Under the pieces are notes generated by a model, which saw nothing but the letters and a program-made list of their open reading frames with translations, was not told the origin of the DNA and did not search any database. 36,380 nucleotides of DNA from an uncultured Actinomycetes bacterium (GTDB lineage: Bacteria > Actinomycetota > Actinomycetes > Nanopelagicales > Nanopelagicaceae). Positions 1 through 36,380 of this stretch are shown piece after piece (positions within the stretch are counted from its first letter, which is position 1; each line of letters begins with the position of its first letter). A program made the position numbers and the translations under genes. The stretch is from positions 1-36,380 of the forward strand of contig CAIPAI010000058.1 in assembly GCA_903863015.1 (NCBI GenBank), in the 5' to 3' direction.

Positions 1-243
1 AGCTGATAGGCCGCGGGCTCATCCCTCACCGAAAAACTTTCCAAACCCGGTGATGCCACCAGGTTTCCATATGCGGTATTAGCCCCGGTTTCCCGGAGTT
101 ATCCCACAGTGAGGGGCAGATTGCCCACGTGTTACTCACCCGTTCGCCACTGATCCATTCCCGAAGGAACTTCACCGTTCGACTTGCATGTGTAAAGCAC
201 GCCGCCAGCGTTCGTCCTGAGCCAGGATCAAACTCTCCATAGA
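1..243 (-). rRNA. rrs: 16S ribosomal RNA, 5' portion (partial)
   Basis: The minus strand reads the conserved 5' end of bacterial 16S rRNA. The universal AGAGTTTGATCCTGG primer site lies at 222-236 and is followed by GACGAACGCTGGCGGCGTGC and the V1/V2 region. Numbering from the E. coli 5' end places mature base 1 near 243. The gene runs off the left edge of the window, so only about 240 bases are present. The V1/V2 sequence looks actinobacterial, but placing it below phylum level needs a database search. Transcription continues leftward toward the expected 23S and 5S genes outside the window. Confidence 0.97.
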
Positions 244-263
244 TGCTTGATCTGGCAAATGAC

Positions 264-281
264 GTAACTAGCTTTAGTTAC
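264..281 (-). other. perfect hairpin in 16S leader
   Basis: GTAACTA and TAGTTAC form a 7-base stem around a 4-base loop, about 20 bases before the mature 16S end. In rRNA leaders such stems are often part of processing or folding signals. That role is inferred from position only. Confidence 0.4.
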
Positions 282-363
282 TGTCTTTTACCAAAGGAAT
301 TTCGCCTCAAAGCACTACTTACGTAGCCCCTCGAGGACGAGGTTAATTGGCATTGACTTGTGG

Positions 364-382
364 CACACTGTTGAGTTCTCAA
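364..382 (-). promoter_or_regulatory. rRNA leader boxA/nut-like antitermination element
   Basis: The minus strand reads TTGAGAACTCAACAGTGTG, resembling the TTTGAGAACTCAA element in actinobacterial rRNA leaders that is linked to NusB/NusE antitermination. It sits about 120 bases upstream of the mature 16S end and about 55 bases downstream of the proposed -10 box, which fits a leader element. The identification rests on recalled similarity to mycobacterial leaders. Confidence 0.6.
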
Positions 383-436
383 GGTACGGATGCGCACCAG
401 TCCCGAACTTTCGCTCGTTTTTGGGGCAACTCTCCA

Positions 437-465
437 AACTTAGCCGGATGTTCATCTAGGGTCAA
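437..465 (-). promoter_or_regulatory. 16S rRNA operon promoter
   Basis: On the minus strand a -35 box TTGACC (460-465) and a -10 box TAAGTT (437-442) are separated by exactly 17 bases, typical of a housekeeping sigma-70-type promoter. Transcription would start near 430 and give a leader of roughly 190 bases before mature 16S. The -35 box is one arm of a perfect palindrome GGTCAAATTGACC at 460-472, so a DNA-binding protein could compete here. No second rRNA promoter was found in the gap. Confidence 0.6.
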
Positions 466-586
466 ATTGACCTGATTTCGCATCCAAATTTGGGGCGGTC
501 GAACGGCCATTTTGCTGTCCGTTTCTCGACTTGGTTCATACTACGAGGTTCGACCAAGAACACCTAATCGGGTGGTGTCGTACCCC

Positions 587-612
587 AAAAACCCCTTATA
601 TATAAGGATTTT
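587..612 (-). terminator. probable intrinsic terminator after tyrS
   Basis: Read on the minus strand, AAAATCCTTA-TATA-TAAGGGGTTTTT folds into an imperfect stem with a 4-base loop and ends in a run of Ts, about 45 bases past the tyrS stop. Its core CCTTATATATAAGG (594-607) is a perfect 14-base palindrome. The stem is A/T-rich and therefore weak. It could separate tyrS transcription from the rRNA promoter. Confidence 0.45.
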
Positions 613-656
613 ACAGTGAGTACCGCTTCATTCCGGAAATCGATGAAGACCTCGAA

Positions 657-1937
657 CTAGGCGATTTCTACAGCCCCGATTTCGCGCTTTCCTCGGCGCA
701 GAACCAGGAATCGATCCCCGACCAGGTCATTTAAGGTGGGCGTGAAGGCTTCATCAGTAATTTTCACGTTGTTCAGATAAGCCCCACCCTCGCGGATGGC
801 CCGCCGGGCAGCCGATTTCGAATCCACAATGCCAGTAAGGGCCATGAGATCAATAAGCGTGGGCATCTCCCCCGCCGCAATGGTCGCTCGGGGTACTTCA
901 GAGAGCGCGCCAGCCAGGGTGGCACCGTCGAGATCGCTCAACTCTGCTTGGCCGAAGAGCGCTCGTGAGGCTTGCTCTACTCGCTGATATTGGTCTGCGC
1001 CATGCACCAGGGTGGTGAGCTCACGTGCCAACGCCTTCTGGGCTTCCCTGCGTTCAGGTGCGCTCTCTACTTGGGCGGCGAGTGCGGCAATCTCTTCTTG
1101 CGAAAGGAAGGTCAAGATCTTGAGATAGGGCACCACATCACGATCATCGGTGGCGATCCAATTTTGATAGAACGCATACGGAGAAGTCATCTCCGGATCG
1201 AGCCAAATCGTTCCGCTTGCAGTTTTACCGAATTTTCCGCCATCTGCCTTGGTCATAAGCGGAACAGTAAGAGCATGCGCACTCCCCTGATCCACGCGGC
1301 GAATGAGATCGAGTCCTGCGGTGATATTTCCCCATTGATCGCTACCACCCATTTGCAAAACGCAATTGTGTCGACGATAAAGCTCAAGGTAATCAAAGGA
1401 TTGCAAGACCTGGTAAGAGAACTCAGTGTAGGAAATACCGCCGCCTTCAAGGCGCGCAGAAACAGAATCTTTTGCAAGCATTTGATTTACTGAAAAGTGT
1501 TTACCGATATCGCGCAAAAATTCGAGCGCAGAAATATCTTTGGTCCAGTCGTAATTATTGGCCACGAGTGCACCAGTAGGCGATTCATCGAAAGTAAGAA
1601 ATCGCTCGAGTTGCAGACGAATACGGGCAACCCACTGTTCAACAATCTCTTCATCATTGAGCGTGCGCTCAGAGGAGCGCCCACTTGGATCCCCTACTAG
1701 GCCCGTAGCTCCGCCCACTAATGCAATCGGGCGGTGGCCGGCCATCTGTAGGCGGCGCAGAACAAGAAGGACCACCAAATTACCTACGTGAAGGCTGGGG
1801 GCGGTGGGATCAAAGCCGATATATGCAGTGAGGGGGCCTTTATCGAAAGCCGCTACGAGCGCAGCCTCGTCAGTGCTTTGGGCAATCAACCCACGCCAAC
1901 GAAACTCATGAAAGATCTCTGCACCGCTCATACTCAC
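657..1937 (-). CDS. tyrS: tyrosyl-tRNA synthetase
   Basis: Class I aminoacyl-tRNA synthetase that charges tRNA-Tyr with tyrosine in the cytosol. The 426-residue length is normal for the bacterial TyrRS. The HIGH-type motif is visible as HVGN near residues 50-53 after YIGFDPTAPSL. The tyrosine/ATP pocket signature MGGSDQWGNI lies near residue 200, and the KMSKS-type loop appears as KFGKT near residue 235. An S4-like RNA-binding domain occupies roughly the last 70 residues (SAARRAIREGGAYLNN). The start is GTG at 1937, preceded by GGAG with a 5-base spacer; an ATG two codons later is the alternative. It follows argH by 38 bases, so it may be the last gene of the arginine operon transcript or have its own promoter. 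A weak terminator follows it. Confidence 0.97.
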   Translation of the reverse strand: MSMSGAEIFHEFRWRGLIAQSTDEAALVAAFDKGPLTAYIGFDPTAPSLHVGNLVVLLVLRRLQMAGHRPIALVGGATGLVGDPSGRSSERTLNDEEIVEQWVARIRLQLERFLTFDESPTGALVANNYDWTKDISALEFLRDIGKHFSVNQMLAKDSVSARLEGGGISYTEFSYQVLQSFDYLELYRRHNCVLQMGGSDQWGNITAGLDLIRRVDQGSAHALTVPLMTKADGGKFGKTASGTIWLDPEMTSPYAFYQNWIATDDRDVVPYLKILTFLSQEEIAALAAQVESAPERREAQKALARELTTLVHGADQYQRVEQASRALFGQAELSDLDGATLAGALSEVPRATIAAGEMPTLIDLMALTGIVDSKSAARRAIREGGAYLNNVKITDEAFTPTLNDLVGDRFLVLRRGKREIGAVEIA

Positions 1938-1975
1938 TATTGCTCCATTCTTTCGCCCGATTCTACGGGGTGAGA

Positions 1976-3397
1976 TCAGAGTGAGGCGGCGAGTTTTGAC
2001 TCTGCCCAGGCACGAGTCCTGGAAGTTTCGCTCTTAAGAGCTGCAATCTGCACGGAAACTGCAGCAGGAGCTGTCCCACCAAAGCGCGATCGACCGGCGA
2101 TCGCTCCGTCGACTCGCAATACCAGCCGAACCTCAGGGGTGAGCATGGGATGAATCTCCACCAACTGCGCATCGGAGAGTTCATCTAAATCAATCCCTAA
2201 AACTTCGCATTGGCGCACGCATGCACCAGCAACTTCGTGAGCACTGCGGAAGGGCATACCGCGCACCACGAGCCAGTCAGCTACTTCGGTGGCTAACGAA
2301 TAACCCGTAGGAGCAGACGCTGCAATCACTTCTACATTAAAGGTACTTGTGTGCACCATTCCCGTGATCGCGGGAAGTAGCACCGTCAAAGTGTCGAGCG
2401 AATCGAAGAGTGGTTCTTTATCCTCTTGAAGGTCACGGTTATAGGCAAATGGGAGGCCTTTAAGCATCGTAAGAATGCTGACCATATTTCCGATCAGACG
2501 ACCACTTTTACCGCGAGCCAATTCGGCAACATCAGGATTCTTCTTTTGCGGCATGATGCTGGAACCAGTCGAGTATGCGTCTGAGAGATTGACCCAGCCG
2601 AATTCTTTAGAGGCGTATAGACACCACTCTTCACCGATGCGTGAAAGGTGAACACCTATTAAGGCAAAGATAAACGCTGCCTCAGCTGCAAAATCGCGAT
2701 CACTCACGGCATCGATTGAATTGGCAATGGCATCCGTAAAGCCAAGTTCAAGTGCGCTCCGCTTCGGATCCAGTTCAAGAGCGGACCCAGCAAGCGCTCC
2801 TGCCCCGAGGGGTGAGTAAGCAGCTCTCTTATCCCAATCCTGAAGTCGATCTATATCGCGAAGCAGCGCATGGGCGTGCTTTGCAATCTCATGCCCGAGA
2901 GAGACCGGCTGCGCATGTTGCAGGTGTGTGAAACCGGGCGCCGTAGCGTGCATATGCTTCTCCGCTTGAACGATGAACGCATCGGCCAGAGTAGAAAGTT
3001 GCAGTACGACGTGCGCTGCAGCATCGCGTAGGAAGAGTCGGAAATCCGTCGCCACTTGATCGTTACGCGACCTACCGGCGCGCAATTTGCCGCCCACTTC
3101 ACCGAGGCGTTCCACCAAGAGTCGCTCAAGGGCGCCGTGCACATCTTCGTCGGATGATTGTGGAAGAAGCACGCCGTCGTGAAATTGCGTGATCATTAAA
3201 TTTAACTCAGCAACGATGCTTTTTGATTCTGCCGGTGAGAGCAAACCAGCACTCTCCAGAATATGCGCATGCGCGATAGATCCGCGCAGGTCATATGGTG
3301 CAAGACGCCAATCAAAATGCACGCTGCGCGAAAGAGCCTCCATTGCATCGGATACAGATTCATTGAATCTGCCGCCCCAAAGTTTTCCGTGGCTCAT
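1976..3397 (-). CDS. argH: argininosuccinate lyase
   Basis: Catalyses the last step of arginine synthesis, argininosuccinate to arginine plus fumarate. The 473-residue protein starts [11 protein letters not shown], typical of ArgH, and carries the fumarase/aspartase superfamily signature [12 protein letters not shown] near residue 280. The conserved [12 protein letters not shown] segment is near residue 110 and THLQHAQP near residue 160. The ATG at 3397 overlaps the argR stop by 4 bases (ATGA) and has a good AAGGAG site, so it is translationally coupled to argR. argG, whose product makes the ArgH substrate and which usually sits between argR and argH in actinobacteria, is absent here. Confidence 0.97.
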
Positions 3398-3918
3398 ACC
3401 GCGCTCCTTTCATTCATAAAGACACCTTCGGCCAAACGAAGTAGCGCATCCTTTAGTGGAGTCGCGTCAGCACGCTTGGAAATCACCAGCACCGTGTCGT
3501 CGCCGGCTACTGTGCCGAGAATTTCAGTAAGTTGATGACCCGGTGGAACTTCTACTCTATCGAGTGCGCCAGCGAGCAGATGCGCGCCACCCGGAGGTGT
3601 TCTAAGAACGATTAAGTTAACGGAAACTTCGGCAGAGATGAGCAATTCATTGGCAATGCGCGAAAGACGCGTCACTGGGTCCTCATAGCGCGAGGCATCA
3701 ACACTTGGTAGGCCAATCGCGTAAGTGAGTCGACCGTCTGCCGACCTCATCTTCACAGCGCCAATTTCATCGAGGTCGCGACTCACAGTGGCTTGGGTTA
3801 CGTCAAAACCTTCCGCATTCAACTGCTCCACAAGAGCGCTTTGTGAGTGCACTTCACCCGTGATGACAAGTCTCTCGATTCTTGCCCGTCGCGAAGTTTT
3901 GGTGTGGGGAATACTCAT
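3394..3918 (-). CDS. argR: arginine repressor
   Basis: Arginine-responsive hexameric transcription regulator of the ArgR/AhrC family, 174 residues. The N-terminal half (about residues 8-75) is the winged-helix DNA-binding domain, with [15 protein letters not shown] as the recognition region. The C-terminal half carries [13 protein letters not shown], the core and arginine-binding segment whose paired Asp residues contact arginine in this family. It sits inside the operon it probably controls, with 4-base overlaps on both sides (argD and argH). Its likely target is the inverted repeat before argC at 8021-8055. Regulation by arginine is family knowledge and is not shown by this sequence alone. 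Confidence 0.95.
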
Positions 3919-5060
3919 GACGTTACCTTTCTGATCGCCTTTTCAAAGAGCGAAGAAAATTCAGATATCTCAGTTTCCGTAACGATGTAAGGAGGAGCCA
4001 GTCTTATCGTGTGCGGCCCCGCCGCATTCACCAATACCCCGAGACTCTGTAGTTCCTTAACTAGCGCAGGGGCATCTGCTAGATCTATTCCAATCCAAAG
4101 GCCGCTTCCGCGAATTGCGCGAACTCCCTCGATGGCGCCGAGAGCGTCTATAAGCACTCCCCCAAGCCGTGCGTTCGATGCAAGCATCTCGCTAGATTCG
4201 ATAACGGCAATAGTGGCCAATGCGGCAGCGCAAGAAGTGGGGTTTCCACCGAAAGTGGAGCCGTGCGAACCAGGTGTGAAGAGTTGTGCTGCTGGCGTCA
4301 CTGCGATCGTTGCACCAAGCGGTAGTCCGCCGCCGAGACCTTTGGCTACGGTGACAATATCTGGAGTGATTCCTTCATGCTGATAGCTAAACCACTTACC
4401 GGTGCGGCCCATACCGCCCTGTACTTCATCGCATGCGAGCAAAGCTCCGAAGCGCGTAGTGAGAGTTCGCAGCGCCGACAAGTACCCGACGGGCGGCAGG
4501 ATGACGCCCGCCTCACCCTGGACTGCTTCAACGATCACCATAGCTACATCACCACTCGATAGCGCTGCTTCCATCGCGACTAGGTCTCCAAATGGAACGT
4601 GCATGACACCAGGCACCAGAGGCTCAAAAGGAGCGCGTTTTGTGGGTTGTCCGGTGAGGGAGAGCGCCCCCATGGTCCTGCCGTGAAAGGCACCATCAGT
4701 TGCAATGATGCGACTCTTACCAGTGAGTCTTGAGATCTTGATAGCCGCCTCGTTTGCCTCTGCCCCGCTGTTACAAAAGAAGACGCGTCCACCACCGGTC
4801 ATGTGTGAAAGTTTCGCCGCCAACTGAAGCGCTGTCGGATGCGCGTAGAGATTGCTGACGTGACTTAGTGTTGAAATCTGCTTCGTGACGGCCGAAATTA
4901 CTTGAGGATGCGCGTGGCCTAAAAGGCTAGTTGCTATCCCACCTAAGAAATCTAAGTATCTCTTTCCATTCGAATCGAAAAGATACATACCTTCTCCGCG
5001 AACAAGTTCAAGTGATGGAGTCCCATAGTTGTCGAGCATGACTTCATTCCACTGCGTCAT
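3915..5060 (-). CDS. argD: acetylornithine aminotransferase
   Basis: Class III PLP-dependent aminotransferase converting N-acetylglutamate semialdehyde to N-acetylornithine with glutamate as amino donor. The protein has 381 residues, about the usual length. Visible signatures are FCNSGAEANEAAIKI near residue 95, the DEVQGGMGRTG aspartate region near residue 215, and the PLP-lysine segment TVAKGLGGGLPLGA near residue 240. It overlaps argB upstream and argR downstream by 4 bases each. ArgD enzymes often also act as succinyldiaminopimelate aminotransferase in lysine synthesis, which cannot be judged here. Confidence 0.96.
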   Translation of the reverse strand: MTQWNEVMLDNYGTPSLELVRGEGMYLFDSNGKRYLDFLGGIATSLLGHAHPQVISAVTKQISTLSHVSNLYAHPTALQLAAKLSHMTGGGRVFFCNSGAEANEAAIKISRLTGKSRIIATDGAFHGRTMGALSLTGQPTKRAPFEPLVPGVMHVPFGDLVAMEAALSSGDVAMVIVEAVQGEAGVILPPVGYLSALRTLTTRFGALLACDEVQGGMGRTGKWFSYQHEGITPDIVTVAKGLGGGLPLGATIAVTPAAQLFTPGSHGSTFGGNPTSCAAALATIAVIESSEMLASNARLGGVLIDALGAIEGVRAIRGSGLWIGIDLADAPALVKELQSLGVLVNAAGPHTIRLAPPYIVTETEISEFSSLFEKAIRKVTS

Positions 5061-5842
5061 GAGATCACCGTTCCAGCTTGCCCCGAGAGTGCTAGATGAA
5101 TAATTCCAGGCGTACGTCCATCGACGATTCGCACCTCTCGTACGCCCGCGTTGATGGCATTGAGTGCCGCCTCGATCTTTGGCACCATGCCTTCAGAGAG
5201 GGTTGGTAACAACTCTTTGGCAGCCGCGGCAGAGATAGATGAAACAAATGAATCCTGATCAGGCCAATTTGTGTAGAGGCCAGAGACATCGGTGAGCATG
5301 ATGAGTGAAGATGCATTGAGAGCGCCGGCAAGCGTCCCAGCAGCAGTGTCAGCATTTACATTCAACACTTGCCCAGACGCATCACTTGCGTAAGAAGAGA
5401 CAACCGGAATGAATCCATCCGCGATAAGCGTATGAATGATCTTGGTGTTTACCGAAACAACATCACCGACCAAGCCAATATCGGTGGGCTCTCCGTCGAT
5501 CTGAACCGTGCGCTTGGCAGCCAGAAAGAGACCACCGTCATCGCCACCCAACCCAGCCGCAGCGCCACCTGCCGAGTTAATTAATGCAACCACTTCACTG
5601 CGTACCTCTCCCGCAAGTACGGTGCGTACCACCTGAGCAACTTCAGGAGTCGTGACGCGATATCCGCCACGAAACTCGCCCTCGAGTCCAAGTCGCTTCA
5701 GCATTGATGAGATTTGTGGTCCGCCGCCATGGACCACCACAGGGGATAAGCCTTCGTGCTTGAGGGCCACTACCTCGGCTGCGAAGGAGTGCTTTAACGC
5801 GGAATCGGTCATGGCGTTACCGCCATATTTGATAACGATCAT
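5057..5842 (-). CDS. argB: acetylglutamate kinase, short form
   Basis: Phosphorylates N-acetylglutamate, the second step of arginine synthesis. The amino acid kinase fold is clear: KYGGNAM at residues 5-11, VVHGGGPQI near residue 40, and a C-terminal segment with GMVPKIEAALNAI. At 261 residues it is E. coli-like in length. It begins directly at MIVIKYGG and so lacks the roughly 25-40-residue N-terminal helix of arginine-inhibited hexameric enzymes. The ATG overlaps the argJ stop by 4 bases, and an earlier start would extend deep into argJ, so the short form looks genuine. Loss of arginine feedback inhibition is therefore possible but unproven. Confidence 0.95.
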   Translation of the reverse strand: MIVIKYGGNAMTDSALKHSFAAEVVALKHEGLSPVVVHGGGPQISSMLKRLGLEGEFRGGYRVTTPEVAQVVRTVLAGEVRSEVVALINSAGGAAAGLGGDDGGLFLAAKRTVQIDGEPTDIGLVGDVVSVNTKIIHTLIADGFIPVVSSYASDASGQVLNVNADTAAGTLAGALNASSLIMLTDVSGLYTNWPDQDSFVSSISAAAAKELLPTLSEGMVPKIEAALNAINAGVREVRIVDGRTPGIIHLALSGQAGTVIS

Positions 5843-6990
5843 GAGGAGTAGGCCGAGTTCTCGTGCACATACTCCGCAGTCAAATCATTCGTCATGATCG
5901 TCGCGCTCTCAGATCCAGCCCGTAGGTCAATAACAATTTCGATTTTACGTCCGGAGAGGTCAACCAAAGTACGGTCATCCCCAATGCCACCATCGCGACA
6001 AATAGTGACGCCGTTCATTGATACATCGATACGATCAGGGTCAAAGAGCGCAGAGGTCGTTCCCACCGCAGCAAGCACTCTCCCCCAATTGGGATCTTCA
6101 CCATGCAATGCGCATTTCAAAAGGTTATTGCGAGCACATGCGCGCCCGACCTCTTCGGCATCTGCCACTGATGAAGCATGAATTGTCGTGATGAAGACTT
6201 CCTTGGAGACTCCTTCGGCGTCTGATTGCAATTGCAGCGCCAAGCTCATCGTAACTTCGGATAGAGCTCTAGTGAATTCCGCCAAATCGGGCGCCACCCC
6301 CGATGCACCTGATGCCATTAACAAAACGGTGTCGTTAGTGGACTGACATCCGTCGGAGTCCAAACGATTGAATGAGGTGTTGCACGCATCTTGCAATGCC
6401 ATATCAAGTTGGGTGGTGTCGAGCAGAGCATCAGTGGTAATTACTACCAACATTGTGGCCAAAGAAGGCGCAAGCATCCCGGCACCTTTAGCCATCCCAC
6501 CAATACGGACCTCACCGAATTCCGAAGTTGCCATCTTGGGCTTGGTATCCGTCGTCATGATGGCTAAAGCAGCATTCGGGCCTCCCTCAGCGGCTAGCTC
6601 CGCCACCGCGTCTGCAGCGCCAGCTAGCAAGAGATCCATAGGGAGGCGTTCACCAATGAGACCTGTGCTGCACACAACGAGATCTGATGCTGAAACACCG
6701 AGCGCTTCGGCAACAAACTCTGCACTTCGGTGAGTGTCGAGAAAACCAGCACTCCCTGTGCATGCGTTTGCGCCACCGGAATTGAGTAATACAGCATCGA
6801 CACGACCGTCGACGATGACTTGCTCACTCCATTTTACGGGGGCAGCTTTTACGCGGTTTGAGGTGAACTGAGCCGCTGCCGCGAAGACGGGGCCAAGGTT
6901 GTGCACGATGGCAACATCTCTATTACCGCTCTTCTTGAGTCCGGCCGCCACCCCTGCGGCTCGAAAACCTCTCGCAAAAGTGACGCTCAT
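5839..6990 (-). CDS. argJ: glutamate N-acetyltransferase / amino-acid acetyltransferase
   Basis: ArgJ moves the acetyl group from N-acetylornithine to glutamate and so recycles it in the cyclic arginine pathway. Bifunctional members can also acetylate glutamate from acetyl-CoA. The precursor has 383 residues and contains the self-cleavage region KGAGMLAPSLATMLV near residue 170. The Thr in LATML is the residue that becomes the N-terminal nucleophile of the beta chain after autoproteolysis. Other recognisable parts are NSGGANACTG near residue 70 and GEDPNWGRVLAA near residue 300. It overlaps argC and argB by 4 bases each. Whether it is mono- or bifunctional cannot be read from the sequence. 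Confidence 0.96.
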   Translation of the reverse strand: MSVTFARGFRAAGVAAGLKKSGNRDVAIVHNLGPVFAAAAQFTSNRVKAAPVKWSEQVIVDGRVDAVLLNSGGANACTGSAGFLDTHRSAEFVAEALGVSASDLVVCSTGLIGERLPMDLLLAGAADAVAELAAEGGPNAALAIMTTDTKPKMATSEFGEVRIGGMAKGAGMLAPSLATMLVVITTDALLDTTQLDMALQDACNTSFNRLDSDGCQSTNDTVLLMASGASGVAPDLAEFTRALSEVTMSLALQLQSDAEGVSKEVFITTIHASSVADAEEVGRACARNNLLKCALHGEDPNWGRVLAAVGTTSALFDPDRIDVSMNGVTICRDGGIGDDRTLVDLSGRKIEIVIDLRAGSESATIMTNDLTAEYVHENSAYSS

Positions 6991-8012
6991 GGTGCGATAC
7001 CTTGGCCTTTCAAGCCGCTATCTTCGGCAAACCCACACATAATGTTCGCATTTTGAATTGCTTGTCCGGCTGCGCCCTTTACCAAATTATCTAAAGCAAC
7101 AGTGATCACTGCATGGCCGACACGTACATCTGATTCGATTGCGATGTGCACATTGTTCGATCCATAAACAGAAGATGTGGCTGGTTGCCCATCGACCATG
7201 TGAATAAATAATTCTTCTGCGTACATGCGATCAAAGGCCGATCGCAGAGTGTCCACGTGATGTTTTCCGTTCATTCGTACTGTGATAGCCGCCAAAATTC
7301 CGCGTGACATGGGCGCCAAGAGCGGCGTAAAAGTCAGCGATACCTTTTTGCCAGAGACGTGCGCGAGAGTCTGTTCGATTTCAGGTGTGTGTTGATGGAC
7401 GCCACCTACCTTGTAAGCCGACATTGATCCCATGACTTCGCTACCCAACAGATTTACTTTGGCAGAGCGACCAGCACCAGAAGTTCCTGATGCGGCCACG
7501 ACCACAATTCCTTCAGGGTGCACAAGTTCGGCGCTTAAAAGGGGGGCAATTCCAAGAGTGATTGCAGTTGCATAACATCCAGGATTGGCAATGCGCGTAC
7601 TTTCCTTAATGCGCGCGCGTGCATCGGGCATCTCTGGAAGACCATACGTCCACGTACCTGCGTGTTCGCCCCCATAGAACTCTTTCCAGGCACTTGCATT
7701 CGCAAGACGAAAATCAGCGCCGAGATCTACTACCTTCGAAATGCCAGAGTGGGCGCTCACCAACGCAGCGGACGCACCATGCGGGAGCGCTGTGAAGAGA
7801 ATGTCGCATTCACCTAAAGCTGGATCTTCGGCGGCCACGAAACGCTTACCCGCATAGCGGTGAAGGCCCGGATGGAGGGTCGTGATCTGCTCTCCAGCGT
7901 TGCTTGAGGCGGCCGCGAGGCCCACCTCGATCTCTGGATGATCTGCAAGTAACCGGAGCAACTCCCCACCGGCATAACCGCTGGCACCTGCGATATTGGC
8001 CCTCATTTTCAT
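6987..8012 (-). CDS. argC: N-acetyl-gamma-glutamyl-phosphate reductase
   Basis: NADPH-dependent reductase making N-acetylglutamate semialdehyde, the third step of arginine synthesis. The Rossmann start IAGASGYAGGELLRLL is at residues 7-22, and the catalytic cysteine is in NPGCYATA near residue 143. The 341-residue length is normal. It is the first gene of argC-J-B-D-R-H. Two in-frame ATGs (8012 and 8006) are possible starts and neither has a strong ribosome site. A TAGAAT box ends only a few bases upstream, so the message may be leaderless. The palindromic ArgR-like operator lies directly upstream. Confidence 0.96.
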   Translation of the reverse strand: MKMRANIAGASGYAGGELLRLLADHPEIEVGLAAASSNAGEQITTLHPGLHRYAGKRFVAAEDPALGECDILFTALPHGASAALVSAHSGISKVVDLGADFRLANASAWKEFYGGEHAGTWTYGLPEMPDARARIKESTRIANPGCYATAITLGIAPLLSAELVHPEGIVVVAASGTSGAGRSAKVNLLGSEVMGSMSAYKVGGVHQHTPEIEQTLAHVSGKKVSLTFTPLLAPMSRGILAAITVRMNGKHHVDTLRSAFDRMYAEELFIHMVDGQPATSSVYGSNNVHIAIESDVRVGHAVITVALDNLVKGAAGQAIQNANIMCGFAEDSGLKGQGIAP

Positions 8013-8020
8013 GAGGCCAT

Positions 8021-8055
8021 TCTACATGATTATGCAGACAGATGCATAATAATAA
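8021..8055 (-). promoter_or_regulatory. ArgR-type operator (ARG boxes) and argC promoter region
   Basis: A perfect inverted repeat ATTATGCA-N6-TGCATAAT spans 8029-8050. It is flanked by degenerate half-sites, so the stretch reads as two adjacent ARG-box-like elements (ACATGATTATGCA and TGCATAATAATAAC). ArgR family operators have TGMATwwwwATKCA-type symmetry, which these approximate. The element fills the 43-base gap between pheT and argC. A candidate -10 box TAGAAT (minus strand, 8018-8023) abuts it. Binding by the ArgR encoded in this operon is inferred. Confidence 0.6.
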
Positions 8056-10512
8056 CTAACCTCGGAGGGTCGCTCCGCACGACTTCATCGCCTCTTGGAC
8101 GGCGCTAGCGCGCATGACAGCGACCTCTTCGCCGGTCAAAGTGCGGTCTGGAGCCCTGAAAGTGAGCGTGAAAGCGAGCGAAATGGAGCCTGCCGGTATC
8201 GGTTCGCCTTCATAGCGGTCGAAGAGCTCAATAGATTCCAACTCACTCCCGCCCCCGCTCTTCAGGGCGGAGATCACCTCAGCGGCCGGAATTGAATTTG
8301 CCACAATCAAAGCCACATCCTGAATAGCCGGCGGTTGGGTGGAGAAAAGAGGTGCTACTCGCGATCTGGAACTTCCTAAAAGATCGAGGTCAATTTCAAA
8401 TGCGCAGGTTCGTGGGGGCAAGTCGACTGCTTTGAGGACTCGTGGATGTATCTCTCCGGCATATCCCACGAGTACCCCGTCGGCGTAAATACCTGCCCCA
8501 CGTCCAGGATGCCAGGGAGCCATTTCCGCGGCCCGCACATCGACTTGTGCGCCGACTGCTTCTACTACCGTGCGCGCTATAGCAATCGCGTCACTCCATG
8601 AGGTCAGTTGCGCCTTACCCTGCCAACTTTCGCTCGCGCGTGCACCCGTAATGACACCAGCAACGCTCTGAGGTTGACGAGGAATGGAACGTATCAAACC
8701 TTCAAGCTCTTGCACGGACGGGGCGCGGTCTACACCAGGCGTGGTCGTAGGTTTGAAATCTTCAGAGAAGAAGAGTGAACCAATTTCAAAGAGTGCAACT
8801 TGCTTAGCCCCGCGTCCAAGATTTCGCTTCAAAGTCGCGAAGAGACCTGGCAGCAGAGTCGTGCGAAGGAAAGGCTCCTCTTCGCTAATCGGATTGACCA
8901 GCGCAATGAGGTTGCGCCGCGAATCCTCTGCCGCGACTCCCATTTGATCCAACACTACACTTCCGTGAAAGGGGTATGACAGCGTCTCTACAAAATCGTG
9001 TTCCGCCAAGGTGCGGCCAACGTGACGACGGGTGCGTTGTGCATCAGTGAGCCCACGACTCGACGCCTGAGTGAGGAGCACAGACGGGATTTTTTCGTAA
9101 CCTTCGAGACGCGCGATCTCTTCGACCAAATCTTCAGGCAACGTGAGGTCAGGACGCCACGAGGGTGGTTGCACTCGCCAGGTTGATCCCTCTTCGACAA
9201 CACAACCCACTGCCCGCAAATGTTGCGCAACAGTCTGCGCCGAATAGGAAAACCCGACTAAACGCGAAGGATAACTTGGATCGATTTCGATCACCGACGT
9301 CGGTGTTCGGCGATCAATATCGATCGAGGTGACGTGCACTCCCCCACCAAATTGACAGAGTAACTGGATCGCACGCGCGGAGGCGTAGCGAGGAAGCTCA
9401 TGGTCGACACCGCGTTCGAGTCTGCGCGAAGCTTCACTGGAGAGTTTGTGACGACGTGACATTCGACCAACGACCGCGGGGATAAAGTGTGCCGCCTCGA
9501 GAAGAATTGAGTTGGTATTTTCTGATATCTCACTGGCCAGGCCACCCATGGTGCCCGCCAAGGCAAGTGGGCCGTTGTCATCAGCGATAAGAAGATCATC
9601 GCCAATAAGTGAACGCTTCACATGATCTAATGTCTCGAGGCTTTCGCCATCTTGCGCCCTGCGAACTCGCAAAGTCCCGGTGATCTTTTCTGCGTCGAAA
9701 GCGTGAAGTGGTTGACCGAGTTCGAGCATGACGTAGTTTGTGACATCTACCGCCAAAGATATTGATCGCATTCCGCATAACGCTAAGCGATTTTGCATCC
9801 ATACTGGCGATGGCGAAGATGGATCCCATCCGGTAACACTGCTTAAAACTAAACGGTCTGCGCCAGAAGGGTCTTCAATAGCAGCCGGAATCGATGTGGC
9901 GAGATTTGTAAGTTCATATTTATTTACCGGATCGACAAAATCTAAATTGAAGGCGGTCGCCACCTCGCGTGCGATCCCGCGCATGGACAACGCATAGCCG
10001 CGGTCGGGCGTGACAGCTAAATCGATGACGGAGTCTTTAAGGTTGAGCAGAGCAATAGCATCGTCGCCGACCTGGGCGCTTCCTTCTGGAAGCACCAAGA
10101 TGCCCGAATGATCCTCGCCCAGCCCCAACTCTTTGGTGGAACACACCATTCCATTACTTGTATGCCCATAAGTTTCGCGCGCTGTGATGGCAAACCCACC
10201 AGGCAATACCGCGCCAGGCTTTACCACGACCACTAGATCGCCGGGCAGAAAGTTTTGCGCACCACAAATCATCCAACGCGGTTCACCTTCGCCAGCATCG
10301 ACGCTCACCCATCGAATTGGCTTCTTAAACTCAGTCAGTACCTCGACTGTGAGGACACGGGCCACCACGACCGGCCCGACAAGATCCTCACCCAGATGCG
10401 AAACGGATTCAACCTCAAGGCCCTGACGCAGTAATGCTTCAGCAACCTGGTCAGCCGTCACATCAACGGGAAGGGAAATAAAATCGCGTAACCACGAAAT
10501 GGGAAACTTCAT
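8056..10512 (-). CDS. pheT: phenylalanyl-tRNA synthetase beta subunit
   Basis: Large subunit of the alpha2-beta2 phenylalanyl-tRNA synthetase, responsible for tRNA binding and editing. At 818 residues it is full length. It starts MKFPISWLRDF, as is usual. The tRNA-binding OB-fold covers roughly residues 40-155 and is followed by the B3/B4 editing domain. The B5 domain comes next, then the catalytic-like core (GVAAEDSRRNLIALVNPISEEEPFLRTTL lies near residue 510; only the family-typical NPISEEEPFLRT part is diagnostic). The C-terminal ferredoxin-like anticodon-binding domain begins near residue 725. It overlaps pheS by one base (TGATG), which keeps subunit synthesis coupled. Confidence 0.97.
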   Translation of the reverse strand: MKFPISWLRDFISLPVDVTADQVAEALLRQGLEVESVSHLGEDLVGPVVVARVLTVEVLTEFKKPIRWVSVDAGEGEPRWMICGAQNFLPGDLVVVVKPGAVLPGGFAITARETYGHTSNGMVCSTKELGLGEDHSGILVLPEGSAQVGDDAIALLNLKDSVIDLAVTPDRGYALSMRGIAREVATAFNLDFVDPVNKYELTNLATSIPAAIEDPSGADRLVLSSVTGWDPSSPSPVWMQNRLALCGMRSISLAVDVTNYVMLELGQPLHAFDAEKITGTLRVRRAQDGESLETLDHVKRSLIGDDLLIADDNGPLALAGTMGGLASEISENTNSILLEAAHFIPAVVGRMSRRHKLSSEASRRLERGVDHELPRYASARAIQLLCQFGGGVHVTSIDIDRRTPTSVIEIDPSYPSRLVGFSYSAQTVAQHLRAVGCVVEEGSTWRVQPPSWRPDLTLPEDLVEEIARLEGYEKIPSVLLTQASSRGLTDAQRTRRHVGRTLAEHDFVETLSYPFHGSVVLDQMGVAAEDSRRNLIALVNPISEEEPFLRTTLLPGLFATLKRNLGRGAKQVALFEIGSLFFSEDFKPTTTPGVDRAPSVQELEGLIRSIPRQPQSVAGVITGARASESWQGKAQLTSWSDAIAIARTVVEAVGAQVDVRAAEMAPWHPGRGAGIYADGVLVGYAGEIHPRVLKAVDLPPRTCAFEIDLDLLGSSRSRVAPLFSTQPPAIQDVALIVANSIPAAEVISALKSGGGSELESIELFDRYEGEPIPAGSISLAFTLTFRAPDRTLTGEEVAVMRASAVQEAMKSCGATLRG

Positions 10513-11606
10513 CAGATTTCCATTCCGAAAGCAGTGGTGAAGCGAACGTCGCCTTCGACGATGTCGCGCATGTCTGTGACGCCGTGACGGAACATGAGGG
10601 TGCGCTCAAGACCCATCCCAAAGGCAAAGCCCGAGAATTCCGTTGTATCAATTCCACATGCAATGAGCACCTTTGGATTGACCATGCCACAGCCTCCCCA
10701 TTCAATCCATCCTTGACCGCCACACGTGCGGCAAGTGGGGTTAGAGCCCTTGCAACGGAAGCACTTTAAATCGACTTCGGCGCTTGGTTCAGTGAATGGG
10801 AAGAAACTTGGACGTAAACGGGTGACAATGCCTTCGCCAAACATGGACGTAGCAAAGTGATCAAGAGTTCCCTTGAGATGCGCCATGGTGACGCCCCGAT
10901 CAATGACCAATCCTTCTACCTGACCGAACACGGGAGTGTGCGTAGCGTCGAGTTCATCGGTGCGATAAGTGCGTCCAGGACAGATGACATAAATCGGCGG
11001 TTGCTGGGTCAACATGGTGCGCGCTTGTACTGGAGATGTGTGTGTGCGCATCACGAGACCTGATCCCACGGGTGCCACATAGAAGGTATCTGCCGTCGAG
11101 CGAGCCGGATGATCTGGACCAATATTGAGGGCGTCGAAGTTGAACCACTCGTTCTCCAACTCGGGTCCTTCAGCTACTTCGTATCCCATACCTATGAAGA
11201 GATCGGCAATACGTTCACGCAATGTGGTGAGCGGATGGCGCGCACCGACCGGGCGCCGATGCACTGGCAGAGTCACATCTACGCGTTCTTCTTCAACGAC
11301 GCGGGTCTCGTCTGCACTATCAACACGCTCTTGAGCTACTGCAAGCGCCTCATTCATCTCCTGACGGGCAGCCGCTACGCGCTTGCCTGCCTCAGCCTTG
11401 GCCGCCGGTGGAAGCGCGCCGATCTCTCTATTGGCCAGCGACAGGGGTGAACGATCGCCTGCGTGCGCAATACGGGCTTCTTTCAACTCATCACCTGTGG
11501 AGGCCTTGGCAAATGCCGCTACGGCGTCGGCAACTACTTCTTTGAGATACTCGACTTTCAGGGTTGCGACTTCAACCGGGTCGTAACTCTTATTGGGAGC
11601 AGACAT
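10512..11606 (-). CDS. pheS: phenylalanyl-tRNA synthetase alpha subunit
   Basis: Catalytic subunit of PheRS, a class II synthetase. The N-terminal coiled-coil tRNA arm covers about residues 1-95. Class II motif 2 is visible in YRTDELDATHTPVFGQVEGL, and motif 3 near the C-terminus as FGMGLERTLM. A CxxC...CxxC-type metal-like cluster (CFRCKGSNPTCRTCGGQGW) sits between them, as in many bacterial PheS. Two consecutive ATG codons occur (11609 and 11606). The strong GGAGG site gives 3 bases of spacing to the first and 6 to the second, so the second is chosen. It is 36 bases downstream of the SpoU methyltransferase stop. No T-box or leader peptide was seen in that gap. Confidence 0.97.
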   Translation of the reverse strand: MSAPNKSYDPVEVATLKVEYLKEVVADAVAAFAKASTGDELKEARIAHAGDRSPLSLANREIGALPPAAKAEAGKRVAAARQEMNEALAVAQERVDSADETRVVEEERVDVTLPVHRRPVGARHPLTTLRERIADLFIGMGYEVAEGPELENEWFNFDALNIGPDHPARSTADTFYVAPVGSGLVMRTHTSPVQARTMLTQQPPIYVICPGRTYRTDELDATHTPVFGQVEGLVIDRGVTMAHLKGTLDHFATSMFGEGIVTRLRPSFFPFTEPSAEVDLKCFRCKGSNPTCRTCGGQGWIEWGGCGMVNPKVLIACGIDTTEFSGFAFGMGLERTLMFRHGVTDMRDIVEGDVRFTTAFGMEI

Positions 11607-11642
11607 CATTCACCTCCGATCGAAATTCTTAGTGGAGTCTAG

Positions 11643-12410
11643 TCAACGAGCCTGGCTGGCGAGGAAGAATATGATGCCTGCCGCCGTAGCAAGATTGAGA
11701 CTTTCCGCTTTCCCGCTCATGGGAATGCGCACCACGGAATCTGCCAGGGCTAGCGACTCCGGGGTCAACCCCCACGCTTCGTTGCCAAAGAGCCAAGCAG
11801 ATCTGGGAGCTGCGGAAGTTGCTTCAGATCCGGAGAGATCAGCAGCAACGACTTTCAGATCCTGCTGATGGGCCCACTTCACCGCGTCGGCGGCTGATGG
11901 ACCCGAAACTACGGGGAGATGGAAGTGCGAACCAGCGGCGGAGCGCACCACCTTGGGCGCCCATGGATCCACTGAATCGTCAGCGAAAATAACGAGATCA
12001 AAGTTGAAAGCATCTGCACTTCTGATAATCGTGCCCGCGTTGCCAGGGTCACGCACGTTTGAAAGGATCGCCACTCGACCATGAGGAGCGGCATGCCCCG
12101 AAAGCCCCGCCATCGGTAGCGCACAGACAGCGATCACACCCTGTGGTGATTTGGTATCGCACATAGCCGCCAGCACATCTTCATTCACGATGGTGGCTGA
12201 TTCAAGAACCGGAAACTCACGCACAATCTCGGCAGTTGCATATAGCTCTTTGATCGACCCTGCCTGAAATGTCAACGCTTCGCGCACAGACTGCATACCT
12301 TCAGCGATGAATAGCCCGGAAGCTACTCGCTCGCTCTTTCGCGACAAAGAACGAACCGCCGACACGCGTGCAGAGCGCACACTTGTCGGCGGTTCAACGT
12401 TTCGTGACAT
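11643..12410 (-). CDS. TrmH/SpoU-family RNA 2'-O-methyltransferase
   Basis: SAM-dependent methyltransferase of the SPOUT class, probably acting on rRNA or tRNA ribose. The three SpoU motifs are clear: NVRDPGNAGTIIRSADA near residue 117, LFGNEAWGL near residue 210, and IPMSGKAESLNLATAAGI near residue 233. The N-terminal 90 residues form the usual substrate-binding domain (FIAEGMQSVREAL). At 255 residues it matches the actinobacterial genes found between rplT and pheS. The exact target base cannot be assigned. Its start lies directly after the stop of a 4-codon mini-ORF that duplicates its own first codons (see findings). Confidence 0.9.
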   Translation of the reverse strand: MSRNVEPPTSVRSARVSAVRSLSRKSERVASGLFIAEGMQSVREALTFQAGSIKELYATAEIVREFPVLESATIVNEDVLAAMCDTKSPQGVIAVCALPMAGLSGHAAPHGRVAILSNVRDPGNAGTIIRSADAFNFDLVIFADDSVDPWAPKVVRSAAGSHFHLPVVSGPSAADAVKWAHQQDLKVVAADLSGSEATSAAPRSAWLFGNEAWGLTPESLALADSVVRIPMSGKAESLNLATAAGIIFFLASQAR

Positions 12411-12447
12411 CTAGTTCCGTGACATCTGTTGACGCGTAAACGTACAA

Positions 12448-12810
12448 CTAGGAGAGGACGACTGCCTTGCGAGACACCTCTACGAGAACGGTGAACGCAG
12501 CAGGATCGTTTACGGCCATGTCGGCGAGAACGCGGCGATCAACTTCGACCCCGGCATTCTTAAGCCCTTGGATGAAACGGCTGTAAGTCATGTTGTTCGC
12601 ACGAGCTGCAGCGTTAATGCGTTGGATCCAAAGCGAACGGAAGTCACCCTTCTTATCCTTGCGGTCATTGAACGCATAGACGAGTGAGTGGGTTACTTGT
12701 TCTTTGGCTTTGCGGTAGAGACGCGAACGTTGTCCGCGGTAACCACTGGCGCGCTCAAGTGTGGTGCGGCGCTTCTTATGGGCATTGACCGCCCGTTTTA
12801 CACGTGTCAT
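12448..12810 (-). CDS. rplT: ribosomal protein L20
   Basis: Large-subunit protein L20, 120 residues, binding 23S rRNA early in 50S assembly. The basic N-terminal arm ([15 protein letters not shown]) and the conserved [20 protein letters not shown] and [16 protein letters not shown] segments are typical. A strong AAGGAG site lies 8 bases before the ATG. It is the third gene of infC-rpmI-rplT. In Firmicutes and Enterobacteria L20 represses this operon by binding the leader. The leader seen here before infC makes a similar circuit conceivable but not shown. Confidence 0.98.
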
Positions 12811-12842
12811 CTAATTCACTCCTTCTGTGTGTGCGGGCGTTA

Positions 12843-13040
12843 TTACTTGAGGCCAAGCATGCGCTTGGCGGTGTAAGAGTTAGGGGCAGCTGCCTCAGTA
12901 TCAAGAGAGAGACGGCGCGTACGACGCGAGGACTTACCTTCCAAAAGGTGACGCTTGTTCGCCTTTTCACGCATGATCTTGCCGCTGCCGGTGACGCGGA
13001 AACGCTTCTTCGCTCCGCTGTGCGTCTTCATCTTTGGCAT
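12843..13040 (-). CDS. rpmI: ribosomal protein L35
   Basis: Large-subunit protein L35, 65 residues, with the standard [20 protein letters not shown] start and the [14 protein letters not shown] core. An AGAGGAG ribosome site stands 6 bases before the ATG. It lies between infC and rplT in the conserved operon order. Confidence 0.98.
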
Positions 13041-13115
13041 CGTTGACTCCTCTTCGTCTCTGTGGCTTTCGCCTTGTTCATTTCTGTGGCTCGCGCCTGG
13101 CTTGGGTTAGCCGAG

Positions 13116-13730
13116 TTATTCGGTACTGCTCTCAACTACTTCTTCGGCTACTGCTTCAACTGTTTCAGCTGAGGCGGGCGCTGATGCGGTAACTAACTTA
13201 GGCAAACTCGCAGGCTTACCGCCACGAGAAGGCCCAAGGACCATCACCATGTTTCGACCGTCTTGCTTAGGAGCAAATTCGATAAAGGCAATATCTGCTA
13301 CATCTTCAGCGAGACGTTGAAGCAATTTGTAACCCAACTCGGGCCTTGATTGCTCACGTCCACGGAACATGATCGTGATCTTGACTTTGTCACCAGCTTT
13401 AAGGAACCGAACTACGTGACCCTTTTTGGTCTCATAATCATGAGAATCGATCTTCGGACGGAGCTTCATCTCTTTGACCACAATATGAGTTTGGTTCTTA
13501 CGAGCCTCGCGAGCCTTTTGAGCTGCTTCGTACTTGTACTTTCCAAAATCCATAATTTTGCAGACAGGAGGCACAGCGTCAGGAGCAACTTCGACTAGGT
13601 CGAGATCTGCTTCCAAAGCTAGGCGAAGTGCTTCATCGATATCTACGACACCGATCTGCTCTCCTTCCACACCCACAAGGCGGACCTGTGGGACGCGGAT
13701 CCGATCATTGATCCTTGGTTCAGTGCTGAT
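13116..13730 (-). CDS. infC: translation initiation factor IF-3, AUC start
   Basis: IF-3 checks start-codon pairing and keeps ribosomal subunits apart. The N-domain ([19 protein letters not shown]) and C-domain ([16 protein letters not shown], then [17 protein letters not shown]) are intact. A short acidic tail ([14 protein letters not shown]) is typical of actinobacteria. The family N-terminus corresponds to an ATC codon at 13728-13730, preceded by AAGGAG with a 5-base spacer, and no ATG or GTG occurs nearby in a sensible place. AUU/AUC starts in infC are known to permit self-repression because IF-3 rejects them. The nearest in-frame ATG lies 24 codons upstream (13802), has no ribosome site and would add non-conserved residues. 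The protein would be 204 residues. Confidence 0.93.
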
Positions 13731-13814
13731 ACGTACTCCTTCGTGAGATGGTCGGCACTTTCGGCACTTCAATACTGATGCGACCAGTGGTGGTGCACTC
13801 AATGCTGAAGCAAT

Positions 13815-13850
13815 AAAAAAAGGGCCCTTAGCGACACGCGCAAAGAGCCC
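13815..13850 (-). terminator. intrinsic terminator in the infC leader
   Basis: On the minus strand GGGCTCTT (13843-13850) pairs with AAGGGCCC (13822-13829) in an 8-base stem with one G-U pair. The loop is 13 bases and a run of seven Ts follows (13815-13821). It ends 85 bases before the infC start and about 120 bases after the SseB-like gene. It may serve as the 3' end of the catabolic operon, as an attenuator for infC, or as both. Confidence 0.75.
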
Positions 13851-13914
13851 ACGAAGCAGCTTTCACTGCGACTACCAGGTCCGCCGTAACGTACGAGGTG
13901 GGAGAACTCTCCAC
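13828..13914 (-). CDS. possible infC leader peptide (28 residues)
   Basis: A GTG-started frame of 28 codons plus TAA. It starts MESSPTSYV and ends SWALCACR. The last codons and the stop lie within the terminator hairpin, so a ribosome finishing or stalling there would affect folding. There is no convincing ribosome site before the GTG; a second in-frame GTG (13866) is also weak. It is reported because of its position, and coding is not shown. Confidence 0.3.
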
Positions 13915-13970
13915 TTGCGTCTTAACCAACCAAAGTTCGATTGATCTGCCCTAAGGGTACCTGAGGTTCC

Positions 13971-14639
13971 TCAGCCCTCCAAAACGGGCAGGACAGCCAG
14001 GTCAATGCCTCGTTCCAAGCGAACGGTAACCTCAGGATCTGCGCTCAATTTCTCCATCACCCGGATCGCGACCTCGGTATCGGGCACCATCACAAGGACC
14101 ACGACCAGGTCGACCCCATCCTCGGCTCCGGGCTCTTTCAAGAAGGCAGTCGCCACTGGCTCTCCTTCAAGCGCGCGCTCGAGGGCCATCTCAATAGCCG
14201 GATCTTGCCACGCGGGGTAGAGGCGGTAACCCAGGGCCAGAGACCGCGCAGCAGCACCGGTGATGGAGAACCCCGCTCTTGCGGGATTCACCAGGACCCC
14301 CATGGCGCCTTCGGCAAGTGCGGCCGCTATTGCCTCGGCCGTCTCCGCGCGCAGCGGACGAGCTTGCGGATTCCATTCGAGCAACTCGGCAACGCCCGTG
14401 AAAACCGGCAGGATGCGCTCCCCCTCGTGTTCAATCCAGGCGAGGGACATTTCACTCTCTTGTTCAAGGCCTTCGTCGCTGCGCGAAATGAGCGTTGCTA
14501 GCAGCGCCACAAATACTCGTGAACGACCCAGCGCATCAGTGACCGCGTAGATATCGCGCGCTTCCAACGCATCACTCACGAAGTCGCGAGTGATGCCATC
14601 ATCACTCGCGGCCTCGGGAGAGAGTTGTGGGATCTTCAG
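13971..14639 (-). CDS. SseB-family protein, CTG start
   Basis: A 222-residue protein of the SseB family, whose members in actinobacteria are small cytosolic proteins of unknown function. Two SseB-like halves can be seen. The first is residues about 20-125, with [16 protein letters not shown], then [20 protein letters not shown] and [13 protein letters not shown]. The second is about 140-220. The family-like start is at [10 protein letters not shown], where CTG at 14639 overlaps the upstream TGA as CTGA. An ATG further upstream at 14783 would add 48 residues that only read the amidohydrolase gene in another frame. A GTG about 20 codons downstream is the other option. It is the last gene of the catabolic operon, possibly by chance. 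Confidence 0.7.
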
Positions 14640-15754
14640 TTGGCGCCCATATCTACGATTGCCGCGACAGGACCGCCACCTGGTGGGCCTTGGTGAGCAG
14701 CAGATACGGAAACGAAGACTGCAGGATCTCCAGTAACTGCTGCAGCTACTCCACCCACAGTTGCCTTGATCTGTCGATGCCAATGCACGTCAGAGTCATC
14801 GAGCATGGCGTTACGGCGGCCGCGGACCACACCGCCAGGTGAAACTTCGCACTTAAGGAAGACGTTGACTAAGCGACCTTTGATGTCACTGAAATGCGGA
14901 CGCTCCGGCAGATCCATTCCGGCATCGCGTATGGCTGCCCAAATTCCATCTGCATCGAGAGCATCTTCCATAACTGAATGGCCAATGCGGTAACGGCCGC
15001 CAATTCCACGCACGTTGCCTACAACCACGATTTGCGCTTGGTCTAATTCGACGCCAGAAGAGCAAGAAGCAACCTTGGAGTAAAGCTCAAGGTTCTTCAT
15101 GATCTCAGGGTCGGTCACGGACTTGATTTCTCCCAGAGCAAGAGCGATACCTAAACCAGTAGTGCCGTTTGAAAGGTCCATGGATTCGTGTGTGTGCTCG
15201 GTCCAAACTTCCTTGCCGCGTGCATGTGCATCACGAATCGTATGAACAGTGAGAAGTGGTGTCTTTGTCTGCACGTAGTGCACGTCTTTAGGATCGGTGA
15301 TGCCAGCGCGCTCCATAGCTATCTTCACTCCGGCAGCCACCTTGTTAACCATTCCGATGTAACCAATTTCTTCAGGAAGAATAGCTTCGCTCATCGCAAA
15401 GCCCACCGAGATGCGCGGCTCATCAGTCTTCTCAGCCTTGGCAGGATCGATAGTGGCGAAGATTGTGGCATGCGGACTAATCACACCATCTGTTCCACCT
15501 GACCAAACAATCGGTACCTGCATGGCATCTGCCGCGCTGCGTGTTCCCTTTTTGATAAGGACTTCGCGAAAAGCGCGATCGGCAATGATGCGCGTGTAAT
15601 CGTTGACGCCGCCATTGCCTTCAGTCTTACCGATGATTGCGATCACGCGATCGGCTTCGATGACGCCCGAATCGATGAGTTCCTCTAACCCGCTCGCATC
15701 ACTCACATTCTTGATTGGTACTTTACGAACTTCGATCGGAAGTGGCTTACTCAT
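14636..15754 (-). CDS. ring-opening amidohydrolase (barbiturase / cyanuric acid hydrolase family)
   Basis: A 372-residue member of the small AtzD/TrzD/barbiturase family, which hydrolyses one amide bond of a cyclic ureide. Barbiturase makes ureidomalonate; cyanuric acid hydrolase makes carboxybiuret. These enzymes have three similar domains, each supplying a Lys and a Ser. Family segments visible are [14 protein letters not shown] near residue 42, [12 protein letters not shown] near residue 87, VQTKTPLLT near residue 162, SCSSGVELD near residue 231, and [14 protein letters not shown] plus [15 protein letters not shown] near the C-terminus. No biuret or allophanate hydrolase is nearby, while CoA-transferase and carboxyltransferase genes suited to malonate are, which favours a barbiturase-like role. 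Substrate is not proven. The ATG overlaps the carbamate kinase stop by 4 bases. Confidence 0.88.
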
Positions 15755-16713
15755 ACTTGCTCCTTCATCTTGGGCGTCCCTCGGACGACTGTGCCATATT
15801 TTGCTACATCACTATCTATACCTTCAACACAACGCTCAATATTTTGCAGCGACGTAATAATTGAGATGCCACCATTTTCTGCAAAACGACATGCGCCAAG
15901 GACCTTGGGACCCATACTGCCCCCAGCAAACTCGCTCATCAGCGCGCGCATCTCGAGCGCCGAGGACTCACCGATCTGTCTTTGATTCTCTGTCCCCCAC
16001 CCAAGCATTGCGTGTGAAACGTCAGTGGCAATAACTAGAAGGTCACACTTCAGTTGAGAAGCTAGGACGGCCGCCGAAAGGTCCTTGTCAATGACCGCTT
16101 CAACGCCACGAAAACTCTTACCCTCGCGAATGACGGGGATTCCCCCACCACCACTTGCGATGACTACAAATTGCGCGTCAATGAGCGCTTCAATGCTTGC
16201 CACTTCGAGAATCGAAAGAGGATCGGGAGAGGCAACCACGCGACGCCAACCTTTGCTTCCGCGATCTTCCCACTGTTGCCCATGAGAAATAAGAAGTTGC
16301 GCATCCTCTTTAGGAAGGTAGCGACCAATGGGCTTTGTGGGGTGAGTGAAACCTTCATCTTGAGCGGAGACTTCAGTGCGCGTCACAATCGCTGCACACT
16401 TGCGATCTATCCCTCGTGACGACAAGGCTGCATCGAGAGCATTCAACATAGTAAAACCGATGGTTCCTTGCGTTTGCGCACCGCACCAATCAAGTGGAAC
16501 AGGTGGAACTACCGAAGCTGCAAGTTCATTCTTAACGAGGATGTTGCCGACCTGGGGCCCGTTGCCGTGTGTCAGGATTACTTGATGACCGGCACCGATC
16601 ATCTCGGCGATTGATTCCATCGCCGTGGTAATTGCCACGCGCTGATCCTCGGGGCGTGCACTTCCTTCAGGAGAGGTCATGGCATTTCCACCGAGTGCTA
16701 CCAAAATCCGCAT
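15751..16713 (-). CDS. arcC: carbamate kinase
   Basis: Amino-acid-kinase-fold enzyme interconverting carbamoyl phosphate plus ADP with carbamate plus ATP, usually run to make ATP. With the start at ATG 16713 ([12 protein letters not shown], with AAGG about 10 bases upstream) it has 320 residues, the usual length. A start 28 codons earlier at 16797 would add residues with no family match and overlap the carboxyltransferase gene. Conserved parts are [11 protein letters not shown] near residue 46, VVTRTEV-type [12 protein letters not shown] near residue 125, [12 protein letters not shown] near residue 190 and [12 protein letters not shown] near residue 275. No arginine deiminase or ornithine carbamoyltransferase is beside it, so its carbamoyl phosphate should come from this catabolic route. 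The symbol reflects family membership only. Confidence 0.92.
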
Positions 16714-16783
16714 GTCTATACCTTGCTGGCCATGGGAGATGATTGCGATGGGCAGACGTTGACGAGGTAAGTCAGAGTAACCG

Positions 16784-18277
16784 TCATAACTGACCAAGGC
16801 GTCGATAACGTTGACGTCTCATGCTGAGACGCTCAACTGGATCCATGTTGAGAAGCAGGACAATTTCGCGCTCGAGAACCTGAGCAACGCGTCGTGCAAA
16901 TTCTTGCGGCTCCAAGGCCGCATCGGGACGTTCGGCAATAATCCGATCAACAATGCCATTTCGCATTAATTCACGAGCCTTTACGCCTTGCGACTCCGCC
17001 ATCTCGTCGGCGCGATCTTTTGTCCGGTGAACGATTACCGAAGCACCCTCAGGAGGTAGCGGAGAGAGCCAGGCATTCTCTGCGGCTAATACGCGGTCGG
17101 CGGGAAGAATGGCTAGCGCGCCACCACCACTACCTTGGCCTAACAGCAGGCAAATTACTGGAGCCCGCAACTCCAATTGATCAGCAAGTGAACGTGCAAT
17201 TTCTCCCGCCAGTCCGCGCTCTTCCGATTCGCGCGAGAGAGCAGCGCCACCCGTATCGATAATGGTCACAAGCGGCAATCCCAATTCATTCGCAAGATGC
17301 ATGCCACGTCTTGCTTCGCGCAGCGCTCCTGGACCAAGCGCAACATTACGATGTGCGCGATCTTGCGCGAGGACTACAGCGGGAGCATTACCAAATTTGG
17401 CAAGCGCAAGCATCATTCCGGGATCGGTCTCACCTTCACTGGTTCCATGAAGCGGAACGACGTTGTTTGCGCCATAGCGCAAAAGAGAGCGCACGCCAGG
17501 GCGATCATGCTTACGGGTACGAAGAATGGATGTCCAAGCGCTTTCGTCCTGAAGAGATTCAACCGGCACTTCATCCACTAGAGCCACATCATGGCGCGGA
17601 GCAGTGAGCACGGTAAGCGCGCGGGCTGCCATATCAGCCAATTTCTCCGGAGGAAGAACTGCATCAATTAATCCGTGGGCGAAGAGATTCTCAGAAGTCT
17701 GTACGCCTTCAGGAAATGACTCACCATGGAGCGCCTCATACACACGCGGACCCAGAAAACCGATGAGAGCTTCGGGCTCGGCAACTGTGACATGGCCGAG
17801 CGAACCCCAGGAAGCAAAGACCCCGCCGGTGGTGGGATGGCGCAAATAAACCAAATACGGCAACCCAGCCTTGCGGTGCGCATTCACAGCTCCGGTGATG
17901 CCCACCATCTGTAGAAAAGCGACCGTTCCTTCCTGCATGCGAGTACCACCGGACACAGGCGCCGCAATCATCGGTAGGCCTTCACTCGTAGCCCGCTCAA
18001 ATGCCGACATAATTCTGGCCGCCGCGGCAGTGCCTATTGAACCTGCAAGAAAACCAAACTCGCCAACCACAACTGCTACCTGCATACCGCGAATAAGACC
18101 TTTACCAGTAACGATGGACTCGGTTAAACCGGTCTTCGCTCGGGCATCGACAAGCTCTTGGGCGTACTCCATCGAAATAGAAACTGGATCGCGTACTTCC
18201 ACATCCCATGACTCAAAGGAACCAGGATCGAGCACCAAAGCAATCAATTCGCGCGAGTTGAGCCGAGGAGTTTTCAT
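16784..18277 (-). CDS. fused AccD-AccA type carboxyltransferase
   Basis: A 497-residue protein joining both halves of the acyl-CoA carboxyltransferase. The AccD-like half (about residues 50-225) shows APVSGGTRMQEGTVAFLQM, HPTTGGVFASWGSLG and AEPEALIGFLGPRVYE. The AccA-like half (about 290-480) shows LGLPLVTIIDTGGAALS, EERGLAGEIARSLADQL and GQGSGGGALAILPADRV. The N-terminal four-cysteine zinc ribbon of E. coli AccD is missing. No biotin carboxylase or BCCP gene is nearby. It could carboxylate acetyl-CoA, act on another acyl-CoA, or work in the decarboxylating sense like the MdcD/MdcE subunits of malonate decarboxylase. It starts 7 bases after the CoA-transferase stop without a clear ribosome site. 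Confidence 0.88.
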   Translation of the reverse strand: MKTPRLNSRELIALVLDPGSFESWDVEVRDPVSISMEYAQELVDARAKTGLTESIVTGKGLIRGMQVAVVVGEFGFLAGSIGTAAAARIMSAFERATSEGLPMIAAPVSGGTRMQEGTVAFLQMVGITGAVNAHRKAGLPYLVYLRHPTTGGVFASWGSLGHVTVAEPEALIGFLGPRVYEALHGESFPEGVQTSENLFAHGLIDAVLPPEKLADMAARALTVLTAPRHDVALVDEVPVESLQDESAWTSILRTRKHDRPGVRSLLRYGANNVVPLHGTSEGETDPGMMLALAKFGNAPAVVLAQDRAHRNVALGPGALREARRGMHLANELGLPLVTIIDTGGAALSRESEERGLAGEIARSLADQLELRAPVICLLLGQGSGGGALAILPADRVLAAENAWLSPLPPEGASVIVHRTKDRADEMAESQGVKARELMRNGIVDRIIAERPDAALEPQEFARRVAQVLEREIVLLLNMDPVERLSMRRQRYRRLGQL

Positions 18278-18284
18278 TACATGA

Positions 18285-19451
18285 TCAAGCTTGCTCTAGC
18301 CAGGCGCGGACGCTCTCGTTATGTTCTCCGAGACGTGGTGGTGGAAGAGGTGCGGGGCGATGCCCAATGGAACCCACCCCATCAATTCTGATCGGTGGTC
18401 CTGGAATCTTTATCTTTCCGAGAGATGTATGTTCAACTTCCATCACTAATCCTTGCGAAAGTGTCTGATCCCATTCATAAACGCTGTCGAGGGCGCGAAC
18501 GCGCCCTGCTGGGATTCCTACGCGATCTAACTCCTGCAGCAAATCTTCGCTCTTCCAAGTAGAAAAGATGGCATCGATTTCTTTGAGTAATTGAATCCGT
18601 TTGCCTACGCGCTTGGCATTTGAATCATATTCGTCACGAACTAATCCAAAAGCATCAGCAAAACTGCGCCATAAATTCTCAGATCCGACCGCCATTTGAA
18701 TTGAACCGTCGGAGCACGCAAAGAGCCCATAAGGAACGATAGATGGGTGATGGTTGCCAGCGGCTTTCGGAACTTCGCCCGCGACGGTGTATCTAGTCCC
18801 CTGAAATGCATGAACTCCCACAATTGATGCCAAGAGCGATGTGTGAACCGTGCTTCCCTTACCAGTGGCATTACGTTCGTTGAGAGCTGCAACAACTCCA
18901 TAGGCGCCGTACATACCCGCCAAGAGATCTCCAATAGGAACGCCCACTCTCGTTGGATGATCACTATCGGGACCAGTGAGCGACATAAGACCGGCTTCGC
19001 CTTGGGCAATTTGATCGTAACCCGCGCGAGTACCTTCGGGACCATCGTGGCCAAACCCGGAGATGGAGAGAGTAACCAAGCGCGGATTGATCTCTTCCAA
19101 CTCTGCGGTACCAAATCCCAATCGGGCAAGTACGCCAGGTCGGAAATTCTCCACGAGAACATCTGCCTTTTGAATCAACCTTCTTAAGGTTGTTTTCCCC
19201 TCTGCATCTTTTAGATCGAGTGTGATTGATTCCTTATTTCTGTTACACGACAAAAAATAGGTGCTCTCGGCCGGTTCGCCAACAAATGGTGGGCCCCATC
19301 CGCGAGTGTCGTCACCACCATCAGGATTCTCCACCTTAATAACGCGCGCACCCATATCTCCCAGCATCATGGCCGCGTGCGGTCCAGCCAGCGCGCGCGA
19401 TAGATCTACCACGACGACATTTGAGAGTGGCCCTTGAGCGAATTGACTCAT
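18285..19451 (-). CDS. class III CoA-transferase (CaiB/BaiF family)
   Basis: Transfers CoA between acyl-CoA and a free carboxylic acid through an aspartyl-anhydride intermediate. The family start VVVDLSRALAGPHAAMMLGD is at residues 12-31, with KVENPDGGDDTRGWGPPF near residue 40 and ENFRPGVLARLGF near residue 105. The catalytic Asp lies in the GYDQIAQGEAGLMSLTG segment near residue 145. The length of 388 is normal. It overlaps hyuB by 4 bases and is followed at 7 bases by the carboxyltransferase. In this context it may activate a carboxylic acid released by the hydrolases, for instance malonate to malonyl-CoA. The CoA donor and acceptor cannot be read from the sequence. Confidence 0.92.
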   Translation of the reverse strand: MSQFAQGPLSNVVVVDLSRALAGPHAAMMLGDMGARVIKVENPDGGDDTRGWGPPFVGEPAESTYFLSCNRNKESITLDLKDAEGKTTLRRLIQKADVLVENFRPGVLARLGFGTAELEEINPRLVTLSISGFGHDGPEGTRAGYDQIAQGEAGLMSLTGPDSDHPTRVGVPIGDLLAGMYGAYGVVAALNERNATGKGSTVHTSLLASIVGVHAFQGTRYTVAGEVPKAAGNHHPSIVPYGLFACSDGSIQMAVGSENLWRSFADAFGLVRDEYDSNAKRVGKRIQLLKEIDAIFSTWKSEDLLQELDRVGIPAGRVRALDSVYEWDQTLSQGLVMEVEHTSLGKIKIPGPPIRIDGVGSIGHRPAPLPPPRLGEHNESVRAWLEQA

Positions 19452-21301
19452 AAGAAATCAACTTCAGCAAAAGCCCGCCCACCAGAGAGCGAAACGTAAC
19501 CGGCACCACGATCGAAGAACGGCTCGTCGCCACTCTTGAGTTTCTGTCGTTTCGCGCGTTCACTATCCGACGCGGCAACATCTATAAGTGGCTGATCTTT
19601 ATCTCCGGTTGCAACCACTCCGTAATCACGAAGTGCACCCGCAAAGGTCACCTTGCCCCAACGAAGGTCGCGCTCCACCTCATCGTAGGGACGTGTCAGT
19701 GGGTCTCCCCAACCGCCGCCACCCGTGGTGCGTATTCTGATGACCTCGCCAGCCTTGACTGGTACTGCATCTGAGAGCGCATCAACCTCACGCTCTTTGG
19801 GCGTTCCGGGTTCGATAACGACGCTGAAGGATTGACCCGCCATCCCACCGTTTACACCCCAACAGGAAAGGATCGAACGATCCGCGATGCTCATGAAGTT
19901 GGCATCTTTTAACATGCGGATTTCCTTCTCGTATCCCAAGCCACCTCGGTATCTCCCAGCTCCACCCGAATCCCTGGCTAATCCAAGTCGTTCGACAATG
20001 AAGGGGAATCGTGATTCCGTGAATTCGGTGGGTAGGTTTCGCGAATCCGGAACGACGTGAATAGTGTCTTCGCCATCGGAGTAATAACGCCCGCCAGATC
20101 CTCCACCGAGCACTTCGCGCATTAAGTAAGAATTGCCATCTAGGTCATCACCATAAACGCCGGTATACCGAATGGTTTCTTGGTCAGCGGGCATCCGGCC
20201 GTTAGCAGCCTTTGCCAACACGCCAGCGAAGACTCCTAGTAAACGGAGGATGACGAAAGTACGGGCATTTGTTGGCGCCGGAAAAATGGGAGTAAGCAGA
20301 GTTCCTTTAGGAGGAAACTTCATCTCGATAAGGGGAACGATGCCTTCGTTCACATCGAGTTGCGCCATGCGTTCTGGAGAATCGGCAAGATTGCGAAGAA
20401 TCGGAGCAAGCCATTTCTTCAGGAAGTTGCCGTCTGCATAATCACCACAGTGATTGATTGGTCCCTTTGCCTGCGGCGAAGTGCCCGTGAAGTCCAGAAT
20501 GATCTTTTCTGGTGTCTTAGTTAAAGTAATTCTCTGGGTGTGCAATCTCGGAGCATCCACACCATCGTGCTCCGCATAATCTTCCCAAACGAATGTCCCA
20601 TCAGGAATCTTTGAAAGGATCTCACGTCGGTAAGTTTCAGTAGTTTTATCGAGAATGGCTTGGAAACAAGCTTCGATCGTTTCGCGTCCATATCTTTCGA
20701 AGAGTTCTGTAATTCGCCTGGCACCCATCAAACAGGCAGAGCACTCTGCGTCTAAGTCCGCTGCGAGCGAATCTGGCATACGCGAATTTCGCGTCATGAT
20801 CTTTAAAGCGGACTCGTTAGGAACGCCTTTATCCCAGAGTTTGATGGGCGGGACCATTAAACCTTCTTCGTACACACTCTGCGCCCCTGAAGGCATAGAA
20901 CCGGGGCATGCACCGCCGATATCGTCGTGGTGACCAAACGCCTGTACGAAACAAACAACTTCACCTTCGAAAAATACTGGGACGGTGACACAAAGATCCG
21001 GAAGATGGCCAATGCCGCCTTCTGAGAGATAAACATCGTTATGAAAATAGACGTCTCCGGGATTCATCGTGTCCATCGGATAATCACGCACGATTGGATG
21101 CACTAACGCCGAGTACGAGCGGCCCGTCAATTTACGGAGCTGACGATCGTGGATTCCAGCGCGAAAGTCATGCGCGTCACGAATCATGGGCGAACGCGAT
21201 GTGCGTCCGATGGCCGTCTCAACTTCTTGTTCGACCGAAGCTAATGTTCCTTCGACGATTTCGACCAGAATCGGATCAATCTTTATCGGACTGGTACTCA
21301 T
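19448..21301 (-). CDS. hyuB: hydantoinase B / oxoprolinase family subunit
   Basis: Partner subunit of ATP-dependent hydantoinases, 5-oxoprolinase and acetone/acetophenone carboxylases. At 617 residues it is slightly longer than many HyuB proteins. Visible features are the N-terminal TLASVEQEVETAIGRTSRSP, the metal-site-like NDVYLSEGGIGHLPD and FGHHDDIGG near residues 90-130, the NARTFV segment in the middle, and the C-terminal glycine-rich TTGGGGWGDPLTRPYDEV. The C-terminal 50 residues after that motif are not typical. It overlaps hyuA and the CoA-transferase gene by 4 bases each. The substrate of the pair is unknown; hydrolysis of a ureido acid or a second cyclic amide in the same pathway is the contextual guess. 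Confidence 0.92.
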   Translation of the reverse strand: MSTSPIKIDPILVEIVEGTLASVEQEVETAIGRTSRSPMIRDAHDFRAGIHDRQLRKLTGRSYSALVHPIVRDYPMDTMNPGDVYFHNDVYLSEGGIGHLPDLCVTVPVFFEGEVVCFVQAFGHHDDIGGACPGSMPSGAQSVYEEGLMVPPIKLWDKGVPNESALKIMTRNSRMPDSLAADLDAECSACLMGARRITELFERYGRETIEACFQAILDKTTETYRREILSKIPDGTFVWEDYAEHDGVDAPRLHTQRITLTKTPEKIILDFTGTSPQAKGPINHCGDYADGNFLKKWLAPILRNLADSPERMAQLDVNEGIVPLIEMKFPPKGTLLTPIFPAPTNARTFVILRLLGVFAGVLAKAANGRMPADQETIRYTGVYGDDLDGNSYLMREVLGGGSGGRYYSDGEDTIHVVPDSRNLPTEFTESRFPFIVERLGLARDSGGAGRYRGGLGYEKEIRMLKDANFMSIADRSILSCWGVNGGMAGQSFSVVIEPGTPKEREVDALSDAVPVKAGEVIRIRTTGGGGWGDPLTRPYDEVERDLRWGKVTFAGALRDYGVVATGDKDQPLIDVAASDSERAKRQKLKSGDEPFFDRGAGYVSLSGGRAFAEVDFL

Positions 21302-23370
21302 GATCCCGCCTTAGTGACGATGATGTTACGAAAACGATCAATACGGACTTGAAACCCGGGGTGAATCGGCACTGTCGATCCGAACTCTTCGATAATCGCA
21401 GGCCCAGTGATGCAATCCCCCGGCTCCAATTTGGGTCGCCAATAAATCGGAGTCTTCACCGGCTCCGCCTCGAACCAGATCTCACGATTTCCCGTTATTG
21501 CGCGTGAGACATCGCCATCTCCAGTCGGCGCCTCTTGAATCACGGGTCGAGTAATGGGGCCAATACCTGAGACTCGAAGATTGACCCATTCAACCGGTTG
21601 GCGATCATCGTCTCTGAAGTCGTACCCGTAGAGCGCCTTATGCGCTTCGTGGAATCGATCTTCGACGACTTGCGCAAAATGTGAATCGATTTCGCCAGAA
21701 GGCGCATCGACACGAACCTCAAATGCCTGACCGAAGTATCGAAGATCTGCGCTCCGGCGATACACGTGATCTTCTGGAGAAAATCCTTCTTTCACCAAAG
21801 CAGCGTGCGCATTCGCCGTGAGTTTGCCGATGCTCTCCCCCACTTTCGCGAAATCAAATTCGGCATGCTTCATCACCATTGTTTGCACATAATCGTTTCG
21901 TACATCCACGGTGAGGAGCCCAAAGGCAGAGACGTTTCCGGGATTGAGCGGCACGATGACGCCCGCTAAACCAAGAATGTCCATCAATCGACAGAGCAGA
22001 AGTGAGCCTGATCCACCGAAGGTGGTGAGATAGAAGTCGCGTACGTCGAGACCGCGTTTTACTGTAATTTGGCGAAGCGCGTTGGCTTGGTTCCAGGCAG
22101 ATATTTCTAAGATGCCGCGAGCGGACTCTTCGGCTCCCAACCCTAAGGCAGTCGCCATCTTGGTAATACCCGAAACAGCTAGTGCACGATCCAGTGGAAT
22201 CTCACCACCCAACAGATGCGGAGGTATCCGACCGAGAAAGAGATGCGCATCGGTGATGGTGGGTTCTTGACCGCCGTTGCCGTAACACATCGGCCCTGGA
22301 GCCGCACCAGCCGATTTAGGGCCAACTTTTAAAGTACCTTCGGGAGAAATCCAAGCGATTGAACCGCCGCCAGCGCCGACCGTGACAATGTCGATCATAG
22401 GAATTTTGCTGGGGAATCTGCCGATGCTTCCCTCAGTAGTCATTGTTGGTTCGCCTCGAACGACGACGCTTACATCTGTTGAAGTTCCTCCGCCGTCCAG
22501 AGTTAAGACGCTTTCGAAACCTGCTTGCGATGCAATGAGCGCCGCTCCTAATGCACCTGCGGCTGGGCCAGAGAGCACCGTAGTGATGGGTTGGTGAACA
22601 ACTTCGTCAGCGGAGAGCACTCCGCCATTGCTTTTCATCACATAGAAAGGGACAACGCCTTTTTCGATCGTATAAGCATCTAAACGCGACTTAATGTTTG
22701 ATACATATTTTGCGACCTTAGGTTTCACGGCAGCGTCGACCAAAGTGGTCATTGAGCGTTCGTACTCGCGATACTCCTTGAGCACCTCGCTCGAGATGGA
22801 AACGACTGCTTCAGGAATCTCCTCGAGAAGTATCTTGCGCATACGCTCTTCGTGCGCCCCATTTACATACGAGTGCAGGAAACAAATTCCGATGGTTGTA
22901 ATTCCTCGATCTTTGAAGAATCGAGCTGCGGCGCGTGCCTCAGCCTCAACTAATGGTCGCAGTTCTTCACCTTTTACATTGAGACGTCCGCCTACAGTGC
23001 GGACTAAGTCGGCCGGCACAATGCGCGGCGGCTTTACCCAGAAGTAAGAATTTCCGTACCCATCAGGAACTGATTGTCGAGCAATTTCCAACATGAATTC
23101 ATATCCCTCAGTGGTGATGAATCCAAGTGCGTCAATCTTGTCTTCCAACAATTGATTTGTTGCCACTGTGGTGCCATGGCTGACTGCAGAAATATCGTTC
23201 GCACTTCGCCCCATCAAGTCGAGGACTTTGGCAATGCCGTTCATGAAGCCATCGGCGGGGTTGCTCGGAGTGGAAGGAGTTTTGGTGGTGACTAAGGCCC
23301 CGGAACTTTCGTCAAGGGCAACAATGTCGGTGAAAGTGCCTCCGGTATCAATTCCGATCCGAATCCCCAT
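21298..23370 (-). CDS. hyuA: hydantoinase A / oxoprolinase family subunit
   Basis: ATP-binding subunit of the HyuAB complex, with an acetate/sugar kinase-like fold (IGIDTGGTFTDIVALDES at residues 4-21). ATP-dependent members phosphorylate the amide or carbonyl oxygen before hydrolysis or carboxylation. Further conserved parts are SHGTTVATNQLLE near residue 64, LSGPAAGALGA near residue 270, LTLDGGGTSTDVSVV near residue 288, GAGGGSIAWI near residue 335 and GGQEPTITDAHLFLGR near residue 370. The start at 23370 is chosen because an AAGGGGGAG ribosome site lies just before it; a GTG/ATG-type start 10 codons earlier would remove that spacing. At 690 residues the length is normal. It is the first gene of the catabolic operon, with a good promoter 115-142 bases upstream. 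Confidence 0.94.
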   Translation of the reverse strand: MGIRIGIDTGGTFTDIVALDESSGALVTTKTPSTPSNPADGFMNGIAKVLDLMGRSANDISAVSHGTTVATNQLLEDKIDALGFITTEGYEFMLEIARQSVPDGYGNSYFWVKPPRIVPADLVRTVGGRLNVKGEELRPLVEAEARAAARFFKDRGITTIGICFLHSYVNGAHEERMRKILLEEIPEAVVSISSEVLKEYREYERSMTTLVDAAVKPKVAKYVSNIKSRLDAYTIEKGVVPFYVMKSNGGVLSADEVVHQPITTVLSGPAAGALGAALIASQAGFESVLTLDGGGTSTDVSVVVRGEPTMTTEGSIGRFPSKIPMIDIVTVGAGGGSIAWISPEGTLKVGPKSAGAAPGPMCYGNGGQEPTITDAHLFLGRIPPHLLGGEIPLDRALAVSGITKMATALGLGAEESARGILEISAWNQANALRQITVKRGLDVRDFYLTTFGGSGSLLLCRLMDILGLAGVIVPLNPGNVSAFGLLTVDVRNDYVQTMVMKHAEFDFAKVGESIGKLTANAHAALVKEGFSPEDHVYRRSADLRYFGQAFEVRVDAPSGEIDSHFAQVVEDRFHEAHKALYGYDFRDDDRQPVEWVNLRVSGIGPITRPVIQEAPTGDGDVSRAITGNREIWFEAEPVKTPIYWRPKLEPGDCITGPAIIEEFGSTVPIHPGFQVRIDRFRNIIVTKAGS

Positions 23371-23418
23371 CAGTGCTCCCCCTTGCGGTAATTTCGCCAT
23401 AAAGTCGGCGCAGACCGA

Positions 23419-23446
23419 TCACAGTCCTTCGCCGATCTATCTGTGA
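23419..23446. repeat. inverted repeat in the hyuA leader
   Basis: TCACAG (23419-23424) and CTGTGA (23441-23446) form a 6-base inverted repeat with 16 bases between the arms. It lies downstream of the proposed start of transcription and upstream of hyuA. It could be an operator for a regulator encoded elsewhere, or an RNA hairpin. Short repeats like this can occur by chance. Confidence 0.3.
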
Positions 23447-23484
23447 CTTTAAGGGAGTCCAGAGGGGAAGTCTTGGATAACCCT

Positions 23485-23512
23485 TGTATATATTTGCCAA
23501 GCCTATCGTCAA
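23485..23512 (-). promoter_or_regulatory. promoter of the hyuA catabolic operon
   Basis: On the minus strand a -35 box TTGACG (23507-23512) and a -10 box TATACA (23485-23490) are 16 bases apart, in the gap after the SixA-type gene. Transcription would start near 23478 and leave a 5' leader of about 105 bases before hyuA. It is one of the clearest sigma-70-type promoters in the window and supports independent expression of the operon. Confidence 0.65.
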
Positions 23513-23524
23513 CTTTTGCCTAGA

Positions 23525-23992
23525 TCAGCGGAAGCGCCGGATTTTCCACTCCGCAAGTGCGGGAGCGCACTCCGCCCAACGCCCGTCAAAGTGCGCACTC
23601 GCCATCCCGGAAGTACTCAACTCTGCGCCCGCCAACTCCGCTAAGCCGGGATTATGACCAATGATCAAGAGAGAGGTAAATGATTCTCCGACCTGTTGTA
23701 TCAGGCCAATAATCTGTTCAGTTGTGGCCAGGTAGAGCTCCGGCATCGTGCGCATAGGTACGTCCATCTGAGAGGTGGCGCGCAGGTGGTGCCAGGTTTC
23801 CAAAGTCCGTGTGGCATCTGAGACGAGCGCCAATCCCGGACGGATTTCTTTTCGGGCAAACCATGCACCTACCTCGCAGGCATCGCCAATCCCAGAGGGC
23901 GTGAGCGGCCTATTGCGATCATCGGCTGGATCCCAGGCATGTTTGATCGCTTGTACTGCTTTGGCATGACGGAGCAGATAGAGAGTTTTCAT
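23525..23992 (-). CDS. SixA-type histidine phosphatase
   Basis: Histidine phosphatase superfamily protein, 155 residues, similar in length to SixA phosphohistidine phosphatases. The phosphate-binding RHAK motif is at residues 8-11 (YLLRHAKAV). The second catalytic histidine is in LIIGHNPGLAELA near residue 113, and SDATRTLETWHHL near residue 60 carries the conserved Arg. The ATG overlaps the fabI stop (TAATG), so it is the last gene of fabG-fabI-sixA. This fabG-inhA-phosphatase neighbourhood is familiar from actinobacteria. The phosphorylated substrate is unknown. Confidence 0.9.
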   Translation of the reverse strand: MKTLYLLRHAKAVQAIKHAWDPADDRNRPLTPSGIGDACEVGAWFARKEIRPGLALVSDATRTLETWHHLRATSQMDVPMRTMPELYLATTEQIIGLIQQVGESFTSLLIIGHNPGLAELAGAELSTSGMASAHFDGRWAECAPALAEWKIRRFR

Positions 23993-24765
23993 TAGCCACC
24001 TATTGCGTGAACGCCACCATCGACATGAACGATCTCTCCCGTGGTTTTAGGAAACCAATCGGAGAGCAGGGCCACACACGCCTGGGCGGCTGGCGTGGGA
24101 TCGGAGACATCCCATTTCAGCGGAGACTTCGCATCCCACACACCTTCGAACTCATCGAAACCAGGAATTGATTTAGCTGCCATAGTTTTAATGGGGCCTG
24201 CCGCAACCAAATTGACGCGCACATTTTCTGGACCCAAGTCTCGTGCGAGATAACGAGAACAGGATTCCAGTGCAGCTTTAGCAACACCCATCCAGTCGTA
24301 CTTTGGCCAGGCGACCGTGGCATCAAAGTCGAGACCAACAACGCTAGCCCCACGCTCTTTATCGAAGAGCGGTCGCGCGGCCATGGTGAGAGATTTGAGC
24401 GAGTAGGCCGACACTTGCAGCGCGGTAGCCACATCATTCCACTCAGTATTAAGAAAGTTGCCGCCCAAAGCTGCCTCTGGTGCAAACCCGATTGAATGGA
24501 TAACGCCGTCGAGACCAGAAACATGTTCTCGTACGCGTGTAGGCAGTTGTGCAAGGTCTTCATCTGACGTGACGTCGAGTTCTATGACTGGCGCACTCTG
24601 TGGCAAACGGCCAGCGATGCGTTCAGTCAGACGCAATACTCTGCCGTAAGAAGAGAGCACGACTTGAGCGCCCTCTTCTTGCGCAATCCGCGCGATATGA
24701 AAAGCAATGGATGCGTCGGTGAGAACACCTGTGACCAAAATACGCTTACCTTGAAGTATTCCCAC
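23992..24765 (-). CDS. fabI: enoyl-[acyl-carrier-protein] reductase (NADH), InhA/FabI type
   Basis: Short-chain dehydrogenase/reductase that reduces the enoyl-ACP double bond, the last step of each type II fatty acid elongation round. At 257 residues it starts GILQGKRILVTGVLTDASIA, close to InhA-type enzymes. The catalytic Tyr-x6-Lys is visible in YDWMGVAKAALES near residue 158, and the following LVAAGPIKTMAAKSIPGF matches the substrate loop region. The start is GTG at 24763-24765 with AGGGGG 5 bases upstream, inside the end of fabG. It is co-transcribed with fabG, 9 bases apart. Confidence 0.95.
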   Translation of the reverse strand: MGILQGKRILVTGVLTDASIAFHIARIAQEEGAQVVLSSYGRVLRLTERIAGRLPQSAPVIELDVTSDEDLAQLPTRVREHVSGLDGVIHSIGFAPEAALGGNFLNTEWNDVATALQVSAYSLKSLTMAARPLFDKERGASVVGLDFDATVAWPKYDWMGVAKAALESCSRYLARDLGPENVRVNLVAAGPIKTMAAKSIPGFDEFEGVWDAKSPLKWDVSDPTPAAQACVALLSDWFPKTTGEIVHVDGGVHAIGG

Positions 24766-24774
24766 AATGACCCC

Positions 24775-25491
<717 letters not shown>

Positions 25492-25576
25492 TTACCTCAC
25501 GACACTGCCTCAAGAACTCTCCCGAGAAGGGAAGTCCTGAGTGGCAGAGGTAAGTGGGTCGAGATAGCGTGAACCC

Positions 25577-25858
25577 ATGGCTTTTCAGCGCAAGACCAAG
25601 ATCGAACCTCATCAAATCACGGGGGCGGCCGCACCCCTCAGCAGCAATCTCGCCGGTCGCCAGAAGCGCTATTTCGTCAGCATGATGATCCGTACTGCGT
25701 GTTTTCTCCTGACGGTCATCACACCCAACCCTTGGAGATGGATCTTCTTCGTAGGGGCATTCACGCTCCCCTATATCTCTGTAGTCGTGGCAAACGCGGG
25801 GCGAGAGCGAGAGACCGCGCCCTCGGCGCCTGTCATTCCTCGGGAGCTCGGCTCCTAG
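25577..25858 (+). CDS. DUF3099-family small membrane protein
   Basis: A 93-residue protein of the actinobacterial DUF3099 family, function unknown. The N-terminal ITGAAAPLSSNLAGRQKRY segment is followed by two predicted membrane spans (about residues 37-52, MIRTACFLLTVI, and 57-73, IFFVGAFTLPYISVVVA) and a short cytosolic tail. It is one of only two plus-strand genes. No good ribosome site precedes the ATG. Its stop TAG and the moaA stop TAG share the same CTAG at 25855-25858, so the convergent genes have no gap for a terminator. Confidence 0.85.
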   Translation: MAFQRKTKIEPHQITGAAAPLSSNLAGRQKRYFVSMMIRTACFLLTVITPNPWRWIFFVGAFTLPYISVVVANAGRERETAPSAPVIPRELGS

Positions 25859-26853
25859 CCACCAATCGCTGACATCGGACGAATTGGTTGCACAAAATCT
25901 GGCTCGCCAATTCCGTGGCCCTTCTTCTTTTTGAGAACTGATCCGAAAAGTACAGCCGCTACCCGCTCATCGATGTCAGCTCCACTAGAACGCAAGATCT
26001 CGCGCACTGAATCTTCTTCGGTGGCGAAGAGGCAATTGCGAATTTGGCCATCCGCGGTCAACCGGATGCGATCGCAGTCTGCACAGAATGGCCGTGTCAC
26101 GCTGCCAATGATTCCTACCGTTGCGGGTCCACCATCGACCAAAAACTCTTCAGCGGGAGCAGATCCTCTCTCTCCCTTTGTCAATGGGGTCAACACAAAG
26201 TCTTGTGCAAGACTTTCGATAATTTGATCAGCCGTTAACATCGTCTCTCGTTGCCATCCGTGCTGTGCGTCAAGCGGCATCTGTTCGATGAAACGTAAAC
26301 GAATATCGTTATCGAGAGCCCATCTCAATAGAGCAGGAGCTTCATCATCATTCACGCCTCGCATCAAGACTGAGTTGACCTTAATAGGAGCGAGCGCGGT
26401 TTCTTTCGCTGCGTGAAGCCCAGCGATCACATCATCGAATCGATCGCGATGCGTGAGTGCTTTAAAGCGAGCGGGCTGCAAGGTATCTAAGGAGACGTTA
26501 ACTCTCGTGAGGCCAGCCGCCGCCAACGGTGCTGCGAGGTGAGCCAAACCAATTCCATTAGTGGTGAGAGCAATATCGGGGCGAGGATTGAGCTTCGACA
26601 TTCGCCCAACAATGTCAATCAAATTTGGACGAAGCAATGGCTCCCCACCAGTGAGGCGCAATTTAGTGATGCCGTGCGCTACCGCAATCTTGGACACTCG
26701 AACAATTTCATCATCGGTCAAAATTTCAGGCTGGGGAATCCACGGCAATCCCTCCGGGGGCATGCAATAGGAACAGCGCAAATTGCATCGATCCGTCAAC
26801 GAGATACGCAGATCCCGCTTGACTCGCCCAAAGGTGTCCTGAAGGTGCGCCAT
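25855..26853 (-). CDS. moaA: GTP 3',8-cyclase (molybdenum cofactor biosynthesis)
   Basis: Radical SAM enzyme that with MoaC turns GTP into cyclic pyranopterin monophosphate. The radical SAM cysteines are in CNLRCSYC near residue 24, and LRLTGGEPLLRP follows near residue 70. The C-terminal second iron-sulfur cluster has FCADCDRIRLTADGQIRNCLF near residue 260, and the protein ends in GG, needed for activity in this family. The ATG at 26853 gives 332 residues, a normal length. Longer starts up to 27102 only read through the divergent SURF1-like gene and lack family sequence. No other molybdopterin gene is nearby. Only 27 bases separate its start from the divergent SURF1-like gene. Confidence 0.95.
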   Translation of the reverse strand: MAHLQDTFGRVKRDLRISLTDRCNLRCSYCMPPEGLPWIPQPEILTDDEIVRVSKIAVAHGITKLRLTGGEPLLRPNLIDIVGRMSKLNPRPDIALTTNGIGLAHLAAPLAAAGLTRVNVSLDTLQPARFKALTHRDRFDDVIAGLHAAKETALAPIKVNSVLMRGVNDDEAPALLRWALDNDIRLRFIEQMPLDAQHGWQRETMLTADQIIESLAQDFVLTPLTKGERGSAPAEEFLVDGGPATVGIIGSVTRPFCADCDRIRLTADGQIRNCLFATEEDSVREILRSSGADIDERVAAVLFGSVLKKKKGHGIGEPDFVQPIRPMSAIGG

Positions 26854-26880
26854 AGTAAGTGGAGACGATACCTTCGTGCC

Positions 26881-27654
26881 ATGAAGCGCGCCATTTTCGG
26901 ACCCAAATCCATAGCGCTCACGCTCACAGCGATCATGCTGATCTTCGGATGTCTCGCACTTGCGCAATGGCAATGGGAGCGTAAGAGCGCCCGTGATAGC
27001 GCTAATGCGCTGATCGCTCAAAATATTGACCAAACCCCCTCCACGATTAGCGCCTTTCTCACACCCGGCACTCCCCCGAAACCAAGCGTGAGATGGCGTC
27101 ACGCACAGGTAAGCGGGACCTTGGGCGAGTACCTTTTAATGCGCAATCGATACTCAAACGGCAAATACGGGTACGGCGTCATGGCACCCATCACGACTTC
27201 TGACGGTGCGCGTTACTGGATTGATCTCGGATGGATCCAAGCTGGACTCAGTGCAACCGATCTCCCCCACATCACGCTACCCACGACGCCCATCACCGTT
27301 GTGGGACGCGTGCGAGGTGGCGATACTTTGGATCGCCCTGGGCCTCGAGGATCTCTCTTTGGCATGAGCAGTGAGGATTTCAGTGCGGTTGCTCGGACCA
27401 TAAACACGAAACGCATCGCAAGTGACGGCGGCGGCTATTTGGAAGCCGAGAGTTTTACACCAGCATCGCAATCACTGCCACTACCAATACCCAAGCCCGA
27501 GATTTCATCTGGACCACATGCGGCTTACGCCGTGCAATGGTTGATTTTTGCTCTTCTCATTGCCTTGGGGAGATTCTTACTTCTCAGGGAAGATCTTAAG
27601 AATGTGAAAACTGGCGCTCGTAGAGTTCGCGATACAGCCCAGGGTCTCTCATAA
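26881..27654 (+). CDS. SURF1-like cytochrome oxidase assembly protein
   Basis: A 257-residue membrane protein of the SURF1 family, linked to cytochrome c oxidase biogenesis. It has one transmembrane helix at each end (about residues 11-29, SIALTLTAIMLIFGCLALA, and 220-238, YAVQWLIFALLIALGRF), with a soluble outer domain between. QWQWERK after the first helix and YLLMRNRYSNGKYGYGVMAP, YWIDLGWI and HAAYAVQWLIFA are family signatures. ATG at 26881 is chosen because the first helix follows directly; the upstream extension from 26539 is antisense to moaA. The last 59 bases overlap the end of the ABC exporter gene on the other strand. Confidence 0.9.
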   Translation: MKRAIFGPKSIALTLTAIMLIFGCLALAQWQWERKSARDSANALIAQNIDQTPSTISAFLTPGTPPKPSVRWRHAQVSGTLGEYLLMRNRYSNGKYGYGVMAPITTSDGARYWIDLGWIQAGLSATDLPHITLPTTPITVVGRVRGGDTLDRPGPRGSLFGMSSEDFSAVARTINTKRIASDGGGYLEAESFTPASQSLPLPIPKPEISSGPHAAYAVQWLIFALLIALGRFLLLREDLKNVKTGARRVRDTAQGLS

Positions 27655-29443
27655 GCGAGTCATGAGTACCCCTAGCCACAATTTCACCGTTATCGATAAC
27701 TAGAATTTGGTTCGCCTCGCGGATTGTTGAGAGCCGGTGCGCGATGACAACACTCGTACGACCCGCTAACGCAAGTCCAAGTGCTTGCTGCACCGCCGCC
27801 TCATTTTCGGAATCAAGGTGAGCGGTAGCCTCGTCAAGAATAACTACGCCTGGATCCTTAAGAAGCAAGCGCGCGATTGCGATGCGCTGTTTTTCGCCTC
27901 CAGAGAGACGGTGACCGCGATCGCCCACAACCGTATCGAGCCCATCGGGGAGAGATTGGATTAACTCCCAAATCTGCGCACCTTTGCAGGCGCTGACTAT
28001 CTCTTCGGGCGTAGCAGTCGGCTGTGCATAGCGAAGATTCGCCTCGATAGTGTCGTGGAAGAGGTGGGCATCTTGAGTGACCACGCCTACAAGTTCCCGC
28101 AGGCTCTCCAAAGTGATCGCTCGCAAATCGCGACCATCGACTTCGATATTCCCTTCTGTTACGTCATAGAGGCGCGGCAAGAGTGAGGTGATGGTCGTCT
28201 TGCCCGCACCCGATGGACCTACCAGTGCCACCATCTCACCAGGGCCAACTTCAAACGAGATCCCCTTCAGGATTTCTCCGCCCGTATAGGTCTCCGGCTT
28301 CGCTACCGCTTCGAGCGAAGCGAGCGAGACCTCGGCAGCAGGTGGGTAACCAAAGTGAACATCGTTAAAGACGATACGTGGAGGGGCCTTCTGGATCGGC
28401 GTAGCTCCGGGCTCGTTCTTGATACTGGGCTCCAGGTCTAACACTTCAAAGACGCGTTCAAATGAAACAAGCGCGGTCATGACGTCGACGCGCACGCTTG
28501 AGAGCGCAGTGAGTGGCCCGTAGAGCCGCGTTAAGAGTGTCGTTAGCGCCAGCAAAGTACCCAACGATAGAGATCCATTGATACTTAAGTGCCCGCCGAT
28601 TCCATAAACCATGGCCGTGGCAACGGAGGCAATCAACGTGAGCGACGTGAAGAAGAGTCTATTAAAGAGTGCAATTTGAATACCGTTATCTGCAACACGT
28701 CTTGCTTTTGCCGCAAAGTATTCAGACTCGACCTTGGGGCGACCAAAAAGGGCAACCAATAAGGCGCCGGAAACGTTAAAACGTTCTGTCATGGTGGATG
28801 ACATCTCTGCGTTCAGCTGCATTGTCGAACGCGTCATGCGCTGAAGCTTTCGCCCCACCCACTTGGTCGGTAGTAGAAATACGGGAACAAGAACCAGCGC
28901 AGCTAGAGTAATTTGCCAGGAAAGATAGAACATGGTGGCGCCTACGAGCACAAGGCTCACCACATTACTGACCAAACCCGACAGGGTTGAGGTGAAGGCT
29001 TGTTGAGCGCCAATCACATCGGAATTAAGTCGTGATATGAGTGCACCAGTTTGCGTGCGCACAAAAAACGCGATCGGTTGTCGTTGCACATGGGTAAATA
29101 CTTTGACTCTCAGGTCATAGATGAGGCCCTCGCCGATTCTTGCCGAGTACCAACGACCAAAGAGAGTAAGCCCGGCGTCAAAAAGTGCCAGACCGCCTAC
29201 CAATAAAGCTAAGGAGGTAACTAGGTGCGCGTTATTTTTCAACACGCCTTTGTCGATCAACTCGCGAAGAACAAGCGGTGTAATGATGATCAGGATGGAC
29301 TCAATGACTACCGTGCTGAGATACGTAATCATTGAACTTCGGTAAGGGGTAGCAAAACTACCAATACGCTTGAGCGTTCCCTTGGTGAGTTTTTTGTCCT
29401 TAACGGAACTGTCCTGCGTCAGAGCTCTGTAGCTCATCCACAT
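27596..29443 (-). CDS. ABC exporter, fused membrane and ATPase domains
   Basis: Half-transporter of the type I exporter class, about 615 residues, expected to work as a dimer in the cytoplasmic membrane. The membrane domain covers about residues 30-330 with six helices. The ATPase domain has Walker A GPSGAGKTT, Q-loop VTQDAHLF, signature LSGGEKQRIAIARLLL, Walker B VVILDEATAHLD and the H-loop VIAHRLSTI. The start is uncertain between ATG 29443 and ATG 29437; an earlier start at 29506 overlaps the enoyl-CoA hydratase gene by 56 bases and is less likely. The substrate is unknown; lipid, peptide or drug export are all possible. It follows the hydratase gene by 7 bases. Confidence 0.93.
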   Translation of the reverse strand: MWMSYRALTQDSSVKDKKLTKGTLKRIGSFATPYRSSMITYLSTVVIESILIIITPLVLRELIDKGVLKNNAHLVTSLALLVGGLALFDAGLTLFGRWYSARIGEGLIYDLRVKVFTHVQRQPIAFFVRTQTGALISRLNSDVIGAQQAFTSTLSGLVSNVVSLVLVGATMFYLSWQITLAALVLVPVFLLPTKWVGRKLQRMTRSTMQLNAEMSSTMTERFNVSGALLVALFGRPKVESEYFAAKARRVADNGIQIALFNRLFFTSLTLIASVATAMVYGIGGHLSINGSLSLGTLLALTTLLTRLYGPLTALSSVRVDVMTALVSFERVFEVLDLEPSIKNEPGATPIQKAPPRIVFNDVHFGYPPAAEVSLASLEAVAKPETYTGGEILKGISFEVGPGEMVALVGPSGAGKTTITSLLPRLYDVTEGNIEVDGRDLRAITLESLRELVGVVTQDAHLFHDTIEANLRYAQPTATPEEIVSACKGAQIWELIQSLPDGLDTVVGDRGHRLSGGEKQRIAIARLLLKDPGVVILDEATAHLDSENEAAVQQALGLALAGRTSVVIAHRLSTIREANQILVIDNGEIVARGTHDSLMRDPGLYRELYERQFSHS

Positions 29444-29450
29444 TGAATGA

Positions 29451-30188
29451 TTAGCCACCGAGCATTCCCCGAAGCAAAGCTGTCTGTTCACGGCGTTCTG
29501 CCACAAATTGCTTATCGCGAGTCCGCACTTGGTTATGAAGTCGTTTGACCGCCCTGAGAGTTGGCTCCTGCATAGCCATCAAACTCTCAACATACGAGTC
29601 AACCGCTGCGGCGAGATCTGCAACTGGGACAGCCTTGAGGGCCATCCCAATTTGGACCGCCTCGGCGGCCTCTACAGATCGACCAGTGCTGCAAATATCA
29701 AGAGCACGTGAATATCCGACAAGTTGCATCAACGAGTAGGTACCTGTGAGATCTGGAACCAGGCCGAGAGAAATCTCTTTCATCGCGAATTTTGCATCGT
29801 CAGCCAGGATCCGCTGATCACACGCAAGGGCTAACTGAAATCCAGCGCCAATCGCATGTCCCTGAACTTGTGCAATCGTGATGGCATCGCACTCATGCCA
29901 CCAGCGAAAGGCCTCTTGGAAGGTTGCAATACGGTCTTGCATCTCTTCGTTAGTGCCTTCAAGCATCTCCCTGAGATTTGGATTGGCCTCGCCTGTAAAG
30001 ACGCGCTTATCCATCCCCGCAGAGAATGAAGGCCCTTCGGCGCGCAAAACCACCACGCGGGTCCGTGGATCAAGATCTCGGCCGATGCGGGCAAGTTCAA
30101 TCCAGGTCTCTTCAGTCTGCGCATTGAGCCGCTCAGGGGCGTTCAGAATGATGTCGACTCTGGCTCCGCTACGTTCTACTGTGATCAT
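29451..30188 (-). CDS. enoyl-CoA hydratase/isomerase family protein
   Basis: Crotonase-fold protein of 245 residues. The oxyanion-hole segments are seen as FSAGMDKRVF near residue 56 and QGHAIGAGFQLALACDQRIL near residue 108. EISLGLVPDLTGTYSLMQLVG near residue 140 carries the position usually occupied by a catalytic Glu, here LVPDLTG with Asp. It could hydrate or isomerise an acyl-CoA, but the family is too broad to name a substrate. It lies 4 bases after the ABC-F stop and 7 bases before the exporter gene, in the same operon. Confidence 0.88.
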   Translation of the reverse strand: MITVERSGARVDIILNAPERLNAQTEETWIELARIGRDLDPRTRVVVLRAEGPSFSAGMDKRVFTGEANPNLREMLEGTNEEMQDRIATFQEAFRWWHECDAITIAQVQGHAIGAGFQLALACDQRILADDAKFAMKEISLGLVPDLTGTYSLMQLVGYSRALDICSTGRSVEAAEAVQIGMALKAVPVADLAAAVDSYVESLMAMQEPTLRAVKRLHNQVRTRDKQFVAERREQTALLRGMLGG

Positions 30189-30192
30189 GAGG

Positions 30193-31791
30193 TCATGCTA
30201 GAGCAATGAGATCCAGATAGTCGGGTCGCCAGAGATCCTCCACACCATCAGGGAGAAGAAGTACCCGCTCAGGGTTGAGGGCCTCTACCGCGCCGTCATC
30301 ATGTGTGACGAGCACAACTGCGCCCTCATACCTTCCCAGTGCTTCCAGAATTTCGGCCCTACTCGCTGGATCGAGATTATTCGTGGGTTCGTCCAGAAGC
30401 AGTACGTTTGCCCCAGAGACCACTAAACAAGCAAGCGCAAGACGTGTTTTCTCGCCTCCAGAAAGCACACCTGCTGGCTTAAACACGTCATCACCAATGA
30501 AAAGAAATGAACCCAGGAGCGAACGCACTTGGGATTCGGCCAAATCAGGAGATGCCGATTGCATATTTTCAAGGACGGTGCGCGTGACATCTAATGTTTC
30601 GTGTTCTTGAGCGTAGTAACCAAGGCGCGCACCATGCCCCAACTCCACTTGACCTGTATCTCCGTCTTCAATGCCGGATAGCAGGCGTAACAAAGTGGTT
30701 TTCCCAGCACCATTCAATCCAAGAATGACCACTCGTGAGCCTCGATCGATCGCTAGGTCGACGTCGGTGAAAATTTCTGAAGAGCCATAACTCTTTGAAA
30801 GTCCATGCGCCATTAAGGGCGTCTTCCCACATGTGACAGGATCAGGGAAACGGATGCGTGCGACCTTTTCGCGCCCGCCACCCTCCACAATCGAATCGAG
30901 AATACGCGCGGCACGCTTATCCATGCTCTGTGCCGCTCGAGCTTTCGTCGCTTTGTATCTCATGCGATCTGCCTGCGCCTTCAAAGCTCCGGCCTGTTTT
31001 TCTGCGTTGGCTTGCTCGCGCTTGCGGCGACGCTCATCAATTTCGCGTTGCTGTAAGTATGCAGTCCAGCCAAGGTTGTAAATATCGATTGTTGATCGAT
31101 TTGCATCTAGATAAAATATCTTGTTCGCGCATTTGTCGAGGAGCGCTGCATCGTGACTAATGACAATGAGCCCGCCTTTGTAATTGGCGAGGAATTCTTT
31201 AAGCCACGCGATGGAGTCGGCATCAAGGTGGTTTGTGGGCTCATCCAGTAGCAAAGTACTTGAACCCTGAAAGAGAATACGGGCTAATTCGACGCGGCGG
31301 CGTTGACCACCAGAGAGAGTTTCCAGTGGCTGATCAAGAACTTTCGGCGCCAACCCTAAACTCAACGCGATGGAGCCCGCCTCGCTCTCAGCGGAGTACC
31401 CACCTTCGCGATGAAAGGCTTCGTCAAGAGCAGTCCAGCGTCGACCAGCCTTCTCTGCTACTTCTTTATCAGGAGAAGCCATGCGCTCCTCTGCCAGTCG
31501 CAAATCAGCAATGATTTGATCGAGGCCTCGAGCCGAAAGAATGCGATCTTTGGCGAGCACGTGCAAATCACCCGTGCGGGGATCCTGCGGAAGGTAACCC
31601 ACGTGTCCGCTGCGCGTCACGTCACCTGAACTAGGCAGACCCTCTCCAGCAAGAATTTTGGTCAGAGTTGTTTTACCAGCGCCGTTTCTGCCGACTAGGC
31701 CGATGCGGTCCCCAGGATTGACCGTGAAAGAACATGGCGCGAGCAGGAGCCTTGCACCAAGACGTATTTCAACTTCGCGTGCGGTAATCAG
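30193..31791 (-). CDS. ABC-F family ATPase, CTG start
   Basis: Soluble ATPase with two ABC domains and no membrane part, likely acting on the ribosome as other ABC-F proteins do. With a CTG start at 31791 it has 532 residues. The first 57 codons supply ITAREVEIRLGARLLL and the Walker A GLVGRNGAGKTTLTK of domain 1, which an ATG/GTG-only call from 31620 would lose. Domain 1 continues with LSGGQRRRVELARILFQG and LLLDEPTNHLD. The linker is rich in Arg, Lys and Glu (about residues 250-310). Domain 2 has LGLNGAGKTTLLRLL, LSGGEKTRLALACLV and LLLDEPTNNLD. CTG sits where actinobacterial homologs usually have MITA, and overlaps the SufT stop as CTGA. Confidence 0.88.
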   Translation of the reverse strand: MITAREVEIRLGARLLLAPCSFTVNPGDRIGLVGRNGAGKTTLTKILAGEGLPSSGDVTRSGHVGYLPQDPRTGDLHVLAKDRILSARGLDQIIADLRLAEERMASPDKEVAEKAGRRWTALDEAFHREGGYSAESEAGSIALSLGLAPKVLDQPLETLSGGQRRRVELARILFQGSSTLLLDEPTNHLDADSIAWLKEFLANYKGGLIVISHDAALLDKCANKIFYLDANRSTIDIYNLGWTAYLQQREIDERRRKREQANAEKQAGALKAQADRMRYKATKARAAQSMDKRAARILDSIVEGGGREKVARIRFPDPVTCGKTPLMAHGLSKSYGSSEIFTDVDLAIDRGSRVVILGLNGAGKTTLLRLLSGIEDGDTGQVELGHGARLGYYAQEHETLDVTRTVLENMQSASPDLAESQVRSLLGSFLFIGDDVFKPAGVLSGGEKTRLALACLVVSGANVLLLDEPTNNLDPASRAEILEALGRYEGAVVLVTHDDGAVEALNPERVLLLPDGVEDLWRPDYLDLIALA

Positions 31792-32105
31792 ACTGTAAAA
31801 CCTAATGCCCGCAATTGTTCGCGTCCTGAATCCGTGATCTTGTCAGGCCCCCATGGTGGCATCCACACCCAATTGATCCGGACATCGGAGACAAGTCCGG
31901 CAAGGGCAGCACGTGTCTGATCTTCAATCACATCGGTCAACGGACAGGCAGCTGATGTGAGTGTCATATCCAATGTGGCAATTTCGTGGTCATCAACGTG
32001 CACGCCGTACACAAGACCTAGATCAACTACATTAATACCCAATTCAGGATCTACTACATCCTTCATCGCCTCTTCAACATCGGCGACCTTGGCTTCGTTA
32101 CTCAT
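31788..32105 (-). CDS. sufT: SufT-like metal-sulfur cluster assembly protein (DUF59/MIP18 family)
   Basis: A 105-residue DUF59 protein that helps mature Fe-S proteins. The domain is clear: VEEAMKDVVDPELGINVVDLGLVYGV near residues 8-33, and TLTSAACPLTDVI with the conserved Cys near residue 60. WVWMPPWGPDKITDSGREQLRALG follows near the C-terminus. The start at ATG 32105 has a GGGGGAG site 5 bases upstream; a start 10 codons earlier lacks one. It overlaps the sufU stop by 8 bases. In actinobacteria it closes the suf operon; here an ABC-F gene follows by a 4-base overlap. Confidence 0.92.
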   Translation of the reverse strand: MSNEAKVADVEEAMKDVVDPELGINVVDLGLVYGVHVDDHEIATLDMTLTSAACPLTDVIEDQTRAALAGLVSDVRINWVWMPPWGPDKITDSGREQLRALGFTV

Positions 32106-32550
32106 TGATCTCCCCCGGCTCACGCGTGATTGCATCTTTTAACGCCATCCACCCTAGAAGGGCACACTTTACTCGAGCGGGGTATTGAGCCACGCCGGCA
32201 AATGCAATGCCGTCTTCCAATATTTCGTCTGCGTCAGTTGAAACTCCCTTACCTTGCATCAGTAAAAGAAATTGTGCCGTTAAATCGAGGGCGCTCTTTA
32301 CGGTAGCGCCTTGCGTCAATCCAGCCATCACCGACGTGGAGGCCTGAGATATCGAACAACCAAGACCGTCCCAAGTGACCGACTCAATCACTCCGTCAAC
32401 GACCTGAGCTCGAAGAGTTACTTCATCTCCACACGTCGGATTGATATGGTGCACTTCCACGGCGCCGGAGACCATAGGAGCAAGATTCTTGAATTGAGGA
32501 TGCTTGTAGTGGTCCAGGATGATTTCCTGATACATCTTCTCGAGGTTCAT
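32098..32550 (-). CDS. sufU: SufU, zinc-dependent sulfurtransferase
   Basis: Accepts sulfur from SufS cysteine desulfurase and passes it toward SufBCD. The 150-residue protein has the three SufU cysteines in NPTCGDEV, GLGCSISQAS and RVKCALLGW, with the Asp of GDE as the fourth zinc ligand. The insert between the second and third Cys is the SufU type and not the IscU type. It overlaps sufS upstream by 4 bases and sufT downstream by 8. Confidence 0.95.
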   Translation of the reverse strand: MNLEKMYQEIILDHYKHPQFKNLAPMVSGAVEVHHINPTCGDEVTLRAQVVDGVIESVTWDGLGCSISQASTSVMAGLTQGATVKSALDLTAQFLLLMQGKGVSTDADEILEDGIAFAGVAQYPARVKCALLGWMALKDAITREPGEINE

Positions 32551-33797
32551 GAAGTGGTTCCAAAGAACTGTTGGGCTCTTCGAATTCCCGATACCAAGGA
32601 ACTCACGTCTTCGTGGGTGTTATAAAGATAGAAAGTAGCCCGAGTTGTGGCCGCCACTCCGAAGCGCCTCATCAGGGGCCACGCGCAATGGTGCCCGACC
32701 CGGACCGCAATGCCGTCATCATCTAAAACTTGACCAACATCGTGCGGGTGTATGTCGTCAACCAGGAACGAGAGCGCGCCTCCGCGCGGGCCGGCAGGAC
32801 CTAACACTTTGACGCCCGGCATGGTTTCAAGTTGAGCGATCGCTGAGGTAACTAAATCTTCTTCGTGATGAGCAATCGCATGCATACCTACTTCTTGCAA
32901 ATAACCAATAGCAGCTGCCAGGCCAACTGCCTGCGCCATATTGGGCACTCCGGCTTCGAAACGCTTTGGCGGCAACGAGTAAGTCGCACTTTCAAGTGTG
33001 ACTACTTCAATCATTGATCCCCCAGTAAGGAAGGGCGGCATCGATTCCAAAATTTCAAATCGACCCCACAGCACCCCCACACCAGTGGGTCCGAGCATCT
33101 TGTGACCAGAAAAGGCCATCAAATCAATGCCCAGCGCAGTCACATCAACGGATTCATGCGGGACAGATTGGCAAGCGTCAAGTACAACTATGGCGCCCAC
33201 GGCATGTGCCAAGTCGGCAAGGCGGCGAACAGGATTTACGGTACCCAACACGTTCGAGGCGTGCGTAAACGAAAGAATGCGCGTCTTTTCATTTATCAAA
33301 GTGTCGATTTGAGTGAGATCTAATTGTCCATCGTCGGTGACAGGAATAAACCGCAAACGCGCACCTGTGCGCTTCGCCATCTCTTGCCATGGGATGAGAT
33401 TGGCGTGATGCTCCATCTCGGTGACGAGTACCTCATCGCCAGGTCGCCATTGGATTGGAGACTCTGCAGCAGAGAGCGAGTAAGCCACTAGGTTTAAGGA
33501 CTCAGTGGCACTCTTGGTAAATATAACCTCACGGGTGTGCGCTCCTATGAAATGCGCGACCACCTCGCGCGCACCTTCAAAAGCCTCAGTCGCCTCTTCG
33601 GCTAGCTGGTGTGCACCTCTATGCGCTGCCGCATTGTGATATTCATAGAAATTTCGTTCGGCATCAAGCACCATCGTGGGCTTTTGGCTCGTGGCACCAG
33701 AATCCAAATAAACCAATTTCTTGCCGCCCCTGACGGTACGCCCAAGTAGCGGAAAATCCTTTTTTAGGATTTCCGCGTTGAGCGTAGAGGCGGACAT
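32547..33797 (-). CDS. sufS: cysteine desulfurase SufS
   Basis: PLP-dependent group II cysteine desulfurase removing sulfur from cysteine for Fe-S assembly. At 416 residues it shows LVYLDSGATSQKP near residue 28, the PLP-lysine region AFSGHKMLGPTGVGVLWG near residue 230, and the active-site cysteine in VGHHCAWPLMRRFG near residue 370. It is in the usual position between sufC and sufU, 4 bases after the sufC stop. Confidence 0.96.
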   Translation of the reverse strand: MSASTLNAEILKKDFPLLGRTVRGGKKLVYLDSGATSQKPTMVLDAERNFYEYHNAAAHRGAHQLAEEATEAFEGAREVVAHFIGAHTREVIFTKSATESLNLVAYSLSAAESPIQWRPGDEVLVTEMEHHANLIPWQEMAKRTGARLRFIPVTDDGQLDLTQIDTLINEKTRILSFTHASNVLGTVNPVRRLADLAHAVGAIVVLDACQSVPHESVDVTALGIDLMAFSGHKMLGPTGVGVLWGRFEILESMPPFLTGGSMIEVVTLESATYSLPPKRFEAGVPNMAQAVGLAAAIGYLQEVGMHAIAHHEEDLVTSAIAQLETMPGVKVLGPAGPRGGALSFLVDDIHPHDVGQVLDDDGIAVRVGHHCAWPLMRRFGVAATTRATFYLYNTHEDVSSLVSGIRRAQQFFGTTS

Positions 33798-33801
33798 GTC
33801 T

Positions 33802-34554
33802 CTACTTGGTCGCGTATTCTGCGTAGCCTTCAGCCTCGAGGCGCTCTGCTAATTCTGAGCCACCTTGTTCGACGATGCGACCGGCAGAGAACACGTGTAC
33901 AAAATCTGGCTTGATATGTCGAAGAATGCGGGTGTAGTGAGTGATGAGGAGAACGCCGAGGTCGCCATTGGCAGCGATTCGATTCACTCCTTCAGAAACT
34001 ACGCGCAAAGCATCAACATCGAGCCCTGAGTCTGTCTCGTCCAAGATGGCCATTTTTGGCTTGAGCAATTCCATCTGCAAAATCTCGTGACGCTTCTTTT
34101 CGCCACCGGAGAATCCCTCGTTGACATTTCTTTCGGAGAAGGCGGGATCCATCGACAGGGCCGTCATCGCAGCCTTTACTTCGCCTACCCAGGTGCGCAA
34201 TTTAGGTGCTTCGCCGCGAATTGCAGTTGCTGCAGTACGGAGGAAGTTAGAGACACTGACGCCTGGAACCTCGACTGGATACTGCATGGCCAAGAAGAGA
34301 CCGGCACGTGCACGTTCGTCGACTGTCATCTCGAGGACGTCAGCGCCATCAAGATGAACAGAGCCAGAAGTGACTTGATACTTAGGGTGCCCGGCGATCG
34401 AATAAGCCAAAGTCGACTTACCGGAACCGTTTGGACCCATGATCGCGTGAATCTCTCCAGAGTTCACCGTGAGGTCTACGCCTTTAAGAATTTCCTTTGG
34501 ACCGTCTTCGGTCTCGACGCTTACGTGGAGATCGCGGATTACTAATGTACTCAT
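33802..34554 (-). CDS. sufC: SufC, ATPase of the SufBCD scaffold
   Basis: Cytosolic ABC-type ATPase that drives shape change of the SufB-SufD scaffold during Fe-S cluster assembly. Walker A is GPNGSGKST near residue 40, the signature region FSGGEKKRHEILQMEL near residue 150, and Walker B MAILDETDSGLDVDALR near residue 170. The length of about 250 is normal. The start is taken as ATG 34554, with GGAAG 5 bases upstream; GTG at 34560 (GTGA overlap with the preceding stop) is the alternative and adds two residues. Confidence 0.96.
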   Translation of the reverse strand: MSTLVIRDLHVSVETEDGPKEILKGVDLTVNSGEIHAIMGPNGSGKSTLAYSIAGHPKYQVTSGSVHLDGADVLEMTVDERARAGLFLAMQYPVEVPGVSVSNFLRTAATAIRGEAPKLRTWVGEVKAAMTALSMDPAFSERNVNEGFSGGEKKRHEILQMELLKPKMAILDETDSGLDVDALRVVSEGVNRIAANGDLGVLLITHYTRILRHIKPDFVHVFSAGRIVEQGGSELAERLEAEGYAEYATK

Positions 34555-34556
34555 AT

Positions 34557-34868
34557 TCACTTCCGATTTTCTGGGAGAGAGATTGTGACGGTGTCGCCGT
34601 CACGCGAGGTTTTATAAACTGGAATTGCAGTGGTTGCTGGAAATGACTCTGGCTCCCCCGTGCGAAGATCAAACTTCGATCCGTGGAGCCAACATTCGAC
34701 GAAGTGATCCTCAACTTCACCTTCTGAAAGCGATACATCGGCGTGCGAGCAGAGATCTCCGACCGCGAATACCTCATCGCCCACTCGCGCCACGCACACG
34801 TCGTTACCGTCGAGATTGACCTTGAGTGGGCGTCCGGGAACTAATGAATCAAAGGAGAGTTCAAGCAT
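34557..34868 (-). CDS. Rieske-type [2Fe-2S] ferredoxin of the suf operon
   Basis: A 103-residue Rieske ferredoxin-like protein. The two cluster motifs are intact: LCSHADVSLSEG (Cys-x-His) near residue 38 and VECWLHGSKFDLRTG (Cys-x2-His) near residue 58. It has no membrane anchor or signal peptide. This gene stands between sufD and sufC in many actinobacterial suf operons, where it may give electrons for cluster assembly or repair. Its ATG overlaps the sufD stop by 8 bases. Confidence 0.93.
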   Translation of the reverse strand: MLELSFDSLVPGRPLKVNLDGNDVCVARVGDEVFAVGDLCSHADVSLSEGEVEDHFVECWLHGSKFDLRTGEPESFPATTAIPVYKTSRDGDTVTISLPENRK

Positions 34869-35928
34869 TCGAAGCCTCTAGCGCTTCGTCGATGACACCA
34901 AGAAGTCGCTCTTCCAAGTCAGCAATGCCGATCTTGGTGATGAGCTCAGCAAAGAAGCCGCGCACTACAAGTTTGCGAGCCTCGTGGACCGGAATTCCGC
35001 GGGCTTGGAGATAGAAAAGTTGCTCATCATCAAAACGCCCGGTAGCACTTGCGTGACCGGCGCCGACAATCTCTCCCGTTTCAATCTCGAGATTAGGAAC
35101 GGAATCTGCCCGCGCGTGATCGCTCAGCACCAAGTTGCGGTTGAGCTCGTAGGTGTCGGTTCCTTCCGCCACCGCACGAATTGCCACGTCACCAATCCAC
35201 ACAGTGTGGGCGCCCTCACCATGCAGAGCACCTTTGTAGGTAACTCGAGACTTGCAATGCGATACGTCGTGCTCGACATGAAGTCTGTGCTCTAGATGTT
35301 GGCCAGTGTTTGCAAAGTAGAGCCCATTGAGCTCAGCGCTTCCCCCGTTGGCCAAGTAATCGACTCGAGGAGAGATTCGCACGACTGATCCACCCATGGT
35401 GAAATGAGTTGCTGTGAGAGTAGCGTTTCTGCCTAATTCGAAGCGGTGTCTTGCAACGTGGACCGCCGTTGATGACCATTCTTGGGTAGAAATGAACTGC
35501 ACATTTGCTTCGTCGGCAATGCGTAATTCAATCTCCTCAGCCAAAGAAATGTCACCGAAATTCTCCATCACAATGGAAACCTTTGAATGCTTTCCCACCG
35601 CAATAAGCGTTCGAGCGAAGAGTGAGCCACCGGCGCCCGTACGAACAATTCGCACTGTGCCCGAAGCGTTGGCGGGGATATCGATAAAGTCGACCTTCTC
35701 AACTCGCGCGCGGGCGTGCAAAGCTACTGCGTCGGTCGTCTCGTCGTGAGGGAGAACTACGGATTCGCTCGCAGGTACTGACTTATGTACTGCGATCGAG
35801 TCCCCGCTCAACTCAAAACTTAGTACTCCCGAGTTCGATGCACTTCCGTCGTGCAAACCGCCTAAGCGGTTGAGTGGAGTAAAACGCCATGCTTCTTCGC
35901 GCCCAGTGGGCGTAGTAATGGTGCTCAT
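34861..35928 (-). CDS. sufD: SufD, Fe-S cluster scaffold subunit
   Basis: Scaffold partner of SufB in the SufBC2D complex, 355 residues, with the beta-helix core typical of the SufB/SufD family. Recognisable segments are GREEAWRFTPLNRL near the N-terminus, YKGALHGEGAHTVWIGDVAI near residue 235, EIETGEIVGAGHASATGRFDDEQLFYLQARGI near residues 282-313, and ARKLVVRGFFAELI. The His in AGHASATG matches the conserved functional His of SufD. It overlaps the sufB stop by one base (TAATG). Confidence 0.95.
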   Translation of the reverse strand: MSTITTPTGREEAWRFTPLNRLGGLHDGSASNSGVLSFELSGDSIAVHKSVPASESVVLPHDETTDAVALHARARVEKVDFIDIPANASGTVRIVRTGAGGSLFARTLIAVGKHSKVSIVMENFGDISLAEEIELRIADEANVQFISTQEWSSTAVHVARHRFELGRNATLTATHFTMGGSVVRISPRVDYLANGGSAELNGLYFANTGQHLEHRLHVEHDVSHCKSRVTYKGALHGEGAHTVWIGDVAIRAVAEGTDTYELNRNLVLSDHARADSVPNLEIETGEIVGAGHASATGRFDDEQLFYLQARGIPVHEARKLVVRGFFAELITKIGIADLEERLLGVIDEALEASNA

Positions 35929-36380
35929 TAACCGACAGCGCCTTCCATTTGGAGCTCGATGAGACGGTTCAGTTCGAGCGCGTACTCCATCGGCAATTCG
36001 CGTGCAATCGGCTCGATGAATCCACGAACAATCATGGCCATGGCTTCGTCTTCAGTCATGCCGCGAGACATTAAGTAGAAGAGTTGATCATCGCTCACCT
36101 TCGAGACAGTGGCTTCGTGTCCCATAGACACATCATCTTCGCGCACGTCGACGTAGGGATATGTATCTGAACGACTAATGGTGTCGACCAAAAGTGCATC
36201 GCACTTGACAGTGCTCTTGGAGTGATGTGCACCCTCTTGAACCTGGACCAAACCGCGATACGAGGTACGGCCGCCACCGCGTGCAACTGACTTCGAGATA
36301 ATCGTTGACGAAGTGTAGGGCGCAGCATGCACCATCTTTGCGCCAGCATCTTGATGCTGACCCTCACCGGCGAATGCAAT
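35928..36380 (-). CDS. sufB: SufB, Fe-S cluster scaffold subunit (C-terminal part)
   Basis: The C-terminal 150 residues of SufB, cut by the right edge of the window. Family segments are the [18 protein letters not shown] start of the visible part, [46 protein letters not shown], and [25 protein letters not shown]. The Cys in VKCDALL lies where the catalytic Cys of SufB is expected, and the Glu in GHEATVSK is also conserved. The reading frame is open to base 36380. It heads the visible order sufB-D-Rieske-C-S-U-T. Confidence 0.96.

Follow-up and report, generated by a model that had tools for sequence, protein, structure and literature searches.

Organization of the infC locus

The window, by which we mean the whole stretch of 36,380 nucleotides that was analyzed, carries an infC-rpmI-rplT operon on its minus strand, comprising the reading frames of infC, encoding IF3 (13116..13730), rpmI, encoding L35 (12843..13040), and rplT, encoding L20 (12448..12810), the latter two assigned from their ORF translations. 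Judging from the sequence, infC almost certainly starts at an AUC codon (13730-13728) located after a Shine-Dalgarno sequence AAGGAG (13736..13741, minus strand), and this AUC is kept in most of the loci. Because the start context ATCAGCACT (ATC-AGC-ACT) is conserved over the loci, the TTG start at 13802 was judged to be an artefact of ORF calling. In E. coli, IF3 controls itself through a non-AUG start, and a non-AUG infC start would fit IF3 self-control at initiation. Farther upstream on the same strand (13971-18277), genes were read by eye from their translations as SseB-like, barbiturase/cyanuric acid hydrolase-like, carbamate kinase, and acyl-CoA carboxyltransferase-like, possibly representing a cluster for the catabolism of pyrimidines or urea derivatives.

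All features of the region 13815-13914 lie on the minus strand. As claimed in the first-pass annotation of this DNA, a hairpin with a T-run is present ahead of infC. This intrinsic terminator (13815..13850) consists of a 5' arm GGGCUCUU (13850-13843), a 3' arm AAGGGCCC (13829-13822), and a T-run (13821-13815) corresponding to seven U in the RNA; with infC starting at 13730, it lies about 90 nt upstream of the gene. The hairpin folds with a predicted -24 kcal/mol within 66 nt (z = -2.7), and none of 200 shuffled sequences folded as well. A simple terminator scan missed the hairpin at 13815-13850, the probable reason being the scan's 8-nt loop limit. A small linker hairpin, GCAGU-GAAA-GCUGC, is predicted at 13856..13869. 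The region also contains a short frame of 28 codons, running from GTG (13914-13912) to TAA (13830-13828) and ending in SWALCACR, which an alternative TTG start at 13929 would lengthen to 33 codons. It had been described as ending within the 5' arm and loop of the hairpin; the frame indeed exists and crosses both, but its stop codon extends into the beginning of the 3' arm.

A conserved structured RNA in infC leaders

Upstream of the hairpin, a variant of GGAG...CUCCCA or CUCCCACC was found in 86 of 99 infC leaders, preceded in most of them by AAG[C/U]. The near-invariant core, AAG[C/U]GGAG…CUCCCACC, belongs to an element whose helices P1-P4 form a junction. In well-behaved cases, this is a four-way junction composed of P1 (GACC/GGUC), a variable hairpin P2, a strand NCAAG[C/U], P3 (GGAG/CUCC), one C, and P4 (ACC...GGU).

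An automatic four-way-junction parse gave spurious P1 choices, and covariance models were used instead. The first model was built from a seed kept to seven sequences, because P3 and P4 came out misplaced when lineages were mixed in MAFFT alignments, and it retrieved and aligned 57 loci. Covariation analysis, which the first-pass annotation had proposed as a check, came out in favor of a conserved structure. The 57-sequence alignment contained 27 pairs in five helices, 23 of which showed two-sided changes; paired cells amounted to 94.3%, compared with 79% after shuffling, and none of 500 shuffles reached any of the measures. When the partners were shifted by one to three columns, pairing fell to 33-52% and the signal was lost. 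These counts favor the structure somewhat, because the alignment was fitted to it, although the gap to the controls is still very large. A second model (R2) enlarged the set to 102 matches, 101 of them distinct, with the same covariation outcome; this number includes two additional weak matches at other places in L085 and L113. Within the family, all seven pairs of P2 covary. The outer G-C pair of P3 never varies among the 101 distinct rows, the next pair is constant in 99 of them, and in P4 the outer A-U and C-G pairs are invariant and the inner pairs covary. Taken together, these data identify a conserved structured RNA that is common to most of the infC leaders examined in the class Actinomycetes.

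In the Frankia group (L033, L035, L036, L038, and L049), the infC leaders share a different core, GAGCCGUUCCCACGG, which the model only grazes; they may carry a diverged version of the element.

In the window, P2 is a 10-bp hairpin (13924..13946, minus strand, as are all parts of the element) that appeared in the unconstrained fold of the RNA from 13947 and is kept in congeners. It is followed by the junction strand GACGCAAGU (13913..13921), which contains the near-invariant CAAG[C/U] and whose GAC can pair with GUC at 13872-13870 as a P1-like helix. Next come the P3 stem-loop GGAG-AGUU-CUCC (13901..13912), with the invariant outer pairs, an unpaired C (13900) conserved in the CUCCCACC core, and the P4 stem ACC...GGU with an inner helix (13874..13899). 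The core with P3 and P4 (13916-13897) folds unaided, P1 is shrunk to GAC/GUC, and P4 has one mismatch. The R2 model matched 13870-13950 with 17.0 bits and an E-value of 0.54 (about 0.5-1 over the loci that were searched), a weak match but one exactly at the expected place; the window's congeners scored 18-22 bits and the sister lineage L006 scored 45 bits. A whole-genome search returned no match for the window copy. Given this low score, we consider the window copy a divergent member, recognized by its position, its core motif, and its congeners rather than by its score.

Promoter position and restriction to infC

In 81 of 102 loci, the element is preceded by a TANNNT box whose end lies 5-10 nt 5' of it, the distance being exactly 8 nt in 35 loci (0.18 expected per position). 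This phasing makes the element the very likely starting point of transcription; in the window, the candidate -10 box of the infC leader promoter is TACCCT (13954..13959, minus strand, read from the window sequence), and the start is predicted near 13947 on the minus strand.

A search of 296 Actinomycetota genomes gave 23 matches at E ≤ 1e-3, one per genome; every one came from the window's class and was located upstream of infC. When the class itself was searched, 174 of 247 genomes, covering 76 of 92 genera, had a match at E ≤ 0.05. Among the class matches sampled, 19 of 20 were upstream of infC, the remaining weak one lying in a stretch without an IF3 motif, and a match upstream of infC was present in 42 of 43 genomes inspected. 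Nearly every genome with a match has just one. The infC leader of L088 (CAMAYZ010000021.1), titled Bifidobacterium breve, looks identical to that of the freshwater family member L016, and L088 is probably a mislabelled metagenome-assembled genome.

Rfam has no family covering the element across the class, and a search of the window at E up to 10 returned none, apart from chance matches to human RNAs. In the Streptomyces-type loci L113 and L118, RF02830 (Scr1601) spans the same stretch upstream of infC with 184 and 170 bits, respectively (gathering score 100). On the Nocardioides-type locus L101, it scored 33 bits, below the 100-bit cut-off, and none of the window genome and 15 relatives exceeded the cut-off. 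The RF02830 model extends from P1 to the terminator U-run, as expected of a terminated leader.

A terminator and a predicted alternative pairing

The strand running from J23 through the 5' strand and loop of P3 is complementary to a downstream segment, with a mean duplex energy of -26.7 kcal/mol over 117 loci. When partners were swapped among loci, the mean was -23.2 kcal/mol (sd 0.28), and the best of 1000 permutations reached -24.2 kcal/mol; the test is conservative, because relatives share both parts. Variable positions of this antiterminator pairing show many two-sided pair types that differ by lineage, and the two strands thus coevolve. In 35 of the 55 loci with a terminator, half or more of its 5' arm falls within the complementary segment, and 92% does so in the window, where the 5' arm and loop (13832..13851, minus strand) pair with 13921-13902, including the 5' strand of P3, in a duplex of -21.5 kcal/mol.

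The unaided fold of the RNA from 13947 contains P2, P3, P4, and the terminator and has an energy of -42.6 kcal/mol; the antiterminator state reached -39.7 kcal/mol. Without the terminator 3' arm, the best fold was the antiterminator, at -40.3 kcal/mol. By sequence and predicted folding, the leader thus has a terminator and a mutually exclusive antiterminator, as an attenuating ribosomal protein leader does. A kinetically decided switch would look like this, energies alone being no proof.

In mycobacteria, the best complement mostly misses the terminator arm. This is so in L094, L102, and L104 and in the similar L117, which keep the element and a terminator, and the switch there must be wired differently. 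The many family members without a T-run must also work otherwise. A general sequestration of the Shine-Dalgarno sequence in terminator-less members was considered and found unsupported, the mean Shine-Dalgarno pairing being 0.70 vs 0.64 and the states alike. In a few freshwater relatives (L011, L015, and L016), CUCCACCUG is complementary to CAGGGGGGAG. In the same three and in L024 and L052, all freshwater loci without a T-run, GCGACUGUCUCCACCUG complements the aptamer strand and part of the Shine-Dalgarno sequence CAGGGGGGAG, which hints that the switch may act on translation there.

Proposed mechanism and candidate ligand

Attenuation at the infC leader is very likely. We consider it probable that the hairpin serves as expression platform in a conserved leader RNA through which infC-rpmI-rplT regulates itself, with L20 as the most likely ligand. 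The first-pass annotation had raised the prospect that Actinobacteria have their own, distinct version of the L20-controlled infC leader, acting through termination, and the covarying element, the promoter, and the antiterminator all speak for it. In the proposed scheme, transcription from near 13947 on the minus strand would give an RNA that folds into the P2/P3/P4 junction. An operon product, most likely free L20, would bind and hold this fold, leaving the P3 5' strand (GUGGAGAGUUC) occupied; the terminator GGGCUCUU...AAGGGCCC-U7 would then form, and transcription would stop before infC. Once new 23S rRNA has drawn off the L20, the P3 5' strand would pair with the terminator 5' arm, and infC-rpmI-rplT would be read through.

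L20 is our best guess for the ligand because the infC operon of B. subtilis is analogous and because AAGUGGA recurs at the L20 site of 23S rRNA. Actinobacterial 23S rRNA has CUAAGUGGAAAAGG at the H40/H41 internal loop, which we take to be the known L20 site, and the leader CAAGUGGA equals it except for the first base, a match of 7 nt on one strand only. The resemblance of the leader core CAAG[C/U]GGA to CUAAGUGGAAAAGG is suggestive only; the leader pyrimidine is often C, and it is U in both actinobacterial 23S sequences read. The assembly that contains the window yielded no 23S rRNA, and sequences from relatives served for the comparison.

The same leader switch might instead answer to a ligand other than L20, such as IF3, L35, or a small molecule, a reading that we regard as rather doubtful. 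It would agree with the Rfam L20_leader model (RF00558), which gave no match in the window and exceeded the gathering score in none of 40 class genomes, and with the self-control of E. coli IF3 through its non-AUG start. On the other hand, the element is confined to this operon, L20 is the known regulator in two other phyla, and the AAGUGGA match falls at the L20 rRNA site, all of which point back to L20.

The first-pass annotation had also allowed that the hairpin might simply end the upstream operon. A same-strand gene does end at 13971, 120 nt upstream of the hairpin, but the promoter box and the conserved element lie between this gene end and the hairpin, and in the majority of terminator-bearing loci the terminator arm is complementary to the aptamer strand. 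In M. tuberculosis, moreover, lysX, the gene upstream of infC, is divergent (PMC3207917), so that there is no upstream operon to end. We therefore consider it unlikely that upstream termination is the only or main role of the hairpin. Orientation of the upstream gene as judged by the longest frame was left unused, being unreliable in G+C-rich DNA.

Scr1601 is catalogued as an sRNA in Streptomyces, and an RNA of this type might be primarily a trans-acting sRNA that is only incidentally made from the infC leader; the placement before infC, fixed across genera, the terminator/antiterminator design in cis, and the assignment of the S. ambofaciens homologue to a UTR (PMC8388888) make this very improbable.

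Least credible of all is ribosome-mediated attenuation, in which translation of the 28- (or 33-)codon frame with stalling at its W/C codons would choose between terminator and antiterminator; the frame is present and terminates inside the hairpin, but it is lost within the genus, its proposed start lies inside the conserved RNA core, and it has no Shine-Dalgarno sequence in front. Of three congeners, L003 and L004 meet a stop after 9 and 6 codons of this frame, respectively, and L005 has 37 codons in it; L006, from a sister lineage, lacks a start codon for it and reaches a stop after 14 codons. When 99 leaders were scanned for W/C-rich ends around this place, only the window and L004/L057 had the SWALCA end, which reads SWALCARR in L004/L057, where the GTG-started frame stops far upstream. 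The GTG of the window frame falls within the near-invariant AAGUGGAG core of the structured RNA. No conserved leader frame with regulatory codons, as a leader-peptide attenuator has, was thus found among these leaders, and the peptide model was dropped: close relatives keep the hairpin and not the frame, and base pairing is conserved instead of a peptide.

Relation to known systems

The preferred reading of an autoregulatory leader agrees with what has been described in other bacteria. The infC leader of M. tuberculosis is 326 nt long and has a UTR/CDS read ratio of 2.6-4.9, and those who described it suspected that it parallels the L20 system and named no element (PMC3207917); the published homology between the M. 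tuberculosis infA and infC leaders has no second model match to correspond to it. Expression of Scr1601 was confirmed in S. coelicolor (PMC8388888). In the infC leader of the same operon in B. subtilis, the terminator is favored when L20 binds (PMC6097659; PMC10931766). No infC or L20 leader from Actinobacteria is in the list of Eckert and Weinberg (PMC7247131); the open-licence literature was covered, and an earlier report in a subscription journal is conceivable.

A broader proposal, which in our judgment could go either way, is that a single unrecognized class of ribosomal protein leader governs infC-rpmI-rplT in most Actinomycetes genera and mimics H40/H41 of 23S rRNA to sense free L20, Scr1601 being its terminated product. 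If so, Actinobacteria, including mycobacteria and streptomycetes, would have their own autoregulation of the infC operon, with a structure unlike those of Bacillus and E. coli, and the catalogued sRNA Scr1601 would be reassigned as the product of a cis-regulatory leader. It would also be an independent case for the evolution of ribosomal protein leaders, in which binding and termination are testable in ordinary laboratory strains.

Among known systems, leader-peptide attenuators of Actinobacteria (ilv, cys, and whiB7 type) likewise have a terminator in the leader; the infC leader, in contrast, is without a conserved peptide. Scr1601 (RF02830) corresponds to Streptomyces-type representatives of the element, lying before infC and extending from P1 to the terminator, whereas the Rfam model has another secondary structure and an sRNA label, and the window and the tested non-Streptomyces relatives fall below its cut-off. 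Eckert and Weinberg (2020) listed candidate ribosomal leaders that follow the same ribosomal protein leader logic, among them another L20 leader, from Deltaproteobacteria (PMC7247131). The L20 hallmarks described there are two G-C pairs and an AA dimer, and both kinds of feature are present in the actinobacterial element. The L20 leader of B. subtilis (RF00558) shares with it the infC-rpmI-rplT operon, an intrinsic terminator before infC, and a protein-stabilized fold expected to promote termination, which is putative for the actinobacterial element, whereas the architecture of the actinobacterial element is different.
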